Assembly (NCBI GenBank): GCA_033763975.1
Contig: JANRJM010000010.1
Span: 1-64,000 of the forward strand
Origin: Planctomycetota bacterium
GTDB taxonomy: Bacteria; Planctomycetota; Phycisphaerae; Phycisphaerales; UBA1924
Reading direction: 5' to 3'
DNA: 64,000 bases
The notes beneath the pieces are model-generated. The model was not told where the DNA came from and did not search any database. It saw only the letters and a program-made list of their open reading frames with translations. The position numbers and the translations under genes are program-made. This document shows, in pieces, positions 1 to 64,000 of this stretch (positions within the stretch are counted from its first letter, which is position 1; each line of letters begins with the position of its first letter).

Positions 1-1
1 C

Positions 2-409
2 GACGCCCCGGCCCGCGCCGACCGCGGCCCCGATCGGCCCCGTCGCCCCGATGCCCCGCGCTCTCCCGATGCGCCCGCGCCCAGGCCCGCCGCACCCGGC
101 GCCCCGCAGCCTTCGGGCCAGACGCGGGCCCCGGGCGGCACGAAGCCGAACGCGCCGACCAGGGCCGCCGGCCCGCAAAGGCCGCCGGGCCCGCCCAAGG
201 CCGGCGGCCCGCGCCCGCCCGCGCCCCCCAAGTCGCGCGACGACGAGATCGACGAACTCCTCGGCGCGCTCGACGACGATCTCGCGCCGCCCGCGAACCA
301 GCCCGATCCGCGCCGACGCAAACGCCGCCGTCGCGGTGGCCCGCCCGGCGCCCCGCCCGGCCAGCCTCCCGCGGGCCCGCCCGGCAACACGCCGCCGCAG
401 AACTCCTGA
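2..409 (+). CDS. C-terminal end of a truncated protein with a disordered Pro/Arg-rich tail
   Basis: An open frame enters from the left edge and stops at 407-409, so only about 135 C-terminal residues are seen. They are very rich in Pro, Ala, Gly and Arg. A short acidic amphipathic segment (DDEIDELLGALDDDL) is followed by a basic cluster (RRRKRRRRGG) and a Pro/Gly/Gln tail. Tails of this kind occur on RNase E/G and on DEAD-box RNA helicases in GC-rich bacteria, where they bind RNA or partner proteins. That comparison is inference: no catalytic domain lies in the window. A different frame here (51-488) also stays open but has no domain and unnatural composition, so I prefer the frame with the acidic/basic pattern. 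The next gene, lepB, starts 75 bases later with its own promoter-like box. Confidence 0.55.
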   Translation, partial: DAPARADRGPDRPRRPDAPRSPDAPAPRPAAPGAPQPSGQTRAPGGTKPNAPTRAAGPQRPPGPPKAGGPRPPAPPKSRDDEIDELLGALDDDLAPPANQPDPRRRKRRRRGGPPGAPPGQPPAGPPGNTPPQNS

Positions 410-472
410 CGGCATCGCGCGATCCGCCCCGCCCGCGCGTTCTCCGCGCGCATACCGGCGCGCACCGCCTCC

Positions 473-478
473 TACCCT
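473..478 (+). promoter_or_regulatory. TACCCT -10 box, likely leaderless promoter of lepB
   Basis: TACCCT lies exactly 6 nt before the lepB ATG. A -10 box at that distance places the transcription start on the A of the start codon. No Shine-Dalgarno sequence lies between. The same TACCCT-N6-start arrangement recurs at 6400, 9839 and 21513. No -35 box is evident. Confidence 0.5.
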
Positions 479-484
479 CAGCCC

Positions 485-2182
485 ATGACGAGCCCGTCGA
501 GCACTTCGAGCGCCAGCCCGCCCGCCGCCGCCGCGCGCCACAAGGGCTCCATCCGCGAGACGTTCATCTCGATCATCATCGCCTTCGCCATGGCGTTCGT
601 CTTCCGGGGCTTCGTCGTCGAGGCCTTCCTTATCCCCACCGGCTCCATGGCCCCCACGCTCCTGGGCCAGCACATGCGCTTCCAGAGCCGCTCCACCGGC
701 TACGCGTGGCCCGTTGATACCCGCGACCGCAACGCCTACAGCGGCAACCCGCTCCCCATCCAGGGCAGTTCGAGACCCGTCGTTGGCATCCGCCCATACC
801 CCGAAACCCCCCGCACGCCCGGCTCGATCACCGTCCACGACCCCATGAGCCGCGACCGCATCGAGCAGTCCAACATCCCCGTCGCCTGGGGCGACCGCAT
901 CTTCGTGCTCAAGTACCTCTACTCCATCTACGACCCCCAGCGCTTCGACGTCGTCGTCTTCAAGAACCCCACCGATCCCACGCAGAACTTCATCAAGCGC
1001 CTCGTCGGCCTGCCCAACGAGATGGTCGCGCTCATCGATGGCGACGTCTTCACCCGACCCGCCTCCGCCGCCGACGCCGGCGCCCCCAACCCCTGGCTCC
1101 TCCCCGGCTGGACGGTGCAGCGCAAGCCCGAGCGTGCCCAGCTCGCGATGTGGCAGACCGTCGCCGACACCTCGTACGCCCCCATCAACTCCGAAACCCT
1201 CGGACGCAAGCCCGTCTGGCGCGCCGCCACCCCCGAGCACGCCTCCCGCTGGCGCATCGGGCACGCGCCGACGTTCGCGTACACCGGCGAGGGTCCCTCG
1301 GCCCTCGAATGGAACCCCGAGTTCCCCATCAACGACTCCTACGCGTACAACGAGGCCTCGCAGCCCGAAGCGAACCGCGTGCCCGTGGGCGACGTCCGCC
1401 TCAGCGCGGGCATCGAGGCCGCCGCCGACGGGCTGGTCGCGTCCCCGGTTGTCCGCCATCGCGGGCACGAGTTCCGCGCCGACATCAGCGCCGACGCCGT
1501 CGTCCTCCGCATGAAGCGCCTGGCCCGCACCGACCGCGCCGCCGATTCGCCCGGCATGATCACCACGCCCGAGGGCGAGTGGGTCGAGCTCGCCCGCGCG
1601 CAGCGCGGCGTCGTCTTCCGGCCCGGGCAGGTCGTCAACATCGAGTTCTGGCACGTCGACCAGTCGGTCGCGCTGTACGTCAACGACGAGCGCGTCGCCT
1701 TCGGCGCGTACACCATGACCCCCGACGAGCGCCTCCGCTTCAGCGTCGGCCTCTCCGCCGAACAGGCCAGCGCGAACGACACCTCGCTCGTCTTCGCCGG
1801 GTACCAGCAGCCGGTGGTGCGCTGGGAGTTCGGCGGGCCCGTCACCATGCACCGCGTCGCGCTCGCGCGCGACATCCACTACCAGGCCACCACCTACCGC
1901 TCGGGCCCGCTCAGCGGCCGGCCCGCCCTCGCCACCCACCCCGCCAGCACGCTCACCCTCGGCCCCGACCAGTTCTTCGTCTGCGGCGACAACAGCCCCG
2001 CCAGTTCCGACGGCCGCCTCTGGGATCCGCCCAACCCCTGGGTCGCCGAGTACGACGAAGACACCGGCATCGTCCCGCGCGACCTGCTCATCGGCAAGGC
2101 CTTCTGGGTCTACTTCCCCGCGCCCTACAAGCGCCAGGGCATCCCCGTCCCGGACTTCGGCCGCATGCGTTTCATCTGGTGA
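485..2182 (+). CDS. lepB: Signal peptidase I with large insertion
   Basis: Type I signal peptidase (S26), which cleaves signal peptides of exported proteins at the outer face of the cytoplasmic membrane. One N-terminal membrane segment (about residues 26-45) leads into the catalytic serine motif PTGSMAPTL (Ser54). The catalytic lysine lies in FIKRLVGLP (Lys171), and the conserved box CGDNSPASSDGR is at about 500-510. The protein is 565 residues, against about 320 in E. coli. The extra length is a segment of roughly 270 residues between the lysine region and the GDN box. It contains an EFWHVDQSVALYVND stretch that looks like a beta-sandwich (LamG/concanavalin-like) fold; that reading is inference. 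All catalytic residues are intact. The gene is convergent with hisS. The many signal-peptide proteins in this window are its plausible substrates. Confidence 0.95.
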   Translation: MTSPSSTSSASPPAAAARHKGSIRETFISIIIAFAMAFVFRGFVVEAFLIPTGSMAPTLLGQHMRFQSRSTGYAWPVDTRDRNAYSGNPLPIQGSSRPVVGIRPYPETPRTPGSITVHDPMSRDRIEQSNIPVAWGDRIFVLKYLYSIYDPQRFDVVVFKNPTDPTQNFIKRLVGLPNEMVALIDGDVFTRPASAADAGAPNPWLLPGWTVQRKPERAQLAMWQTVADTSYAPINSETLGRKPVWRAATPEHASRWRIGHAPTFAYTGEGPSALEWNPEFPINDSYAYNEASQPEANRVPVGDVRLSAGIEAAADGLVASPVVRHRGHEFRADISADAVVLRMKRLARTDRAADSPGMITTPEGEWVELARAQRGVVFRPGQVVNIEFWHVDQSVALYVNDERVAFGAYTMTPDERLRFSVGLSAEQASANDTSLVFAGYQQPVVRWEFGGPVTMHRVALARDIHYQATTYRSGPLSGRPALATHPASTLTLGPDQFFVCGDNSPASSDGRLWDPPNPWVAEYDEDTGIVPRDLLIGKAFWVYFPAPYKRQGIPVPDFGRMRFIW

Positions 2183-2200
2183 GCGACCCCGCGCCGCCCT

Positions 2201-2249
2201 GATGCCCGATACCGAACTTCTAATGCCGAATGCCGAATGCCTAATGCCC
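2201..2249 (+). repeat. Degenerate tandem heptamer array (AATGCCG)n
   Basis: Four head-to-tail 7-mers (AATGCCG, AATGCCG, AATGCCT, AATGCCC) occupy 2222-2249. They are preceded by decayed copies (GATGCCC, GATACCGA) from 2201. The array fills the gap between the convergent 3' ends of lepB and hisS and is clearly more AT-rich than the surrounding genes. Confidence 0.7.
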
Positions 2250-2268
2250 TCTTCCTCCCGCCCCCGCG

Positions 2269-3612
2269 CTACCGCCTCGCCACGCGCGCATCAACGTCCG
2301 CCAGCGCGATCGTCTCCTGCGTGCCCGTCGCGAGGTCCTTCAGCGTCGCGCGCTCCGGGCTCTCGATGATCACCGCGTACCGCGCCCGCGCGCCGTTCGC
2401 GTCCTGGATCAGTTTCCCGATGTTCTTCGTCGCCTTGTACGAATGACGCGCGTGCAGCCCCGCCCCGCGCAATCGCGCGACCAGCGGCCTCACCCACTGC
2501 TCCGCCTCCGGGCTCCCGTTGCTCAGCACGAACGCGTCCGGCCTCAGCCCCGCCTTTTCCATCAGCCCCGCGTCGTCGGGCATCAGCCCGCGGTCCGCCA
2601 GCACCAGCCCCAGCACCACGTCGCCCATCCCGAACCCCACCGCCGGCGTGGACGGCCCGCCGAACAGCTCCACCAGCCCGTCGTACCGACCGCCACCCGC
2701 GATCGCCCGCTCCTGCCCCCCCGCCTCGTGCACCTCGAACACCATCCCCGTGTAGTACGCCAGCCCACGCACCACCGTCAGGTCAAAGTCGATCCAGTCC
2801 ACGATCCCCATCTGCGCCAACTGCTGCGCCAGCGGCATCACCGCGTGCGAGAACATCGTGAGGTCCAGCACCTCGTCCGCGCCCGCCGGGTCGTTCACCG
2901 TCACCCGCACCACGCCCCGCTGAAAGACCTCCGCCTGCGCCAGGCTGAACCCGAACTGGGCCAGCCCCTCCGCAAACTCCTTGCCGCTGATCTTCCCCCG
3001 CTTGTCCAGCAGCGCGAACAACTCCCCCTGCCGCTCGACCGCCACGCCCTGCCCCACCAGCCAGTCCGACAACGCCGCCCGGTGGTTCACCCGCACGCGC
3101 ACGTCCCGGGGCGTCAGCCCCAGCCCCGCCAGCAGCGAGACGCACGCCGCGATCACCTCCGCGTCAGCGGCGGCCTTGGCCGCCTCCACCTCCGCCGGCG
3201 TCTTGGGGTCTCCCGCCAGCCCCAGAAAGTCCACGTTCCACTGCAGGAACTCGCGCAGCCGCCCGCGCTGAGGCCGCTCCGCCCGGAAGAAGGGCCCGGC
3301 CATGAACCACTTCGTGGGCTTGGGCAAACTCCCCGCCCGGGCCGCGTACAGGCGCGCCAGCGTCGGCGTGAACTCGGGGCGCAGCGCGTAGGTCTTCTCG
3401 CCCCCCGTCCGCTGGAACGAGAACAACTCGCTGACGATCCCCTCGCCGCTCTTCACCGTGTACAGGTCGAGATGCTCGAACGTCGGCCCGTCGACCTCCT
3501 CGAACCCGTGCCGCACCGACGAACTCCGCCACGAGTCCATGATGAACCGACGCCGGGCGGCGTCCATCGGGTACAAGTCGCGCGTGCCGGTGGGTGCCTG
3601 GTGCTGGCCCAT
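2269..3612 (-). CDS. hisS: Histidyl-tRNA synthetase
   Basis: Class II aminoacyl-tRNA synthetase that charges tRNA-His. Motif 1 region is APTGTRDLYPMDAARR. Motif 2 is GPFFRAERPQRGRLREFLQ. The HisA signature VVRGLAYYTGMVFEVH and motif 3 (GGGRYDGL...AVGFGMGD) follow, then a C-terminal anticodon-binding domain. About 447 residues, usual for the family. The frame stays open to 3633, but that upstream start sits directly against a terminator hairpin with no room for a ribosome site. The ATG at 3612, preceded by TACGGT 9 nt upstream and beginning MGQHQAPTGTRD, is preferred. Monocistronic, convergent with lepB. Confidence 0.95.
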   Translation of the reverse strand: MGQHQAPTGTRDLYPMDAARRRFIMDSWRSSSVRHGFEEVDGPTFEHLDLYTVKSGEGIVSELFSFQRTGGEKTYALRPEFTPTLARLYAARAGSLPKPTKWFMAGPFFRAERPQRGRLREFLQWNVDFLGLAGDPKTPAEVEAAKAAADAEVIAACVSLLAGLGLTPRDVRVRVNHRAALSDWLVGQGVAVERQGELFALLDKRGKISGKEFAEGLAQFGFSLAQAEVFQRGVVRVTVNDPAGADEVLDLTMFSHAVMPLAQQLAQMGIVDWIDFDLTVVRGLAYYTGMVFEVHEAGGQERAIAGGGRYDGLVELFGGPSTPAVGFGMGDVVLGLVLADRGLMPDDAGLMEKAGLRPDAFVLSNGSPEAEQWVRPLVARLRGAGLHARHSYKATKNIGKLIQDANGARARYAVIIESPERATLKDLATGTQETIALADVDARVARR

Positions 3613-3634
3613 GAGGACGCAACCGTAGCGCATG

Positions 3635-3663
3635 AAAAACGGCCGCCCCTCCCGGAGCGGCCG
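3635..3663 (-). terminator. Rho-independent terminator of the 3691-4299 gene
   Basis: On the minus strand CGGCCGC and GCGGCCG (3657-3663 and 3640-3646) form a 7-bp GC stem with a 10-nt loop. It is followed by five T (3639-3635). It lies just downstream of the PEP-CTERM gene and abuts the hisS start. Confidence 0.75.
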
Positions 3664-3690
3664 CGCACCATCACATCAAAGTCCGCCCCG

Positions 3691-4299
3691 TTACCGGCGG
3701 CGGCGCGCCGCCAGCAGCCCGCCCAGGCCCGCCAGCACCGCCGCGCCCGGCGCCGGCGTCACGAACGACTCGCTCTGCCCGTTGCCGAACGCCTGCACGT
3801 GGATGCCCACGCGAAGGTCGACGGCGCCGTTCATCGCCGCGATCGTGTCCGCGTAGGTCTTGCCGTTGATCAGATTGAACACGATCGTCAGCTCTTCGCC
3901 GGGATTCACCCCGTTCGCCGGCGCCGGGTTGTTCGCGTCCGCCGAGAACCCGGCCGTCGCGTCGAACTGCGGCGTCAGTGTGTTCCCGCCCGGAAGGTTC
4001 GCCGGCGACGCGCCGAGCGCGAAGTTCACGCCCGCGCCGTTCAGGATCGTCGCGATCCCCAGCAGCGTCCCGTCATCGAAGTACACATCCGTGATCGACA
4101 TCGGGTTCGGCCCGATGTTTGTGAAGCGGAACGCCGCCTGCCCCGGCGCCCAGTCGATCACCGTCACGCGAAGCTGGGCCTCGCCCTGCATCGCCGACAT
4201 CGCGGAGTTCCCGGTGATGTTCGTGAACGGGTACGTCACGCTCGCCGACGCCGACGTCGCCAGCGCGCACACAAGGCCACAAGCCAGCCGCATCTTCAT
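3691..4299 (-). CDS. Exported protein with PEP-CTERM-like sorting tail
   Basis: About 202 residues. The N-terminus (MKMRLACGLVCALATSASA) is a Sec signal peptide. The middle is beta-rich with no catalytic motif (VTVIDWAPGQAAFRFTNIG, SITDVYFDDGTLLGIA), a composition typical of surface or matrix proteins. The C-terminus is the tripartite Phycisphaerae form of PEP-CTERM: TPAPG, hydrophobic stretch, RRRR. Such tails are processed by an exosortase-type enzyme (family knowledge); none is encoded here. The start at 4299 is chosen for the GAGGAGAGAGAC Shine-Dalgarno just upstream. A 5' UTR hairpin (GCGCCC/GGGCGC, 4325-4345) and a TAGAAT box (4362-4367) lie further upstream. Function unknown. Confidence 0.85.
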   Translation of the reverse strand: MKMRLACGLVCALATSASASVTYPFTNITGNSAMSAMQGEAQLRVTVIDWAPGQAAFRFTNIGPNPMSITDVYFDDGTLLGIATILNGAGVNFALGASPANLPGGNTLTPQFDATAGFSADANNPAPANGVNPGEELTIVFNLINGKTYADTIAAMNGAVDLRVGIHVQAFGNGQSESFVTPAPGAAVLAGLGGLLAARRRR

Positions 4300-4552
4300 G
4301 ATGTCTCTCTCCTCGACGCGCGTTGCGCCCCAACAACTTGGGCGCCCGGGCGTGCGTCGTGATTCTACCCCCGTAAACTCAAAATTCATACTTGTTTTGC
4401 ATGCCGCAGCCCGAGAGAACTCGTCCCCCGCGTCCGATCATGCGCCCATGGTTGCCCCGGTGTGCGTGCTGTCCGGCGCCCGCCGCCCGCCGTGGGCGAG
4501 CACGCCCTCCCCGCCGCCCGGGGGCCCGCGCGTGCGACGCGTTCCCCGCCGC

Positions 4553-4558
4553 TACCAT
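4553..4558 (+). promoter_or_regulatory. TACCAT -10 box upstream of nuoG
   Basis: TACCAT ends 8 nt before the nuoG ATG at 4567, with only a C-tract between. This is compatible with a leaderless or nearly leaderless transcript. Confidence 0.4.
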
Positions 4559-4566
4559 CTCCCCCC

Positions 4567-6333
4567 ATGCCCAGCATCACCATCAACGGGCGCGTCTGCG
4601 ACTTCGCGCCCGGCCAGACCATCCTCCAGATCGCCAACACCCACGGGATCGAGATCCCGCAGTACTGCTACCACGACGGGCTCTCCATCGTCGCCAGTTG
4701 CCGCATTTGCCTCGTCGAGATCCACGCCCCCAACCCGCGCACCGGGCAGGTCGAACCCTTCATGGGCGGCAAGCTCATGCCCAGTTGCCAGCAGACCGCA
4801 TCCGACGGCATGATCGTCTTCGCCGACTCCCCCAAGGCCGTCGCCAACCAGAAGGCGGTCATGGAATACCTGCTCATCAACCACCCGCTCGACTGCCCCG
4901 TCTGCGACCAGTCCGGCGAGTGCTTCCTCCAGGACTACTCCTACCTCTACGGCCGGGGCGTCTCCCGCTTCGAAGAGCAGAAGGTCAAGCAGCCCAAGAA
5001 GGACCTGGGCCCCAACGTCCTCCTCTACGCCGATCGCTGCATCATGTGCACCCGCTGCGTCCGCTTCACCCGCGAAGTGACCGGCACCAGCGAACTCTGC
5101 GTCACCGGGCGCGGCAACAAGGAAGAGATCGACGTCTTCCCCGGCGTCGCCATCGACAACGAACTCTCCGCCAACGTCATCGACCTCTGCCCCGTCGGCG
5201 CACTCCTCGACAAGGACTTCCTCTTCGCCCAGCGCGTCTGGTTCCTCAAGGAAACCCCCTCCGTCGACGGTATCACCAGCAGCGGCGACAACATCTGGGT
5301 CCACCACAACGAGGGCAAGGTCTACCGCGTCAAGCCTCGCCACAACCCCAGGATCAACAAGTGGTGGATCACCGACGAGGTCCGCTACGCCTGGAAGTTC
5401 GTCCACGCCGACCAGCGCCTCCGCTCCCCCGCCCGCAAGCAGTACGGCGTGCCGGTCGCCTGCGATTGGCCCCGCGCGTACGACGACCTCCTCGAGGGAG
5501 CGCACAAGGCCGTCGCGCAGGGCAAGCGCCTCGCCCTCATGGTGAGCCCGTTCCTCTCGTGCGAAGAAGCCTTCCTCCTCGCCACCCTCGCCCGCACCAT
5601 CGACCCGCAGGCCCGCCTTGCGCTCGGCCCCGTGCCCGTCGTCGGCCAGGACAAGACCTTCCCCCTCGGCGCCGCGCCCGACGCCCCCAACGCCTTCACC
5701 GTCCGTGCCGAGAAGGCCCCCAACGCCCGGGGCGTCCGCCGCGTGCTCGAGGCCGTCGCCGGGCACGCCGACGACTTCGACGCCTTCCTCCGCACGCTCG
5801 GCAAGGGCACCGGCTCGTCCGACGTGGGCGCGGTGATCCTCGCCGCCAACGCGCCCGACCCCGCCACCGCCGCCGCGCTCGAGCCCTGCCTCGCCGGCAA
5901 GTTCGTCGCGCTCATCGACATCCTCCCCAGCCCGCTCACGGACCGCGCGGATGTCGTCCTCCCCGGCGCCACGTGGCTCGAGAAGTCCGGCACGTTCCAG
6001 AACGCCGCCAACGTCCTCCAGGCCTTCGAGCAGGCCATCCCCGTCCTCGACGGCGCACGCGCCGAAGGCCAGATCGCCCTGGACCTCGCCGCCGTCCTCC
6101 GCGCCGGCGGCGTGCAGCCGGCCTCGCGCGCGCGCGTCGTCCTCGAAACCACCCGGGGTCAGGTCGCCGCCGGCGCCACCATCAGCGTCCCCGTGGGCGA
6201 GGCGTTCAGCGCCCCCGCCGTCCGCGGACGCATGGCCGAGGCCTTCCCCGCCCTCGCGCCCTTCACGCGCGACGTCCTGCTCCCGCCCGTCGAGGCGTCC
6301 GTCGCCCCCGACATGGCCGTGGTCGACCTCTAA
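4567..6333 (+). CDS. nuoG: NADH-quinone oxidoreductase subunit G
   Basis: Peripheral-arm iron-sulfur subunit of respiratory complex I, passing electrons from NADH toward quinone. The [2Fe-2S] ligands are Cys34, Cys45, Cys48 and Cys74. The His-ligated [4Fe-4S] site is His106, Cys110, Cys113, Cys119. A further [4Fe-4S] site is C158xxC161xxC164 with Cys208 in DLCPVGAL. The rest is the molybdopterin-oxidoreductase-like domain, which binds no molybdenum in NuoG. At 588 residues it is short next to the roughly 900-residue E. coli form. The ATG at 4567 (MPSITINGRV) is chosen because the ferredoxin fold begins there; the upstream extension is low complexity. No other nuo gene is adjacent, so this subunit is encoded apart from any nuo operon in the window. 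Confidence 0.93.
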   Translation: MPSITINGRVCDFAPGQTILQIANTHGIEIPQYCYHDGLSIVASCRICLVEIHAPNPRTGQVEPFMGGKLMPSCQQTASDGMIVFADSPKAVANQKAVMEYLLINHPLDCPVCDQSGECFLQDYSYLYGRGVSRFEEQKVKQPKKDLGPNVLLYADRCIMCTRCVRFTREVTGTSELCVTGRGNKEEIDVFPGVAIDNELSANVIDLCPVGALLDKDFLFAQRVWFLKETPSVDGITSSGDNIWVHHNEGKVYRVKPRHNPRINKWWITDEVRYAWKFVHADQRLRSPARKQYGVPVACDWPRAYDDLLEGAHKAVAQGKRLALMVSPFLSCEEAFLLATLARTIDPQARLALGPVPVVGQDKTFPLGAAPDAPNAFTVRAEKAPNARGVRRVLEAVAGHADDFDAFLRTLGKGTGSSDVGAVILAANAPDPATAAALEPCLAGKFVALIDILPSPLTDRADVVLPGATWLEKSGTFQNAANVLQAFEQAIPVLDGARAEGQIALDLAAVLRAGGVQPASRARVVLETTRGQVAAGATISVPVGEAFSAPAVRGRMAEAFPALAPFTRDVLLPPVEASVAPDMAVVDL

Positions 6334-6345
6334 GCCCCCGGGTGG

Positions 6346-6364
6346 CTCCCCGCTCCGCGGGGAG
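6346..6364 (+). terminator. Perfect GC hairpin after nuoG
   Basis: CTCCCCGC-TCC-GCGGGGAG is a perfect 8-bp stem 13 nt after the nuoG stop. There is no T-run, so termination could instead be Rho-dependent. The stem resembles part of the larger hairpin at 51942-51966. Confidence 0.45.
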
Positions 6365-6399
6365 TCTCTCGGTGTGCGGGAGGCCCGCGCCGCCGCACC

Positions 6400-6405
6400 T
6401 ACCCT
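6400..6405 (+). promoter_or_regulatory. TACCCT -10 box, leaderless-type
   Basis: TACCCT followed by exactly 6 nt (TCCGGC) and then the GTG start at 6412. The spacing puts the transcription start on the start codon. Confidence 0.5.
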
Positions 6406-6411
6406 TCCGGC

Positions 6412-6612
6412 GTGACGGAAACGATCATCGTGATGGTGCTCGTGGTGGTCATCGGCGTGCCCTTCACGCTGTGGTGGTGGCGGGTGCTGGACAAGTTTCT
6501 CCCCGCCCACCAGCGGCGCTTCGCCCCGCCGCCCCCCGATTCCCGCGAGCGCATCGTGGTGAAATCCGCCCGGGCCGACCACCCGTCCCCGTCGCCGGAG
6601 AACCGCCCATGA
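6412..6612 (+). CDS. Small single-pass membrane protein
   Basis: 66 residues from a GTG start. An N-terminal membrane helix (MTETIIVMVLVVVIGVPFTL) is followed by WWWRVLDKF and a basic, Pro-rich cytoplasmic tail. Function unknown. Its TGA overlaps the ATG of the next small gene by 4 nt (ATGA at 6609-6612), so the two are probably translated together. The predicted leaderless start fits a promoter between nuoG and this gene. Confidence 0.6.
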   Translation: MTETIIVMVLVVVIGVPFTLWWWRVLDKFLPAHQRRFAPPPPDSRERIVVKSARADHPSPSPENRP

Positions 6613-6746
6613 CCGCGCTGCTCGCCGTCCTCCTCGCCGGGCTGGGAATTCTCGTGGTCGCGGTCGTCCTCGCTCGACACAAGCCCAAGGATCGCACGCG
6701 CCCCCGGGCGCCCGGGAGGTCGCGCGATGGTCGAGCACACCGATGA
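6609..6746 (+). CDS. 45-residue membrane peptide, overlapping both neighbours
   Basis: MTALLAVLLAGLGILVVAVV is a membrane helix followed by a strongly basic tail (RHKPKDRTRPRAPGRSRDGRAHR). It starts inside the stop of the 6412-6612 gene (ATGA) and ends 20 nt inside the phosphatase gene that begins at 6727. The gene is supported by the clean membrane-helix-plus-basic-tail design and the overlap pattern. It is short enough to be missed by most gene finders. Role unknown; a membrane micropeptide coupled to the phosphatase is a guess. Confidence 0.45.
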   Translation: MTALLAVLLAGLGILVVAVVLARHKPKDRTRPRAPGRSRDGRAHR

Positions 6747-8058
6747 TGGATCCCGCGAGCACGCCCCCGCCGCCGTGCCCGCACGCTACGCCGATCTCTC
6801 GTGGCGCCAGCGGCTCGAGCACGTCGTCGAGACCATGCGCGAGGTCAGCCGCACCACCGACCCGATGGAGATGACCAGCCTCTACGGCAAGCGCATGCGA
6901 GGCACCGTCACCAACGGACGCCTCGTGAGCTTCTCCCGGCGCGGGCTCACCTTCCCCAACGTCCGCATCACCCGCTACAGCCACTGGAGGCGCCAGCCCG
7001 ACCCCTGGCGCGAGACCGCCAAACTCCCGATGATCAAGGGCGGGCTCCTCGCCGACCTCATCTACGCCAACGAGCCGCGCATCCTCGCGCCCCTCGTCTA
7101 CAACCCCGACGACCCCGCCCGCGAGTACATCGAGCACGCCGCCAGCGCCGTCGCCATCCCCCAGTACGAGAACGGCGAGGCCCTCAACATGGTCCTCCTC
7201 ACCAGCCACGACCCCCAGCCCATGGACCCCGAGCGCTTCCCCGACCTCGTCCTCCAGTCCAACCTCATCGGGCGCGGCACGCGCGCCCTCGTCCTGGGCC
7301 GCGAACTCCGCGAGGCCTACAACGCCCTCGACCGCGAGCTCCGCAGCGTGCAGGACATGCAGATGGCGCTCCTCCCGCGCGAGATCCCCGCCGTCCCGGG
7401 CCTGGAACTCGCCGCCCTCTACCAGACCTCCACCCACGCCGGGGGCGACTACTACGACTTCTTCAAGCTCGGCGAAGGCCGCACCGCGATCCTTGTCGCC
7501 GATGTCTCCGGGCACGGCACGCCCGCGGCCGTGCTCATGGCCATCGTCCACGCGGTCGCGCACCTCGTCCCGGGCTTGCCCTGCCCACCCGATCGCGTCC
7601 TGCAGTTCGTCAACAACAGCCTCTGCGAACGCTACACCCTGGGGGGCGGCAACTTCGTCACCATGGTCTTTGGCATCTTCGACGCCGCCACGCGCGAGTT
7701 CACCTTCGCCAGCGCCGGACACCCCGACCCCGTCCGCCGCCACCCCGACGGGCGCATCTCCACGCTCCCCCACCCCGACGCCGGCCTGCCCCTGGGCATC
7801 ATCAGCGACTGCGCCTATTCCACCCACGCCACCCGCCTCGACCCCGGCGATTCGCTCGTCCTCTACACCGACGGCATCACCGAGGCCTTCGGCCCGGGCA
7901 ACGAACTCTTCGGCGACGAACGTTTCCGCGCCGCCGTTTCCCGCGCCGGCTCCAAACCCGACGACATCGTCTCCGCCGTCCTCCAGGACCTCGGCGAGTT
8001 CGCCGGCCTCGCCAGCCGAAACGACGACCGCACCCTCGTCGCCGCTCGCGTCCTCTAG
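6727..8058 (+). CDS. GAF-domain SpoIIE/RsbU-type serine phosphatase
   Basis: PP2C-family phosphatase of the RsbU/SpoIIE group, which dephosphorylates anti-anti-sigma (STAS) proteins or similar partners. The N-terminal half (about residues 15-200) reads as a GAF-like sensory domain. A short helical linker (LREAYNALDRELRSVQDMQMALLP) follows. The catalytic domain has the metal-binding motifs GGDYYDFF and VADVSGHGTPAAV, then LVLYTDGITEAF and a final NDDRTLVAARV. All expected aspartates are present. 443 residues. Its start overlaps the 45-residue membrane peptide by 20 nt, so expression is probably coupled to the two small membrane proteins. No anti-sigma or STAS partner is adjacent. Confidence 0.9.
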   Translation: MVEHTDDGSREHAPAAVPARYADLSWRQRLEHVVETMREVSRTTDPMEMTSLYGKRMRGTVTNGRLVSFSRRGLTFPNVRITRYSHWRRQPDPWRETAKLPMIKGGLLADLIYANEPRILAPLVYNPDDPAREYIEHAASAVAIPQYENGEALNMVLLTSHDPQPMDPERFPDLVLQSNLIGRGTRALVLGRELREAYNALDRELRSVQDMQMALLPREIPAVPGLELAALYQTSTHAGGDYYDFFKLGEGRTAILVADVSGHGTPAAVLMAIVHAVAHLVPGLPCPPDRVLQFVNNSLCERYTLGGGNFVTMVFGIFDAATREFTFASAGHPDPVRRHPDGRISTLPHPDAGLPLGIISDCAYSTHATRLDPGDSLVLYTDGITEAFGPGNELFGDERFRAAVSRAGSKPDDIVSAVLQDLGEFAGLASRNDDRTLVAARVL

Positions 8059-8066
8059 GCAGGACC

Positions 8067-9092
8067 ATGCCCCGCTACCGCCTCACCATCGCCTACGACG
8101 GCACCGACTTCTGCGGCTGGCAGAAACAGGAACTCTTCCTCCCCCCGCCCGACGCGCGCCCCGCCGACCAGCGCCCCCCAGACCGCGAGACCACCACGCC
8201 CGTTCCCCGCCCCGGAAAGCTCGCCGGCGCCACCACGCTCGACATCCGCGACGGCGAAGACCGCCCACGCACCGCGCTCCGCACCGTCCAGCACGTCGTC
8301 GAGCAGAGCGTCCGCGCCATCGTCCGCGAAGACGTCATCCTCACCGGCGCCAGCCGCACCGATACCGGCGTGCACGCCAAGGGCCAGGTCGCCGCCTTCA
8401 CCTGCTCGCCCGCCGACGTGCCCCCGCGCCGCGACCGCGCCGCAGACTTCGATTCCAGCCTCCTCCCGCCCGAGCCCGAAGAGCCCCCCGGCCCCAGCAC
8501 CCCGCGTGGCCCGGGCTGGCCCCTCGACCGCGGCACCGGCCGCCTCCTCCGCGCCATCAACAGCCGCCTGCCCGACGACATCCTCGTCGTCGCCTGCGAG
8601 CCAACCTCACCCGACTTCGATCCCATCCAGCACGCCACCAGCAAGGCCTACTCCTACACCCTCCACGTCGGGCCCCCGCCCCCGCACGGCCTGGGGCTCC
8701 GCCCCCTCTGGGACCGGCGCTACGTCCACCACGTCTGGGAACCCCTCGATCTCGACCGCATGGAACGCGCCACCGCGCACCTCGTCGGCGAGCACGACTT
8801 CGCCGCCTTTGCCGCCGCCGGGCACGGACGACTCTCCACCGTCCGCACCATCCTCTCGTGCACCGTGACCGAGCTCTCGCCCGTCACCGAATCCCGCCGC
8901 CTGCGCATCGACGTCAGCGGCACCGGCTTCCTCTGGAACATGGTCCGCATCCTCGCCGGCACGCTCGTCGATGTCGGCCGCGCCCGCATCGACCCCGACG
9001 CCGTCCCCGCCATCATCGCCTCGCGCGACCGCCGCGCCGCCGGCCCCACACTCCCGCCCACCGGCCTGTGCCTCGAGTGGATCCGCTACTAG
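8067..9092 (+). CDS. truA: tRNA pseudouridine synthase A with inserts
   Basis: TruA converts uridines 38-40 of the tRNA anticodon stem to pseudouridine. The N-terminus is typical (MPRYRLTIAYDGTDFCGWQ). The catalytic motif is ASRTDTGVHA with Asp99, and FLWNMVRILAGTLVDVG is the conserved C-terminal motif. At 341 residues it is about 70 longer than E. coli TruA. The excess is in two Pro/Arg/Asp-rich low-complexity inserts: about residues 21-69, between CGWQ and RTVQ, and about 115-160. Both fall in loops between conserved motifs, so activity is probably kept. The ATG at 8067 follows AGGA; the gene starts 8 nt after the phosphatase stop. Confidence 0.93.
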   Translation: MPRYRLTIAYDGTDFCGWQKQELFLPPPDARPADQRPPDRETTTPVPRPGKLAGATTLDIRDGEDRPRTALRTVQHVVEQSVRAIVREDVILTGASRTDTGVHAKGQVAAFTCSPADVPPRRDRAADFDSSLLPPEPEEPPGPSTPRGPGWPLDRGTGRLLRAINSRLPDDILVVACEPTSPDFDPIQHATSKAYSYTLHVGPPPPHGLGLRPLWDRRYVHHVWEPLDLDRMERATAHLVGEHDFAAFAAAGHGRLSTVRTILSCTVTELSPVTESRRLRIDVSGTGFLWNMVRILAGTLVDVGRARIDPDAVPAIIASRDRRAAGPTLPPTGLCLEWIRY

Positions 9093-9112
9093 CCCGTCGC
9101 GAGCGCGACGCG

Positions 9113-9175
9113 TACGAGCCCGAAGCGCGAGCGCGGGCGCCTCGTCCTCAGTACGAGCCCGAAACGCGGGCGACC
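9113..9175 (+). repeat. Two tandem partial copies of the dispersed TACGAGCCCGAAGCGC repeat
   Basis: TACGAGCCCGAAGCGCGAGC begins at 9113 and TACGAGCCCGAAACGCGGGC at 9152. Both match the intergenic element also present at 11224, 32388 and 51694, in the same orientation. They lie between truA and the zinc-ribbon membrane protein. Confidence 0.7.
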
Positions 9176-9254
9176 GTCCGTGAGTACAACACTCAGGCCT
9201 CGCACGCCGCACCGGCGCGCGTGAGGCATGGCGGCGGATAAGAGGGGCGTACCG

Positions 9255-9881
9255 ATGGCCACGCGACGCACGGTGATCCTAGTCCTGCTCGCCGCGCTCA
9301 CGCTGTGCGTCGCGCTCGCCAGCCTCTGGAAAGTCGAGTACCTCAGCCCGGCGCGCCGCCTCCACGTGCAACTCGCCCACGGCGCCCTCACCGCGCGCCT
9401 CTTCCGCCCGGGTGATTTCGTCGTCAGCAGCCCGGGCATCGCCATCGGCGGGTTCAGCGCCCGCCGCGTCGTCCTCGCCCCCCGCTTCGCGCCCCGCGAC
9501 CGCATCTGGATCGCCACTGTCCCCGCGTCCCGATCGCCGACCCAGCCGGGCACGATCATCCCCGTCTCGTACCAGATCCCCTGCTCCACGCTCGTCCTCC
9601 CGATCCTCCCGCTTACCGGCCTCATCGCCCTCGGCGGCGGCGGATGGCTCCTGCTCCGCCGCGCGCGACGACGCTCCGGGCACTGCCGCGCCTGCGGCTA
9701 CGACCGGCGCGGGCTGCCCGGCCCCTGCCCGGAGTGCGGCGACCCCGCCACCACCTGGGCGCTCCGCCTCCGCCGCGCGACCTGGTCGTTCCTCGCCGCG
9801 TCACTTCCCCCGCGCACCGACGCGCTGCCACGACGTGATACCCTCGCGCCGTGCGCATCCTGCACATCTCCACACGCCTGA
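9255..9881 (+). CDS. Membrane protein with C-terminal zinc ribbon
   Basis: About 208 residues. A membrane helix at residues 6-25 (TVILVLLAALTLCVALASLW) is followed by about 80 residues of probably extracytoplasmic beta-rich sequence. A second helix (LVLPILPLTGLIALGGGGWL) comes next, then a cytoplasmic zinc ribbon, CRACGYDRRGLPGPCPECG. This helix-helix-ribbon design is common in planctomycete membrane proteins, but its role is unknown. The start at 9255 has AAGAGGGG 7 nt upstream; the in-frame ATG at 9228 is the alternative. The last 31 nt overlap the glycosyltransferase gene in another frame, so the very C-terminus may be less constrained. Confidence 0.7.
   Translation: MATRRTVILVLLAALTLCVALASLWKVEYLSPARRLHVQLAHGALTARLFRPGDFVVSSPGIAIGGFSARRVVLAPRFAPRDRIWIATVPASRSPTQPGTIIPVSYQIPCSTLVLPILPLTGLIALGGGGWLLLRRARRRSGHCRACGYDRRGLPGPCPECGDPATTWALRLRRATWSFLAASLPPRTDALPRRDTLAPCASCTSPHA
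9839..9844 (+). promoter_or_regulatory. TACCCT -10 box of the glycosyltransferase gene
   Basis: TACCCT, 6 nt, then the GTG at 9851. The box lies inside the 3' end of the upstream gene. It has the same geometry as the boxes at 473, 6400 and 21513. Confidence 0.45.
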
Positions 9882-11257
9882 TCCTCGGCGGCTCGCAGGA
9901 GAACACCGTCCTCTCCTGCGAGGGCCAGGCCCGCCTCGGGCACGAGGTTCATCTCGCCTTCGGGCCGATCTACGGCCCGGAAGGCTCGCTCCTCGACCGC
10001 GTCCTCGCCTTCAACGCCGCCTGCCTCGCCGGCACCGAACGCGTCCGCCCCATCGGCGACGCGTCCCCATCGCGCGAGCCCGGCGCCGCCGCGATCCCCA
10101 TCACCACGCACGTCGTGCCCAGCCTCGTGCGCGACCTGCAACCCCTCGCCGATCGGCGCGCGCTCCGCGAACTGCGCGCCCTCATCGCCACGCTCAAGCC
10201 CGACATCGTCCACACGCACAGCAGCAAGGCCGGCATCTTGGGCCGCGTCGCCGCGTGGAACGCGCATCCGCCCGCCGCCCGGCCCCCCGCCCGATCGGCC
10301 ATCATCCACACCATCCACGGCCCGCCGTTCATGCCCGTCGAAGGCCCGCCCCTCGCCCGCCTCAAGACGCGCCTGCTCAACCACGTCTACACCCTCGCCG
10401 AGCGACACGCCGCCGCCCGCTGCGACGCCATCGTCAGCGTCGCCGACGCCATGACCCGCGAGTTCCTCCGCCGCGGCATCGGCCACCCCAACCAGTACAC
10501 CACCGTCCGCAGCGGCATGGACGTCGAGCCCTTCCTCACGCCCGCCCCCGGCGAATCACGCGCCCAGACCCGCCTCAGCCTCGCTCTCGCGCCCTCCGAC
10601 TTCGTCGTCGGCACCGTCGCGCGACTCGCCCAGCACAAAGGGCACGATGACCTCCTCGACGCCCTCGCCCAGGACCTCCGCGACAACCCCCGCTGGAAAC
10701 TCCTCTGGGTCGGCGACGGCTGGTGGCGCGCCCGCCTCATCGACAAGGCCCGCGCCCGCGGCGTCGGCGTCCTCACCCTCGACGCGTCCGCCCGCATCCA
10801 TCCGCACGCCCAGACCTCGCCGAAGGTACTCGACGATCCCACCGCCCGCGCCGCGCCGCCGCAACTCATACTCACCGGGCTGGTTCCGCCGCAGCGCATC
10901 CCCGCGCTCGTCCGCGCGATGGACGTGCTCGCGCACCCGAGCTATCGCGAGGGGCTGCCCCGCACCGTGCCGCAGGCGCTGCTCGCGGGCGTCTGCCCGG
11001 TGGTGTACGACGTCGACGGTGCGGGCGAGGTCTGCCGCGACATGCAGACCGGGCGACTCGTGCCGCTCGCAAACCTTGCGCGCCTGCGCGACGCCATCCG
11101 CTGGTGCTTCGATCACCCCGACGAGCGCACCGAACTCGCCGCCCGTGGCCAGGCTGAATGCCGCGCCGCCTTCAGCGCCGACACCATGACCGCCGCGCTC
11201 GAGCGCGTCTACCACGCGGCCCATACGAGCCCGAAGCGCCAGCGAGGGTCTTCCTGA
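9851..11257 (+). CDS. GT-B glycosyltransferase (family 4 type)
   Basis: Transfers a sugar from a nucleotide- or lipid-linked donor to a glycan; donor and acceptor cannot be told from sequence. The N-terminal Rossmann half has RILHISTRLILGGSQENT, and KPDIVHTHSSKAGILGR marks the GT4 acceptor-side motif. The C-terminal half has VGTVARLAQHKGHDDLLDA, then the donor-site region HPSYREGLPRTVPQALLAG with the conserved E-x7-E-like pattern shifted. The start is GTG at 9851. Oddly, the last eight residues (SPKRQRGS and the next) are encoded by a copy of the dispersed repeat at 11224, so the element has been captured as the C-terminus. It is a lone gene, not part of a polysaccharide cluster. Confidence 0.88.
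   Translation: MRILHISTRLILGGSQENTVLSCEGQARLGHEVHLAFGPIYGPEGSLLDRVLAFNAACLAGTERVRPIGDASPSREPGAAAIPITTHVVPSLVRDLQPLADRRALRELRALIATLKPDIVHTHSSKAGILGRVAAWNAHPPAARPPARSAIIHTIHGPPFMPVEGPPLARLKTRLLNHVYTLAERHAAARCDAIVSVADAMTREFLRRGIGHPNQYTTVRSGMDVEPFLTPAPGESRAQTRLSLALAPSDFVVGTVARLAQHKGHDDLLDALAQDLRDNPRWKLLWVGDGWWRARLIDKARARGVGVLTLDASARIHPHAQTSPKVLDDPTARAAPPQLILTGLVPPQRIPALVRAMDVLAHPSYREGLPRTVPQALLAGVCPVVYDVDGAGEVCRDMQTGRLVPLANLARLRDAIRWCFDHPDERTELAARGQAECRAAFSADTMTAALERVYHAAHTSPKRQRGSS
11224..11250 (+). repeat. Dispersed repeat copy forming the end of the glycosyltransferase gene
   Basis: TACGAGCCCGAAGCGCCAGC followed by GAGGGTC, the best-preserved copy of the element. It overlaps the coding end of the glycosyltransferase and supplies its stop region. 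Confidence 0.75.
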
Positions 11258-11269
11258 ATCCTGCCCTGG

Positions 11270-11329
11270 GGAGAGGGTGAGTCCGCGAAGCCGGCGGGGG
11301 CTTCCATCCCCACTCCCCAGTCCCTCTCC
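11270..11329. terminator. Nested hairpin between convergent genes
   Basis: GGAGAGGG (11270-11277) pairs with CCCTCTCC (11322-11329). The loop contains a second stem, GAAGCC/GGCTTC (11287-11304). It is placed between the convergent glycosyltransferase and amine oxidase genes, so it could terminate from both sides. No strong T-run. Confidence 0.4.
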
Positions 11330-12883
11330 TCACATCCCCGGCTTCAACTCTTCCATCTCCATCGCCTTCATCACCGCCTCGGGCAGCGCGACCTTGGCCG
11401 GGGGCGTCACGCCGTCGCGTTCCGCCAGCCGCCGCGCCAGGCTCGCGCCCGCGTGCAGCGCCCCCTCCATGTACCCCATGAACGCGAACGAGCAGTGCTC
11501 GCCCGCGAAGTGCAGGTTGCCCAGCCCCTTGTGGAGCGTCGGGCCCATCGCCGTGATCTGCCCGGGCGCATAAGCCGAGTACGCGCCCTGCGTCCACGTG
11601 AAGCCGGGCCAGTCGATGAGCCGCCGGTCCTCGACCTGGTCCTTGAACCCCGGGAACCACGACTCGAACAGCGTGCCCATCATCTCATCGCGTGCCTTGG
11701 CGTCGCGCCCGCGCACCCGCGCCGCCCCGTCCGCCGCGCAGAACGCCGTCAGCCCGCACGGGCCCTCCGCCGCCTGCCCGTCGGTGCTCTCCCACGTCCA
11801 GTTGATGTCCCCGTCGGAGAGCGTGTACTGCGACCGCCCGTCCTTCACCCAGAACCGGCTCTTCACCCGCGTGAGGTACTTCACGTTCACGCCCAACTGC
11901 GGCATCAGCGTCGTCGGCAGGTCCGGCGTCACCTTGATCTTTCCCCACACCGTCGGGGGCGTCGCCAGCACCACGTCGTCGCACTCGATCGTCCGCCCGT
12001 CCGCGCACCGCACCGTGCAGGGCGTGCCGACCTTGATCTCCTTCACCGGCAGGTCCTTCACCACCCGCCCGCCCAGCCCGCCCGCGAGCTTCTCCGCCAA
12101 CTGCTGGTTCCCGCCCTTGCAGCGGTACACCTCGGTCTCTTCCCAGAACCGCTGCAAGCCCCCGCCCCGCACCTGGGTCAGCATCGCCAGCAGCGACATC
12201 CGGTCCGTCCGCACGCCGTTGTCGCCGCCCAGGTTCGCGTCCAGCGCGCCCTTCACCTCCGCCGTCGCCTCGAGCTCATCGATCCACGACTTGAGCGTCC
12301 GCCCGTCGTAGTGCTTCGCGTACTGCGCCGTCCACGGCCGCTCGGGGTCGATCTCCGCGGCGATCGCGTTCATCCCCGTGGCGGCCTCCTCGAACGCCTC
12401 CCACAACGCCGCCCCCTCGTCGCCCCGGATCTCCTTCCCGCCCAGCACGATCGGCGCGTCCAGGTCCGCGTCCTCCGACACGTCCACGAACTCCAGCCCG
12501 AACGCCTTCGCGTACGCCATCCAGTGCGGGTGGTTGCTCCCGATCAGTTCCGCCCCGGCCTCCACCGCCTTGCCCGGCACGAAGTCCTTCAGCGTCAGCA
12601 CCCGCCCGCCCACGCGGTTCTGCGCCTCGATCACCGTCACGTCGTACCCGACGCTCTTGAGCTCGTACGCGCACGCCAGCCCCGAGAACCCCGCCCCGAC
12701 CACCACCACCCGCTTGCCCTTCGCCGCGGGCCGCACGCCCCACCCGCCCGCGCTCAGCAGCAGCCCCGCCCCCGCCGCCAACGACGCTTTCAGCATCGTC
12801 CGGCGCTGCTCGCGCAGCTCCGCCTCGCTCAGCTTCGACAACGGGCCGAACCGCCTGCTCAACACGCGATAGAACCGGGTCAT
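11330..12883 (-). CDS. Tat-exported flavin monoamine oxidase
   Basis: FAD-dependent amine oxidase, oxidatively deaminating a primary or secondary amine; the substrate is unknown. The N-terminus has a twin-arginine signal, QRRTMLKASLAAGAGLLLSA (Arg27-Arg28), so it is probably exported folded with its FAD. The dinucleotide-binding motif VVVVGAGFSGLACAYE lies at about 59-74. NRVGGRVLTL is the family's second glycine-rich motif. The C-terminal FAD motif is GNLHFAGEHCSFAFMGYMEGAL. About 517 residues. The start at 12883 is chosen for GGGAGGATGAC immediately upstream; the 27-codon extension beyond it is not signal-like. Confidence 0.9.
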   Translation of the reverse strand: MTRFYRVLSRRFGPLSKLSEAELREQRRTMLKASLAAGAGLLLSAGGWGVRPAAKGKRVVVVGAGFSGLACAYELKSVGYDVTVIEAQNRVGGRVLTLKDFVPGKAVEAGAELIGSNHPHWMAYAKAFGLEFVDVSEDADLDAPIVLGGKEIRGDEGAALWEAFEEAATGMNAIAAEIDPERPWTAQYAKHYDGRTLKSWIDELEATAEVKGALDANLGGDNGVRTDRMSLLAMLTQVRGGGLQRFWEETEVYRCKGGNQQLAEKLAGGLGGRVVKDLPVKEIKVGTPCTVRCADGRTIECDDVVLATPPTVWGKIKVTPDLPTTLMPQLGVNVKYLTRVKSRFWVKDGRSQYTLSDGDINWTWESTDGQAAEGPCGLTAFCAADGAARVRGRDAKARDEMMGTLFESWFPGFKDQVEDRRLIDWPGFTWTQGAYSAYAPGQITAMGPTLHKGLGNLHFAGEHCSFAFMGYMEGALHAGASLARRLAERDGVTPPAKVALPEAVMKAMEMEELKPGM

Positions 12884-12944
12884 GTCATCCTCCCAGGGGG
12901 CGCCCAAGGCCCCGCACACCGCCGCCCAGTGTACCGCCAATGAA

Positions 12945-12976
12945 ACGGGCCCGGGGATTCGCACCCCCGGGCCCGT
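12945..12976 (-). terminator. Rho-independent terminator of the 13040-14209 gene
   Basis: A perfect 12-bp inverted repeat, ACGGGCCCGGGG/CCCCGGGCCCGT, with an 8-nt loop. On the minus strand it is followed by TTTCATT. It lies 64 nt after the stop of the exported protein gene. Confidence 0.75.
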
Positions 12977-13039
12977 CGCTCACATTCGCCTGTCGCCGGC
13001 CCGCCCCGGCTCCTCCGGGCCCGCCCGACGCTCACCGGA

Positions 13040-14209
13040 TCACTCGTCGTTCGTCGGGCCCACCGCGATCATCCACAGCTTGAAGAAGTTCATGATCTGC
13101 TGCGACGTCAGCTTGTTCGCGTGCAGCCCGTACGTCACCTTGCTCGCGATCGTGTTCCCGTCCGCGTCCAGCGTGTCCGCGTACTCGATCCGGCCCTTGA
13201 GGCACGGCACCGAGTTGTCCACCGCGAAGAACGCGTCCTCGCTCGACATCTCCTCGAACGGCGCCGCGTCGCTCGTCGGCGTCCGGTTCGCCTCCTCGTT
13301 GAACCGCAGGTTGAACTCGTAGTACCCCTTCCCGTTCGCCGCCCGGTCCGCGTCCTCCACCCACTTGATCGTCCCGGTGATCGTGTCCTCCACGTCCTTC
13401 CCGCTCATCTGGTACCGCATCTTGATCCCGTCGGTGAACCAGTTCCCCGTCTCGTAGTCGTAGTCCAGCCGCCCCGTCACGCTCGTCCGCGGGTTGCTGT
13501 CGCGGGGCCCCTTCGCCAGGATCAGGTTGTCGAACCGCATCGGGTCCGACTGCTTCACCACCATCGTCAGCTCACGCTTCCCGATCAGCCGCTTGTACGT
13601 GATCGAGCCCAGGCCCTCCTTCTTCTCGGCCTTGCCCATCATCCGACCGCCGAACGTGTCGTTGAACGCCGGCGCACGCCCCACCGCGTCGATCGCCATC
13701 CGCAGAGGCCGCTCCGCTTTCGCACCGCCCGACAGGTCGTACGCCCCCGTCTGCTGGTCGATCGGCACCTGCCCCACCCACTTGCCCACCGGCAGCTTCT
13801 GCTTGAGGTCGTTGGGGTTCAGCGCGAACACGTCGATCGAGTACCCCAGCTCCGCCTGCTGCTCCTTGCGCCCCAGCAGCCGGCTGTACAGGTTCGGCCG
13901 ACGCGTGATCTCCCCCACGAACTCCGTCGTCTTCGCCACGTTCATCTTCAGCCGGTACGTGTCCTTCGCGCCCAGCGCCGCCGACCCTTCCTTCAACTTC
14001 CCCGTCGTGTCCAGGTTCGTCCGCGTCGCGAACTCAATGTCCATCGTCCCCACGATGACATTGTCCTCCGTCAGCGGCGCCGGCTGCCCCTGCGCCCACG
14101 CGGCCCCCGCCGTCGCCACCGCCGCCACCGCCGCCACGACCCGACGACACCACCCCGCGCGCCCAGACTTCCGCCCAGACCCGCGCCCGACCGTTCCGCT
14201 CGCGATCAT
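13040..14209 (-). CDS. Exported protein of unknown function
   Basis: 389 residues. The signal peptide has an Arg-rich n-region and ends near AGAAWAQG (about residue 41). The mature part is beta-rich with many charged residues and no recognised catalytic motif; segments include NVIVGTMDIEFATRTNLDTTGK and YSIDVFALNPNDLKQKLP. One Cys lies near the C-terminus (SVPCLKGRIEYADTLDADGN). The pattern suits a periplasmic or outer-membrane-associated soluble protein. GGGGACGGACC precedes the ATG, and a strong terminator follows. Not recognised as any named family. Confidence 0.75.
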   Translation of the reverse strand: MIASGTVGRGSGRKSGRAGWCRRVVAAVAAVATAGAAWAQGQPAPLTEDNVIVGTMDIEFATRTNLDTTGKLKEGSAALGAKDTYRLKMNVAKTTEFVGEITRRPNLYSRLLGRKEQQAELGYSIDVFALNPNDLKQKLPVGKWVGQVPIDQQTGAYDLSGGAKAERPLRMAIDAVGRAPAFNDTFGGRMMGKAEKKEGLGSITYKRLIGKRELTMVVKQSDPMRFDNLILAKGPRDSNPRTSVTGRLDYDYETGNWFTDGIKMRYQMSGKDVEDTITGTIKWVEDADRAANGKGYYEFNLRFNEEANRTPTSDAAPFEEMSSEDAFFAVDNSVPCLKGRIEYADTLDADGNTIASKVTYGLHANKLTSQQIMNFFKLWMIAVGPTNDE

Positions 14210-14303
14210 GGTCCGTCCCCTTGCTCCGCACGGCGGGCGCTCACACGCGCCGCGGCCCGTTGCGCAAGGGCACTGTATCGCCGCGACCCGACACCCGCCC
14301 GTG

Positions 14304-14609
14304 TCAGTTCGCGTTGCTCCGCGCCGTCTGCGGCGAGCCGGCGAACAGCAGCACCAGCTGCACCCGGTTCTTCACCTTCAGCGCCGAGTAGATCGCTTTC
14401 GTGTGATCATGCACCGTGTGCCGGCTCCGACCAAGCACCTCCGCGATCTGCGGCTCGGTCTTCCCCTCCAGCAGCAACTCCAGCACCCGACGCTGCGCCT
14501 CGCTCACCTGCCGCGACAGATCCGGCCTCGCCGCGGCCATCGCCGCGCCGCGACTCCCATCTGTCTCCCCCACTTCGGGTGTTGCACGCACGATTTCTGG
14601 TAGCGTCAC
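14304..14609 (-). CDS. Stand-alone LuxR-type helix-turn-helix protein
   Basis: 101 residues from a GTG start with GAGGGAG 6 nt upstream. Residues about 33-95 are a complete LuxR/GerE DNA-binding domain (LSEAQRRVLELLLEGKTEPQIAEVLGRSRHTVHDH, then IYSALKVKNRVQLVLLF). No receiver or ligand domain precedes it, so it has no visible input of its own. It lies downstream of the three-gene kinase/regulator cassette but is separated by 156 nt with several inverted repeats, suggesting its own regulated promoter. It may modulate targets of the neighbouring NarL-type regulator; that is inference. Confidence 0.85.
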   Translation of the reverse strand: MTLPEIVRATPEVGETDGSRGAAMAAARPDLSRQVSEAQRRVLELLLEGKTEPQIAEVLGRSRHTVHDHTKAIYSALKVKNRVQLVLLFAGSPQTARSNAN

Positions 14610-14621
14610 GACGGGCTCCCT

Positions 14622-14641
14622 CGTGTCGTATTCCCGACACG
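14622..14641. promoter_or_regulatory. Perfect 7-bp inverted repeat upstream of the LuxR gene
   Basis: CGTGTCG-TATTCC-CGACACG, centred 22 nt before the GTG at 14609. The size, symmetry and position fit an operator for a dimeric helix-turn-helix regulator, either this protein or the adjacent response regulator. Confidence 0.5.
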
Positions 14642-14694
14642 ATTGTCATATCGACGCGACAACTATCGGGGTCCTGCCCGCCAGCCTCCATTGG

Positions 14695-14730
14695 GGGGAA
14701 TACCCCAGATATCCCGCCCACCTATGTGGG
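14695..14730. promoter_or_regulatory. Two short inverted repeats between regulator genes
   Basis: GGGG-AATA-CCCC (14695-14706) and CCCAC-CTAT-GTGGG (14717-14730) occupy the gap between the response regulator stop and the LuxR gene. They could end the cassette transcript or be further operator sites. Confidence 0.35.
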
Positions 14731-14765
14731 TTTCCGCCGCGTGATACCCGCAGTTTCGAGATCGC

Positions 14766-15422
14766 TCACGCTTCGACGAGCCCCTCCCGGATCGCGAAGC
14801 GTGTCAACTCGACCCGATCATGAATCCCCAGCCGCTTCATCATGCTCCACGAGTGATTCTCCACCGTCTTCACCGACAGATGCATCACCTTCGCGATTTC
14901 CTTCTTCGACAGCCCCTGCGCCACGTACCGCAGCACCTCTACCTCGCGATCCGTCAGCGCCGTCACGCGGCTCTGCACCTGCGGCGCCAGGCGCACCCCC
15001 TCCGAATCAATCACCAGCCGCGACTGCACCTCCGCCGAGAACGCCGTCTTCCCCCGCGCCACCGCGCGCACCGCCCGCGCCACCGATTCCGGGGATTCGC
15101 CCTTCGTCAGATACCCCATCGCCCCCGCCGCCAGCGCCGCCTCGATGTACCGGTCGTGCGAGAACGCACTCAAGAACACGATCCGTGTTCCCGGCGAGCG
15201 CGCCAGGATCGTCCGCGCCGCGTCGAACGCCGCCACCCCGGGCATGTCCACGTCCATCACCACCACGTCCGGGTGATGCCGCAGCGCCTGCGTGATCGCC
15301 TCGTCCCCCGTCGCGCACTCCGCCACTGTCTGCAGGTCCGTGCTCTGCGACAGCAACTGCCCCAGCGAGCGCCGGACCAGCGCATGGTCGTCCACCACCA
15401 TCACCCGGATGACGTCGCTCAT
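14766..15422 (-). CDS. NarL/FixJ-family response regulator
   Basis: 218 residues. The N-terminal receiver has acidic pocket DD (residues 11-12), phospho-acceptor Asp57 in VVVMDVDMPG, the conserved Ser/Thr region (IVFLSAF) and Lys in YLTKGE. The C-terminal LuxR-type domain is ALTDREVEVLRYVAQGLSKKEIAKVMHLSVKTVENH. All phosphotransfer residues are intact. Its ATG overlaps the TGA of the hybrid kinase by 4 nt, which makes that kinase and the one before it the likely phosphate sources. Targets unknown; the inverted repeats just downstream (14622-14730) are candidate sites. Confidence 0.93.
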   Translation of the reverse strand: MSDVIRVMVVDDHALVRRSLGQLLSQSTDLQTVAECATGDEAITQALRHHPDVVVMDVDMPGVAAFDAARTILARSPGTRIVFLSAFSHDRYIEAALAAGAMGYLTKGESPESVARAVRAVARGKTAFSAEVQSRLVIDSEGVRLAPQVQSRVTALTDREVEVLRYVAQGLSKKEIAKVMHLSVKTVENHSWSMMKRLGIHDRVELTRFAIREGLVEA

Positions 15423-17746
15423 CGTCCGCTCGCCCCCGTCGCCTCGATCGCCGCCCGAAGATCCGACAGCTTGAACGGCTTGCGCACCCGCGCGACGCCC
15501 GACACCGCGTCTTCCCGGTCGCCCTCGCGCCGTTCCTGCTCCGTCACAAAGACCCACCGCACGCCCGGCGCCCCCGGCTCGCGTCCCGCCCCACGCCACG
15601 CCTCCGGCCCGGGCCCGGACACGATAAGGTCCGCCCCGCCCTCCGCTCCCGTCGGCATCGACCCCGACACCGTTACCTCGAACCCCAGCGCTTCCAGCAT
15701 AGACGCCAGCAGTCCGCGCACCATCGCGTTCTCTTCCACGACCATCGCGCGCCGCCCCGCCCCCAGCCCCACCTGCGATTCCGGCTCCTGCGCCGACGCC
15801 GTCTCCGGCGCGGGCCGCGACGGCAGGTACACCGTGAAACTCGCGCCCTTGCCCGGCGCCGTCTCCAACTCCAGCCGCCCACCATGCTCCTCGATCACCC
15901 GCCGCGCCGTCGGCAGCCCCAGCCCGGTGCCCTTCCCCTCCGGCTTGGTGGTGAAGAACGGCTCGAAGATCCGCGCCCGCACCTGCGGGCTCATGCCCGA
16001 GCCCCAGTCCTGCACGCGGATCATCGCCTCGCCGGACCGCGCCCGCCCCGCCTCCAGCCGCACGCGCCCGCCCGGGGCCGACGCGTCCGCCGCGTTCATG
16101 AGCAGGTTGATCACCACCTGCTCGATGTGCGATTCCTGGGCGTCGATCCACACCGCGTCGGCCTCCGTCGTCTCCACTTCCAGGCGCAGGTCCGCCGGCG
16201 CCATCCGGCGGAACAGCCGCGCCGCCGACGCCACCATCGGGCCCACGCACGCCCGCGCCGTCCCCGACCGACTCCCCCGCGCGAACGACAGCAGCGAGTT
16301 CGTCACGCCCGTCGCCTGCCGCGCCGCGTTCTCCACCTGCGACAGGCTCTCGCGCGCCGGGTGCTCCGCGGGCAGCGTCGCCGTCGCCAGGCTCGCGTAC
16401 GCCCGGATCGCCGTCAGCAGGTTGTTGAAATCGTGCGCCACCCCGCTCGCCAGCCGCCCGATCGCCTCCATCCGGTCGGCCTGGCGCGCCATCTCCTCGC
16501 GCCGGCGCAACGCCTCCTCCGCCCGCACCCGCTCCAGCTCCGCCGCCGCCCGCGACGCGAACACCTGCACCAGCACCAGCAACTGCGAGCACTCCGCCGG
16601 CAGCGGGCGATCGTCCAGCACCGCCACCAGCCCCAGCACCTCCCCGCGCGACGAGATCATCGCCGCCCCCGCGTACGAGTCGGCGCCCAGCTGCGCCAGC
16701 ACCGCGTCCTCCGGGAACGCCTCCCGCGCGCCCGACGGGAACACGCACACGTCCCCCGCGTGGATCACCCGCTCGCACGGCGTGCCCCGCAGGTCGTACT
16801 CCAGCGTCTCCAGCACCCGCTCGCGTTCGCACAGCGCCACCGTTCGTAGCCGCCCCCCCTCCACCCGCTCCGCGATGAGCGCCCAGCGCGTCCGCATCGC
16901 CCGCACCAGGTGCAGCGTCAGCGACTCGAAGAACGACTCGCCCGTCGATGCCCCCTCCGCCAGCTCCCGCAGCGCCAGCTCGCGCCGCTTCGCCACGTCC
17001 GTGTTCCGCGTCACGCCGATCAGGTGCGTCAGCGTCCCGTCCGCCCGGCGCACCCCGCGCGACGCCGCCGTCGCCCACACCCGCGACCCGTCCGCCCGCA
17101 CGAACCGGAAGTCGTGCGACACGTCTCCGTCCCGACGCGTCGCGCGTTCCAGTGCCACCCGCGTCGCTTCCCGATCCTCGGGCGCCACGTGCTCCATCAT
17201 CGCCGCGTGCGTCGCGAGCCCGTCCAGCGCGGGCATCCCGAAGATCGCCCCGAAGTCACCCGAATGCCGCACCGCGCCAGTCGCCAGCTCCAGCTCCCAC
17301 CACGTCAGCCCCGCCGACCGACGCGCCAACTCCTCCTGCTCCGCCCGCCGCCGCAGCATCGTCCGGTGCCGCGTCCAGTCCAGCGAGTTCCGCACCGCCC
17401 GCGACAGCAGGTCCGCGTCCAGACGCCCTTTCATCAGGTAGTCCTGCGCGCCGCACCGCAGCGATTCCAGCCCCGTCGATTCGTGCGGCCCGCTGCTCAA
17501 CGCCACCACCGCCACGTCCGGCGCCGCCTCCGCCAGCGCCGTCACCGTCTGCGTCCCCTCCGAGTCCGGCAGGTACAGGTCCACCAGCACCACGTCCGGC
17601 GCGTCCGCCCCACGCACCGCCTCCAACGCGTCCGTCAGCGTCTCCACCACCCGCACGTCCGCCGCGCGGCCCGAGCGCAGCAGTTCCTCCAGCAGGTGCG
17701 CGTCCGCCTCGTTGTCCTCCACGATCAGCACGCGCAGCGTGCTCAC
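15419..17746 (-). CDS. Hybrid sensor histidine kinase (REC-PAS-GAF-HisKA-HATPase-pseudoREC)
   Basis: 775 residues, soluble. It opens with a receiver (Asp56 in VVLVDLYLPDSEG). A PAS-like domain (about 145-265) and a GAF-like domain (about 270-410) follow. The dimerisation H-box is RLASGVAHDFNNLLTAI with His438, then HATPase boxes NLLMNAADA, DWGSGM and GKGTGLGLPTARR. The C-terminal receiver-like domain lacks the acceptor Asp: the motif reads ADLIVSGPG where DxxxxD is expected, although the Lys in VRKPF remains. It is therefore probably a non-phosphorylated docking module. The N-terminal receiver could take phosphate from the upstream kinase. The gene overlaps both neighbours by 4 nt. Confidence 0.92.
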   Translation of the reverse strand: MSTLRVLIVEDNEADAHLLEELLRSGRAADVRVVETLTDALEAVRGADAPDVVLVDLYLPDSEGTQTVTALAEAAPDVAVVALSSGPHESTGLESLRCGAQDYLMKGRLDADLLSRAVRNSLDWTRHRTMLRRRAEQEELARRSAGLTWWELELATGAVRHSGDFGAIFGMPALDGLATHAAMMEHVAPEDREATRVALERATRRDGDVSHDFRFVRADGSRVWATAASRGVRRADGTLTHLIGVTRNTDVAKRRELALRELAEGASTGESFFESLTLHLVRAMRTRWALIAERVEGGRLRTVALCERERVLETLEYDLRGTPCERVIHAGDVCVFPSGAREAFPEDAVLAQLGADSYAGAAMISSRGEVLGLVAVLDDRPLPAECSQLLVLVQVFASRAAAELERVRAEEALRRREEMARQADRMEAIGRLASGVAHDFNNLLTAIRAYASLATATLPAEHPARESLSQVENAARQATGVTNSLLSFARGSRSGTARACVGPMVASAARLFRRMAPADLRLEVETTEADAVWIDAQESHIEQVVINLLMNAADASAPGGRVRLEAGRARSGEAMIRVQDWGSGMSPQVRARIFEPFFTTKPEGKGTGLGLPTARRVIEEHGGRLELETAPGKGASFTVYLPSRPAPETASAQEPESQVGLGAGRRAMVVEENAMVRGLLASMLEALGFEVTVSGSMPTGAEGGADLIVSGPGPEAWRGAGREPGAPGVRWVFVTEQERREGDREDAVSGVARVRKPFKLSDLRAAIEATGASGR

Positions 17747-20415
17747 GTCGTGCTCCCTTCATGGTCCGGCAGCGTGAACGCGAACACCGCGCCCCGCGGC
17801 GTGTTCGGCTCCACCCAGATCCGCCCCCCGTGCGATTCCACGATCCGCCGCGCGATCGCCAGCCCCAGCCCGCTCCCCCGCGCCCCGTTCCGCCGACGAA
17901 GCCTCGTGAACATCTCGAACACCCGCTCCCGATCCTCCGCCGCGATCCCGTCCCCCTCGTCCGCCACCCGGAACTCCCACCCCTCCGTCCCCCGCGACGC
18001 GCTCACCCGCACCGCCCCCGCGCCCGGCGGCACGAACTTCACCGCGTTCCCCACCAGGTTCTCGAACACCAGCCGCAGCAACGCCCCGTCCCCGCACACC
18101 CGCGGCAGCGCCTCCACGATCACCACCGCGTCCCCAGCCTCCGCCCCGTGCGCCCGCACCGCGCGCACCGCCTCCTCCACCAGCGGCCCGGTCTCCACCA
18201 GCCCGCGATCCAGCCCGCCGCCCGCCCGCGCAAACGCCAGCAGGTCCGCCACCAGCGTCTGCATCCGGCTCGCCCCGTCCCGGATGAACCCCGCCCGCTT
18301 CACGCCCTCCGCACCCAGCACCCCCGCCTCGCCCGCCAGCAGGTCCGCGTACGTCCGCATCGTCCGCAGCGGCTCCTGCAGTTCGTGGCTCGCCATCGCC
18401 GCGAACCGCTCCAGGTCCGCGTTCGTCCGCGCCAGGTGGTCCATCGCCCGCCGCCGGTCCGTCACGTCGATCATCGTCCCCGCGATCACCACGCGCCCGT
18501 CGGCTTCCTCGCGACGCACCCCCGTCGAACGCACCCAGCGGTACCCCGTTCCCCGCAGCCGCACCCGATACTCCACGTCGTACCGGTCCCCGCGCTCAAC
18601 GCACGCCGCGAACCGCACCTTCACCGCGTCGAGGTCGTCCGCGTGCACGCGCGTCCGCCACGCCGCGGCGCTCCCCGTCCACTCGTCGATGCCCGCGTCC
18701 CGCCCCGCGGCCTCCAACTGCCCCGTCATCCGCACGACGTCCGCCTTGACGTCGTATTCCCAGATCAGCGTCCCCGTGCCGCGCAGCGCCCGCTCGTACC
18801 GCAGGCGCGTCTCCTTCAGCGAGGCGATCGCCCCGTGGTGCCGCACCGCCAGCGAGACGATCTCCGCCGCCGTCTCCACCAGCCGCACCTCGCGCTGCCC
18901 CGGCTCGCCGGGCGTGCCCCGGTACATCGCCAGCGTGCCCACCGCCCGCCCGTCCGCGCCCACCACCGGCTCCGACCAGCACGCCCGCAGCGCGTGGCGC
19001 GACACCATCTCCGCGAACGGCGCGCACCGCGGATCGGCCAGCATGTCCCCGCTCACCACCCGCCGCCCCGTCGCCGCCGCCACCGGGCACACGCCCAGGT
19101 CGTCGCGCACCGGCAGGTCCGCGGTCATCGCCGCCGCCGCCTCGGGAAGGCTCCCCCGGTGCGCCAGCCGCAGCCGCGTCCCGTCCTCGCTCATGAGCGC
19201 CACCGTGCAGATCACGCCCGGCTCGGCCCGTTCCACCGCCCCGCACACCGTCGAAAAAATCGTCTCCAGCGGCGCGTCCTCCGCCACGTGGTGCAGCGCG
19301 CGCCCGTACGCCTCGGTCAACTCCCGCCACCGCGACTCCGCCCGCGCCGCCTCCTCCTCCGCGCGCCGCAGCGCCGACACCTCGTGCAGCGTCGCCAGCC
19401 GCGCCCCGGGACGCAGAAACTCCACCGGGTGCGACGTCTCCACCAGCTCCACCATCTCCCCGGTCGCCCCGCGGATCAGCCGGCGCACCCGCGACGCCTC
19501 GGCCCCGCTCGCCGACGCCTCCGCCCCGCAACCCGGCAGCGCCCACGTCTCGGGAATCGACCCGCCCAGCAGACGCTCCGCCGCGCCGTTCAGCCCCAGC
19601 ACCCGCCCGCTCCCCGCGTCGTACAGCACCATCGGGTCCGGGCTGCGCTCGAACAACGCGCGGTAGCACTCCTCGCTCCGGCGCAGCTTCTCCACCGCGA
19701 CACGCCGCTCTTCGTCCACCCACGCCGCCAGCAGCGCCCGCGACAACTCGTGCGTCACGCTCTCCAGCGTGGCGATCTCCGCCTCGTCCCACGCCTTCGC
19801 GGGGCCGGGCCCGCCGTCCGCCCGGTCCATCGTCACGCTCGCCCGCAGCCGCACGCCATCGCTGATCCCGACCTCCACCCACGACGCGCTCCCGCGCGCC
19901 CGCCACCACCCCGCCGCCTCCGCCTCCGCCGCCCCCGCACCCGCGCGCGAGGCGTCCAGTGTGACTCCCGCACGCAGCGCGTCCGCCACCGCCGCCCCCA
20001 TCGCGCGCCGTTCGCCCACCCCCAGCAGCCCGCCCGCCCCATGACCCGCATCCGGGCTCAGCGAGCACGCGCCCAGCACCGCCGTCGAACCCTCCGCCAT
20101 CTCCCACACGCACACCCGCGCGCCGCCCACCAGCGCCGACAGGTCGCGCGCCGCCTGCGCCATCAGCGCCGACGCCGACATCCCCTCCGCCTGCCCCGTC
20201 GCGATCGACCGCAGCACTTCCATCCGCGCCAGGCGCCCTTCCGTCCGCCCGCCCACCGCCGACAGCCGCTCCACCTCGCCCAGCAGCCGCTGCGACTGCG
20301 CCGCCGCCGCCTCCATCCGCCGCCCCAGCACGCGCCGCGTCCGCAGGCACGACACCACCGCCGCCGCCGCCACCGCCAGCGATACCCCGCACACCACCCA
20401 CTCGCCCGCGTTCAT
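17743..20415 (-). CDS. Membrane-anchored multi-sensor histidine kinase
   Basis: About 890 residues from the ATG at 20415. A membrane segment (WVVCGVSLAVAAAAVVSCL) is followed by a coiled segment, a GAF-like domain (about 60-230), PAS (SEECYRALFERSPDPMVLYD), a second GAF (about 420-560) and another PAS (YERALRGTGTLIWEYDV). The kinase core has H-box FAAMASHELQEPLRTM (His677), the type found in phytochrome-like and cyanobacterial kinases. ATP-binding motifs are NLVGNAVKF, DEGDGI and GSGLGLAIARR. The frame is open to 20637, with alternative starts at 20580 and 20637; the extra sequence there looks unstructured. It is first in the cassette, and its stop overlaps the hybrid kinase start (ATGA). Confidence 0.9.
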   Translation of the reverse strand: MNAGEWVVCGVSLAVAAAAVVSCLRTRRVLGRRMEAAAAQSQRLLGEVERLSAVGGRTEGRLARMEVLRSIATGQAEGMSASALMAQAARDLSALVGGARVCVWEMAEGSTAVLGACSLSPDAGHGAGGLLGVGERRAMGAAVADALRAGVTLDASRAGAGAAEAEAAGWWRARGSASWVEVGISDGVRLRASVTMDRADGGPGPAKAWDEAEIATLESVTHELSRALLAAWVDEERRVAVEKLRRSEECYRALFERSPDPMVLYDAGSGRVLGLNGAAERLLGGSIPETWALPGCGAEASASGAEASRVRRLIRGATGEMVELVETSHPVEFLRPGARLATLHEVSALRRAEEEAARAESRWRELTEAYGRALHHVAEDAPLETIFSTVCGAVERAEPGVICTVALMSEDGTRLRLAHRGSLPEAAAAMTADLPVRDDLGVCPVAAATGRRVVSGDMLADPRCAPFAEMVSRHALRACWSEPVVGADGRAVGTLAMYRGTPGEPGQREVRLVETAAEIVSLAVRHHGAIASLKETRLRYERALRGTGTLIWEYDVKADVVRMTGQLEAAGRDAGIDEWTGSAAAWRTRVHADDLDAVKVRFAACVERGDRYDVEYRVRLRGTGYRWVRSTGVRREEADGRVVIAGTMIDVTDRRRAMDHLARTNADLERFAAMASHELQEPLRTMRTYADLLAGEAGVLGAEGVKRAGFIRDGASRMQTLVADLLAFARAGGGLDRGLVETGPLVEEAVRAVRAHGAEAGDAVVIVEALPRVCGDGALLRLVFENLVGNAVKFVPPGAGAVRVSASRGTEGWEFRVADEGDGIAAEDRERVFEMFTRLRRRNGARGSGLGLAIARRIVESHGGRIWVEPNTPRGAVFAFTLPDHEGSTT

Positions 20416-20694
20416 CACCGCGGCCCGCCCCGGCACCGCCGCACGCCCCTGCACCAGCGTCGTCCCGCGCGCAGGGGCCGCCCCCCGGGCCCACGCCGGT
20501 TCCGCCACGATTGCCCACACCGGCGCGCACGCCCCACGCGTCCACGACGGATCCGCTGCCCCCCGCAACTTCCCGTCCATGCCCGCGCAGCATACCACGC
20601 GGGTCCGCGCAGACGCCCCCGCATCACGCGCGCCCATCGATGAAAACGCTTACGACTTGATTTTCACGCCCACGCCCGCCGCGTGAAGACCGAC

Positions 20695-21417
20695 TTACGT
20701 CCCCGCCTTCGCCTTCGCGCCGTCCTCCGCGCTCATCTTCTCCACCCGCTCGATCGTGATCGGCGCCTCCGGCACGTCGCCCATCCCCCGACGCGTCGTC
20801 GTCTTCACGCCCACGATCTTGTCGACCACGTCCATCCCACGCACCACCCGCCCGAACACCGCGTACCCCGCCCCGTCCCGCGGCTCGTCAAGGAACCCGT
20901 TGTCCTTCACGTTGATGAAGAACTGGCTCGTCGCCGAATCCGCCACGTTCGTCCGCGCCATCGCGATCGACCCGCGCACGTTCTTCAGCCCGTTCTTCCA
21001 CTCGTTCTTGATCGGCGGGTTCGTCTTCTTCTGGTTCATGTCCGCCGTGAACCCGCCTCCCTGCACCATGAACCCGGGGATCACGCGATGGAAGATCGTC
21101 CCCGCGTAGTGCCCCTCGCTCGCGTACTTCTCGAAGTTCGCCACCGACAGCGGCGCCTTCTCGCTGTCCAGCTCCAGCACGATCTCGCCCAGCGTCGTCG
21201 TCATGCGCATGTACACGTATCGCTCCTTCGCCGGCGCCTGCGGCGTCTCCGGCTTGGCTTCCCCAGGCTTTGCCGCCGGCTGCTCCGGCTGCGATGACGG
21301 CTTCGCCGTCGACGGCTGCTCCACCACTCCCGGCGACGTGCCCATCTCCGCCAGCCCCACCCCGCCACAGCACGCCACCACGCTCAACACACCCGCGATC
21401 CACCCGGCGCTTCGCAT
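20695..21417 (-). CDS. Exported cyclophilin-type peptidyl-prolyl isomerase
   Basis: Catalyses cis-trans isomerisation of proline bonds during folding outside the cytoplasm. About 240 residues: a signal peptide (MRSAGWIAGVLSVVACCGGVGLAE), a Pro/Gln/Lys linker (about 25-65), then a single cyclophilin domain. Family motifs are TIFHRVIPGFMVQGGGF, with the active-site Arg and Phe-Gln region, SQFFINVKDNGFLD and YAVFGRVVRGMDVVDKI. The start at 21417 is fixed by AAGGAGGAATCC directly before the ATG. Cys17 and Cys18 sit in the signal's h-region, so lipoprotein processing is possible but not convincing. Confidence 0.93.
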   Translation of the reverse strand: MRSAGWIAGVLSVVACCGGVGLAEMGTSPGVVEQPSTAKPSSQPEQPAAKPGEAKPETPQAPAKERYVYMRMTTTLGEIVLELDSEKAPLSVANFEKYASEGHYAGTIFHRVIPGFMVQGGGFTADMNQKKTNPPIKNEWKNGLKNVRGSIAMARTNVADSATSQFFINVKDNGFLDEPRDGAGYAVFGRVVRGMDVVDKIVGVKTTTRRGMGDVPEAPITIERVEKMSAEDGAKAKAGT

Positions 21418-21512
21418 GGATTCCTCCTTCAACACGGCCCGCCAAGTGTAGGGTCCACCCTCCCGCCTTCCGACCCCCGAACCGACCCGCACACCCCGCC
21501 CGCCGCGCCCGC

Positions 21513-21518
21513 TACCCT
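21513..21518 (+). promoter_or_regulatory. TACCCT -10 box, leaderless-type
   Basis: TACCCT, then 6 nt (CACCCC), then GTG at 21525. Confidence 0.45.
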
Positions 21519-21524
21519 CACCCC

Positions 21525-22085
21525 GTGCCCAACCCGGTGCCTTCCCTCGCCGCCTCCTGCCTCTTCCTGGCCGCCGGCGCCTGCTCCGGCCCGCTCCCCG
21601 TGCGCCTCCTCGGCCCAGACCGCCCGCAGACCGCAGGGCCCTTCGACCCCGTCGCGCTCCGCATCCACCCGCTCACCCACATCGAGCGTGGCGGCCCGGG
21701 CGTCGGCCCCGACGAGTGCCTCCTCATCCTCCACCTCGAACTCTCCGACGCCTACGCCGACCCCGTCAAAGGCCTCGGCTCCCTCACCGTCGAGCTCTTC
21801 CGCCCCGGCGCCGGCCCCACCCCCGGCATGGAATCCCAGTCCCGCCGCTGGGCCGTGCCAAACTTCTCCGACCCGCCCGCCAACTCCGCACGCTTCGACC
21901 CCGCCACCCGCACCTACCGCGTCCCGCTCGTCGTCGAAGCCTGGGTCTTCGACTGGCTCGACCCCGCCAACGCCCCCCTCCGCAACGGCGCGCCCGCCTG
22001 GGTCAAGGTCCGCGCCGTCCTCGAGACCGCCGATGCCGCCGGCGCTCCGCTCCTCCTCGCCGACGAGTTCATCGTGCAGCGATAA
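21525..22085 (+). CDS. Putative lipoprotein
   Basis: 186 residues from a GTG start. The N-terminus SLAASCLFLAAGACSGP is a short signal with a possible lipobox (AGAC). The mature domain is a beta-rich fold of about 160 residues (LLILHLELSDAYADPVKGLGSLTVELFRPG, TYRVPLVVEAWVFDW) with no catalytic motif. The two blocks of paired strands suggest a C2- or immunoglobulin-like sandwich, which is inference. It precedes the large surface protein at 22169 on the same strand with an 83-nt gap. Confidence 0.75.
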   Translation: MPNPVPSLAASCLFLAAGACSGPLPVRLLGPDRPQTAGPFDPVALRIHPLTHIERGGPGVGPDECLLILHLELSDAYADPVKGLGSLTVELFRPGAGPTPGMESQSRRWAVPNFSDPPANSARFDPATRTYRVPLVVEAWVFDWLDPANAPLRNGAPAWVKVRAVLETADAAGAPLLLADEFIVQR

Positions 22086-22168
22086 CCAGCCGCCACCACG
22101 CCTCCGCCCGCTTGCGGCCCTTCAAAACGCCGATATGCTCGGTCCTCCCCCTTTCCGAGGACCTCCGC

Positions 22169-24760
22169 ATGCGTTACTCCGCCGCCGTCGCGCCCGCGTC
22201 GTTCGCCCTCGCTCTTGCCGCAATCCTCGGCGCCTGCACCGACGCCCGCCTCGCGCGTGACGCCGCCCCGGATCCCACGCCGCGCCCCCTCGCGCCGATC
22301 CCCATCCCACGCGACGGCGCCGTTCCTTCCCGCCAGCCCGTCATCGACCTCACCCAGCCCGACGCCGTCGTCCGCGGCTCCGCCCCCGCCGTCCGCTTCG
22401 ACTCGCGCCTCCACCCCAACCCCATCCAGGAACCCGACCCCGTCGCGCTCCCGCGACGCATCCGCGAGGTCCTCCCGCCCCACCCCACCGCCCCCGCCAT
22501 CGACCTCGACGCGCCCAACGCCCTGCCCGTCGGCGGCTCGCTCGACGAACACCGCACCAGCGTCGTCCAGACCTGGCCCTCCATCGGCGCCACCGGCTGG
22601 AATCCACCCGATCCCACGCTCGCCGTCGGGCCCAACCACGTCCTCGCCACCGTCAACATGCAGATCGCCTGGTACTCCAAGTCCGGCCAGGTCCAGTTCT
22701 CCGTCCCCCTCAACGACACCGGCAACCCCGGCTTCTTCGAGACCGTCGGCGCCCGCGGCTTCACCTTCGACCCCAAGTGCCTCTACGACCACCTCGCCCA
22801 GCGCTTCGTCGTCATCGCCCCGGAGGTCTACTCCTCCACCGGCGAGGCCTACATCTGCATCGCCATCTCCGACGACAGCGACCCCAACGGCGTGTGGTTC
22901 AAGTACCGCACCGACGCCGTCATCACCGTCGGCACCGATACCTACTGGTGGGACTACCCCGGCTTCGGCTACGACGCCAACGCCTATTACGTCACCAGCA
23001 ACCTCTTCGGCCTCAACATCTCCGGCTTCGGCGGCACCGGCTTCCGCATCTTCGACAAGACCCCCCTCCTCACCGGTCAGCCCGCACAGTTCTCCACCCT
23101 CCGCCAGACCGGCGCCGCCTCCGTCCAGGTCGCCCAGCACTTCGGCGCCAACCTCGCGCCCTTCTTCGTCTCCATCAACTCCTCCTCCTCCCTCCGCATC
23201 CGCGCCATCACCAACCCCCTCACCAACCCCGTCATCGTCAGCACCAACGTCACCGTCCCCTCCTTCGCCGGCCCCGTCAGCGGCCCCACGCCCGGCGGCA
23301 CGCTCAGCCTCGTCGACAACCGCATCATGAACGTCCACTGGCGCGACGGCAACCTCTACGCCTGCCATAACACCAGCCTCAACAACCGCAACCTCGCCCG
23401 CTGGTATCACCTCCGCACCAACAACTGGCCCGTCTCCGGCGGGCCCACCCTCGCCCAGTCCGGCTCCGTCGACGCCGGGCCCGGCCTGCACTCCTACTTC
23501 CCCGCCATCTACTCCAACAGCAACGGCGACGTCGGCGTCGTCGTCGGCGTCTCCTCGCCCACCCTCAACGCCGCCGTCGCCGTCGCCGCACGCCGCAGCA
23601 CCGACCCCCTCAACCGCATGGGCGTCCCGGAGATCGTCAAGTTCGGCGACACCGGCTCCAACGGGCGCTGGGGCGACTACTTCGACATCGCCGTCGACCC
23701 CACTGACGACACCACCTTCTGGGTCATCGGGCAGTACCAGCAGCCCAGCGGCTGGAACAACTGGATCACCTCGTTCGCCGTCGCCGACGACCCCGTCTGC
23801 CACCCCGTCCCCGACGACGCCGGCCAGCTCGAGTCCCTCCAGCAGCGCGCCGTCGACGTCCTCGCCAACGACTGGCACTCCACCAACCTCCCCCTCACCA
23901 TCCAGTCCTTCCAGCCCACCAGCCAGCGCGGCGGCAGCATCATCCGCTCCGTTGGCACCGGGCCCGGCGGCCGCGACCGTCTCCTCTACACCGCCCCCGC
24001 CAACTTCAACGGCACCGACTCCTTCACCTACACCGTCGCCGACGCCAACAACCAGACCGCCACCGCCGCCGTCTCCGCCTTCGTCACCGACCCCTCCACC
24101 TACCGCCCCGCCGATCTCCCCCTCGCCGCCGGCGTTCCCGGCGTCGACGTCGACTACTACGCCCTCCTCGGCCCCACCGTCCTCCCCGACTTCTCGCTCC
24201 TCACCCCCTACGCCGCCGATGTCGTCCCCGCGGTCGACTTCGCCAGCACCGATCAGGACTTCGCCACCTCCGCCCGCGCCGACAACGTCGGCGCCGTCTT
24301 CCGCGGCTACATCGCCATCACCTCGCCCGGCTACTACACCCTCGGCCTCACCTCCGACGACGGCTCGCGCCTCTTCCTCGGCGACACCCTCTTCATCAAC
24401 AACGACGGTACCCACGGCATGGTCGAGGCCACCAACTCCGTCGGCCTCCAGCCGGGCCTCCACCGCGTCCGCATCGACTTCTTCGAGGCCGGCGGCGGCG
24501 CCGGCCTCACCCTCGCCGTCGGGCCCTTCGGCGGCACGCGCACCATCCTCGGCCCCGCCTCCTGGCGACGCCTCGCCTGCGCCCCCGACTTCAACCAGGA
24601 CGGCAACGTCGATCAGGACGACATCGCCTGCCTCGCTCAGGTCGTCGCCGGCGATCCGTCCTGCTCCACGCTCGACCCAGACTTCAACCAGGACGGCAAC
24701 GTCGACCAGTCCGACATCGCCGCCCTCGAACAGGTCATCGCCGGCGCACCGTGCCCCTGA
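22169..24760 (+). CDS. Large exported surface protein with PA14 domain and dockerin-like repeats
   Basis: 863 residues. The signal ends in LGAC (lipobox-like). The N-terminal 550 residues are a beta-rich region (DPTLAVGPNHVLATVNMQIAWYSK, YWWDYPGFGYDANAYYVTSN) that looks like a propeller. A cadherin/Big_9-like module follows (VDVLANDW...FNGTDSFTYTVAD). Then a PA14 carbohydrate-binding-like domain (GYYTLGLTSDDGSRLFLGD...LHRVRIDFFEAGG). It ends with two dockerin-like EF-hand repeats, DFNQDGNVDQDDIACL and DFNQDGNVDQSDIAAL, at the extreme C-terminus. The ATG at 22169 follows GAGGACC. Probably a cell-surface or secreted carbohydrate-interacting protein; no hydrolase motif is seen. The Ca-binding repeats resemble those at the end of the 57688-60177 protein. 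Confidence 0.85.
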   Translation: MRYSAAVAPASFALALAAILGACTDARLARDAAPDPTPRPLAPIPIPRDGAVPSRQPVIDLTQPDAVVRGSAPAVRFDSRLHPNPIQEPDPVALPRRIREVLPPHPTAPAIDLDAPNALPVGGSLDEHRTSVVQTWPSIGATGWNPPDPTLAVGPNHVLATVNMQIAWYSKSGQVQFSVPLNDTGNPGFFETVGARGFTFDPKCLYDHLAQRFVVIAPEVYSSTGEAYICIAISDDSDPNGVWFKYRTDAVITVGTDTYWWDYPGFGYDANAYYVTSNLFGLNISGFGGTGFRIFDKTPLLTGQPAQFSTLRQTGAASVQVAQHFGANLAPFFVSINSSSSLRIRAITNPLTNPVIVSTNVTVPSFAGPVSGPTPGGTLSLVDNRIMNVHWRDGNLYACHNTSLNNRNLARWYHLRTNNWPVSGGPTLAQSGSVDAGPGLHSYFPAIYSNSNGDVGVVVGVSSPTLNAAVAVAARRSTDPLNRMGVPEIVKFGDTGSNGRWGDYFDIAVDPTDDTTFWVIGQYQQPSGWNNWITSFAVADDPVCHPVPDDAGQLESLQQRAVDVLANDWHSTNLPLTIQSFQPTSQRGGSIIRSVGTGPGGRDRLLYTAPANFNGTDSFTYTVADANNQTATAAVSAFVTDPSTYRPADLPLAAGVPGVDVDYYALLGPTVLPDFSLLTPYAADVVPAVDFASTDQDFATSARADNVGAVFRGYIAITSPGYYTLGLTSDDGSRLFLGDTLFINNDGTHGMVEATNSVGLQPGLHRVRIDFFEAGGGAGLTLAVGPFGGTRTILGPASWRRLACAPDFNQDGNVDQDDIACLAQVVAGDPSCSTLDPDFNQDGNVDQSDIAALEQVIAGAPCP

Positions 24761-24763
24761 GGG

Positions 24764-24929
24764 AAATGATCAAATTAACAAATGGTCAAATGGTCAAATG
24801 AACCAAGAACACATGTCAAATGATCACATGAGCAGAGCGCACTAGCCCAACGCACCATCCGGTCCTCTATTTGTCCATTTGTCCCTTTGCCATTTGGCCA
24901 TTTGATAATTTGCCCTTTAACCATTTGTC
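24764..24929. repeat. AT-rich heptamer repeat in two inverted arms
   Basis: The left arm (24764-24830) has repeated AAATGGTC/CAAATG units. The right arm (about 24868-24929) has the complementary CATTTGTCC/CATTTGGCC units. The arms can pair, so the region can form an imperfect long hairpin or cruciform. It is far more AT-rich than anything nearby. It fills the gap between the convergent surface protein gene and the phage-like module. Confidence 0.7.
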
Positions 24930-25184
24930 TCACTTCCCCACCCGCTCCAGCGCCGCCAGCAGCGCCCGCTGCCCCGCCTCGACACCCGCCAGGACGCGCG
25001 TGTTCTCGCGCAGCGCCTCGACCGCCACGTCGAGCCCGCGCCGGTCCTGCATGAGCCGCTCGTGCATCTCCGCCAGTTGCCGCTCGCGCGACGATCCCGA
25101 CCGCCGCTCGCTCAGCCACAGCCACGCGATCAGCCCCGCCGTCCCGAACTGCGTCAGCAACGCCACCGCTTCCGCTTCCAGCAT
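24930..25184 (-). CDS. Small holin-like membrane protein of the phage-head module
   Basis: 84 residues. An N-terminal membrane helix (AVALLTQFGTAGLIAWLWLS) is followed by a charged coiled coil (SSRERQLAEMHERLMQDRRGLDV...). This resembles small phage holins or membrane-associated spanin-like proteins; there is no decisive motif. GGAAGAAG precedes the ATG. It is the last gene of the minus-strand phage-like cluster. No endolysin gene is seen beside it, so a lysis role is unproven. Confidence 0.6.
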   Translation of the reverse strand: MLEAEAVALLTQFGTAGLIAWLWLSERRSGSSRERQLAEMHERLMQDRRGLDVAVEALRENTRVLAGVEAGQRALLAALERVGK

Positions 25185-25249
25185 GGCTTCTTCCTTTCGG
25201 TCGGGCCGGGGCCATTCAGGCCCGTGCCGTCTCGCAGCCCCATCCCGCG

Positions 25250-25618
25250 TCACAGCTTCTGGAACACCGCCTCGTACGCCGTGCTGAACACCCGCCCGCG
25301 GTCCACCGCCCCGTCCTCCGCGAACTTCACGAACGACATCCCCGTCCACGTCCGCCCGTGGTCGTCCACCAGCGTCCCGGGCGTGGGCGTGTCCTGCACC
25401 TGCGCCAGCACCGCGTCGCGCAGCCCGCGCAGGCCGCTCTCGCTCCCCGACACCAGCCGCCCGCGCACCACCACCACCCAGTCGATCGGCCCCTGCGCGG
25501 TGCTCCCGCCCCCGATGCCCCCCTCGAAGTAGTCCACCGTGATCAACTGGCCCCGCGGGCCCTCCTCGAACCGGTGCGGCCCGCTCCCGAACAGGTTCAG
25601 CCCCTTGAACGTGCTCAT
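25250..25618 (-). CDS. Phage-like structural protein, possibly neck or tail
   Basis: 122 residues, mostly beta (PIDWVVVVRGRLVSGSESGLRGLRDAVLAQ, GRTWTGMSFVKFAEDGAVDRGRVFSTAYEAVF). The DHGRTWxGMxFVxF and final YxAVF motifs look like small tail or neck subunits, but I cannot assign a family. Its start overlaps the stop of the upstream gene by 4 nt (ATGA), the order seen in phage connector-to-tail modules. Confidence 0.6.
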   Translation of the reverse strand: MSTFKGLNLFGSGPHRFEEGPRGQLITVDYFEGGIGGGSTAQGPIDWVVVVRGRLVSGSESGLRGLRDAVLAQVQDTPTPGTLVDDHGRTWTGMSFVKFAEDGAVDRGRVFSTAYEAVFQKL

Positions 25619-26028
25619 TTCTCGTCGCCCCCCACCTCAACGACCACCGGGTCCGCCGACCCCGTCGTCGACACCGCCGCCAGCGTCACCGTCCGCGTCG
25701 CCCCCGCGCCCCGCACCTCGTGCACCGCGCGCAGCACCACGCACGTCGCCCGCACCACACGCCGCCCCACGTCGCTCGCGCCCGCCGCCGCCGAGAACTC
25801 CAGCGTCCCCTGCTCGCCCGGCCGCGGCCCGGCCAGATCGCTCGCCTCCAGCTCGAGCACCACCGTGATCGTCACCCGCACCTCCGGCGTGTCCGCGAAC
25901 GTCGCGTACCGCCCGCCGTCGCCGCCCTCCACCACCGCACGCGCCGCGTGGCGATCAACCGCCACCGACCGCACCCCCGCCCAGCGCACGCCCGCGAACG
26001 TCACATACTGCGGACTGATCACCAGCAT
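25615..26028 (-). CDS. Phage-like structural protein, possibly tail tube or connector
   Basis: 137 residues, nearly all beta strands (MLVISPQYVTFAGVRW, SVAVDRHAARAVVEG, YATFADTPEVRVTITVVLEL, TRTVTLAAVSTTG). The size and composition fit a tail-tube or head-tail joining subunit; this rests mainly on context. GGGAGGTGACGAC precedes the ATG. It overlaps the next gene by 4 nt. Confidence 0.6.
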   Translation of the reverse strand: MLVISPQYVTFAGVRWAGVRSVAVDRHAARAVVEGGDGGRYATFADTPEVRVTITVVLELEASDLAGPRPGEQGTLEFSAAAGASDVGRRVVRATCVVLRAVHEVRGAGATRTVTLAAVSTTGSADPVVVEVGGDEK

Positions 26029-26072
26029 GTCGTCACCTCCCGGCCCCGCGGGCGGCCCCCGCGCACCCGCCT

Positions 26073-26723
26073 TTACCCCCGCGCCAACTGCCCCCCGCCC
26101 AGCGCACGCACCACCTCCGCCACCCCGTCGCCGTTCAGGTCCAGGTGCACCCGCAGGCGCGAGCGCTCCGCCTGCGCCCGGCGCAGGTACGCCGCGGCCC
26201 GCTGGTTGTGCGCCGACGCCTCCGCGCTCCCCGCCCCCGCCGCCGCGTAGATCACCGCCAGCGCGATCAGCACCTCCAGGCGGCAGAGCTCCGCGCCGTT
26301 CAGGATCGCCGTCTCGTCCGCCTCGTCCGCCTCGCCCGCCGGCGCCTCGCCGGCCGCGTGCACCCCCGCCAGACGCAGCACCGAGCGGTGCGCCCACGCG
26401 ATCTGCGGGCGGAACGTGCACACGTACCCCGGACGGTCCGACGCCGGCGTCGGCGCCGCCGCCGGGTCGGCCGTGCTCGCCCGCGGCACGCTCACCACCG
26501 CCTCGGTCGCGCCCAGCAGCGACACGATCTCGCTCGACACCCCGTCCACCGTCACGACGTACCCCGCCCCCACGCCCTGCGTGTCCAGCCCGCGGTCGCC
26601 CAGCAGCTCCAGCGACGTCCCGCTGATCGACGCCACCCCGCTCACCAGCGTCTGCCCCGCCCAGCCCAGATCGCGGAACAGCAGCGGCTCCATGATCAGC
26701 AGGTCCCGGTCCTTCGCGTACAT
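26073..26723 (-). CDS. Phage-like head-tail connector protein (putative)
   Basis: 216 residues. The N-terminal half (about 1-105) is beta-rich (GWAGQTLVSGVASISGTSLEL). The C-terminal half is helical with many Ala and Glu (ILNGAELCRLEVLIALAVIYAAAG, AAAYLRRAQAERSRLRVHLDLNGDG). A helical C-terminus of this type occurs in head-completion and adaptor proteins, but no family was recognised. It lies just after the capsid gene on the same strand. GGGGGAGGAACGGGC precedes the ATG. Confidence 0.6.
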   Translation of the reverse strand: MYAKDRDLLIMEPLLFRDLGWAGQTLVSGVASISGTSLELLGDRGLDTQGVGAGYVVTVDGVSSEIVSLLGATEAVVSVPRASTADPAAAPTPASDRPGYVCTFRPQIAWAHRSVLRLAGVHAAGEAPAGEADEADETAILNGAELCRLEVLIALAVIYAAAGAGSAEASAHNQRAAAYLRRAQAERSRLRVHLDLNGDGVAEVVRALGGGQLARG

Positions 26724-26792
26724 GCCCGTTCCTCCCCGCCGCCCCCGGCGCGCACTCGTTCAACCCGTCGCCGAACCACTCCGCCAAGCCGC

Positions 26793-26816
26793 GCCCGCGC
26801 GCCGTCGCGCGCGGGC
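26793..26816 (-). terminator. Strong GC hairpin between capsid and connector genes
   Basis: GCCCGCGCGC/GCGCGCGGGC form a perfect 10-bp stem with loop CGTC, 49 nt after the capsid stop. There is no T-run. A partial terminator or RNA-stability hairpin here would raise capsid expression over the downstream genes, a common phage arrangement. Confidence 0.5.
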
Positions 26817-26864
26817 CGGTGCGGCGCCCAGCCCCCGGGCCGCCGCGAGTCCTCCCGCTCCCGA

Positions 26865-28037
26865 TCACGTCGTCGAGAGCCCGCGCACCAGCGCGTGCGC
26901 CGCCTCGTTGCGGAACTCCAGCGTGTACTCGCCCACCACCTGCCCGCTCACGCTGTCGCCCGTCGCGCCCAGCGGGCGGAAGTGGAAGCTGCGCCCCGCC
27001 AGCGGCACGACCTCCACCCGCGAACTGTCGAGCAGCAGGATGGTGTCCGCCGGCATCCACCGCGACAGGATCACGCGGCACACCCCGAAGTCGCTCTCGT
27101 ACACGCTCACCATGTCGCGCACCCGCGTCTCCCCCGCGTCGTAGTGGCGCGCGGTCGTCGCGATGAACTGGTTGATCCGGCGCTTCTGGAACCCGCCCGC
27201 CACGATCGTGTCCACCCGCCCCTGGCTCTGCTCCCACGCCAGACGCATCGCCGCGTTCAGCACGTTCTCCGACAGGTCCGTCCCCGCGCCCCCGCCCGCC
27301 GGGAAGCCACCCTGCCCGGGCACGAACTGGTTCGTCGAGATGAGCTTGATGATCCCGTTCATCGACCGGCGCACGCTCGACCCGCCCTGGGGCGTCGACG
27401 CCGGCGCCGTCCCGTTGATCACGCAGTTCTCCAGGTCCCGCAGCAGCTCGCGCAGACGCTCCTGCTTCTGGTAGTCGATCTCGTCCGGCACGCCGTGGGC
27501 GCGCACCGCCTGCATCGTCCCCGTCACGTCCACCGTCGCCGCGAAGATCTGCGTGTAGTTCTGCTTGCGCACGCGGCTCGTGAACCGCGCGGTCGTCGCG
27601 TCCGCCCCCTCCAGGGCCGCGTTGCCCAGGATCGTCAGGCGCAGCCCGTTGCTCAGGCTGCTCGCCGGCGTCGAGCCGTACCGACGCACCACCGTCAGCA
27701 CGTTCGTCGACACCGCCGTCACCTGCATCACCTCGGGCGCGTTGCCCGGGCGCACCAGGTCCCCGACCTGGAACCGCGCGCCGTTCGCCACCGTCACGCT
27801 CGTGGCGTCCTGCGCGTTGGGCGTGAACGTCGTCTGGTTGATCGTGTCGGTGTTGGGCAGCAGCGTGTCCTCCACCCACTCGTGCACCGTGCTCGTCGCG
27901 GGGCGCTTCGCGTCGCCCAGGTGGTCGAGCAGCGCCGTCTCGTACGGGCTCACGATCCCGATGATGTCCGACACGTCTTCCATGATCTCCGGCAGGTCCG
28001 CGCCCGCCCCGTACGTCGCCTTCCCCGAGAAACTCAT
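26865..28037 (-). CDS. SU10-type major capsid protein
   Basis: 390 residues, matching the SU10-like (DUF5309) HK97-fold capsid family. The N-terminal segment ADLPEIMEDVSDIIGIVSPYETALLDHLG is its usual N-arm with the SPYETxLL motif. It continues with STVHEWVEDTL, a beta-barrel insert with a Val/Thr-rich repeat (SVTVANGARFQVGDLVRPGN), then YQKQERLRELLRDLENCVINGTAP and a beta-rich C-terminal core. Full length, no stop or frameshift. GGAAGG precedes the ATG. It is flanked by a scaffold-like gene upstream and connector-like genes downstream, the standard head-gene order. It should assemble an icosahedral shell if expressed. Confidence 0.88.
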   Translation of the reverse strand: MSFSGKATYGAGADLPEIMEDVSDIIGIVSPYETALLDHLGDAKRPATSTVHEWVEDTLLPNTDTINQTTFTPNAQDATSVTVANGARFQVGDLVRPGNAPEVMQVTAVSTNVLTVVRRYGSTPASSLSNGLRLTILGNAALEGADATTARFTSRVRKQNYTQIFAATVDVTGTMQAVRAHGVPDEIDYQKQERLRELLRDLENCVINGTAPASTPQGGSSVRRSMNGIIKLISTNQFVPGQGGFPAGGGAGTDLSENVLNAAMRLAWEQSQGRVDTIVAGGFQKRRINQFIATTARHYDAGETRVRDMVSVYESDFGVCRVILSRWMPADTILLLDSSRVEVVPLAGRSFHFRPLGATGDSVSGQVVGEYTLEFRNEAAHALVRGLSTT

Positions 28038-28142
28038 GCGTCACCCTTCCTTTCCGGCGCGTGCCGCGCCATCCTCCGCCCGCCACATCCACCCACCACC
28101 ACGCCGATCACCCCCGCCCGCCCCGCCCGCCCCGCCCGCCCG

Positions 28143-28682
28143 CTAGGCCCGACGCGACCGCAGGTACCGCAGGAGCGCCGCCCGATCGCCCCGTCCCGCG
28201 GCCTGCGCCTCCTCCGCCGGCGCGGCGCCCTCCGCCCCGCGCATCGCGCGCAGCACCGCCCCGGGCGTGCCCCCCGGCGCGCCGCCGCGCTTGCCCCGGA
28301 ACAGGAACGGCTTGCGCGCCCGCAGCTCCGCCACCGCCGCCGCCACGTCCGGCTCGGTCATCTGCGCCACCGTCGCCTCGGTCATCAGGCGCGCCGTCTC
28401 CATGTCGAGCGCGTCCGCGCGGAGCAGTTCCAGCTCGATGGCGTGGCGGCGCTCGGCGTGGTCCAGCGCCTCGCGGGCCGCCGCGAGCTGCGCCCGCAGC
28501 CCGCCCACCTGCGCCTCCACCCGCGCGATCGCCGCGTCGCGCGTCAGGCCCTGGTCTTCGCCCGCGGCCTCGCCCGCGGCCTCGTCCGCGGCCTCGCCCG
28601 CGGGCCGGGTGGCACTCGCGTCCGGCGCGTCGTGCGTCGCGCGCCCGCCCGCCCGTGCGGTGTTCGTCGTGTCGCTGCTCAT
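28143..28682 (-). CDS. Scaffold-like coiled-coil protein of the phage-head module
   Basis: 179 residues. It has a disordered Ala/Glu/Asp/Gly N-terminus (about 1-45), a coiled coil (about 46-95: DAAIARVEAQVGGLRAQL, EALDHAERRHAIELELLRAD) and a basic C-terminus. The basic C-terminal end, coiled-coil core and position between portal and capsid are the hallmarks of a capsid scaffolding protein. No protease domain is present. GGAGGAGATCCC precedes the ATG. Confidence 0.7.
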   Translation of the reverse strand: MSSDTTNTARAGGRATHDAPDASATRPAGEAADEAAGEAAGEDQGLTRDAAIARVEAQVGGLRAQLAAAREALDHAERRHAIELELLRADALDMETARLMTEATVAQMTEPDVAAAVAELRARKPFLFRGKRGGAPGGTPGAVLRAMRGAEGAAPAEEAQAAGRGDRAALLRYLRSRRA

Positions 28683-28696
28683 GGGATCTCCTCCGT

Positions 28697-30190
28697 TCAG
28701 GCCACGCCCTCGTCGGTGGGGGCGTAGCCGAGTTCTTCGAGCACGCGCTCGGCCGGCACGCCCAGCTCGCGCTTGCCCTTGGCGATCTGCACCAGTTCCT
28801 GCGTGTCCTCGGGGAGCGGGTCGGGCCACGAGAGGCGCACGCCCCGCTCGTCCGCGCCGGTCGCGAGCGCGCCGCCGGCGTCGAGCGCCTCGAGCACGAG
28901 CGCGCACATGCGCGCCATCCCGGCGCCGTACGTCACGCGCTTGCGGGCCGTCTTGGCGAGCACGCCCATGAGCGTCACGCGCAGCGCGTTCGCGCTCGAG
29001 AGGTTCCCGATGCGCCCCTGCACCACGCCCCCGGCCAGGGGCGGGACGCCCGAGGCCTTGTCGAGCGCCTCGCGCAGTTCGCGGATGTGCGCCTCTTCGC
29101 CCGGCGTGGGCGCGTCGCCCCCGAACGCCGTGATCGACGCCTCGGGGTTGTCGGTCATCCACACCTGCCCGGGCGCGATCGGGGCCTTGTCGAACCCGTC
29201 CACGCCTTTGGCGAGGTACATGCGGAACGACTGCATCGTCACGCGGTGGGCGCGGTCGCACAGGCGCGTGTTGAGCTCGTCCTGCAGCGGGATGAGCGGC
29301 TCGACCTCGCCCAGCCCCGAGTAGCTCGTCGGGTCGCTGATGTTCTGGATGTGCACGACCGGCGGGCGCTCGCCCGACCACGACCATTCGCGCTCCCACA
29401 CGAGCCGCCCGCCCTCGTACACCCGCCGCGCGTCGGCGGTCAGCACCTCGGCGACGTCCGGCCCCGCGGCGGGGGCGTACCGCCCGTCGGCCGCGAGCCC
29501 CGCCCGCGCCTCGGCCGGCGCCGGGGCCAGGATCGCGTACGCGTCGGGCGCGAGCGACGCGCTGGAGATCGGCGCGTTCGCGAAGACCGGCACGCCGCGG
29601 CACGGATCCACGACCTCGATGCGCAGCCCCTCGGCGGCGCGGAGCGCCCGCGCCCGCGGCTCGCCCCGCGCCAGGCGCACGGCGTCGTGGTCGACGCGCA
29701 GCACGAGGTCCACGTGCCCGTACACCTGGCCCAGCAGCGCCATGTCCTGCAGCAGGGCGATGCCCCCGGAGCGCTCCCACACGAGGTCGAGCACCTGGTC
29801 GAGCAGCGCGCGCCGGTCTTCTTGGGGCGCGGTGCTCACGATCCGCACGGGCTTGCCGAGCAGGAAGTCGACCATGGTCTGCACGCGCCAGCCGATGTCG
29901 TTCTCGACGACGACGCCGCGCGACACGCCGCCCCACGCGGCCCCGGCCAGGATGCGCGCCGGCAGCCCGCTCTCCTGCCCGAGCCGGTAGCCGCGGGCGT
30001 CGCGCGTGGGCGTCATGGGGTTGCGGTAGTAGTTCCAGAGCCGGCGCAGGCGCGGCAGCTCGGTGCGACGGTGGGCCTCGATGGCCGCGAGCAGCGCGGC
30101 GTCGGCGAGCGCGGGGTCGGGGGCCTCGCCCGGCCCGAGCGCGGCGTGCGGGGAGGTCGACGGATCGGTGTATCGCAGCGCGGGGTTCAT
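28697..30190 (-). CDS. Phage portal protein (SPP1 gp6-like)
   Basis: About 497 residues. The dodecameric portal ring is the DNA gate of tailed-phage heads. Recognisable segments are RRLRRLWNYYRNP near the N-terminus, NDIGWRVQTMVDFLLGKPVRI, the long hinge VVHIQNISDPTSYSGLGEVEPLIPLQDELNTRLCDRAHRV (residues about 280-320), and GRIGNLSSANALRVTLMGVLAKT in the crown region. Length and order match the SPP1-like portal family. The ATG at 30190 follows GGAGGCACCCG; the in-frame ATG at 30211 lacks a ribosome site. It is the first gene of the module. No terminase gene precedes it, which is unusual because portals normally follow the terminase. Confidence 0.88.
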   Translation of the reverse strand: MNPALRYTDPSTSPHAALGPGEAPDPALADAALLAAIEAHRRTELPRLRRLWNYYRNPMTPTRDARGYRLGQESGLPARILAGAAWGGVSRGVVVENDIGWRVQTMVDFLLGKPVRIVSTAPQEDRRALLDQVLDLVWERSGGIALLQDMALLGQVYGHVDLVLRVDHDAVRLARGEPRARALRAAEGLRIEVVDPCRGVPVFANAPISSASLAPDAYAILAPAPAEARAGLAADGRYAPAAGPDVAEVLTADARRVYEGGRLVWEREWSWSGERPPVVHIQNISDPTSYSGLGEVEPLIPLQDELNTRLCDRAHRVTMQSFRMYLAKGVDGFDKAPIAPGQVWMTDNPEASITAFGGDAPTPGEEAHIRELREALDKASGVPPLAGGVVQGRIGNLSSANALRVTLMGVLAKTARKRVTYGAGMARMCALVLEALDAGGALATGADERGVRLSWPDPLPEDTQELVQIAKGKRELGVPAERVLEELGYAPTDEGVA

Positions 30191-30326
30191 CGGGTGCCTC
30201 CAGCCGGGCACGCCTCGTGCGGCCGCCCGTCACCCTTCCCCCGCGCGTCCCGCGGTGCGCGCGCAGCGGCCGCCCGGCGCGGCGGGGCCACGCGGGTTCA
30301 GCCTCCAAACCGGGCGTCAAAAAAAA

Positions 30327-30632
30327 CTAGATTCCGGCGGATTCGCGCGCGGGCGGGGCCTCGGGTGCGCGCGCAGCCTCGAGCACCTCGACGCTGGAAT
30401 ACCGGTCGAGATTGACGAACACCATCTCCCCGTCGTCCTTGCGCAGCACCAGGCGGTCGAGCCACAGCTTGCCGTCGCGGCTGTGCGCGTACCACGAGCC
30501 CGTCTTGGTCTGGTCGTAGCGGATCACCGTGCCCTCGACGCTGCCGGCGGTGGTGGGGTCGGCGTTGCCGAGGTGGGGGATCTGCTGCGTCACACGCACG
30601 CGCTGCCCGGGCTGATAGAGGTCGGTGGACAT
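30327..30632 (-). CDS. Small conserved-looking protein of unknown function
   Basis: 101 residues. It has an SH3-like beta barrel pattern (YQPGQRVRVTQQIPHL, SVEGTVIRYDQTKTGSWYAH, KLWLDRLVLRKDDGEMVFVNLDR) and a Pro/Ala tail. The KOW/SH3-like pattern hints at RNA or protein binding (inference). A TACCAT box 7 nt before the ATG suggests a leaderless start. Eight T follow the TAG stop directly. It is probably cellular and not part of the phage-like module. Confidence 0.65.
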   Translation of the reverse strand: MSTDLYQPGQRVRVTQQIPHLGNADPTTAGSVEGTVIRYDQTKTGSWYAHSRDGKLWLDRLVLRKDDGEMVFVNLDRYSSVEVLEAARAPEAPPARESAGI

Positions 30633-30639
30633 GCGGCGG

Positions 30640-30645
30640 ATGGTA
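30640..30645 (-). promoter_or_regulatory. TACCAT -10 box of the 30327-30632 gene
   Basis: On the minus strand TACCAT lies 7 nt before the ATG at 30632, with no Shine-Dalgarno between. Confidence 0.4.
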
Positions 30646-30782
30646 GCGACGCGGGCGCCGGGGCGAATCGCGTGAGCGGATCGGCCCCGTCATCGCTGGC
30701 AGTGGCGGAGGGGTTGGCCTCGCGTCCCGCACCTGTCGTTCGGGGCCCGCGGCGCACCACCTCCCCACGAGAGGAGTTCGCG

Positions 30783-31493
30783 ATGCGTCAGTCCATGATG
30801 TTCGGTGCGGTGGTCGGAGCGGTGGCGTCGGGCGTGCTGGGCGGGGCGGCCCTGGGGGCCACGGTCACCAACCCCTCCTTCGAGGTCGGCGCCCCCGTGA
30901 TGGGCGGGCCCCTGAACACCGACTGGCGCTGGGACCTGCACAACTTCGTGACGGCCGAGAACGCCATCACGCCCGCGGCGGGGAACCGCATGCTCAAGTT
31001 CCTCGCGACCTCGAGCGGGGGGGCCGGCCCGGGGGTCGCCTGCGACGTCATCCAGATCGTGGACATGACCGCCCCGGCCGACCAGGCGATCATCACCACC
31101 GGGTTCGGCTCGGTCACGGTGGGGGCCCTCTTCAACCGCGTCGGCGGGCCGGCACCGTCCTTCGTCGACACCTACTTCGGCGTCAACGTCCGCTCGCACA
31201 CGTCCTACGCCAACGCGCAGTCGCTCACCTCCACCGGCCTGCAGACCACGATCCTCTTCTCCGACGCCAACACCGCCACGTGGGAGTCCGCCGTCGCGAG
31301 CCTGGCGCTCCCCGCGTCGACGCAGTACATCACCATCCAGCTCGTGGCGGCGGAGGACATCCTGAACGACACGAGCGGCGTGGAGTTCGACGGGCACTAC
31401 GCCGACGACGTGCGGTTTGCGCTTGTCCCCGCGCCGGGGTCGGTTGTGCTGGCCGGGCTGGGCGGGCTGGTGCTGGCGCGTCGGAGGCGCTGA
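30783..31493 (+). CDS. Exported protein with PEP-CTERM-like tail
   Basis: 236 residues. Signal peptide MRQSMMFGAVVGAVASGVLG. The middle is a beta-sandwich (TVTNPSFEVGAPVMGGPLNTDWRWDLHN, VACDVIQIVDMTAP) that resembles carbohydrate-binding CBM-like jelly rolls. The C-terminus is VPAPGSVVLAGLGG, then LVLARRRR. GAGAGGAG precedes the ATG. A run of seven G lies at 31017-31023, in frame. It should be sorted by an exosortase encoded elsewhere. Confidence 0.85.
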   Translation: MRQSMMFGAVVGAVASGVLGGAALGATVTNPSFEVGAPVMGGPLNTDWRWDLHNFVTAENAITPAAGNRMLKFLATSSGGAGPGVACDVIQIVDMTAPADQAIITTGFGSVTVGALFNRVGGPAPSFVDTYFGVNVRSHTSYANAQSLTSTGLQTTILFSDANTATWESAVASLALPASTQYITIQLVAAEDILNDTSGVEFDGHYADDVRFALVPAPGSVVLAGLGGLVLARRRR

Positions 31494-31521
31494 ATCGTCC
31501 GGCGCGATACGCTCGTCCGCC

Positions 31522-32349
31522 ATGATGCACATGCTCGCCGAGGCCGGGGCCGCCGGGTGGACGTTGGAAGGGCTGTTCACCTGGGACAACGCGATCGCGC
31601 TGGTGACGCTGACGGCGCTCGAGATCGTCCTGGGGATCGACAACATCGTGTTCATCGCGATCCTGGTGGGGCGCCTGCCCGAGCACCAGCGGGCGCGGGC
31701 GCGGACGCTCGGGTTGTCGCTGGCGCTCATCACGCGGATCGCCCTGCTGGCGACCATCACGGTGATCATCGGGCTTGCGAAGACCCCGCTGATCCCCGTG
31801 CCATTCATGCAGGAGACGCTGCACAACGCCGACGGAACGACCACCACGCAGGCGATGAACATCTCGGGACGCGACCTCATCCTGATCCTCGGCGGGCTGT
31901 TCCTGCTCGGGAAGGCGACGCTCGAGATCCACCACAAGATCGAGGGGCACGAGGAATCACACGCGGCGTCGGCGGCGCGGGCGGCGTTCGGCAAGATCAT
32001 CTTCCAGATCCTCCTGATCGACATCGTGTTCTCGCTCGACTCGGTGATCACCGCGGTGGGCATGGCGCGGGCGCTGCCGGTCATGGTCGCGGCGGTGATG
32101 ATCTCGGTGGGCGTGATGCTGGTCTTCGCCGGGCGCATCAGCCGCTTCATCGAGAAGCACCCGACGATGAAGATGCTCGCGCTCGCGTTCCTGCTCATGA
32201 TCGGGATCGTGCTGGTGGCCGACGGGCTCGGGCAGCACATCTCGAAGGGGTACATCTACTTCGCGATGGCGTTCTCGCTGGGGGTCGAGGTGCTGAACCT
32301 GCTGTCGCGTGGCAAGGCCGCCAAGGCCGCCGCCGCCGCGCCGGATTGA
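31522..32349 (+). CDS. TerC-family integral membrane protein
   Basis: 275 residues, seven or so membrane helices. TerC-family hallmarks: ALEIVLGIDNIVFIAILVG near the N-terminus with the conserved acidic pair, then FSLDSVITAVGMA in the second half. These residues are implicated in metal (Mn, Ca) handling, and TerC homologues export manganese and help secreted metalloenzymes mature. Complete. TACGCT lies 8 nt before the first of two adjacent ATG codons (31522, 31525). Alone in its strand context. Confidence 0.93.
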   Translation: MMHMLAEAGAAGWTLEGLFTWDNAIALVTLTALEIVLGIDNIVFIAILVGRLPEHQRARARTLGLSLALITRIALLATITVIIGLAKTPLIPVPFMQETLHNADGTTTTQAMNISGRDLILILGGLFLLGKATLEIHHKIEGHEESHAASAARAAFGKIIFQILLIDIVFSLDSVITAVGMARALPVMVAAVMISVGVMLVFAGRISRFIEKHPTMKMLALAFLLMIGIVLVADGLGQHISKGYIYFAMAFSLGVEVLNLLSRGKAAKAAAAAPD

Positions 32350-32387
32350 TCCGACGGGCCGAAGTACGAGCATCGTCCAAGCCCGCG

Positions 32388-32416
32388 TACGAGCCCGAAG
32401 CGCAAGCGACGGGCGC
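32388..32416 (+). repeat. Dispersed TACGAGCCCGAAGCGC repeat
   Basis: TACGAGCCCGAAGCGCAAGC begins at 32388, downstream of terC. A decayed half copy (TACGAGCATCG) lies at about 32365. Same orientation as the copies at 9113, 11224 and 51694. Confidence 0.7.
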
Positions 32417-32494
32417 GTCAGCGCCCCGCGTGCCGGCGGCGCGGCGTCGCACGCAAGAAGCCGGACGAGCGCAGCCCGGCCCGCCCGGCCCGCA

Positions 32495-33355
32495 TTACTC
32501 GGCCGGCAGCCAGGCGTTTGCTCGGAAGAACGCGTCGATCTGCGCCCAGTGCGCCCGCGGATCAGGCGGGTAGTTGTTGTGGCGTCCGGGGGTCTCAACA
32601 TACGTGGCGCGGCGTGCGATCGCCGCGAGCGCCCGCCCGTGCGCGACGGGGACGATCTCGTCGTCCACGCCGTGGAAGATCAGCACAGGCCCGTCGAAGG
32701 TGCGGAGCACGTCGTCGGTGCGGAAGGGGTGGCGCACCAGCAGTTCGGGCACGTAGTACCGGCCGGCGAACGACGCGACGCTGGTGAACGTGGAGGTGAG
32801 CACGAGGCCCGCGACGGGGCGCTCGCGCGCGATCTGACCCGCGGCCCCGCCCCCGAGCGACACGCCGTGCGCCACGATGCGCGACGGGTCGACCTCCGGG
32901 AAGCCGGCGAGCAGGTCGAAGAACCGGGCGCCCGCCTCGCGGATCGACGTCTCGGAGGGCGCGCCTGTGGACCGGCCGTAGCCGGGATACTCCATGAGCA
33001 GCACCCCGACGCCGCGGGACGAGTACTCGCGCATCACGTCGAGGCGGTCGTCGATGAGCTCGGCGTTGCCGTGGCAGAAGATGACGCCCGGGCCGGGGCT
33101 TTCTGGCGAGCGGCCGGCGCCGGGCCGGTACCAGCCCTCCACGGACGTTCCGTCGGCCAGCGTCACCACCACGCCGCGGGCCCCGGTCGGCGGCGTGCTG
33201 TCCGGGTGCAGGTGCGTGTACTGCCGCGGAAACAGCATGGCGTCCTGCTTCACGTACAGCATCCCGGCCAGAGCCGCGTACCCGATGAGCGCGAGCACCA
33301 GCAGACGCCGAACAAGCCGCAGAGCCCGTGCGCGACGCGGAGCCACGGTGGTCAT
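32495..33355 (-). CDS. Membrane-anchored alpha/beta hydrolase
   Basis: 286 residues. One N-terminal membrane anchor (LVRRLLVLALIGYAALAGMLYV) precedes an alpha/beta-hydrolase domain of the BEM46-like type. Oxyanion region FCHGNAELIDDRLD; nucleophile elbow AHGVSLGGGAAG with Ser; catalytic Asp in FHGVDDEIVPVAHG; catalytic His in GRHNNYP. All catalytic residues are present, so probably an esterase or lipase-like enzyme acting at the outer face of the membrane; substrate unknown. Confidence 0.85.
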   Translation of the reverse strand: MTTVAPRRARALRLVRRLLVLALIGYAALAGMLYVKQDAMLFPRQYTHLHPDSTPPTGARGVVVTLADGTSVEGWYRPGAGRSPESPGPGVIFCHGNAELIDDRLDVMREYSSRGVGVLLMEYPGYGRSTGAPSETSIREAGARFFDLLAGFPEVDPSRIVAHGVSLGGGAAGQIARERPVAGLVLTSTFTSVASFAGRYYVPELLVRHPFRTDDVLRTFDGPVLIFHGVDDEIVPVAHGRALAAIARRATYVETPGRHNNYPPDPRAHWAQIDAFFRANAWLPAE

Positions 33356-33449
33356 GCGAAGTCATAGGGGACGCGGGACCGCCCGGTTGCGGGGGTGCGT
33401 CGAGGAACGGGGCCTGAAAGCCCCCGGGAGCGGGTTTCCGAGAGACGGG

Positions 33450-34874
33450 TTACGACCACTCGATCTCGGTGGCGCTGTCCGCCGCGCGGGTGAGGCCCAG
33501 TTCGCGGCGGAGCGCACCCTCGAGTTCGGGCTCGATGAATCTGTACCCGCTCGCGCGGAGTTTCTCGGGCACGGCGCGCGTGCTCCACAACGCCGCCTCC
33601 GAACGCTCGCCCGCGAGCGGACGCAGCGCCCACGCGGGAAATCGCCCGGCGAGGGGGCGATCGAAGACGCCCGCGAAGGTGCGGCAGAACTCCAGGGCGC
33701 GCACGCACTCCGGCGCGACGACGTTCACCCCGCCCGAGAGGTCCGACGACACGATCGTGTGCAGGATCGCGCCCAGCACGTCGTCGAGCCCGACCCACGC
33801 CCACCACTGACGCCCGCGCCCGGGGCACACGCCCAGCCCGAGCGCAAAGAGCCCGCGCGCCGCGCCGACCACCCCGCCGCGCGCCGCGAGCACGACACCC
33901 AGGCGCAGGTGCACGACGCGCACGCCGGCCTCGCGCGCGGGGGCGGCGGCGCCCTCCCAGTCGCGCGCGACCTCCGCGAAGAACCCGCTCCCGATGCCCG
34001 CGCTCTCGGACAGTTCGTCTTCGCCGCGGTCGCCGTACAGCCCGACGCCCGAGGCGATGATCAGCACCCGCGGCGGGCGGGCGAGTTCGGCGACGGCGTG
34101 CGCGAGCGCCCGCGTGCTCTCGACGCGCGACGCACGCACCGCGTGCGCCTTCTCGTCCGTCCAGCGCCCGCCGCCGACCGGCTCGCCCCCCAGGTGCACG
34201 ATCGCGTCGAGCCCTTCGAGCGCCGCCTTGTCGATCTGGTCCTGCCCGCCCCCGACGGCCAGCATCGCCTCGCCCTCGCCCGCGCGCCGACGGACAAGCC
34301 GGACCACCTCGTGCCCGCCGGTGCGCAGCAGCGAGGCGAGCGCGCCGCCGATGCCGCCGCCGACGCCCGAGATCGCGACGCGGGCGGCCCGCCCGGCACG
34401 CAGGTCGCGCTCGAAGGCGCCGAGCAGCGCGAGATCGGTGCGGGTGCGCAGGTGTCGGAACACGAACATGCGTTCGAGGTCGGGGCGGAGCACGTGCCGC
34501 GCCAGCGCCCAGCCCACGCGCCCGCCCGGCACCGCGAAGTCGACCTCGTCGCGCAGCAGGCTGGCGGCGGGGTCGCGTGCGTCGAGCATCCGGTGCACGT
34601 GGCGCCAGCGGGCGAACGGGCCACGCACCTGCTCGTCGGCGAAGGCGTGCCCGTGCTGATAGCCCGAGTGCAGGGCGTCCCACGTGAGTCGCGTGGGCCC
34701 GCGCCGGACGAGGAACGTCAGGCGTCCCCCGTCGCGGATGCCCCCGGACGCGTGCAGGACCTCGCCCCGCACCCATGGGGGCAACAGGCGATCAAAGGCG
34801 CCGGGGCGCTCGTGCCACGCGAAGAGCGCCTCGCGTCGGGCGGGCATGGGGGTTGTCACGACCAGGCGGGGCAT
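33450..34874 (-). CDS. SRPBCC domain fused to a TIGR01777-type NAD-binding epimerase
   Basis: 474 residues. Residues 1-160 are an SRPBCC (START-like) ligand-binding domain (ALFAWHERPGAFDRLLPPW, SGYQHGHAFADEQVRGPFARWRHVH). Residues 160-474 are a short-chain-dehydrogenase-like epimerase domain with VAISGVGGGIGGALASLL as the dinucleotide site, IVHLGGEPVGGGRWTDEK and ASGVGLYGDRGEDELSE, the TIGR01777 signatures. This fusion is known in bacteria but its substrate is not established. The start at 34874 (MPRLVVTTP) is preferred over upstream starts. TACGCT lies 9 nt before the ATG. Divergent from the FTCD_C gene at 34921. Confidence 0.85.
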   Translation of the reverse strand: MPRLVVTTPMPARREALFAWHERPGAFDRLLPPWVRGEVLHASGGIRDGGRLTFLVRRGPTRLTWDALHSGYQHGHAFADEQVRGPFARWRHVHRMLDARDPAASLLRDEVDFAVPGGRVGWALARHVLRPDLERMFVFRHLRTRTDLALLGAFERDLRAGRAARVAISGVGGGIGGALASLLRTGGHEVVRLVRRRAGEGEAMLAVGGGQDQIDKAALEGLDAIVHLGGEPVGGGRWTDEKAHAVRASRVESTRALAHAVAELARPPRVLIIASGVGLYGDRGEDELSESAGIGSGFFAEVARDWEGAAAPAREAGVRVVHLRLGVVLAARGGVVGAARGLFALGLGVCPGRGRQWWAWVGLDDVLGAILHTIVSSDLSGGVNVVAPECVRALEFCRTFAGVFDRPLAGRFPAWALRPLAGERSEAALWSTRAVPEKLRASGYRFIEPELEGALRRELGLTRAADSATEIEWS

Positions 34875-34920
34875 CGGCAGCCCAGCGTACGCGATCGTCG
34901 CGGCGCGCCGATACTTGGCC

Positions 34921-35535
34921 ATGACGCCGCGACGATTCACCGACCTGTCCCTGCGGGAGTTCTTCGACGCCGTCAGCGCCAAGACGCCCGCCCCGGGGGG
35001 CGGGGCGGTCGCCGCGACGACCGCGGCCCTAGGGGCGGCCCTGGGACGCATGGTCCTCGCCTACAGCATCGGCAAGAAGAGCCTCGCCCCGCACGACGGT
35101 GCCCTGCGCGAGGCCGACCGCCAACTGCACACCCTGCGCGAGATGTTCCTGCGCCTGGGCGAGGAAGACGCCGAGGCATACGCCCTCGTCAACGAACTGC
35201 AGCGACTGCCCGAGGGCGACCCGCGCCGCGCCGGGCTGGCGGCGGCCGTCCGCACCAGTATCGACGTGCCCCGCACCGTCCTGGGCGCGTGCGTTGAGAT
35301 GCTGCGTCGGCTGGACGACCTCACCGCCATCACCAACCCGCACCTGCGCAGCGACCTGGCGATCGCCGGGGTGCTGGGCGAGGCCGGGGCGCGCAGCGCC
35401 TGGTGGAACGTGCGCGTGAATGTCGCGCTGCTCGAGGACCGCGCCGAACGGGACGCGCTCATGCTCGAGGCCGACACGCTGCTCGGCAAGGCCTGGACGA
35501 TCCGCGAGGTGATCGAGGGGGCGTGCCGCGCATGA
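34921..35535 (+). CDS. Cyclodeaminase/cyclohydrolase family protein (FTCD_C-like)
   Basis: 204 residues, all-helical, with the PAPGGGAVAATTAALGAALG motif at residues 23-42 typical of the formiminotransferase-cyclodeaminase C-terminal family. In that family the domain processes formimino-tetrahydrofolate, but many stand-alone members have unknown substrates. Remaining segments (SIDVPRTVLGACVEMLRRL, WNVRVNVALL) match the fold. It is the first gene of a three-gene run; its TGA overlaps the next ATG by 4 nt. Confidence 0.85.
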   Translation: MTPRRFTDLSLREFFDAVSAKTPAPGGGAVAATTAALGAALGRMVLAYSIGKKSLAPHDGALREADRQLHTLREMFLRLGEEDAEAYALVNELQRLPEGDPRRAGLAAAVRTSIDVPRTVLGACVEMLRRLDDLTAITNPHLRSDLAIAGVLGEAGARSAWWNVRVNVALLEDRAERDALMLEADTLLGKAWTIREVIEGACRA

Positions 35536-36074
35536 GCGACGCGCCCGACCAGACACCCCCGGAACCGCCAACACCCGAACGGGAGTTCTCCGAGGCGTCG
35601 CCCGCCCCGACGGCGCCGCCCCCGCGCGAGTGGTTCGACCTGCCGGACGAGACCGGCGAGGCGGGGCTGCGCTTCGCGTGCACGATGTGCGGCAACTGCT
35701 GCACGGGGCCCGAGGGCTACGTGCTGGTGACCGACGACGAGTGCGCCGCCATGGCCCGGCGGCTTGGGATCGAGATCAACGCATTTCTCGAGGCCCACAC
35801 CCGCTCGACGCGGCGCGGGCGATCGCTCACCGAGGTGCAGACGTCGTTCGGGCTCGACTGCGTGTTCCTCGATCGCACGCGCGTGCCGGGCAAGGCGGTG
35901 TGCGCCGTGTACGAAGACCGCCCCGCGCAGTGCCGCACCTGGCCCTATTGGAAGAGCAACCTCTTGTCCCGACACGCGTGGGAACGGGCCAAACGCACGT
36001 GCCCGGGCATGGACACGGGAACGCGCAGCACCCCCGTGCAGATCCGCGTGCTGCGCGAGCGGGTGGACATCTGA
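35532..36074 (+). CDS. YkgJ-family cysteine-cluster protein
   Basis: 180 residues. A disordered Pro/Glu N-terminus (1-30) precedes a metal-binding core with FACTMCGNCCTGPEGYV (CxxCxxCC), a fourth Cys in SFGLDCVFLD and a fifth in RPAQCRTWPYW. YkgJ proteins bind a zinc or iron-sulfur centre; function is generally unknown. Two further Cys are not conserved-looking. Translationally coupled (ATGA) to the FTCD_C gene upstream, and to the next YkgJ gene by TGATG. Confidence 0.88.
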   Translation: MSDAPDQTPPEPPTPEREFSEASPAPTAPPPREWFDLPDETGEAGLRFACTMCGNCCTGPEGYVLVTDDECAAMARRLGIEINAFLEAHTRSTRRGRSLTEVQTSFGLDCVFLDRTRVPGKAVCAVYEDRPAQCRTWPYWKSNLLSRHAWERAKRTCPGMDTGTRSTPVQIRVLRERVDI

Positions 36075-36595
36075 TGCCCGGCGACGATGTGCACGGCCCA
36101 CGCGCGCAGGACGCGATCTCGGACGACGCGCTCGCGCGCCTCTGGCTGGCCGCGGCCCGCGACCCGCGCGTGGGCGAGGCGCTCGACGCCATCGAGGCGA
36201 TGATCGAGGACCAGGTCGGGGCGCGCAACCCCGCCTGCTGGGGCAGCGGTCGGTGCTGCGCGTTCGAACAGGCCGGGCACCGGCTCTACACGACCGGGCT
36301 CGAGGCGGCCCGCACCATCGTGCGTCTGCCCCCGGGCGTGTTGCTGACGCGCGACGCGCTCGACGGGGCGCTGGCGCGGGGCGATTGCCCGTTCCTCACG
36401 GCGAACCTGTGCGGGGTGCACCTCGCCAAGCCCGGCGCGTGCCGCGTGTACTTCTGCGACCGCAGCGCACAGGACTGGCAGCACGAACTCGCGGAGCGCG
36501 TGCACGAGGCGGTGCGCCGCGCGCACGACCGCTTCGGCGTGGCGTACCGCTACGCGGAGTGGCGGGCGCTGCTGGGGATGTTCGTGCCCGCGTAG
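36074..36595 (+). CDS. Second YkgJ-like cysteine-cluster protein
   Basis: 173 residues. Cys pattern CWGSGRCCAFEQ, then GDCPFLTANLCGV and GACRVYFCD, a variant of the YkgJ cluster. It is divergent from its neighbour, so the two are not a recent tandem duplication. Start ATG shares one base with the upstream stop (TGATG). The pair plus the FTCD_C protein form a conserved-looking operon whose pathway cannot be named from sequence. Confidence 0.85.
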   Translation: MPGDDVHGPRAQDAISDDALARLWLAAARDPRVGEALDAIEAMIEDQVGARNPACWGSGRCCAFEQAGHRLYTTGLEAARTIVRLPPGVLLTRDALDGALARGDCPFLTANLCGVHLAKPGACRVYFCDRSAQDWQHELAERVHEAVRRAHDRFGVAYRYAEWRALLGMFVPA

Positions 36596-36623
36596 CACGA
36601 CGACGGCCGGCGGGCCGGGCGAT

Positions 36624-37586
36624 CTACTTCGATTCGCGCGCGTCGACCATCGCGCGGAGGATCTGGCGACGCTGGTCGATCGACAGGGCGCTCGTCGCGT
36701 CGTGCCAGATCTTGATCTTCTGGTCCTGCGAGAGCGAGTCCTTGTACCCCCGGGCGGCGCGACGTGCCGCGTCGCGGTGCTCCTCGGACATCTCGATCTT
36801 GTCCATGAGCATCGGGAGCTTGCCCGCGGCCTCGGCGATGAGCCCGCGGTAGGCGATCTCGCTCTCCTCCACGCCGTACCGCGACGCCTGCTTCGCGATC
36901 ACCCAGGCGTTGGCGCGCTTGTCCGCGTCGGTGGCGCCCTCCTTGCGCTCGGGGTAGCGGGCCTGCTGGTACTCGCGCACGACCTTGATGTTGAACGCGG
37001 CCTGCGTGGGCTCGAGCTTGCCCTTCTCCTCGAGATCGTCGGTGATCTTCTTGGGCGCGCTGGGCGGGGTCAGGGGCTTGAGCGTGTTGACCACGAGCGT
37101 GATCGCTTCCTTCTCGTTGTAGTTCGTGTTCTCGATGAAGTTCTGCTCGACCTTCTCGATGATGTCGAGGTTGTTGATCGCGATCCGCTCGAACGCCGCC
37201 GTCCGCTCCGCGAAGTAGTCGCCCAGCGAATCGACGAAGCCCTCGGGCAGTGTCGGGTTGACGCGGAGGGCGGCCTTCTCCAGGGGCTCGTGCGTGATGA
37301 GCACCAGCTGCCCGCTCGCGTCACGCTGCACCAGCGAGGTGAACTTGAGGTCGGGCAGGTCACGCAGCGGGGGACGCTTCGGCGTGGCACGCGCCCGCAC
37401 CGGCTGCGGGTTCGAGCGCACCTCCGTCGGCGGCGGTGGCGGCGGGGCCGGCGGCGCCACGACCACCGGGATGCGCCCCTCGAGCGTCGGCGCCTTGGCC
37501 GGGGGCGGCGTCACGAGCTGCGACCATGCCGCGCTGCTCAGAAGCAGCAGTCCCGTTGCGAACCCGACGATCGTGTGCGTGCTCAC
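36624..37586 (-). CDS. Exported helical protein of unknown function
   Basis: 320 residues from GTG 37586 with GGAGGAAT upstream. The signal peptide is THTIVGFATGLLLLSSAAWS. A Pro-rich linker (about 25-65) is followed by a mostly helical domain (LGDYFAERTAAFERIAINNLDIIEKVEQN, EHRDAARRAARGYKDSLSQDQKIKIWHD). No catalytic motif was recognised. It is the last gene before the tandem arrays that lie between it and recA. Confidence 0.75.
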   Translation of the reverse strand: MSTHTIVGFATGLLLLSSAAWSQLVTPPPAKAPTLEGRIPVVVAPPAPPPPPPTEVRSNPQPVRARATPKRPPLRDLPDLKFTSLVQRDASGQLVLITHEPLEKAALRVNPTLPEGFVDSLGDYFAERTAAFERIAINNLDIIEKVEQNFIENTNYNEKEAITLVVNTLKPLTPPSAPKKITDDLEEKGKLEPTQAAFNIKVVREYQQARYPERKEGATDADKRANAWVIAKQASRYGVEESEIAYRGLIAEAAGKLPMLMDKIEMSEEHRDAARRAARGYKDSLSQDQKIKIWHDATSALSIDQRRQILRAMVDARESK

Positions 37587-37828
37587 GTGATTCCTCCACC
37601 CAAGTCCATCTGCGCCCCGTCAAGGGTCAGAACGACGCCCGCCGAACGTCCCGCGGGCCTCCGACCCCCCGAAGACACCGGCGACCACGCCGGGCCCAAT
37701 CATTGCCCGCCCGCGGGGCCCATGCGCACGCCGGTCGGACGGCGTCCGGCGCGCCCGCGCGGGAGCCTCCGGCGGTGGATAGTTGCCCCGCCGGCACGCC
37801 GCGCTCGGCAGAATCCGGCGGCGAGTGA

Positions 37829-37935
37829 CCACAGGGCCACAGGACCACGGGGCCACGGGGCCACAGGGCCACGGGGCTCAGGGCTCTGGGCTCTGGGCTC
37901 TGGGCTCTGCGGCCATGCGGCCCTGCGGCCCTGCG
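37829..37935 (+). repeat. Three consecutive short tandem arrays, period 8, 7 and 8
   Basis: CCAC recurs at an exact 8-nt spacing six times (37829, 37837, 37845, 37853, 37861, 37869; unit CCACNGGG). Then GGGCTCT is repeated four times head to tail (37881-37908). Then TGCGGCC/(A or C) three times to about 37935. The G-rich strand could form quadruplexes. The array lies downstream of recA and upstream of the 36624-37586 gene. The remaining 37587-37828 shows no gene or clear signal. Confidence 0.8.
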
Positions 37936-37957
37936 ACGCCGTCGCGCCGTGGCGGCC

Positions 37958-39217
<1,260 letters not shown>

Positions 39218-39358
39218 GATCGCCCGTCCTTTCGCGCTCGGGGAGCCCCCGCCGGAACGGAGACCTTTCGACCCCGACTCTCCAGCGCCCAGCACCCGCG
39301 GGCAAACGCCCGACGCGGCCGCCCGGGGGCGGCGCTGGCCGCGAGCCCGGACGCCCCG

Positions 39359-39388
39359 ACTATACCGGATACCGAACAGCACCGTCAA
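39359..39388 (-). promoter_or_regulatory. Sigma-70-type promoter of recA
   Basis: On the minus strand TTGACG (39388-39383), an 18-nt spacer and TATAGT (39364-39359). This is the best housekeeping-type promoter in the window. It predicts a 5' UTR of about 135 nt. No LexA-type inverted repeat with recognised consensus was found. Confidence 0.7.
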
Positions 39389-39503
39389 GTCTTGGTAGGG
39401 TGTGCGTGATGCGCAAATTTCTAAGTTGAAGATGTACAGCTTGTTGCGAGACTCTTCCACTACACCGCGCGTCGGACGATCCATGCTGCCCTGCCCCCGC
39501 GCG

Positions 39504-39509
39504 TACCGT
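39504..39509 (+). promoter_or_regulatory. TACCGT -10 box of the MFS gene
   Basis: TACCGT, 7 nt, then GTG 39517; leaderless-type spacing. Confidence 0.4.
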
Positions 39510-39516
39510 CCACGCC

Positions 39517-40854
39517 GTGTCCGCACCGTCCACCGCCGCCGATCAGACCCCGACTTCGGCGGCTTCGCCGAACGGTGGGCCGTCCCGTCCCACCTGGGCG
39601 ATTCTGCTCTCGCACGGCCTTGGCGTGACGCTGCTGCAGTCCACGCAGATGGCGATCTGGTTCGTCTTTCCGGTGCTGGCGCGCAAGCGGTTCGAGGCGA
39701 ACGACTGGCAGACGCTGATCGTGACGGCGAGTTCGAGCGTGCTGTTTGCGCTCTCGATTTTCTGGAACGACCTGTTCTCGCGCCGGTCGTTCGCGTCGTA
39801 CCTCAAGACGTGGTGGGTGGTGGCGTGCGTGCCGCTGGCGTTGTGCGCGCTCGCGGTCGACTACTGGACGCTGCTGGTGCCGTACGTGATCTCGTGCATG
39901 GGGGTGGCGGGGTATCACCCGGCGGGGGGTGATCTTCTCAAGAGCCTGTACCCGGCGGCGACGCGCGGGCGGGTGTACAGCGCCATGTGGGGCGCGTCGA
40001 TGGTGTTCGGGGCGCTCATGGGCTGGGGCGTGGGCGAGTGGCTGGAGATCGACCACAACGCGTTCCGGTACTACCTGCCCGCGGCGGCGGGGCTGCAGTT
40101 GGCCGGCATCTGGGTGTTCATCCGGCTGTCGCACCGGACGGGGCACGGGGCGGGGCGGGTGATGGCCCCGGCGCGGGGCGCGGGGCTGCTGAAGCGGCTT
40201 GTCGAGCCGATCTCGCACGCGAAGGAAGTGCTGCGGACCGACCGCGTGTTCGCGCGGTACGAGGCCGCGTACATGACCTACGGCGTCGGCTGGATGATCG
40301 CGTACGCGCTGCTGCCGATGCTGGTGACCGACCGGCTGAACCTGAAGTACGACGAGATCGCGTTCTCTACGCAGACGGTGTATCTGCTGGCGCTGGTCGC
40401 GTGCCTGTGGCCCGCGGGGCTGCTGATGGACCGGCTGGGCCCGGTGCGCAGCACGGGGCTGTCGTTCGGCATGCTGGCGGTGTACCCGATGCTCTATCTG
40501 TGGGCCGACGACACGTACGGGCTGTCGATCGCGAGCCTGGTGTACGGGGCGGCCCACGCGGGTGCGAGCGTGGGGTGGATGCTCGGGCCGGTGGCGCTGG
40601 CGCCGACGCCCGAGAAGGTGCCGCAGTACGTGGCGATCCACGCGACGCTGGTGGGCGTGCGGGGAAAGCTGTTCCAGTTGCTGGGCGTCGGGCTGTACAT
40701 GGCGCTGGGCGATTTCCGCGTGCCGCTGGTCATCGCGAGCCTGGCGTACGTGTGGTCGTGCGTGCAGATGTTCCAGTTGGACCGGGTGATGGCGCGCACG
40801 AAGAAGGCGGGCGAGATCGGCATGGCCCCCGCCCCGACCCGCGGCGCGGCGTGA
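39517..40854 (+). CDS. Major facilitator superfamily transporter
   Basis: 445 residues, about 12 membrane helices. Loop motif [13 protein letters not shown] in the second half and [12 protein letters not shown] in the first are the usual basic cytoplasmic loop elements. No sequence feature identifies the substrate. The start is GTG 39517 within a leaderless-type context. Codons end mostly in G (GCG, CTG, GTG), unlike the C-ending codons of the nuoG-truA genes on the same strand. Convergent with the M14 peptidase gene. Confidence 0.85.
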
Positions 40855-40896
40855 GCGGTGGGGGAGACGCGGCGGAGAGGGAGCGGGCGACAGCGC

Positions 40897-40914
40897 AGGA
40901 CTGCGGCGAGTCCT
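40897..40914. terminator. Hairpin between convergent genes
   Basis: AGGACT-GCGGCG-AGTCCT is a perfect 6-bp stem between the MFS and M14 peptidase stops. It is symmetrical enough to act from either side. No T-run. Confidence 0.4.
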
Positions 40915-40971
40915 CGCCCAAAGGGGGAGGACCCGGAAAAGAAGCCCTGCCACGAGTGGAGCGAGAGAGTC

Positions 40972-42729
40972 CTACTCCATCACGCGGCGGACCGGGAACG
41001 TCTCCCCGGGCTTGAGGAACGCGTCGAAGAAGTTCCACGTCGTGAGGCCGTCCTCGCACGAGGGCTCGAGCAGGTACGCCGCCAAGTTCGCGAGGGGCTG
41101 GTCCATCGGCACGATGAAATCGCCCTTGCGGATGGCGACGCGTTCGCGCCGGGGCGTGGCTTCGACGCGCACGAGCGCGTGCCCCTGGAACAGGCGGCTT
41201 GCGGACGCGAGCGAGTCGACGACGTACGTCTCGCCGTCGCGCTCGGCGTCGGCGTCGGCGTCGTCCACGCGCACGCCGTGCAGACGCAAGACCTCGACGA
41301 CGTGCGCGAGGCGCTCGTCGCGCGGGACGACGTACGCGCGCGGGCGCGTGACGGTGGCCGTGGGCTCGAAGCAGTCCATGAGGATCGCGCGGTGGTCCTG
41401 GGGCGCGCCCGGCGAGGCGCGATCGGCCGGCGAGGTCTTCTCAAAGCCCAGCACCGTCACCTCGCCCGGGCAGGGCACGAGGCGCGAGCGGATCGCGATC
41501 GTCGCCGGCTCGCGCGAACGGGCGCGCTCGTCGGCCTCGCGGGTGATCGCGCGGATCGCCTCTCGATCGGCGGCGGCCCAGCCGAGGGCGGCCCGCACGA
41601 AGTCGCGCGTCCGCAGCACGCGATCCTTGTACGGCGCGTACGAGTACGCCTCGCTCAGGATGCTCAGTCGCCCCCGAAGGCCCACGTACGTCGTGCCGAA
41701 ACGCGCCTCGGCGGGGAACGTGCCCCAGGTCTGCACGTCCGCCCGCGCCGCGGCGGCGGGGGGCGGCTCGGTCGGGTTGCCGAAGACGTTCTCGCCGAAC
41801 GACCCGTACCAGAACGTCGGCTCGGCGCAGATCGCGCCGTACCGCCCGGCGATGCGCGGGAACATGACATCACGCGAGAACGCGCGGACCTCCTCGTCGC
41901 CCGCGAGGCACTTGGGCCCGGCGTACGTGATGGTGTAGCGGTGCAGCGAGCCGTTGGTCGTGTGACAGTCGATGAACACGTGCGGGTCCCACGCGTTCAA
42001 GAACCGCACGAGCGCGCGGGTCTCGGGGGCTTCGAGCTTGATGAAATCACGGTTGAGGTCGAAGCCCTGCGCGTTCTCGCGCACGCCCATGCCCAGCTCC
42101 GGGCCGTTCTGCCCCGGGCGGTTGTCGGGCGACACACGCTCGTTGCCGTCGGCGTTGTAGATCGGCGCGATGACGAAGATGACATGACGGAGGATGTCGT
42201 TCGTCGAGGCGCCCTCGCCCGCGAGCAGTTCGCGCGCGAGCATCGGCAGCGCTTCCTTGCCGCAGACCTCGCCCGCGTGGATGTTGCCGATGGCGAAGAC
42301 GACGACCTTGCCGCGCTCGTCGGCCTGGCGGCGTGCGTCTGCGGCGGTCGCGACCGGCTCGTCGGACACGATGAGCAGCGGCAGGTCGCGTCCCTCGTGG
42401 CTGGCGCCCATCGAAGCACGCCGGGCGTTGGGGTGGGCCGCGCCGATGGCGTCGAGGAGCGCAACGACCTCGGCGTGGCGCGCGGTCGCGCGATAGTCCG
42501 ACGCCTCGGCGACCGTGCGGAGATCCGGCAATTGCGAGTTCGGCTGCGCGCGCGCCGCGGGCGAAACGAGCGCGCCCAGCACCGCCGCGAGGCACGCGAG
42601 CGACGCAGGCCACCGGGAGCGAGCAGAAGTCGGCACCGAGGCATGCGGCGTCAAGGCACAGGTCGGGCGGGCACGCGCCGTCGGTGTATTCGTCGGGCGG
42701 CGGCAGGCGGGCCGGTCAGGTCGGGGCAT
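40972..42729 (-). CDS. Exported M14-family metallocarboxypeptidase
   Basis: About 585 residues. The ATG at 42729 follows TACGCT by exactly 6 nt. An N-terminal region of about 55 residues ends with a signal-like segment (RSRWPASLACLAAVLGALVSPAARAQ). The zinc motif of M14 peptidases is GNIHAGEVCGKE (His and Glu ligands), the substrate-binding region is AQGFDLNRDF, and FIDCHTTNGS provides the third ligand. The C-terminal about 150 residues form an extra domain. It should release C-terminal residues or process peptidoglycan or peptide substrates outside the cytoplasm; specificity is not visible. Divergent from the 42773 peptidase. Confidence 0.85.
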   Translation of the reverse strand: MPRPDRPACRRPTNTPTARARPTCALTPHASVPTSARSRWPASLACLAAVLGALVSPAARAQPNSQLPDLRTVAEASDYRATARHAEVVALLDAIGAAHPNARRASMGASHEGRDLPLLIVSDEPVATAADARRQADERGKVVVFAIGNIHAGEVCGKEALPMLARELLAGEGASTNDILRHVIFVIAPIYNADGNERVSPDNRPGQNGPELGMGVRENAQGFDLNRDFIKLEAPETRALVRFLNAWDPHVFIDCHTTNGSLHRYTITYAGPKCLAGDEEVRAFSRDVMFPRIAGRYGAICAEPTFWYGSFGENVFGNPTEPPPAAAARADVQTWGTFPAEARFGTTYVGLRGRLSILSEAYSYAPYKDRVLRTRDFVRAALGWAAADREAIRAITREADERARSREPATIAIRSRLVPCPGEVTVLGFEKTSPADRASPGAPQDHRAILMDCFEPTATVTRPRAYVVPRDERLAHVVEVLRLHGVRVDDADADAERDGETYVVDSLASASRLFQGHALVRVEATPRRERVAIRKGDFIVPMDQPLANLAAYLLEPSCEDGLTTWNFFDAFLKPGETFPVRRVME

Positions 42730-42735
42730 GCGCCC

Positions 42736-42765
42736 AGCGTAGCGAACGGGGCCGCGTGGTACGAT
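42736..42765. promoter_or_regulatory. Back-to-back divergent leaderless promoters
   Basis: The gap between the two ATGs is only 43 bp (42730-42772). TACGCT on the minus strand (42741-42736) lies 6 nt from the M14 start. TACGAT on the plus strand (42760-42765) lies 7 nt from the 42773 start. The boxes are 18 bp apart, so each promoter overlaps the other's -35 region. Confidence 0.5.
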
Positions 42766-42772
42766 CCGGGCC

Positions 42773-43960
42773 ATGAAGCCTCACGCCCTTGTCGTCGGTT
42801 CGCTCCTCGTCGCCCTGCCGGGCGCGCCCGCCTGCGCCGCGGGCCTGCCCGTCCCGCACGAAGCGCGGGCGGACCCCGCCGTCAAGGCCGGCGTCGAGGC
42901 GACGATGCGGGGCATCGAGGCCGCGGCCCTCGCGGGCGACGCGCCGGCCTACCTCGCGTTCATCGACAAGGCGGATTCGGAGTTCGTCTACGAGCAGACG
43001 TACTTCGCCAACGACATGGCGAAGAAGAAGCCGACGGCGGTGCAACTGACGGTGGGCGAACTCGCGGTCGAAGGGCCCAACGCCACCGGCCCGCTCACCT
43101 GGACGTGGACGATGGCCGAGGGCAAGCCCCGCACGGTGACGTTCGCCGCCCGCTTCGTGTCGCAGGACGGGCGCTGGCTCTACGCGGGCGAGACCTGGGA
43201 GACGCACGAGGCCCCGGGCGTCGTCGTGTACCACGACCCGGGCCTGGACGAACTCGCCGAGCGGACCGTCGAGGCGTTCGTCGCGGTGCGGGCCGATGTC
43301 GAGAAGCTCTTCGGGCATCACGAGGGCGACCTGCCCGGGCACGACCTGCCGCGGCACACGCAGAAGATCAAGCTCTACGGCTCGATGCGCCACCTGCAGC
43401 ACTCGATCTGCCTGAGCTACACCAACGGGCTGGCGGGCTGGAACGAGCCCAACGAGTCGATCAAGCTGCTCGCCTCGCGCCGCTCGAGCGTGCCCGACCT
43501 CAAGGCCCTGCTCGCGCACGAGTACGGGCACGTCGCGACCTTTGTGATGGGCCCGGCCTCGAACAAGATGCCCTGGTGGGCGCTCGAGGGCGTCGCCGAG
43601 TACGCGATGACGACTGTGCTCGACGGACGCACGCCCGAGCGCGCGGTCGAGCGCTGGGCACGCCGCGGGCAGCTCGCGCCGTGGGACGCGATCACGGACT
43701 TCGAGACCGTCGAGGGGCGCTACCAGGGGCACGTCTACACGCAGGGGCACCACATGGTCCAGTTCATCACCACCCGCTCGGGCGACGGGGCCCGCAACGC
43801 GTGGTTCCGCGCGATGTCCGGCGGCAAGTCGCTCGACGAGGCGACGCGCGAGGCGCTGGGCGTCTCGTTCGAGGCGCTCGACAAGGAGTGGCGGGATTCG
43901 CTGCCCGCGCCCGAGAAGCCCGAGGACGCCGCCCCGGACGAGCAGCCCGTGGGGACGTGA
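42773..43960 (+). CDS. Exported gluzincin-type metallopeptidase (peptidase MA-like)
   Basis: 395 residues with signal peptide ALVVGSLLVALPGAPACAA. A SnoaL/NTF2-like stretch (about 30-150) precedes the peptidase domain. The zinc motif is LLAHEYGHVATF (His249, Glu250, His253), with Glu272 in WALEGVAEY as third ligand, the peptidase MA-like arrangement. It continues with YTQGHHMVQFI. The gene shares a short divergent promoter region with the M14 peptidase, so the two exported peptidases are probably co-expressed. Confidence 0.8.
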   Translation: MKPHALVVGSLLVALPGAPACAAGLPVPHEARADPAVKAGVEATMRGIEAAALAGDAPAYLAFIDKADSEFVYEQTYFANDMAKKKPTAVQLTVGELAVEGPNATGPLTWTWTMAEGKPRTVTFAARFVSQDGRWLYAGETWETHEAPGVVVYHDPGLDELAERTVEAFVAVRADVEKLFGHHEGDLPGHDLPRHTQKIKLYGSMRHLQHSICLSYTNGLAGWNEPNESIKLLASRRSSVPDLKALLAHEYGHVATFVMGPASNKMPWWALEGVAEYAMTTVLDGRTPERAVERWARRGQLAPWDAITDFETVEGRYQGHVYTQGHHMVQFITTRSGDGARNAWFRAMSGGKSLDEATREALGVSFEALDKEWRDSLPAPEKPEDAAPDEQPVGT

Positions 43961-44003
43961 CGCGCCGCGTCGGCCGCGGGCCGCCGGGTGCGCAGTCGGG
44001 GCG

Positions 44004-45074
44004 TCAGTGTCCCCCGCCGTGGCTCTCGTCTTTCTTGGCCTTGGCCCCGCCCTTGGGCGGCGCCTTGGCCTTGGCGTGCGAGTCCTTCTTGGCCCCGTGC
44101 GCGTCCTTCTTCGCGCCGTGTCCGTCGTCCTTGGCGTGCGCGTCTTTCTTCGCGCCGTGCCCGTCATCGCCGCCGTGCCCGTCGCCAGCGGGCGCTTCCT
44201 TCGGGGGCGGGTCCGGCACGTGGGGCACGTCGCCAGCGTGAAAATCAAACGCCCCCGCGTGCGCGTGCTGCGGCGCGGGACGCAGGTGCAGCACGTACGC
44301 CCACATGAACAGCCCCAGCGCCAGCGTGTGCACCCCCAGCAGCGCGATCGCCCGCCGCATGAAGGGCGACTTCTTCGCCAGCGGCCTGGCAAACGCCGCC
44401 AGGAATCCCGGCACCGCGCGCGGTGCGCGAGGCTTCACTTCTTCCACCGTCACACGCGCGCGGGGCGTTTCCTCGGGCGCCGCGGGTGCAGGCGTGGGCA
44501 CGGGCGCCGCCACTGGCACGGGCGCCGCGATCGGAACCGGCACCGGCACCGGCGCTGGCTCAGGGGTGGGCGGCGTCTCGGGCACCTGTGCCGCGGGCTC
44601 GGCGGGTGGCGGCGTCACCGGCGGGGCCGTCTCGGCGCCCGCGTCCGGTTCGGCCGGCGCACCCGCGCCGCGGGGCGAGCCCGCGCCGGGCAGAAACGCC
44701 GGCAGTCCTTCTTCCGCCGCCGTCGGCTGCTCCTGCCCGCCGCCCTCGGCCACGGCGAATCGCTCCTGCGGGGCCGGGGCATCGGTCGCCCCGCCGCCAT
44801 TGCCCGCGTGGATGAGCCGCCCGATCTCCTCGGCCAGGGCGGCCGCCTCATCCAGCACTTCGGGCGAGACGTCCGCGGGGATCGAACCGCGTTGCCCGGG
44901 CCCTTCCGCGAGAATGTCCTCGATCTGGCGCGTGAGGTCGTCGGCGATCGCATCGGGGCGCGTCTCGCCCCCGCCCGGCGCGGCCTGCGCCAGCGCGTCG
45001 ATCTCGGCGCCGATCGCGGCCTCGGTGTCGAGGTCTTTCGTCGCGCCGGGTTGGGTGGTGTCCGTGTTGCTCAT
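44004..45074 (-). CDS. Single-pass membrane protein with His/Lys-rich tail
   Basis: 356 residues. Residues 1-235 are disordered, rich in Pro, Ala, Glu and Val, with a PVPVPIAAPVPVAAPVP segment. One membrane helix lies at about 243-262 (AIALLGVHTLALGLFMWAYV). The last 94 residues hold 13 histidines and repeated GHGAKKDAH units, a likely metal-binding surface. No family recognised. GGAG precedes the ATG. Monocistronic, divergent from rsmE. Confidence 0.7.
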   Translation of the reverse strand: MSNTDTTQPGATKDLDTEAAIGAEIDALAQAAPGGGETRPDAIADDLTRQIEDILAEGPGQRGSIPADVSPEVLDEAAALAEEIGRLIHAGNGGGATDAPAPQERFAVAEGGGQEQPTAAEEGLPAFLPGAGSPRGAGAPAEPDAGAETAPPVTPPPAEPAAQVPETPPTPEPAPVPVPVPIAAPVPVAAPVPTPAPAAPEETPRARVTVEEVKPRAPRAVPGFLAAFARPLAKKSPFMRRAIALLGVHTLALGLFMWAYVLHLRPAPQHAHAGAFDFHAGDVPHVPDPPPKEAPAGDGHGGDDGHGAKKDAHAKDDGHGAKKDAHGAKKDSHAKAKAPPKGGAKAKKDESHGGGH

Positions 45075-45192
45075 GCCCGCTCCGCGATCCCTGCGGGATC
45101 TATGTCGTCTCGACACACCCGCCGCTTGGGCCGCCGCCCCGCCCGCACGCCCGAGAATATGGTCACGACCCCGCACCGACCGGAGACCCCGC

Positions 45193-45912
45193 ATGGGCGT
45201 CCACGCCGTGCTGCTCGACCACGCCCCCCGTGCCGGTGACATCGCGCGCATCTCGGGCGACGACGCGCACCACGCCCTGCGCGTGCGACGCCTCGGCGAG
45301 GGCGATCTCCTCGCCCTGCGCGACGGCGCCGGCCTCGTCGGCACGGGCACGATCCTCCGCACCGCCAAGCACGACGGCCTCTGGACCCTCGACGTGCGCG
45401 TCGACGACGCCCGCGTCCTGCCCCCCGAGCAGCCCGCCCTGCACGTGCTCGCCTGCGCGCCCAAGGGCGAGCGCCTCGCCGACATGATCGATGGCCTGTC
45501 GCAGGCCGGGGCCGCCTCGTGGGCCCCGCTCCGCACCGCCCGCTCCATCGTCGACCCGCGTGAAACCAAGCTCGACCGCCTCGCGCGCGTCACCCGCGAG
45601 TCGCTCAAGCAGTGCGGGCGGGCGTGGGCGCTGCGCATCGAGCCCCCCGTCGATCTCCTTGACTTGCGCCGCGACGGCACCCTGGCCGGCGCGATCGTCG
45701 CCGACGCCAGCGGGCCACCCTACGAACGCCGCGGGGGGCCCGCCCTCACGCTCCTCGTGGGCCCCGAGGGCGGTTGGACCCCCGACGAACTCGCCGCCAT
45801 GCGCGACGCCGGCGCCACGCCCGCCTCCTTCGGGCGGCACGTGATGCGCACCGAGGTCGCCGCCGTCGTCGCGGCGGCGTGCGTCATGCACCTCGAACGC
45901 CCCGCCCCATAG
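45193..45912 (+). CDS. rsmE: 16S rRNA uracil-1498 N3-methyltransferase
   Basis: RsmE methylates U1498 of 16S rRNA using S-adenosylmethionine. 239 residues, the usual length. The N-terminal PUA-like domain has DDAHHALRVRRLGEGD. The SPOUT domain has LACAPKGERLADMIDGLSQAG and the C-terminal knot LLVGPEGGWTPDELAAMRDAG...FGRHVMRTEVAAVVAAA, the family signature. GGAG lies 8 nt before the ATG. The toroid protein gene follows 9 nt downstream with its own -10-like box. Confidence 0.93.
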   Translation: MGVHAVLLDHAPRAGDIARISGDDAHHALRVRRLGEGDLLALRDGAGLVGTGTILRTAKHDGLWTLDVRVDDARVLPPEQPALHVLACAPKGERLADMIDGLSQAGAASWAPLRTARSIVDPRETKLDRLARVTRESLKQCGRAWALRIEPPVDLLDLRRDGTLAGAIVADASGPPYERRGGPALTLLVGPEGGWTPDELAAMRDAGATPASFGRHVMRTEVAAVVAAACVMHLERPAP

Positions 45913-45915
45913 CAT
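45910..45915 (+). promoter_or_regulatory. TAGCAT -10 box, leaderless-type
   Basis: TAGCAT overlaps the rsmE stop and lies 6 nt before the ATG at 45922. Confidence 0.4.
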
Positions 45916-45921
45916 GCGCCT

Positions 45922-47550
45922 ATGACACGCGCCGCCACCCTCGTCGCCTGCGTACTCGCCGCCGCCACCCCGACGCTCGCCCAGCCCGCCCCGCCGCCCG
46001 CCCAGCACGGGGCACCGGCCCCCGCCCACCCCGACGCCGCGGCCCTTGCGTCACGCACCATCGAGTTCCTGCGCTCCAGGCAGGACCCCGCGAGCGGCGG
46101 CTGGAACGTCGCGCCCGGGCGGCCCGTCTTCCCCGCCATCACCGCCCTCGTCGTGCAGGGCATGCTCGCCAACGGCGTCGACCCCGCCGACCCCGCCGTC
46201 GCGCGGGGCGTCGCCTTCCTGCTCTCCCGCCAGCAGCCCGACGGCGGGATCTACGACTCCATCCTGCCCTCGTACAACACCGCCATCTCGCTCGCCGCCC
46301 TCGCGCGCATCCCCGCCCCGGACGCGAAACTCAAGGACGCCATCGCCCGGGCCCAGACCTTCCTGAAGGGCCTGCAATACGGCGAGGGCGCCGTGACGCG
46401 CGACGGCGCCGTCGACGCCGCCGAGGCCGTCGATCGCTCGCACCCGTACTACGGCGGCTGGGGCTACGGCAACCACGGCCGCCCGGACATGTCGAACACG
46501 TCCTTCGCGGTCGAGGCCCTGCGCGTCTCGGGCCTGCCCGAGACCGACCCCGCCTTCCGCCGCGCGCTCGTCTTCCTGCAGCGCTGCCAGATGCAGCACA
46601 CCGCGCCCGACGGCACGGTGATCAACGACTCGCCCTTCGCGGCGGGCAGCACCCAGGGCGGGTTCATCTACGCCACCAGCATCAACAAGGACCAGGTCGG
46701 CAGCGGGCAGACCAACGCCGGCGAGATCACCGAGAGCCTCTCGGGCCCGCCCGGGCTCGCCGCCCGCGTGCGCCTCACGAAGAAGGAGGGCGACAAGCCC
46801 GTCACGCTCACCCGCGACGAGGTCCGCGCCCGCGTGTCGAAGGCCATCGCCGACGCGAACACGCCCGCGCTGCGCACCATCGGCGAGACCTGCGTCATCA
46901 CCTTCAACCAGGGCTTCACGGGCGCCGGCGGGAGCGACTTCGAGATCCGCTGCGGCTTGACCGACGAGAAACTCTTCGGGAGCCTCGTCGCCCAGGCCTT
47001 CACCGATCTGTCCGACGCGCCCGTCGAGGTCAGGAAGGTCGCGCACTGGCAGGGCGAAAGCCGCCTGCGCGCCTACGGCTCCATGACGTACTCGGGCTTC
47101 AAGAGCTACCTGTACGCCGGGCTCACGCCGACCGACCCGCGCGTCATCGCGGCCAAGGACTGGATCCGCCGCAACTACACGCTCGACGAAAACCCCGGCG
47201 TGGGCACCGACGGGCTGTATTACTACCTGCTCGTCTTCGCCCGCGCGCTCGGCGCGACCGGCGACGATGTCGTGATGACGCTGCCCGCGCAGGATGTCCC
47301 GACGGCCCGACCGGCCGACGGCCGCACACCCGGCTCGCCCGCGACCCCTGATTCGTCCGCATCACCCGGCAACAGCGCGGCGTCCGGTCAGGCCGCGCCC
47401 CGCCGCTGGCGCGACGACCTCGTCGCCCGCCTCGCCACCCTCGCGCAGCCCGACGGCTCGATGACGCCCGTCGACGACCGCTGGATGGAGAACGACCCGG
47501 TGCTCATCAGCGCCTACGCGCTCAACGCCCTGGGCGAGGCGCGGAAGTAG
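45922..47550 (+). CDS. Exported prenyltransferase/squalene-cyclase-like toroid protein
   Basis: 542 residues. The signal peptide is ATLVACVLAAATPTLAQ. It has several alpha/alpha toroid repeats (AITALVVQGMLANGVDPADPAVARGVAFLLSRQQPDGGIYD, NTSFAVEALRVSGLPETDPAFRRALVFLQRCQ, a C-terminal DLVARLATLAQPDGSM...SAYALNALGEA). The catalytic DXDD motif of triterpene cyclases is absent, so it is not a cyclase. A loop of about 110 residues (270-380) separates the repeats. Proteins of this type are frequent in planctomycetes and their role is unknown. Confidence 0.8.
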   Translation: MTRAATLVACVLAAATPTLAQPAPPPAQHGAPAPAHPDAAALASRTIEFLRSRQDPASGGWNVAPGRPVFPAITALVVQGMLANGVDPADPAVARGVAFLLSRQQPDGGIYDSILPSYNTAISLAALARIPAPDAKLKDAIARAQTFLKGLQYGEGAVTRDGAVDAAEAVDRSHPYYGGWGYGNHGRPDMSNTSFAVEALRVSGLPETDPAFRRALVFLQRCQMQHTAPDGTVINDSPFAAGSTQGGFIYATSINKDQVGSGQTNAGEITESLSGPPGLAARVRLTKKEGDKPVTLTRDEVRARVSKAIADANTPALRTIGETCVITFNQGFTGAGGSDFEIRCGLTDEKLFGSLVAQAFTDLSDAPVEVRKVAHWQGESRLRAYGSMTYSGFKSYLYAGLTPTDPRVIAAKDWIRRNYTLDENPGVGTDGLYYYLLVFARALGATGDDVVMTLPAQDVPTARPADGRTPGSPATPDSSASPGNSAASGQAAPRRWRDDLVARLATLAQPDGSMTPVDDRWMENDPVLISAYALNALGEARK

Positions 47551-47555
47551 CGGGG

Positions 47556-47981
47556 CTACTTGCTCTTGCCGAGCTTCTTCTGTACGCGCAGGATGTCGCG
47601 CTCGTACTTGGCCTTGTCGTCCAGCAGGTTGGCCTGCTTGTACGCCGACTCGGCGTCCGCCAGCGCGCCCAGCATCTCGCACGCGACCCCGAGCGCGTGG
47701 TACGCGTTCCGGCGCGAGTTGCCGTCGGTGCGGGCAACCGCCGATTCGAACGACTTGCGCGCGTCGGCGTAGTCTCGCGCCGTCATCTGCCTGATGCCGA
47801 TCGCGAGATCGCCCTCCTCGGAGTACGAGCACAGCGTCGTCGGCACGGTGTCGCCGTCGTGCGGCACCTCGACCGTTGTCTCGACAGCGCACTTGTCCAG
47901 CACATAGCGGTTCGTCGCCGCGCACGACGCGACCAGCGCCGCCACCATCAACGCACTTCCCACACCCGTCCCACGCATCAT
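47556..47981 (-). CDS. Small TPR-containing lipoprotein
   Basis: 141 residues. Signal MMRGTGVGSALMVAALVASC with lipobox VASC. The mature part has a disordered Cys-containing region followed by about two TPR-like helical hairpins (DYADARKSFESAVARTDGNSRRNAYHALGVACEML, GALADAESAYKQANLLDDKAKYER). GGGAGGATGTC precedes the start; an adjacent ATG at 47978 is equally possible. Its stop is 5 nt from the toroid protein stop (convergent). Confidence 0.8.
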   Translation of the reverse strand: MMRGTGVGSALMVAALVASCAATNRYVLDKCAVETTVEVPHDGDTVPTTLCSYSEEGDLAIGIRQMTARDYADARKSFESAVARTDGNSRRNAYHALGVACEMLGALADAESAYKQANLLDDKAKYERDILRVQKKLGKSK

Positions 47982-48029
47982 GACATCCTCCCGCATCTGA
48001 CGCCGCCGCGCGGCGTCCTCATGAGTTGA

Positions 48030-49980
48030 TCATTTCGCCGGGCCGGGGTCAACTCCGACCGCCTCCCGAAGCGTTCGGACCGCCCCGTCCGCCTTGTCCA
48101 GCGCCCGCGCGATCGCGTTCTTCCGCCCGTCCTTCGTCGCTTCACGCAGCTCTTTCTTCAGCACGTCGCGCAACGCCGCCGAGCCCCGCAAGATCTCCGC
48201 CTCGCTGGACGTTCCCTTCGCCAGCCGCTCCAGCACCGGGAGCGACGCGATCCACTCGTCGCACAGCTCGCGCGGCTTGAGCGTGTCGCGGTAGTCGTTC
48301 TTCGCCGCCATCGTGTCGTACAACGCGCGCACCCGCCGCCCGCGCTCCTCGATCTGGCGCATCGCTTCCGCGACCGTCGTCGCGTCGCGCGCGCGCGCGT
48401 CGCCAAAGAGCGATCCCAGGAGTGTTCCGCCCGATACCCCGCCCCCGCCGCTTCCTCCGTCCCCGCCGCCCCCGCCGGTCCGCCCCGTGAGCGCGCCCAG
48501 TACGTCCACCACCGAGATTGTCTGGTTCGGGTTCGCCTGCAAGCGCTGGCGCAGCGCGTCCATCTCCTGCGGCAGGCTCCCGAAGATCGCCCGCGCCGCC
48601 TCCTCGTTCTTCTCCGTCCCCACGCCGTCTCGATAGAACTTCCCGAGCTCGACCTGCCCGGTGCCCTCCTGCTGGTTCGCCGCCTCGGTCGCCCACATCA
48701 ACGCCGCCTGCTCGTCCTGCGTCGTTCCCAGCCCCTTGGACTGCATGATCGCCACCAGCGTCATCGCGCGCGGGTCGCCCGCCGACGCACGCCGCAGGTT
48801 CTCGTCGTACGTCCGCTTCCAGTCCCGCGGCTCGCGCCCGCCCGTCCCCGCGTCGCCCGGTGCCGCCGCCTCGCCCGGCTCGGGCGCTTCCACGGCGTCG
48901 GCGTACACCGCCTGAAACTCCTCGTCGCTCACCGGCTCGGCGCCCCGCGCCCCCCCCCCGGCGCGGGCCGCGTCCCGCCCCGCGCCCCCGCCCGTCGGCG
49001 GCGCCCTCGCCCTCCTGGGCATCGTCCGACGCGAGGCGTGCTTCGGTCTCGCGCGCGGTCACCGGGATCATCACGATCTCGCCCTTGTACTGGCTCAGAT
49101 GGCGCAGCAGCGGGTTGAGTTCGCGCCCCTCCTGCTGCGCGAGCTGGAGCACCTCGTCGCGCACGTCGACGAACACCTCCGTCGCCGACGCCATCGACCT
49201 GTTCTCCGCGTGCTGCCGCAGCACCTTCAGCAGGCCCGCCGTAAACGCCCCGTTTCTCCCGCCCCGTGGCTCGAACGCCAGTTCATCGTGCGTGCCCGCC
49301 GTGATGGCGACGCGGGACTTGTCCTCGGCCAACTTGCGGTACGTGTCGTGCCGGGACTCCTTCTTCTGCCCGCGCGGCAGGGCGGCGAACCCGCTGAAGC
49401 AGCAGTCCATCAGCAGCAGGATGTGCCGCCCCTTCTGTTCTTCCCACTTCTCACCCACCTTCTTCCCGCGCACGCGCTGGGCGAGATCGCCCATGGAATA
49501 CAGCACCGTGCTGTACGCCTCGTGCGACTCCGCCGAGGGCTTGGCCGCCACTCCGCCCGGCGTCAGATACCCCTCGTACGTCCAGGGGTCGCCCGACGCC
49601 TTGCGGAACTGCTTCCGCACGCCGTGCCCGGAGTAGAAGATCACCAGCACGTCGCTCGCCCCGAGCGATTCGAGCGCGCCGGTGATGGCGCCGTCGATCG
49701 CGTCCCGCGTGGCGTTGCTCGCGCCGATCAGGCGGGTCACCTCGAACCCGTACTGCTTCTCCAGGCAGTCGGCCACGTCCGTCGCGTCTGTCTCCGCCAG
49801 CCGGAGGTTCTCGCCGAACCACCCCGCGTCCTTGCACACCTGCGTGTACTCGTTCACGCCGATGCAGATCGCCAGCCGGCGCGCGTACAGCCGAGGTGGG
49901 TCGTCCCCCCGCATCCCCAGGCACGCCAGCACCAGCACGAGCAGCGCCGTCGCCCGCAGCATCGTCCCGCCCCGCCTCAC
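48030..49980 (-). CDS. Exported caspase-family protein with Sel1-like C-terminus, frameshifted at a G10 run
   Basis: Read from GTG 49980, which overlaps the upstream TGA (GTGA). The N-terminus (RATALLVLVLACLG) is a signal or lipobox segment. Residues 32-300 form a peptidase C14 (caspase-like) domain: RRLAICIGVNEYTQ, catalytic His119 in FYSGHGV and catalytic Cys194 in MDCCFSGFAALP. The frame runs into a low-complexity linker at about 49000, where the coding strand has ten G (48950-48959). After the run the Sel1-like C-terminus (DPRAMTLVAIMQSKGLGTTQDEQAALMWATEAA, GTGQVELGKFYRDGVGTEKNEEAARAIF) continues in the other frame to 48030. Nine G would join the two into one protein of about 650 residues; as read, the frame continues as junk to 48142. 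Confidence 0.8.
48950..48959. repeat. Run of ten G (coding strand) at the caspase frame switch
   Basis: Ten consecutive C on the given strand, inside the low-complexity linker of the caspase gene. A change of one base restores the reading frame. This is the longest homopolymer I noticed in the window. It is either a slippage hot spot that switches the C-terminus on and off, or a sequencing error. Confidence 0.85.
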
Positions 49981-50834
49981 AGCGGCACCCCGATCGGCTC
50001 ACGCACGCCGACGGTCTTGCCCACGACGCTCACGCTCGACGAACGCAGACGCTTCACCACGTCGCCGATGCGGTTCGCCCAGTCCTCGACCACCCGCTCC
50101 GCCTGCGAGTCCTTGATCGCGGAGCCCTTCGAAGATCCCTTCGGAAAAACCCAGTCCCACGGCATCGCCGCTCGGTCGTTCCACGCGATCTCCCGGAACT
50201 CCGGGATCGTCACCCCGCTGTTCACCGGCGTAAACGCCTCGCGCAGCCGGTCCGGCGTCACTTCTCCCGGCTTCGCGGTCACGATCAGGAACGTGTGCGC
50301 CCCCGCGCATTGCAGCGTTCCGTCGAACTGCACGCGCTGCCGAGGCGGCGAATCGCCCCGCTCGATGAACGGCGGCTCCCCAGAGCACATGTACACCAGG
50401 AATACGTCCGCCTCGACGTCCCCCTCGTCCTTCGTCACGATCACCCGCCACTCCGTCCCGATGTCGAACTCGCCCGCCGTCCCGCTGCGCTCCTCGAAGC
50501 GGGGGTTCGCGCTCGCGTCGCGCGCCCCGGGGGCGGCGTACACGACCTGCACTCCCGGCGGGTTCAGCGTCGAGACCATCGCCCCGCGCACCCCGCGCAC
50601 CAACGCCGGAACGTCCACCGCGATCCCGATGAACAGCCCGACCGCGCACAGAAGCCCGTAGACCCGCACCCGGCTCGGGAGTCCGCTCTGGCCCCCTGCG
50701 CCGGTCGTCTCGCGCCCGCCGCTCGGAGCGCTCCCGCTCCCGCCCTCGCCGCCCGTCCCATCCGGGACGCCCGACGCGGCCGTGACGCCCCCAGGTACGG
50801 GTGTTCCCCCGTGTTGGCCTTCGGTCTCCGCCAT
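49977..50834 (-). CDS. Single-pass membrane protein in the caspase operon
   Basis: 285 residues. A disordered Gly/Ser/Thr N-terminus of about 55 residues precedes a membrane helix (VYGLLCAVGLFIGIAVDVPAL). A beta-rich extracytoplasmic domain follows (VIVTKDEGDVEADVFLVYMCSGEPPF, THTFLIV-like ...AGAHTFLIVTAKPG) with two Cys about 40 apart that could form a disulfide. It ends with a helical tail (AERVVEDWANRIGDVVKRLRSSSVSVVGKTV). The start at 50834 follows GGAGGTGGGG. Its stop overlaps the caspase GTG by 4 nt, so the two proteins are made together. No known family. Confidence 0.7.
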   Translation of the reverse strand: MAETEGQHGGTPVPGGVTAASGVPDGTGGEGGSGSAPSGGRETTGAGGQSGLPSRVRVYGLLCAVGLFIGIAVDVPALVRGVRGAMVSTLNPPGVQVVYAAPGARDASANPRFEERSGTAGEFDIGTEWRVIVTKDEGDVEADVFLVYMCSGEPPFIERGDSPPRQRVQFDGTLQCAGAHTFLIVTAKPGEVTPDRLREAFTPVNSGVTIPEFREIAWNDRAAMPWDWVFPKGSSKGSAIKDSQAERVVEDWANRIGDVVKRLRSSSVSVVGKTVGVREPIGVPL

Positions 50835-50942
50835 GCCCCACCTCCGCCGGCTCGCCCGACGCGGGACCTGCGCGCCCGCGGGCTGTTCTCGCGCCTTCCT
50901 CCCGGCTCCGTCCGATCCACTACCCCGCGCCGCCATCCTTAC

Positions 50943-51605
50943 TCAGCGCAGATCCACCTCGCCGACGGAAGTCGGCACGTCAAACTCCGCCGCCGTCTGT
51001 CGCTTCACCTCTTCTACGGAAACTCCCGGCGCCAGTTCTCGCAGCGCGAACCGCTTCTTCGCCCGGTCCATCTCCAGCACGCACAGGTCCGTGATCAGCA
51101 GGTCCACGCACCCCCGCCCCGTCAGCGGCAGCGTGCACGCCTTCACCACCTTGCTCTGCCCCTTCGCCGTGTGCTCCATCACCACCACCACCCGGCGCAC
51201 CCCGGCCACCAAATCCATCGCCCCGCCCATCCCCTTCACCATCTTCCCCGGGATCATCCAGTTCGCCAGGTCCCCCTCCTGGCTCACCTGCATCGCCCCC
51301 AGAATGCACAGGTCGATGTGCCCGCCCCGGATCATCCCGAACGAATCGCTCGACGAAAAGAACGACGCACCCGTCCGGGCCGTCACGAGCTGCTTCCCCG
51401 CGTTGATCAGGTCCGGGTCGATCTCCCGCTCACGCGGGAACGGCCCGATCCCCAACAGCCCGTTCTCCGATTGCAGCCACACGTCCATCCCCGGCGGCAC
51501 ATAGTTCGCCACCAGCGTCGGAATCCCGATGCCGAGGTTCACGATGTACCCGTCACGCAGTTCGCGCGACGCACGCAGGGCCAGTTGCTCTCGGGTCAGG
51601 GGCAT
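50943..51605 (-). CDS. 3-oxoacid CoA-transferase, subunit B
   Basis: Beta subunit of the acetoacetate/succinyl-CoA transferase type, which moves CoA between carboxylic acids. 220 residues. The catalytic glutamate motif is [12 protein letters not shown]. Other segments match the family: [72 protein letters not shown]. The alpha subunit, normally adjacent, is not found in the window on either side, so this is an orphan copy whose partner is encoded elsewhere. TAGAAT lies exactly 6 nt before the ATG (leaderless-type). Confidence 0.92.
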
Positions 51606-51611
51606 GCCGGG

Positions 51612-51617
51612 ATTCTA
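51612..51617 (-). promoter_or_regulatory. TAGAAT -10 box of the CoA-transferase gene
   Basis: On the minus strand TAGAAT, 6 nt (CCCGGC), then ATG at 51605. Closest to the TATAAT consensus among the leaderless-type boxes. Confidence 0.5.
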
Positions 51618-51693
51618 CCGGAAGTCCCCCGCCCCGGAACCCCGACGCCCGGCCGGCCTCCCGCCCGCTCCGCGCTCGGTACAAGCCCTCTGT

Positions 51694-51721
51694 ACGAGCC
51701 CGACGCGCCAGCGAGGGTCTG
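51694..51721 (+). repeat. Dispersed TACGAGCCCGACGCGC repeat
   Basis: TACGAGCCCGACGCGCCAGC begins at 51694, preceded by a decayed copy (TACAAGCCCTC) at 51681. It lies in the 439-bp gap between the CoA-transferase gene and the 52045-53175 gene. The rest of 51722-51930 shows no gene. Confidence 0.7.
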
Positions 51722-51932
51722 TCTCGATCCTCCTCCTCGATGGAGGTGGCGAGTCTTCGCGCCGGAGGGGGCTTCGCCGCTTCGGCATGCTTCCTCGCGC
51801 CTGCCACGCCGCTCGCGGGCCATCAGGGGTGGCGCCTTTCAGGCCCCGTGTCTTGACGTCCGGCGCGCACGCTTCGCGTCAGCACGGTTCGAGCCGCGTG
51901 TTTGCCCTCACGCCTCATGCCGCATGCCTCAT

Positions 51933-52040
51933 GGCTTCCCCCTCCCCGCCGCGACGCGGCGGGGAGAGGGAAGCCGGGGGTCGCCGCGCAGCGGCACCCC
52001 CGGACACGTCGCGCCTCGCACGCGCACCGCACAGCGGTGC
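51933..52040. repeat. Three consecutive hairpins
   Basis: First, 51933-51975: two 8- and 11-bp arms (GGCTTCCC...GGGAAGCC and CTCCCCGCCGC/GCGGCGGGGAG) with one mismatch, 19 bp in all, loop GAC. Second, 51974-52003: CCGGGGGT and GCCGC against GCGGC and ACCCCCGG, with one bulged C. Third, 52024-52040: GCACCGC-ACA-GCGGTGC, perfect. The last lies just after the stop of the 52045-53175 gene. No T-runs. Confidence 0.7.
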
Positions 52041-52044
52041 AGCA

Positions 52045-53175
52045 TCAGATTCTTCTGCGTGGTCGCGCGAACAACGTCACACCGGCGCCGACAAACACAC
52101 AACACGAAACACCGGGCGCGGGGATGGTGGCCACAAACCCGTCGCGGACCTGACCCGGCAATCCTGTATACCCCGCGAACGTCATCCCATCCGCCGACAC
52201 CGCGGTGGCCGTGAGCAGGTTGACCCCCGCCGGCACCTGCACGCCGTGGAACGCGAGGTAGTCGGCGAGGCGTTCCATGCCGCGGGAGGGCGTGCGGACG
52301 AACGCGGTCTGGCTGTTGCCGAACATCTGCCCGACAATCACCGAGCCGTCGTCGCTGACGGCACGCGCGCTATTCCTGTTGAAACCCGGCACGATGCCGA
52401 GCGACATCGGCACGCCGTTGACCCAGACGGTTCCCGAACTGTTCGAGCCGGAAATACCGACAATGATGGACCCGTCGTGGTTCGTGCCGAAGGCTTGCGA
52501 TGTGAACCCGCCCGTGCCCGGTAGCGGCGTGAGCACCTGCATGCCGATGGACTCGGTCCACACAAAGGCCTCGCCCTGCCCGCTCCCCCCCCTGCTATGT
52601 CCGACGATGGTGTTCCCATCGCGCGAGATCGCCGCGGCCTCGCTATAAAAATGGTCGGGCCGCGTGTAGCCCAGACCAACAAGCCCCGTCTCTTCCGTCC
52701 ACCGGAACGCCTGGCCGACCGCGTCGCTGCTGAACGGCGTCGCACGCCCCACCACAATCTCGCCGTCGCCGCTCAGCCCCATCGTCTGCGTCGTCGCGTA
52801 CCCCGGCAGGAACCCGAGCATCTGCAACGCCGCGTCCCCGACGCGATAGCGGTACGCCTCCGGCCCCGCGAACCCGCCGACGTACCGCGCATCACCCGAA
52901 ATCGCGAGCGCCTGCGAGGTGCCCGGCATGCCCGGCAGCAAACCGAACGCATCCATGCCGTTGGCACGGGTCCACGTGTATCCCGCGCCGGAAACCGAAA
53001 GTCCCCCTGCTGCGACACGCCCGTCCGACGAAATCGCGTATGTACGCCCCATGCGGTTCGGATCAGGAAACCCCACCAAATCAAACGTCTGCCCCCACGC
53101 CGGCGCGGCTGAGAGCACCAGCACGCCCGAGAACAGGGCCGCGGCGAGGACGAGCGTGGCGCGAGGAGTGCTCAT
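52045..53175 (-). CDS. Exported HAF-repeat protein with unusual Cys-bearing C-terminal tail
   Basis: 376 residues. Signal LVLAAALFSGVLVLSAAPAWG. About eight repeats of the HAF type: GFLPGYATTQTMGLSGDGEIVVG, GRTYAISSDGRVAAG and similar, each with a GDG/DDG-VVG pattern, forming a beta propeller. The C-terminus (IPAPGVSCCVFVGAGVTLFARPRRRI) keeps the PxPG-hydrophobic-basic layout of the PEP-CTERM-like tails, but with CC in the helix and a broken Arg cluster. The gene looks less GC-rich than its neighbours. TACGTT lies exactly 6 nt before the ATG at 53175. Confidence 0.75.
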   Translation of the reverse strand: MSTPRATLVLAAALFSGVLVLSAAPAWGQTFDLVGFPDPNRMGRTYAISSDGRVAAGGLSVSGAGYTWTRANGMDAFGLLPGMPGTSQALAISGDARYVGGFAGPEAYRYRVGDAALQMLGFLPGYATTQTMGLSGDGEIVVGRATPFSSDAVGQAFRWTEETGLVGLGYTRPDHFYSEAAAISRDGNTIVGHSRGGSGQGEAFVWTESIGMQVLTPLPGTGGFTSQAFGTNHDGSIIVGISGSNSSGTVWVNGVPMSLGIVPGFNRNSARAVSDDGSVIVGQMFGNSQTAFVRTPSRGMERLADYLAFHGVQVPAGVNLLTATAVSADGMTFAGYTGLPGQVRDGFVATIPAPGVSCCVFVGAGVTLFARPRRRI

Positions 53176-53181
53176 GCCCAG

Positions 53182-53187
53182 AACGTA
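53182..53187 (-). promoter_or_regulatory. TACGTT -10 box of the HAF-repeat gene
   Basis: On the minus strand TACGTT, 6 nt (CTGGGC), then ATG 53175. The distance fixes the start codon choice. Confidence 0.45.
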
Positions 53188-53226
53188 CCTCATCCCGCGC
53201 ACGATGCAAGAGAAATGGTCAGGCCC

Positions 53227-55053
53227 CTACCGCGCCCCCGCCAGCCTTCTCACCGTCATATCAAACCCGCGCACCATATTAGATAGAATCGCGTAGCACA
53301 GCCCCGCGTGCACGAGCGCCGAGACCGCCGCGCCCACCGCCAGGCTCATCCGCGCCGACGCCGGCCCTGAATCCGTGATCGTCGATGCCAGCCCTTCCTC
53401 CGGGTACACGCTCGCGTACACCATCGACGCCGGGCTGAGCGCCGCCAGCACAGGACCCAGGAACGAGAAGTTCCCCGACGCCTGCCACCCGCACAGCCCC
53501 GCGATCCCGCCGATCATCCCCACCACGGCGATCGTCCACACCACGCTCGACAACGTGCCGCGGCTTTTCAACGACCAGCTCAACCCCACCATCACACAGA
53601 ACGCAACAAACGGGATCACCGCCAGCGGCACCAGCACCGCCGCCTCCGGCAGGATCAGCGGCATCTGGGCCCCCGTCGGCGTCGCCGTCGCGATCAGCAG
53701 CACGTACAGGCACGCCGCCCCCAGCGTGCCCAGCGGCACAAGCAGCAGCGGCATCAGATACATCACCAGCCCGCGCAGCTTGCCCAGCAGGTACGCCCGC
53801 GCCGTGATCGGCGTCGTCAGTAACAAATCCAGCGTCCCGTCCTCGCGTTCGCGGCTGATCGCCGTCGCCGCCACGTTGATCCCCACCAGCGCGATCAGCG
53901 CCAACTCGCCCCACACCGTCGCCACCATCGCGAACCGGAAGTCGCTCGGCGTGAACGTCCGATCGTGATAGAGATAGATCAGCGTCAGCCCGAACGCCGC
54001 CCCCAGCCCGATGAACACCCAGCGCGCCACGATCTTCGCCAGGCTCGAGTTGCGGCTCGCCGCCTCGCGCCACGCGATCGGGTTCGTCCACACCTGCTTG
54101 GGCGCCCGGTGCTCGCCCGCCTTGCGCGCCTGGCGCCCCAGCAGGCGCTGCCAGATCGGCACGCCCGTCTCGCCCGCCCCCAGCGTCTGCAACCCGCCCG
54201 TCCGCACCGTGAACGTCGACGCCGCCATGATCACCGCGCTCAGGATCAGGCTCGCCACGCACCAGAACGACACCGGCGTCTCGAGCATCCAGCGCAGCAG
54301 CCCCTCGTGCGAGCCCTCGGGCGCCACCGGGTACGTCGACGGGTTCAGCAGGCTCCACAACGCCAAGAACGGGTTCAGCCCCGTCATGATCGTCACGCCC
54401 TGCCCGTTCACCGCCCCGCCCCCGGCGTTCACGATCGCCCGGTCAATGGCCACCGTCACGCCCAGGTACACCACCACGCACACATAGAACACGAAGAACG
54501 CGCGCTTCCCCACCAGCCGCGACACCGACAGCCCGATCGCCAACGCCCCCACCAGCAGCGCCGCGCACCCCGCCACCAGGTAACTCGCGAACACCGCCGT
54601 CGGCGGCACGCCACCGAAGTACTGCGTCAACGCGAACAGCGGCAGGCTCGCGAACAGCAGCGCAAGCACGAAGAACAGCCGCCCGAACAGGTTCCCCAGC
54701 ACGATCTCGCCCGGCGTCAGCGGCGTGGTCAGCAGCACCTCCCACGTCCGCGGGCTCGCCTCCTGCGCAATCGCCCCGCCCATGAACACCGGCGCCAGCA
54801 CGCAGATCAGCAGCACCTGCAAAAACGCGATCCACGTGAACGCCCGCGCCCCGCTCTTCGCCAGCTCCCGATAGTCCAGTTGGTCCGCCCCCGCCCCCAC
54901 CAGCAGCGCCCACAGCAGCACCACGATCAACGCCGCCAGGTACGACGCCCGGATGTACAGGTGCCGGTTGCGGCGCGAGCCGTTCTGCACCAGACGCACC
55001 GCGATCGGGTTCGTCGGGCCAAGTCGCAAGAGCCATCGGAGAAAGACGGGCAT
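53227..55053 (-). CDS. ABC-2 type transporter permease
   Basis: About 608 residues. Two ABC-2 permease halves in one chain: each has the conserved ISRERED/IAQEASPRTWEVLLTTPLTPGEIVLG-like segment (the loop contacting the ATPase) followed by five or six membrane helices. The second half begins near residue 360 (RWVFIGLGAAFGLTLIYLY, ATAISREREDGTLDLLLTTPI). No ATPase gene lies beside it, so the nucleotide-binding partner is encoded elsewhere. TACGAT lies 8 nt before the ATG at 55053. Substrate unknown. Confidence 0.85.
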   Translation of the reverse strand: MPVFLRWLLRLGPTNPIAVRLVQNGSRRNRHLYIRASYLAALIVVLLWALLVGAGADQLDYRELAKSGARAFTWIAFLQVLLICVLAPVFMGGAIAQEASPRTWEVLLTTPLTPGEIVLGNLFGRLFFVLALLFASLPLFALTQYFGGVPPTAVFASYLVAGCAALLVGALAIGLSVSRLVGKRAFFVFYVCVVVYLGVTVAIDRAIVNAGGGAVNGQGVTIMTGLNPFLALWSLLNPSTYPVAPEGSHEGLLRWMLETPVSFWCVASLILSAVIMAASTFTVRTGGLQTLGAGETGVPIWQRLLGRQARKAGEHRAPKQVWTNPIAWREAASRNSSLAKIVARWVFIGLGAAFGLTLIYLYHDRTFTPSDFRFAMVATVWGELALIALVGINVAATAISREREDGTLDLLLTTPITARAYLLGKLRGLVMYLMPLLLVPLGTLGAACLYVLLIATATPTGAQMPLILPEAAVLVPLAVIPFVAFCVMVGLSWSLKSRGTLSSVVWTIAVVGMIGGIAGLCGWQASGNFSFLGPVLAALSPASMVYASVYPEEGLASTITDSGPASARMSLAVGAAVSALVHAGLCYAILSNMVRGFDMTVRRLAGAR

Positions 55054-55061
55054 GGGCGAGA

Positions 55062-55067
55062 ATCGTA
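55062..55067 (-). promoter_or_regulatory. TACGAT -10 box of the ABC-2 permease
   Basis: On the minus strand TACGAT lies 8 nt before the ATG at 55053. Confidence 0.4.
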
Positions 55068-55119
55068 CCGACACCGCCCGCGCCGGGTTCAGGCATTCCG
55101 CCCGCAGTCCTCGCCTTGG

Positions 55120-55153
55120 AAAAACAACGCCCGCCGAGCTTCCCCGGCGGGCG
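55120..55153 (-). terminator. Rho-independent terminator
   Basis: CGCCCGCCG/CGGCGGGCG, a perfect 9-bp stem with an 8-nt loop. On the minus strand it is followed by TTGTTTTT. It ends the transcript of the PEP-CTERM gene at 55182-56186. Confidence 0.8.
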
Positions 55154-55181
55154 CGATCAGAAACAAATCACGGTGCAAGGC

Positions 55182-56186
55182 TTAGCGCCGGCGGCGGCCC
55201 GCCAGCAGCCCGCCCACGCCCAGCAGCGCCAGCGCGCCGGGGGTCGGGACGGACGTGATCTCGAGGCTGTACGTGCCCGCGTTGGTCCCCGGCGTGATCT
55301 GGCCGATGGTCGCTCCGAAGACCGTGTTGAACCCGCCCGTCACCAGCGTGTAGTTGCCCGCCGCGAGGCTCAGCCCGTTTGCGCCCGGGAGGGACACGTC
55401 CCCGCCCGCGCCCGCGAGCGGATCGCTCGCGCCGAACGTCAGCATGCTGGCGAAGCCCGTGAACCCGTCGTCGTCGGTCGCGACCAGGTTGCCGTTGCCG
55501 TCGTACAACGCGATCTCGGTATCGGTCATCCCGCCCGTGGCGCCGAACTTCATCTTGATGTTCAGGTAGTCCCCGATGTTCGCCACCGGGCCGCCGAGGC
55601 TGAACGTGAAGAAGTCAAGCCCGCCCGCCACGTGCGAGCCCGCGATCACCTGCGTCGTCCCGTTCTGGGGGATCGTGCCGAGGTTGAAGTTCCCGTTCGT
55701 GATCACGTTCGCACCGAGCTCGTACGTCACCGTGTCCCAGCGGCTCTCGGGCAGGTTCGCGTCGTCCTGGAACGACTCGAACCACTCGAAGTTCACCTGC
55801 CCGCCAGCGCTCAGGCTGAACGCCGGCACGCCGATCGTCGTTGGGCCGATCGCCAGCGTGCCCGTGTAGTTCCCCACCGTGCTCGCCTGATAGTTGAACG
55901 CCGTGAACGAGCTGCCCGCGCCCGCGCTCAGGCGAACCCGCGCCTCGCTCGCGAACGTCGCCGTGTTCACTTCCGTCAGGCTGCCCGTCACGCGGATGGC
56001 CGTGACCGACCCGCCCACGGGCGAGATCCACGAGTCGCGCGCGTTGTCCGGGTCGCCCTGCGCGTCCACCGAGTTCTTGTTCGTGAACGTCACCGACGCC
56101 ACCGGCGTGAACGCCGACACGCTGGCCAGAGCGCTCGCGCTCGTGCCCGCGATGGCCGCAAGGGCCAACAGTCCCATGGTCTTCAT
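55182..56186 (-). CDS. Exported protein with PEP-CTERM-like tail
   Basis: 334 residues. Signal peptide MGLLALAAIAGTSASALAS. The mature part is beta-rich. Its latter half has FTFSLGGPVANIGDYLNIKM and DTEIALYDGNGNLVATDDDG, a pre-peptidase C-terminal (PPC)-like domain that often precedes sorting signals. The C-terminus is VPTPGALALLGVGG, then LLAGRRRR. The start at 56186 follows GAAGGAGACGTAGAG. A terminator follows the gene, and a long untranslated region (56187-56952) precedes it. Confidence 0.85.
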   Translation of the reverse strand: MKTMGLLALAAIAGTSASALASVSAFTPVASVTFTNKNSVDAQGDPDNARDSWISPVGGSVTAIRVTGSLTEVNTATFASEARVRLSAGAGSSFTAFNYQASTVGNYTGTLAIGPTTIGVPAFSLSAGGQVNFEWFESFQDDANLPESRWDTVTYELGANVITNGNFNLGTIPQNGTTQVIAGSHVAGGLDFFTFSLGGPVANIGDYLNIKMKFGATGGMTDTEIALYDGNGNLVATDDDGFTGFASMLTFGASDPLAGAGGDVSLPGANGLSLAAGNYTLVTGGFNTVFGATIGQITPGTNAGTYSLEITSVPTPGALALLGVGGLLAGRRRR

Positions 56187-56952
56187 CTCTACGTCTCCTT
56201 CGAAATCAACTGCCCCGCCCGGCGTGTGCGCACAACGCCGAGCGGATCCTCCCAAGGGCGGCGCGTGACCCCACGCAAACCCCGCCCGACGCCGGCGAAC
56301 ACACGCCGACGTCATGACCGCCCGCGCATACACGCGCGAGCCGTCTCCACCCTGGGTGTGATCGCAAGAGGCAGCCGGTCTCAACGGCCCTTCCCCCGGT
56401 TTCCCGGGGACCTTGTCTCTCTCTCGCGTTCCTACCCCCCGGACACGCCGTGCCCGAGCACCAGGGAGACTACTCGAAACTTGAAGTCAATGCCACTCAA
56501 TTGAAGATTTCTCAAAGCCGCGCTGCCGCCCATTCGCCCAATGTCCGATAAGTAACGGGATTCCTACCCGCTCTGCGCCGATCCCCCGCGTGCCGACGAC
56601 ACAACAGATATCGACCAATCCCGTCCCGCACCGAGCGCGGCGCCGGAGCTCAACTGCCGGCAAATGACAGCCAGAAGTACCAAACAAACACCATTACGCG
56701 TGAATAGGTCTTCCCAGATTCACACCATGCTCGTTCTAGGGCGGGCGTTGATTCCGGTTCCCGATAAAACTCGAAAATCCATCATCGAGAGTATTAAAGT
56801 CCCCTTGCCGGATAGTCAGAACTCTGGTAGTTTCCGGTGCCGGGAACACACTTGCGCGTCCCGGCGACGCACGCGCGAGCGCCATCGTGGGTTGCTCGGC
56901 GCGCGGAGAGAGACCAAGCGGGACGCGCCCGCGCATGCGAGGAGAGAAGAAC
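56187..56952. promoter_or_regulatory. Long regulatory gap between divergent PEP-CTERM genes
   Basis: 766 bp without a convincing gene; 56440-56830 is much more AT-rich than the surroundings. A plus-strand promoter candidate is TTGCCG (56805-56810), a 17-nt spacer and TAGTTT (56828-56833), upstream of the 56953 gene. No riboswitch was recognised. Both flanking genes encode PEP-CTERM-like surface proteins, so shared control is plausible. Confidence 0.4.
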
Positions 56953-57561
56953 ATGAAGACTGGTATCGCTCTGATCGCCGTGGCCGGCCTGGCGTCTCTC
57001 GCCAGCGCCGCCGTGTACTCCAACAACACCCCGATCGTCATCCCCGGCACGGGTTCGCTGGGCACCGCCAATCCCTACCCCTCGACCATCAACATCTCCG
57101 GCTGGACGGGCACCGTCACCAGCGCGCAGGTCCGCCTCCTCGGCCTCAGCCACACCTGGCCCGATGACTTTGACATCCTCCTCGCCGGCCCCGGCGGCGC
57201 GGTTGTCCTGATGTCCGACGCCGGCGGTAGCGGCGACGTCGTGAACATCAACGTCACCTTCGACGACACCGGCGTCGCGGTTCCGGACGCCGGCCCCCTC
57301 GGCGCCGGCCCCTACGCCCCGACCAACTACGTCACCGGCGACGCCTTCGCCGCGCCCGCGCCCGCCGGCCCGTACGGCTCCTCGCTTCTCGCTGCCTTCA
57401 ACGCCGGCGCCAACGGCAACTGGGACCTCTTCATCGTCGACGATGCCTCCGGCGATATCGGCCGCATCGACGGCGGCTGGCAGATCGAACTCGTCCCCGC
57501 CCCGGGCGCCGTCGCCCTCCTGGGCATGGGCGGCCTGCTCGCCGCTCGCCGTCGCCGCTAA
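56953..57561 (+). CDS. Exported P-domain-like protein with PEP-CTERM-like tail
   Basis: 202 residues. The signal peptide is GIALIAVAGLASLASA. The mature domain (about 20-175) resembles the P/homo-B domain of proprotein convertases: GWTGTVTSAQVRLLGLSHTWPDD, DILLAGPGGAVVLMSD and GNWDLFIVDDASGDIGRIDGGWQIEL are its strand motifs. No protease domain is present. The tail is VPAPGAVALLGMGG, then LLAARRRR. AGGAGAGAAGAAC precedes the ATG. A strong terminator follows. Confidence 0.85.
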   Translation: MKTGIALIAVAGLASLASAAVYSNNTPIVIPGTGSLGTANPYPSTINISGWTGTVTSAQVRLLGLSHTWPDDFDILLAGPGGAVVLMSDAGGSGDVVNINVTFDDTGVAVPDAGPLGAGPYAPTNYVTGDAFAAPAPAGPYGSSLLAAFNAGANGNWDLFIVDDASGDIGRIDGGWQIELVPAPGAVALLGMGGLLAARRRR

Positions 57562-57618
57562 GCGACGCGCTTCGTCGAGCCCGCTCACCGAGAGAGCTCG
57601 ACGACATCTCAAAAACAC

Positions 57619-57656
57619 CACCGCCCGGGCCGAAAGGTCCGGGCGGTGTCGTTTTC
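57619..57656 (+). terminator. Rho-independent terminator of the P-domain gene
   Basis: CACCGCCCGGGCC-GAAA-GGTCCGGGCGGTG, a 13-bp stem with one G-T pair and a GAAA tetraloop, followed by CGTTTTC. An A-run on the upstream side (57611-57615) could serve the opposite strand. Confidence 0.85.
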
Positions 57657-57687
57657 AGCATCACTCACCGGCGTACTCGCCCGTTCA

Positions 57688-60177
57688 TCACGGGCAATCA
57701 CCCCCGCTAATGACCTGCACCAGCGACGACACGTCGTCCTGGTCGACGTTCCCGTCGCGGTTGAAGTCCGGATCGCACGGCGGGGCGCAGCTCGTATCCA
57801 CCGTCAGCGTCACCGGCAGCGTCGCCAGCGGGCCGCACAGGTTCAGCACCACGCAGTCATACGTGCCCGCGTCGCCCGGCTCGATGTACGCGATCGTCAG
57901 GTTCGGGCTGTCGGCGCCGGAGATCCCACGCCCGTTCTTCAGCGCCACGCCGTCCTTGCGCCAGACGTACGAGAAGGGCCCCGTCCCGCTCACCTGCACC
58001 GTGAACGCCGCCGTGCCCGTCGCGCACACCGTCTGGTCGGACGGCTGCTGATCGATCGAGATGTTGCCCCCGCCCGAACCCCACAGCCCCACGTTCGGCG
58101 CCCACGTGTTCTGCCCGCCCACGAGGAACGACCCGCCCACGTACAGCAGCGAGTTGCGCTCCAGCAGCGTGCTCCCGACGAGCCCGCTGCCCGTCCCCAC
58201 CGAGAGCCCCTCGGCCAGCGGACGCCACTGCACCCCGTTGTACCGCGAGATGTACGACCCGGTCGCACCGGTGAAGCTGCCCACCGCCACCAGCTCGCCG
58301 GCGTAGCTCGCGAGGTCTTCGACCGACGAGGTCTGGCCGGTGCCCACAGTCTGCCACACGGTGCCGTTCCACCGCGCGACGTACGGCAGCGGCGCTCCTC
58401 CAGGCCCGGCCAGCGTGAACGAGCCCCCCGCGTAGAGCGACCCGTTGTGCAACGTGAGCGTGTTGACCGTCGAGTTGAACCCCGTGCCCACCGGCTGCCA
58501 CGCGCCGCCCGAGTACCGCGCCACGTAGTTCAGCACCGTCGTGCCCGCGCCGCTGAACGACCCGCCCGCCACAATCTCGCCCTCAAACTCCGTCAGCGTG
58601 TTCACCGTCGAGTTGACGACCGTGCCGGGCAACGCCACCCACGTGGTTCCGTTCCACCGAGCCACACGCTGGCTGAACGCGCCGCCGGCGTGCAGCTCGT
58701 TGTTGTATACCAGCAGCGCGTGCACGCTGTTGGTGAGCCCCGGCATCGCCTGCCAGCCGGTCGCCGCCGACCATCGCGCCACGTAGTTCGCCGACCCGCC
58801 CCCCGCGCTAGTGAAGTCGCCGCCGACGACCAGGAAGCCCTGGAAACTGGCCATGGCCCGCACACGCCCGCCGACCCCCGCCCCCATCGCGCGCCACGCC
58901 GTGCCGTCGAACCGCGCGACGTTGTTCACCACCGTCGATCCGGCGTTCACGAACAGCCCGCCCGCGAAGATCTCGCCCGCGTGCTCCGCCAGCGCCGTCA
59001 CCTGCCCGGACAACGCCGACCCCGGCACGCCCACCGTCACGTTGTCCCACGAGATGACCCGCTGCACCTGCACGCCGCCGGCGGTCGTCATGTCCCCGCC
59101 CGCCCACAAGCGCCCGTCGTGCACCGCCAGCGCGAACACGCTCGCGCCCACGCCCGGCACGCCCACACTCCACACCGAGCCGTTCCACCGCGCCAGAAAC
59201 TGGTTCGGCACTCCGCCCGCCGTCGAGAACCCTCCCCCCACGTACAGCTCGGTGCCGAACACCGTCAGGGCGTACACCGTGCTGCCCACCCCCGCGTTCG
59301 GCGCGGTGCCCAGCCCCGCGAACGACGTTCCGTTCCACGACGCAACGTTGTTGCATGTCACCCCGCCCGCGCTGGTGAAACTCCCGCCCACGAACAACTG
59401 CCCGTTGAACGAGCGCAAGGCCAGCACGCTGCTGCCCACGTCGATCCCGCCGCCCACCTGCTGCCACGTGCCCCCGACGAGGCGCGCCAGGCGCAGCGTC
59501 GACACGCCGCCCGAGAGGTTGAAGTCGCCGCCGGCGTACAGCTCACCCGCGTGCTCGGTGATCGCGTACACCCAGTTGTTCCCGAACCCGTTGCCCACCT
59601 GCGAGAGCGTCGAGCCGTCCCACCGCACGATCCGGTTGAACCCCGACGCGCTGTTCACCGTGGTGAACCCGCCGCCGATGATCAGGTCCCCGTTCGCCGC
59701 GGCGTGCAGCGCGTACACCGACGAGCCGAGCCCCGTCCCCGCGCCCACCTGCACCCACGCCGAGCCCGTGTACCGCGCGAGGTACCGCACGTTCGCCGCG
59801 CCCGACTGCGTGAAGTCCCCGCCCGCGTACAACTCGCCGTTGCGCACCGCCAGCGCGTTCACCGTCGAGTTGAACCCGTCTCCCAGCGCCCGCCATCGCG
59901 CCCCGTCCCACGCCGCGATGCGCGTGCTCCCCAGCCCCGGCACCGTCGCCTGGCCCGCAACGACCAGCCACGGCCCCAGCGGCCCGTTCCCGTCCGGATC
60001 CCACGACACCACCGCGTTCACCCGCCCTGTCGTCCCGGTCGGAACCTGCGTCTCGATCCACGTCTCCGGGCACTGCGCCGCCGCGCGCGAACCCATCCCC
60101 GACACGCTCGCCACCGCGGCCAGCAGCACGCCCATGCCGCGCGCACACACACCCCGAACGCTCGACAACATGCTCAT
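57688..60177 (-). CDS. Large exported repeat protein, propeller-like, with Ig-like and dockerin-like ends
   Basis: 829 residues. Signal (SSVRGVCARGMGVLLAAVASVSGMG), then about 13 repeats of 40-50 residues with the core ELYAGGDFT-xx-G-xxxARWNGTxWxxLG, each ending in a conserved V-x-AL strand. The GGxF motif recurs at GGDFT, GGGFT, GGSFT, GGGFS, GGAFS and similar, building one or two beta propellers. After the repeats comes an Ig-like domain (QQPSDQTVCATGTAAFTVQVSGTGPFSYVWRKDG). One dockerin-like repeat (DPDFNRDGNVDQDDVSSLVQVI) and a short GGDCP end close it. The ATG at 60177 follows GGGAGGCGATGTC. A surface-exposed structural or adhesive role is likely; no enzyme motif is seen. Confidence 0.85.
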   Translation of the reverse strand: MSMLSSVRGVCARGMGVLLAAVASVSGMGSRAAAQCPETWIETQVPTGTTGRVNAVVSWDPDGNGPLGPWLVVAGQATVPGLGSTRIAAWDGARWRALGDGFNSTVNALAVRNGELYAGGDFTQSGAANVRYLARYTGSAWVQVGAGTGLGSSVYALHAAANGDLIIGGGFTTVNSASGFNRIVRWDGSTLSQVGNGFGNNWVYAITEHAGELYAGGDFNLSGGVSTLRLARLVGGTWQQVGGGIDVGSSVLALRSFNGQLFVGGSFTSAGGVTCNNVASWNGTSFAGLGTAPNAGVGSTVYALTVFGTELYVGGGFSTAGGVPNQFLARWNGSVWSVGVPGVGASVFALAVHDGRLWAGGDMTTAGGVQVQRVISWDNVTVGVPGSALSGQVTALAEHAGEIFAGGLFVNAGSTVVNNVARFDGTAWRAMGAGVGGRVRAMASFQGFLVVGGDFTSAGGGSANYVARWSAATGWQAMPGLTNSVHALLVYNNELHAGGAFSQRVARWNGTTWVALPGTVVNSTVNTLTEFEGEIVAGGSFSGAGTTVLNYVARYSGGAWQPVGTGFNSTVNTLTLHNGSLYAGGSFTLAGPGGAPLPYVARWNGTVWQTVGTGQTSSVEDLASYAGELVAVGSFTGATGSYISRYNGVQWRPLAEGLSVGTGSGLVGSTLLERNSLLYVGGSFLVGGQNTWAPNVGLWGSGGGNISIDQQPSDQTVCATGTAAFTVQVSGTGPFSYVWRKDGVALKNGRGISGADSPNLTIAYIEPGDAGTYDCVVLNLCGPLATLPVTLTVDTSCAPPCDPDFNRDGNVDQDDVSSLVQVISGGDCP

Positions 60178-60384
60178 GACATCGCCTCCCGCTCGCGCCC
60201 AGGGCGCGGCTTGCTCCGCAGCATTCTTGGAGCCGCGCCCCGTGGATGCAGCAGCGCGAATGTTCAGAATGCTCGAAATCCGCACGTGCAGCCGCCTGGC
60301 CGCGCCGCGAGCACCGTTGGCGCCCGCGGGTCCCCGGGGCAAGGCCTACCCCCGGCGTGCGACCAGCGCATGGGCCAGAGACTG

Positions 60385-60419
60385 ATAACAAACGCCCCTC
60401 CCGGCGGCGGGAGGGGCGT
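60385..60419 (-). terminator. Rho-independent terminator of clpC
   Basis: ACGCCCCTCCCG-GCGG-CGGGAGGGGCGT, a perfect 12-bp stem (60392-60419). On the minus strand it is followed by TTTGTTA. It lies 42 nt after the clpC stop. Confidence 0.85.
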
Positions 60420-60460
60420 GCTCGTTCGCAATCCATGCCATCAACAACGGGTCCGTCCGG

Positions 60461-63049
60461 TCAGGTCGACGCGCCCGCCCGCTGCGGCCTGTCCACGTCG
60501 CCCGTCCCGGGCTTCACGAGCCCCGCCGGCGCCGGCCCGCTTTCGAAGAACAGGTGATCCTCCGGCTTCCCGTCCGCGCCGTTCCGACGCGTCACCTTGA
60601 TCATGCACGGCGCCTCGAAGTTCCCGCCCAGCAGCATCTCGCTCAGCGGGTCCTCGATGTACTGCCCGATGCTGCGGCGCAGCGGGCGCGCGCCGAACTC
60701 CGGGTTGTACCCCCGCTCGATCAGCAGCTCCTTCGCCGGGGCGTCCAGCTCCAGCGCGAAGCCCTGCGCCGCCAGACGCTTGCTCACCTTCGCCACCTCG
60801 TAGTCCACGATCCGCGTGATGTCGTCCTTGTTCAGCGGGCGGAACACGATGATGTCGTCCAGCCGGTTGATGAACTCCGGGCGGAAGAACCGCTCGATCT
60901 CCTTCATCAGCACCGTCTTGATGTTCTCGTAGTCCGTCGACTCCGTGCGCTTCCCGAACCCGAACCCCGCCCCGCCCGTGATGATCTCCGAGCCCAGGTT
61001 GCTCGTCATGATCATGATCGTGTTGCGGAAGTCCACGTTCCGACCGAACGAGTCCGTCAGCCGCCCTTCCTCCATGATCTGCAGCAGCATGTTGAACACG
61101 TCCGGGTGCGCCTTCTCCACCTCGTCCAGCAGCACCACCGCGTACGGCCTGCGACGGATCCGCTCCGTCAGCTGCCCGCCTTCCTCGTACCCGACGTACC
61201 CGGGAGGAGCACCCACCAGCCGGCTCACGTTGTGCTTCTCCATGTACTCGCTCATGTCCAGGTGCAGCAGCGCTTCCTCGTCCCCGAACATGAACTCCGC
61301 CAGCGCCTTGCTCAGCAGCGTCTTGCCCACGCCGCTCGGCCCCACGAAGATGAACGACCCCATCGGACGCTTCGGGTCCTTCAGCCCCGCCCGCGCCCGG
61401 CGGATCGCCTTGCTGATCGCCTTGATCGCCTCGTCCTGGCTGATCACCTTCTTGTGCAGCTCTTCTTCCAGCTTCAGCAACCGCGCCGCCTCGTCCTTCT
61501 CCAGACGCTTCAGCGGCACGCCCGTCATCTTCGCCACCACCTCCGCGACCACCTCGTCATCGACGACGCCCTCGGCCTCCTGGCTCTTCGTCCGCCACTC
61601 GCGCTGCGCGTCGTCCTTCTTCCGACGAAGCTGCTCCGCCTTGTCGCGCAGCTCCGCCGCCTTCTCGTAGTCCGCCGCCTTGACGGCCTCGTCCTTCTCC
61701 ACCGTCAGCCGCTCGATCTCGGCCTCCAGGTCCGCCAGGTTCGGGGGCTTGCTCATGCTCTTGATCCGCACGCGCGCGCCCGCCTCGTCGATCACGTCGA
61801 TCGCCTTGTCGGGCTGCACCCGCCCCGTGATGTACCGCCCGCTCAGGTCCACCGCCGCCCGCAGCGCGCCGTCGGTGATCTGCACCCGGTGGTGCTGCTC
61901 GTACTTCTCGCGCAGCCCCTTCAAGATCTCCACCGTCTGGTCGTTCGTCGGCGGGTCGACCGTGATCGCCTGGAACCGCCGCGCCAACGCCGCGTCCTTC
62001 TCGATGTACTTGCGGTACTCGTCGAACGTCGTCGCGCCGATGCACTGGATCTCCCCGCGCGCCAGCGCGGGCTTCAGCACGTTGCTCGCGTCGATCGCGC
62101 CCTCCGCGCCGCCCGCGCCCACCAGCGTGTGCAGCTCGTCGATGAACAGCATCACGTTCTTCGCGCGACGAACCTCGTTCATCACCGCCTTGATCCGCTC
62201 CTCGAACTGCCCGCGGTACTTCGTCCCCGCGACCATCATCGCCAGGTCCAGCACCACCAGCCGCTTCTCGTGCAGAATCTCGGGCACGTCACCCGCGATG
62301 ATCCGCTGCGCCAGGCCCTCGACGATCGCCGTCTTGCCCACGCCCGCCTCGCCCAGCAGCACCGGGTTGTTCTTCGTGCGACGGCACAGCACCTGCACCA
62401 GGCGCTCGATCTCCGTCATCCGCCCGATCACCGGGTCCAACTGCCCTTCCCGCGCCAGTTCCGTCAGGTCACGCCCGAAACTGTCCAGCGCGGGCGTCTT
62501 GCTCTTGCCCTTCGGGCCCGCCGCTGCGCCCGCGCCCGACGCGCTCCCAGCGCTCGCCGCGCCGGCCGGTTCGCCCCCGCCGCCGCCGCCGCCCCCCTCG
62601 CTCTGCTCGTTCCCCGCCCCGAGCAGGTTCAGCACCTCCTCGCGCACGTCCTCGAGCTTCAGCCCCAGGTTGATCAGCACCTGCGCCGCCACCCCGTCGT
62701 GCTCCCGCAGCAGCCCCAGCAGCAGGTGCTCGGTCCCCACGTAGTTATGGTTCAGGTTCCGCGCCTCTTCGATCGCGTACTCGATCACCTTCTTGGCCCG
62801 GGGCGTCTGGGGCAGCTTCCCCATCGTCACCATCTCGGGCCCCGCCTTCACCAGCTTCTCCACCTCCAGCCGCACGCGACGAAGGTCCACGTCCAGGTTG
62901 CGCAGCACGTTCGCGCCCACGCCCGAACCTTCCTTCACCAGCCCCAGCAGGATGTGCTCGGTCCCGATGTACTCGTGGTTCAGGCGCTGCGCCTCTTGGT
63001 TCGCCAGGGCCATCACCTTGCGGGCTCGGTCTGTGAAGCGTTCGAACAT
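60461..63049 (-). CDS. clpC: ATP-dependent unfoldase ClpC
   Basis: Hsp100/AAA+ chaperone that unfolds proteins for ClpP. About 862 residues from the ATG at 63049 ([13 protein letters not shown]). Two N-terminal Clp repeats ([34 protein letters not shown]). A Gly-rich linker (about 150-175), then D1 with Walker [14 protein letters not shown] and Walker [15 protein letters not shown] UvrB/C-like middle domain (about 420-480: [30 protein letters not shown]) marks ClpC over ClpB. D2 has [28 protein letters not shown] and the C-terminal arginine-finger region. ClpP and adaptor genes are not in the window. GGAGG precedes the ATG. Confidence 0.95.
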
Positions 63050-63397
63050 GTCAGCCTCCAAAGCGGCCCGTGGCCGCGTGCGTCATCCATCCTCATTCGG
63101 ACCGACCCGGGGGGCAGGTTCGCCCTCTCTCCGGACCTTCCCGACGACCGCCCCGCCAACCCCCCTCCGCCCACCTACTTATACGTCGCGCCGGGCCCAA
63201 CGCTTTCACGCGTTTTCCCGGTCTCGCCCGCGGTCGTCCTCTCAGACTGCGATCCGCGTGCCAATCACCCCTTGCTCACGATCTCCCGAACAGACCACCA
63301 CCCCGCCCGCACACGCCCACAACGCCCGCGCCCGCACCCGCAGGCCCGGCCGTCCCTCGTCCCGCTGTCATTCTGGCAGCTTTCCGCCCGCCCGCGG
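63050..63397. promoter_or_regulatory. clpC upstream region
   Basis: 348 bp without a gene. On the minus strand a TATAAG box lies at 63183-63178, about 130 nt upstream of clpC. An inverted repeat AACGC-TTTCAC-GCGTT (63199-63214) sits next to it and could be an operator. No match to the CIRCE, HAIR or CtsR consensus was seen. No convincing -35. Confidence 0.35.
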
Positions 63398-64000
63398 CTA
63401 CCGCGCCACCACCGTGATCGGGATGTTCACCTCGTCGCTCGCGCCCGTCGTCACATCCGTCACCGTCGCCTTCAGCACGTACCGCCCCACGCTCAGCGTC
63501 CGCGGCAGTTCGATCGTGTGGATCAGGTAGAAATCCCGACGACGCCCCCGCGTCGTCTCGATCACCCGCTGCCCAGGCTTGTGCCACGCCCGCAGCCCGC
63601 CCGGCTCCGTGTACAGCCCCAGCTCCTGCGTCAACTCCACGCTCGTCTGCTCCGCCAGCGCCACGTCCTTCATCGCCGGATCGCCCTCGCGCGCCGGGCG
63701 CGAGCCGAACCCGTCCAACTCCGTGTACACGATCGCGCGGATCGGGCTCCCCGCCGCGAACGTCGTGCTCGCGAACGCCTCGTACCGCCCGAACCCCTGC
63801 ACCCGCGTGCACAGCAGCCCCCGCACGATCCGCATGCCCGGCCCGGGCGCGATCCCCGCCAGCCGTCGCGTCAATGACGCGTTCGCCTCGCCCGGCGTCG
63901 CCGCCACCCGCGCCCGCGCCTCCAGCAGCGCCAGCCGGTCGCGTTCATCCAGCCCCGCGTGCAGCACGTTCGACGGCGATTCAAGGTCGCGCAGCACCCC
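63398..64000 (-). CDS. C-terminal part of a protein truncated at the window edge
   Basis: At least 199 residues. The frame runs off the right edge, so the N-terminus is unknown. The last 90 residues have a beta-sandwich look (HKPGQRVIETTRGRRRDFYLIHTIELPRTLSVGRYVLKATVTDVTTGASDEVNIPITVVA), the pattern of a fibronectin-III or bacterial-Ig-like C-terminal domain. A preceding segment (FGRYEAFASTTFAAGSPIRAIVYTELDGFGS) is also beta-rich. Function cannot be assigned. It is transcribed toward clpC on the same strand, 348 nt upstream. Confidence 0.7.
   Translation of the reverse strand, partial: GVLRDLESPSNVLHAGLDERDRLALLEARARVAATPGEANASLTRRLAGIAPGPGMRIVRGLLCTRVQGFGRYEAFASTTFAAGSPIRAIVYTELDGFGSRPAREGDPAMKDVALAEQTSVELTQELGLYTEPGGLRAWHKPGQRVIETTRGRRRDFYLIHTIELPRTLSVGRYVLKATVTDVTTGASDEVNIPITVVAR

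Follow-up and report, generated by a model that had tools for sequence, protein, structure and literature searches.

Among 671 prokaryotic metacaspase sequences surveyed, Sel1 is reported in 6.0% (40), and 46 single-domain metacaspases are reported with one N-terminal helix, possibly a signal peptide (PMC3501461). One Sel1-metacaspase architecture is reported elsewhere (PMC4933709), and sigma-factor and TPR neighbours are known for other caspases, according to the portion of PMC8195603 used here. In our literature searches no work joining caspase, Sel1 repeat and Planctomycetes was found, nor was any report of a cassette made up of a membrane partner, a caspase-Sel1 protein and a TPR lipoprotein.

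The locus described here belongs to a Planctomycetota bacterium (Phycisphaerae; Phycisphaerales; UBA1924) and lies in the window, by which we mean the whole stretch of 64,000 nucleotides that was analysed (positions 1 to 64,000 of contig JANRJM010000010.1, assembly GCA_033763975.1). Our main reading, to which we give a probability of about 0.7, is that a caspase-Sel1 gene sits in a three-gene envelope cassette, and that its frame is broken by a homopolymer error or an undirected slip, not by a selected switch. The features of the locus, in the order of transcription, are as follows.

50943 to 51605, minus strand: CoA-transferase, the conserved upstream neighbour, outside the cassette (Pfam CoA_trans, E 3.1e-52)
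49977 to 50834, minus strand: membrane partner (open reading frame, hydropathy, tail similarity)
48960 to 49980, minus strand: probably exported caspase part, frame 1 (Pfam, catalytic dyad, hydrophobic N-terminus)
48950 to 48959, minus strand: run of ten G (G10 tract), where the frame most likely changes (sequence and slippage-weighted codon usage)
48030 to 48949, minus strand: Sel1 repeat and helical tail, second frame (Pfam Sel1, similarity to the G006 gene)
47556 to 47981, minus strand: putative TPR lipoprotein, third gene of the cassette (TPR matches below cut-off, G006 counterpart, lipobox by eye)

The caspase frame is open throughout from a GTG at 49980 to a stop at 48142 in the ORF list of the window. 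Within it Pfam places Peptidase_C14 at about 49135-49881, with E 4.1e-19 and 69.6 bits against a cut-off of 21.4, and the catalytic dyad, which the first-pass annotation had given as intact, is indeed present as His119 in SGHG and Cys194 in DCCFSG, counted from the GTG; if the alternative start, an ATG at 49962, is used, the residue numbers are lower by 6. With the domain above its cut-off and both catalytic residues in place, the caspase part is a metacaspase-like member of Peptidase_C14. Among solved caspase-like proteins its sequence matches GSU0716 (E 6.8e-9) and metacaspase-4 (E 0.002). A fold model of the homologue in the congener G006, whose caspase part is 38% identical to that of the window, has a mean pLDDT of 65.9 and matches metacaspase 9 (E 4.6e-9) and MALT1 (E 1.0e-8) among solved structures, and a caspase fold is predicted on this model of the homologue.

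The C-terminal part in another frame, described earlier as Sel1-like, is borne out as well. The second frame is open as far as its stop at 48030 and carries a Sel1 repeat at about 48672-48773 (Pfam, E 1.2e-8, 35.6 bits against a cut-off of 30.7), and it aligns at 40% identity over 263 columns with the C-terminal part of the G006 gene, which is a single open frame. Since caspase and Sel1 lie together in that one frame, the second frame of the window belongs to the caspase gene. In G006 the order of CoA-transferase, partner, caspase-Sel1 and TPR lipoprotein is that of the window; the similarity between the two genomes is 85% for the CoA-transferase, 27% over 81 residues for the partner, 38-40% for the parts of the caspase-Sel1 protein and 40% identity for the lipoprotein, compared with the gene at the corresponding place. 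G145, of another genus in the same family, encodes a partner of 421 aa, a caspase-Sel1 protein of up to 710 aa and a TPR lipoprotein, in the same order and on the same strand. The Sel1 extension is thus present in both homologues, although its scores in G006 (19.1 bits) and G145 (27.9 bits) are both below the Pfam cut-off of 30.7. Comparison among relatives supports the view that caspase and Sel1 were originally one gene, and reading nine G in place of ten gives 649 codons, in agreement with the protein of about 650 residues foreseen for that reading.

It had also been claimed that the Sel1 frame starts precisely at the run of ten G, and here the change of frame stands while the exact site does not. 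When codon usage is modelled from 98 long ORFs, taken from 243 kb of sample sequence (GC3 0.93), the preferred place for the switch is about 49006-48976, which is upstream of the tract, and the range allowed is about 49012-48946. Under this model the share of the G10 tract as switch site is 0.9% if all bases slip equally, and becomes 0.50, 0.92 and 0.995 when slippage rises 2-, 3- and 5-fold per extra base. Because codon usage alone does not fix the switch at the tract, we infer it as the most likely site from the way in which homopolymers behave. As to the tract itself, the window has 4 G 8-mers against a mean of 17.6 in dinucleotide shuffles, that is, fewer than shuffled sequence, and when the 150-nt linker is shuffled by mononucleotides a G10 turns up 6% of the time; the tract is therefore mildly unusual locally and no more. 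A length discrepancy of one base, most likely in the G10 of the Gly/Arg-rich linker, would then interrupt the frame in the assembly, and its likeliest cause would be either a homopolymer error in the assembly or an indel from undirected slippage.

In bacteria, contingency loci of the homopolymer kind have a long G tract inside the coding region, and the first-pass annotation had taken the tract for a phase-variable gate of this kind. Slippage in the G10 would toggle the product between full-length caspase-Sel1 and a caspase whose tail is scrambled and rich in Gly/Arg. The tract does fall within coding sequence, where two domains meet, and alters the frame; the protein looks exported, and neither state lacks any of the catalytic part. 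However, the tract is missing from the intact caspase-Sel1 genes of G006, G145 and G053, where the longest runs of G are 6, 5 and 5, respectively, and the first frame stays open for about 850 bases beyond the switch without an early stop. Of the marks of a contingency locus, therefore, the window has the frame-changing coding tract, while a tract kept in homologues and an early stop in the off state are both absent.

The same two frames could also be served by programmed slippage of RNA polymerase or ribosome on the G10, which would yield two protein forms from one DNA sequence. A long homopolymer at the join and two frames open across the region are what this account would call for; however, the relatives encode the full protein without any tract, and the open alternative frame is no more than the GC content of 70.5% leads one to expect, so that we give the account hardly any credence.

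What happens at other long G tracts of the window's genome also bears on the gate. Away from contig ends there are 10 distinct tracts of at least 9 G, and two of these break a gene, namely the one in the window and a G9 tract in L047 (2603-3605; G000:C18:305951). The gene split in L047, which we take from its motifs to be an exchanger-like transporter, is continuous in G002, G004 and G006 (3/6 other genus genomes giving a match). Three G9 tracts are in frame inside genes, two of them by HMM (L040, L041) and the third, L042, by reading of the bases where the HMM call is non-coding; such tracts are therefore not misread every time. Among the in-frame G9 tracts are those at C2:125861 and C2:213622. 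Four more lie in stretches called non-coding (L044, L045, L046, L048). At L043, about 2990-3080 (G000:C9:62095), a C12 tract comes right after an ATG preceded by AAGGAGG, and a Cys-rich frame lies beyond it.

No frame break was seen at any of the 30 G8 tracts examined, out of 42 exact G8 tracts, where 19 of the 30 lie inside a coding call and 11 in non-coding calls, in which breaks cannot show; six apparent frame switches near G8 tracts (L137, L142, L145, L150, L155, L163) turned out by their translation stops to be ordinary gene ends. A stricter HMM, run over the window and 20 stretches, gave two direct same-strand switches, the caspase and L059, and the latter, at 12136, is away from any long G tract. 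Contigs C4 and C16 end in arrays of G or C runs, and contig C19 starts in a C run (L049 and L050 for these contig ends); these poly-G/C arrays at contig ends look like an assembly artefact.

Breaks at G tracts were seen only where the run is at least 9 G long, and the caspase is not special among them; errors of sequencing or assembly would give this pattern, and undirected slippage in cells would give it equally well. The phase switch is set aside as the lead because the relatives have continuous, tract-free genes and because an exchanger-like gene is split in the same manner; the arrays at contig ends also tell against it, and we consider a phase-variable gate decidedly unlikely.

Upstream of the caspase lies the membrane partner, with a short N-terminal part, one hydrophobic segment and a domain with a C-terminal tail; it has two start candidates, an in-frame ATG upstream at 50936 and the one at 50834. 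By hydropathy the single pass ascribed to it holds, the window's partner having a single hydrophobic 19-mer above 1.5; partner-type proteins have one such segment in G053 also and two in G145, and the strongest segment of the G006 partner is weaker, at 1.45. Its stop was said to overlap the caspase start, and this is so if the GTG at 49980 is the start, the TGA and GTG then forming GTGA, whereas with the ATG at 49962 the overlap is lost. The tail of the partner is similar between G006 and the window (E 2e-7) and, in one comparison, between G006 and G145 (E 1e-4), while that between G145 and the window is below significance. A Pfam scan of the partner found no family, and its fold model has a mean pLDDT of 36. 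The proposed search for this protein beside caspases in other genomes finds a partner adjoining caspase-Sel1 in G006 and G145.

The unit had been described as a two-gene operon. The pairing of partner and caspase is kept, but the unit is larger and, by gene order, is a three-gene cassette of membrane partner, probably exported caspase-Sel1 and TPR lipoprotein, because the TPR lipoprotein gene (47556-47981 in the window) is directly downstream in the window, G006 and G145. The TPR matches of the lipoprotein are below the Pfam cut-offs, the best being TPR_16 with E 6.1e-6, and a lipobox-like motif is visible by eye in the window (LVASC), G006 and G145.

Regarding the distribution of the cassette, the CoA-transferase gene is found in all seven genomes of the genus, and the cassette follows it in two, G000 (the window's genome) and G006. 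In the other five, searches for the caspase, the Sel1 part, the lipoprotein and the partner gave no match, either genome-wide or beside the CoA-transferase, where the sequence inspected was about 2 kb in G003 and G005, 3 kb in G002 and 7 kb in G001 and G004; the completeness of two of these cassette-less congeners is 76% (G001) and 71% (G003). At the family level the whole cassette was found in 3 of 163 genomes. The lipoprotein profile matches these three alone (G000, G006 and G145), the partner profile 2/163, own genome included (G000 and G006), missing the partner of G145, and the caspase-Sel1 query 4/163 (G000, G006, G145 and G121). The match in G121 is limited to query residues 84-236, and the start of its 583-aa ORF does not look export-like by eye. 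Beyond the family, with at most three candidates scored per genome and the own genome included, matches at E 1e-8 were obtained in 26/392 genomes of the phylum sample, 11/397 of the class sample and 6/400 of the order sample, and mostly span the caspase part.

A related operon in G053 consists of a sigma-70-like gene, a single-pass membrane protein and a caspase that carries six stretches of Sel1, and is adjoined by genes that we take to be relaxase-like, coupling-protein-like and S26-peptidase-like. G053 and G750, which come from different parts of the class, have 12,001 bases in common at 100% identity (L103 1-12001, L104 560-12560); this identical stretch may be an element that moved recently, or one of the two assemblies may be contaminated. 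Plasmids were also searched with the caspase of G053; the 10 matches listed of 267 records have their start no earlier than query residue 408, beyond the caspase domain. Homology between the partner and the G053 membrane protein was considered for their tails, which are alike by eye, but is not claimed, the profile comparison giving a probability of 0.2% (E 0.38) and BLAST an E above 0.2. One metagenome-assembled genome of the Desulfobulbaceae (L009 4345-5900) has an export-type caspase that lacks Sel1 and whose start is overlapped by the gene of a membrane protein; that membrane protein gave a best E of 0.7 against the partner, that is, no similarity, and the pairing is apparently analogous to that of the window and unrelated to it.

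The claim of an export-type N-terminus for the caspase is confirmed as far as hydropathy goes, hydrophobic N-termini of this type being found in 4/4 caspase-Sel1 loci (window, G006, G145 and G053). By hydropathy and reading by eye the caspase is probably exported to the cell envelope. The protease would then act outside the cytoplasm, with the partner and the lipoprotein keeping it close to the membrane. Substrates or regulators might reach it by docking on the Sel1 and TPR repeats, and the outcome would be regulated proteolysis in the envelope. A fuller version, in which the partner tail and the TPR lipoprotein control the exported caspase-Sel1 protein, the set is inherited as a cassette and the docking part is varied by the G tract in this lineage, seems to us very improbable.

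A different role, compatible with our account of the frame break, is that of a defence or death module, in which an invader or stress would trigger the caspase to cut envelope proteins and so kill or arrest the cell. Among the cassette genes the PADLOC generic caspase model is matched with E 3.9e-15, caspases are found in proposed bacterial conflict systems (PMC8195603, in the portion used here), the distribution of the cassette is patchy, and the related operon of G053 and G750 lies beside conjugation-like genes. However, that generic model is the only one matched in the PADLOC scan of the cassette genes, which recovers no known anti-phage system, the partner, the Sel1 part and the lipoprotein matching none; the caspase reaches 72.3 on an EACC1-type model whose cut-off is 140, the protease is apparently exported, and the gene next upstream has a metabolic function. 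Taken together, we regard such a role as unlikely.

If our main reading is true, a co-inherited exported-caspase cassette points to regulated proteolysis of caspase type outside the bacterial cytoplasm, and the cassette is small enough for testing. The frame break, for its part, calls for care with GC-rich assemblies, in which a long G tract can mimic a switch when an unrelated gene of the same genome breaks in the same way.

Compared with known systems, the window gene is like the orthocaspases of PMC3501461 in its C14 domain and His-Cys dyad, and Sel1 or an N-terminal helix is known among them; unlike the orthocaspases described in the portion of that source used here, it shares a cassette with the genes of a membrane partner and a TPR lipoprotein. 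The caspase systems associated with EACC1 and EACC2 (NF047832; PMC8195603, as far as consulted) also have a caspase with neighbours, but the window caspase reaches only 72.3 bits on NCBIfam NF047832, below the cut-off of 140, and looks exported. Arabidopsis metacaspase 9 and the paracaspase MALT1 have a fold like that of the G006 model, yet are eukaryotic, 15-16% identical and without a Sel1 part. With homopolymer contingency loci the window shares a coding G tract, but the tract is not conserved and the other frame has no early stop. Caspase with Sel1 is thus already known, and this particular cassette is rated as a new variant.
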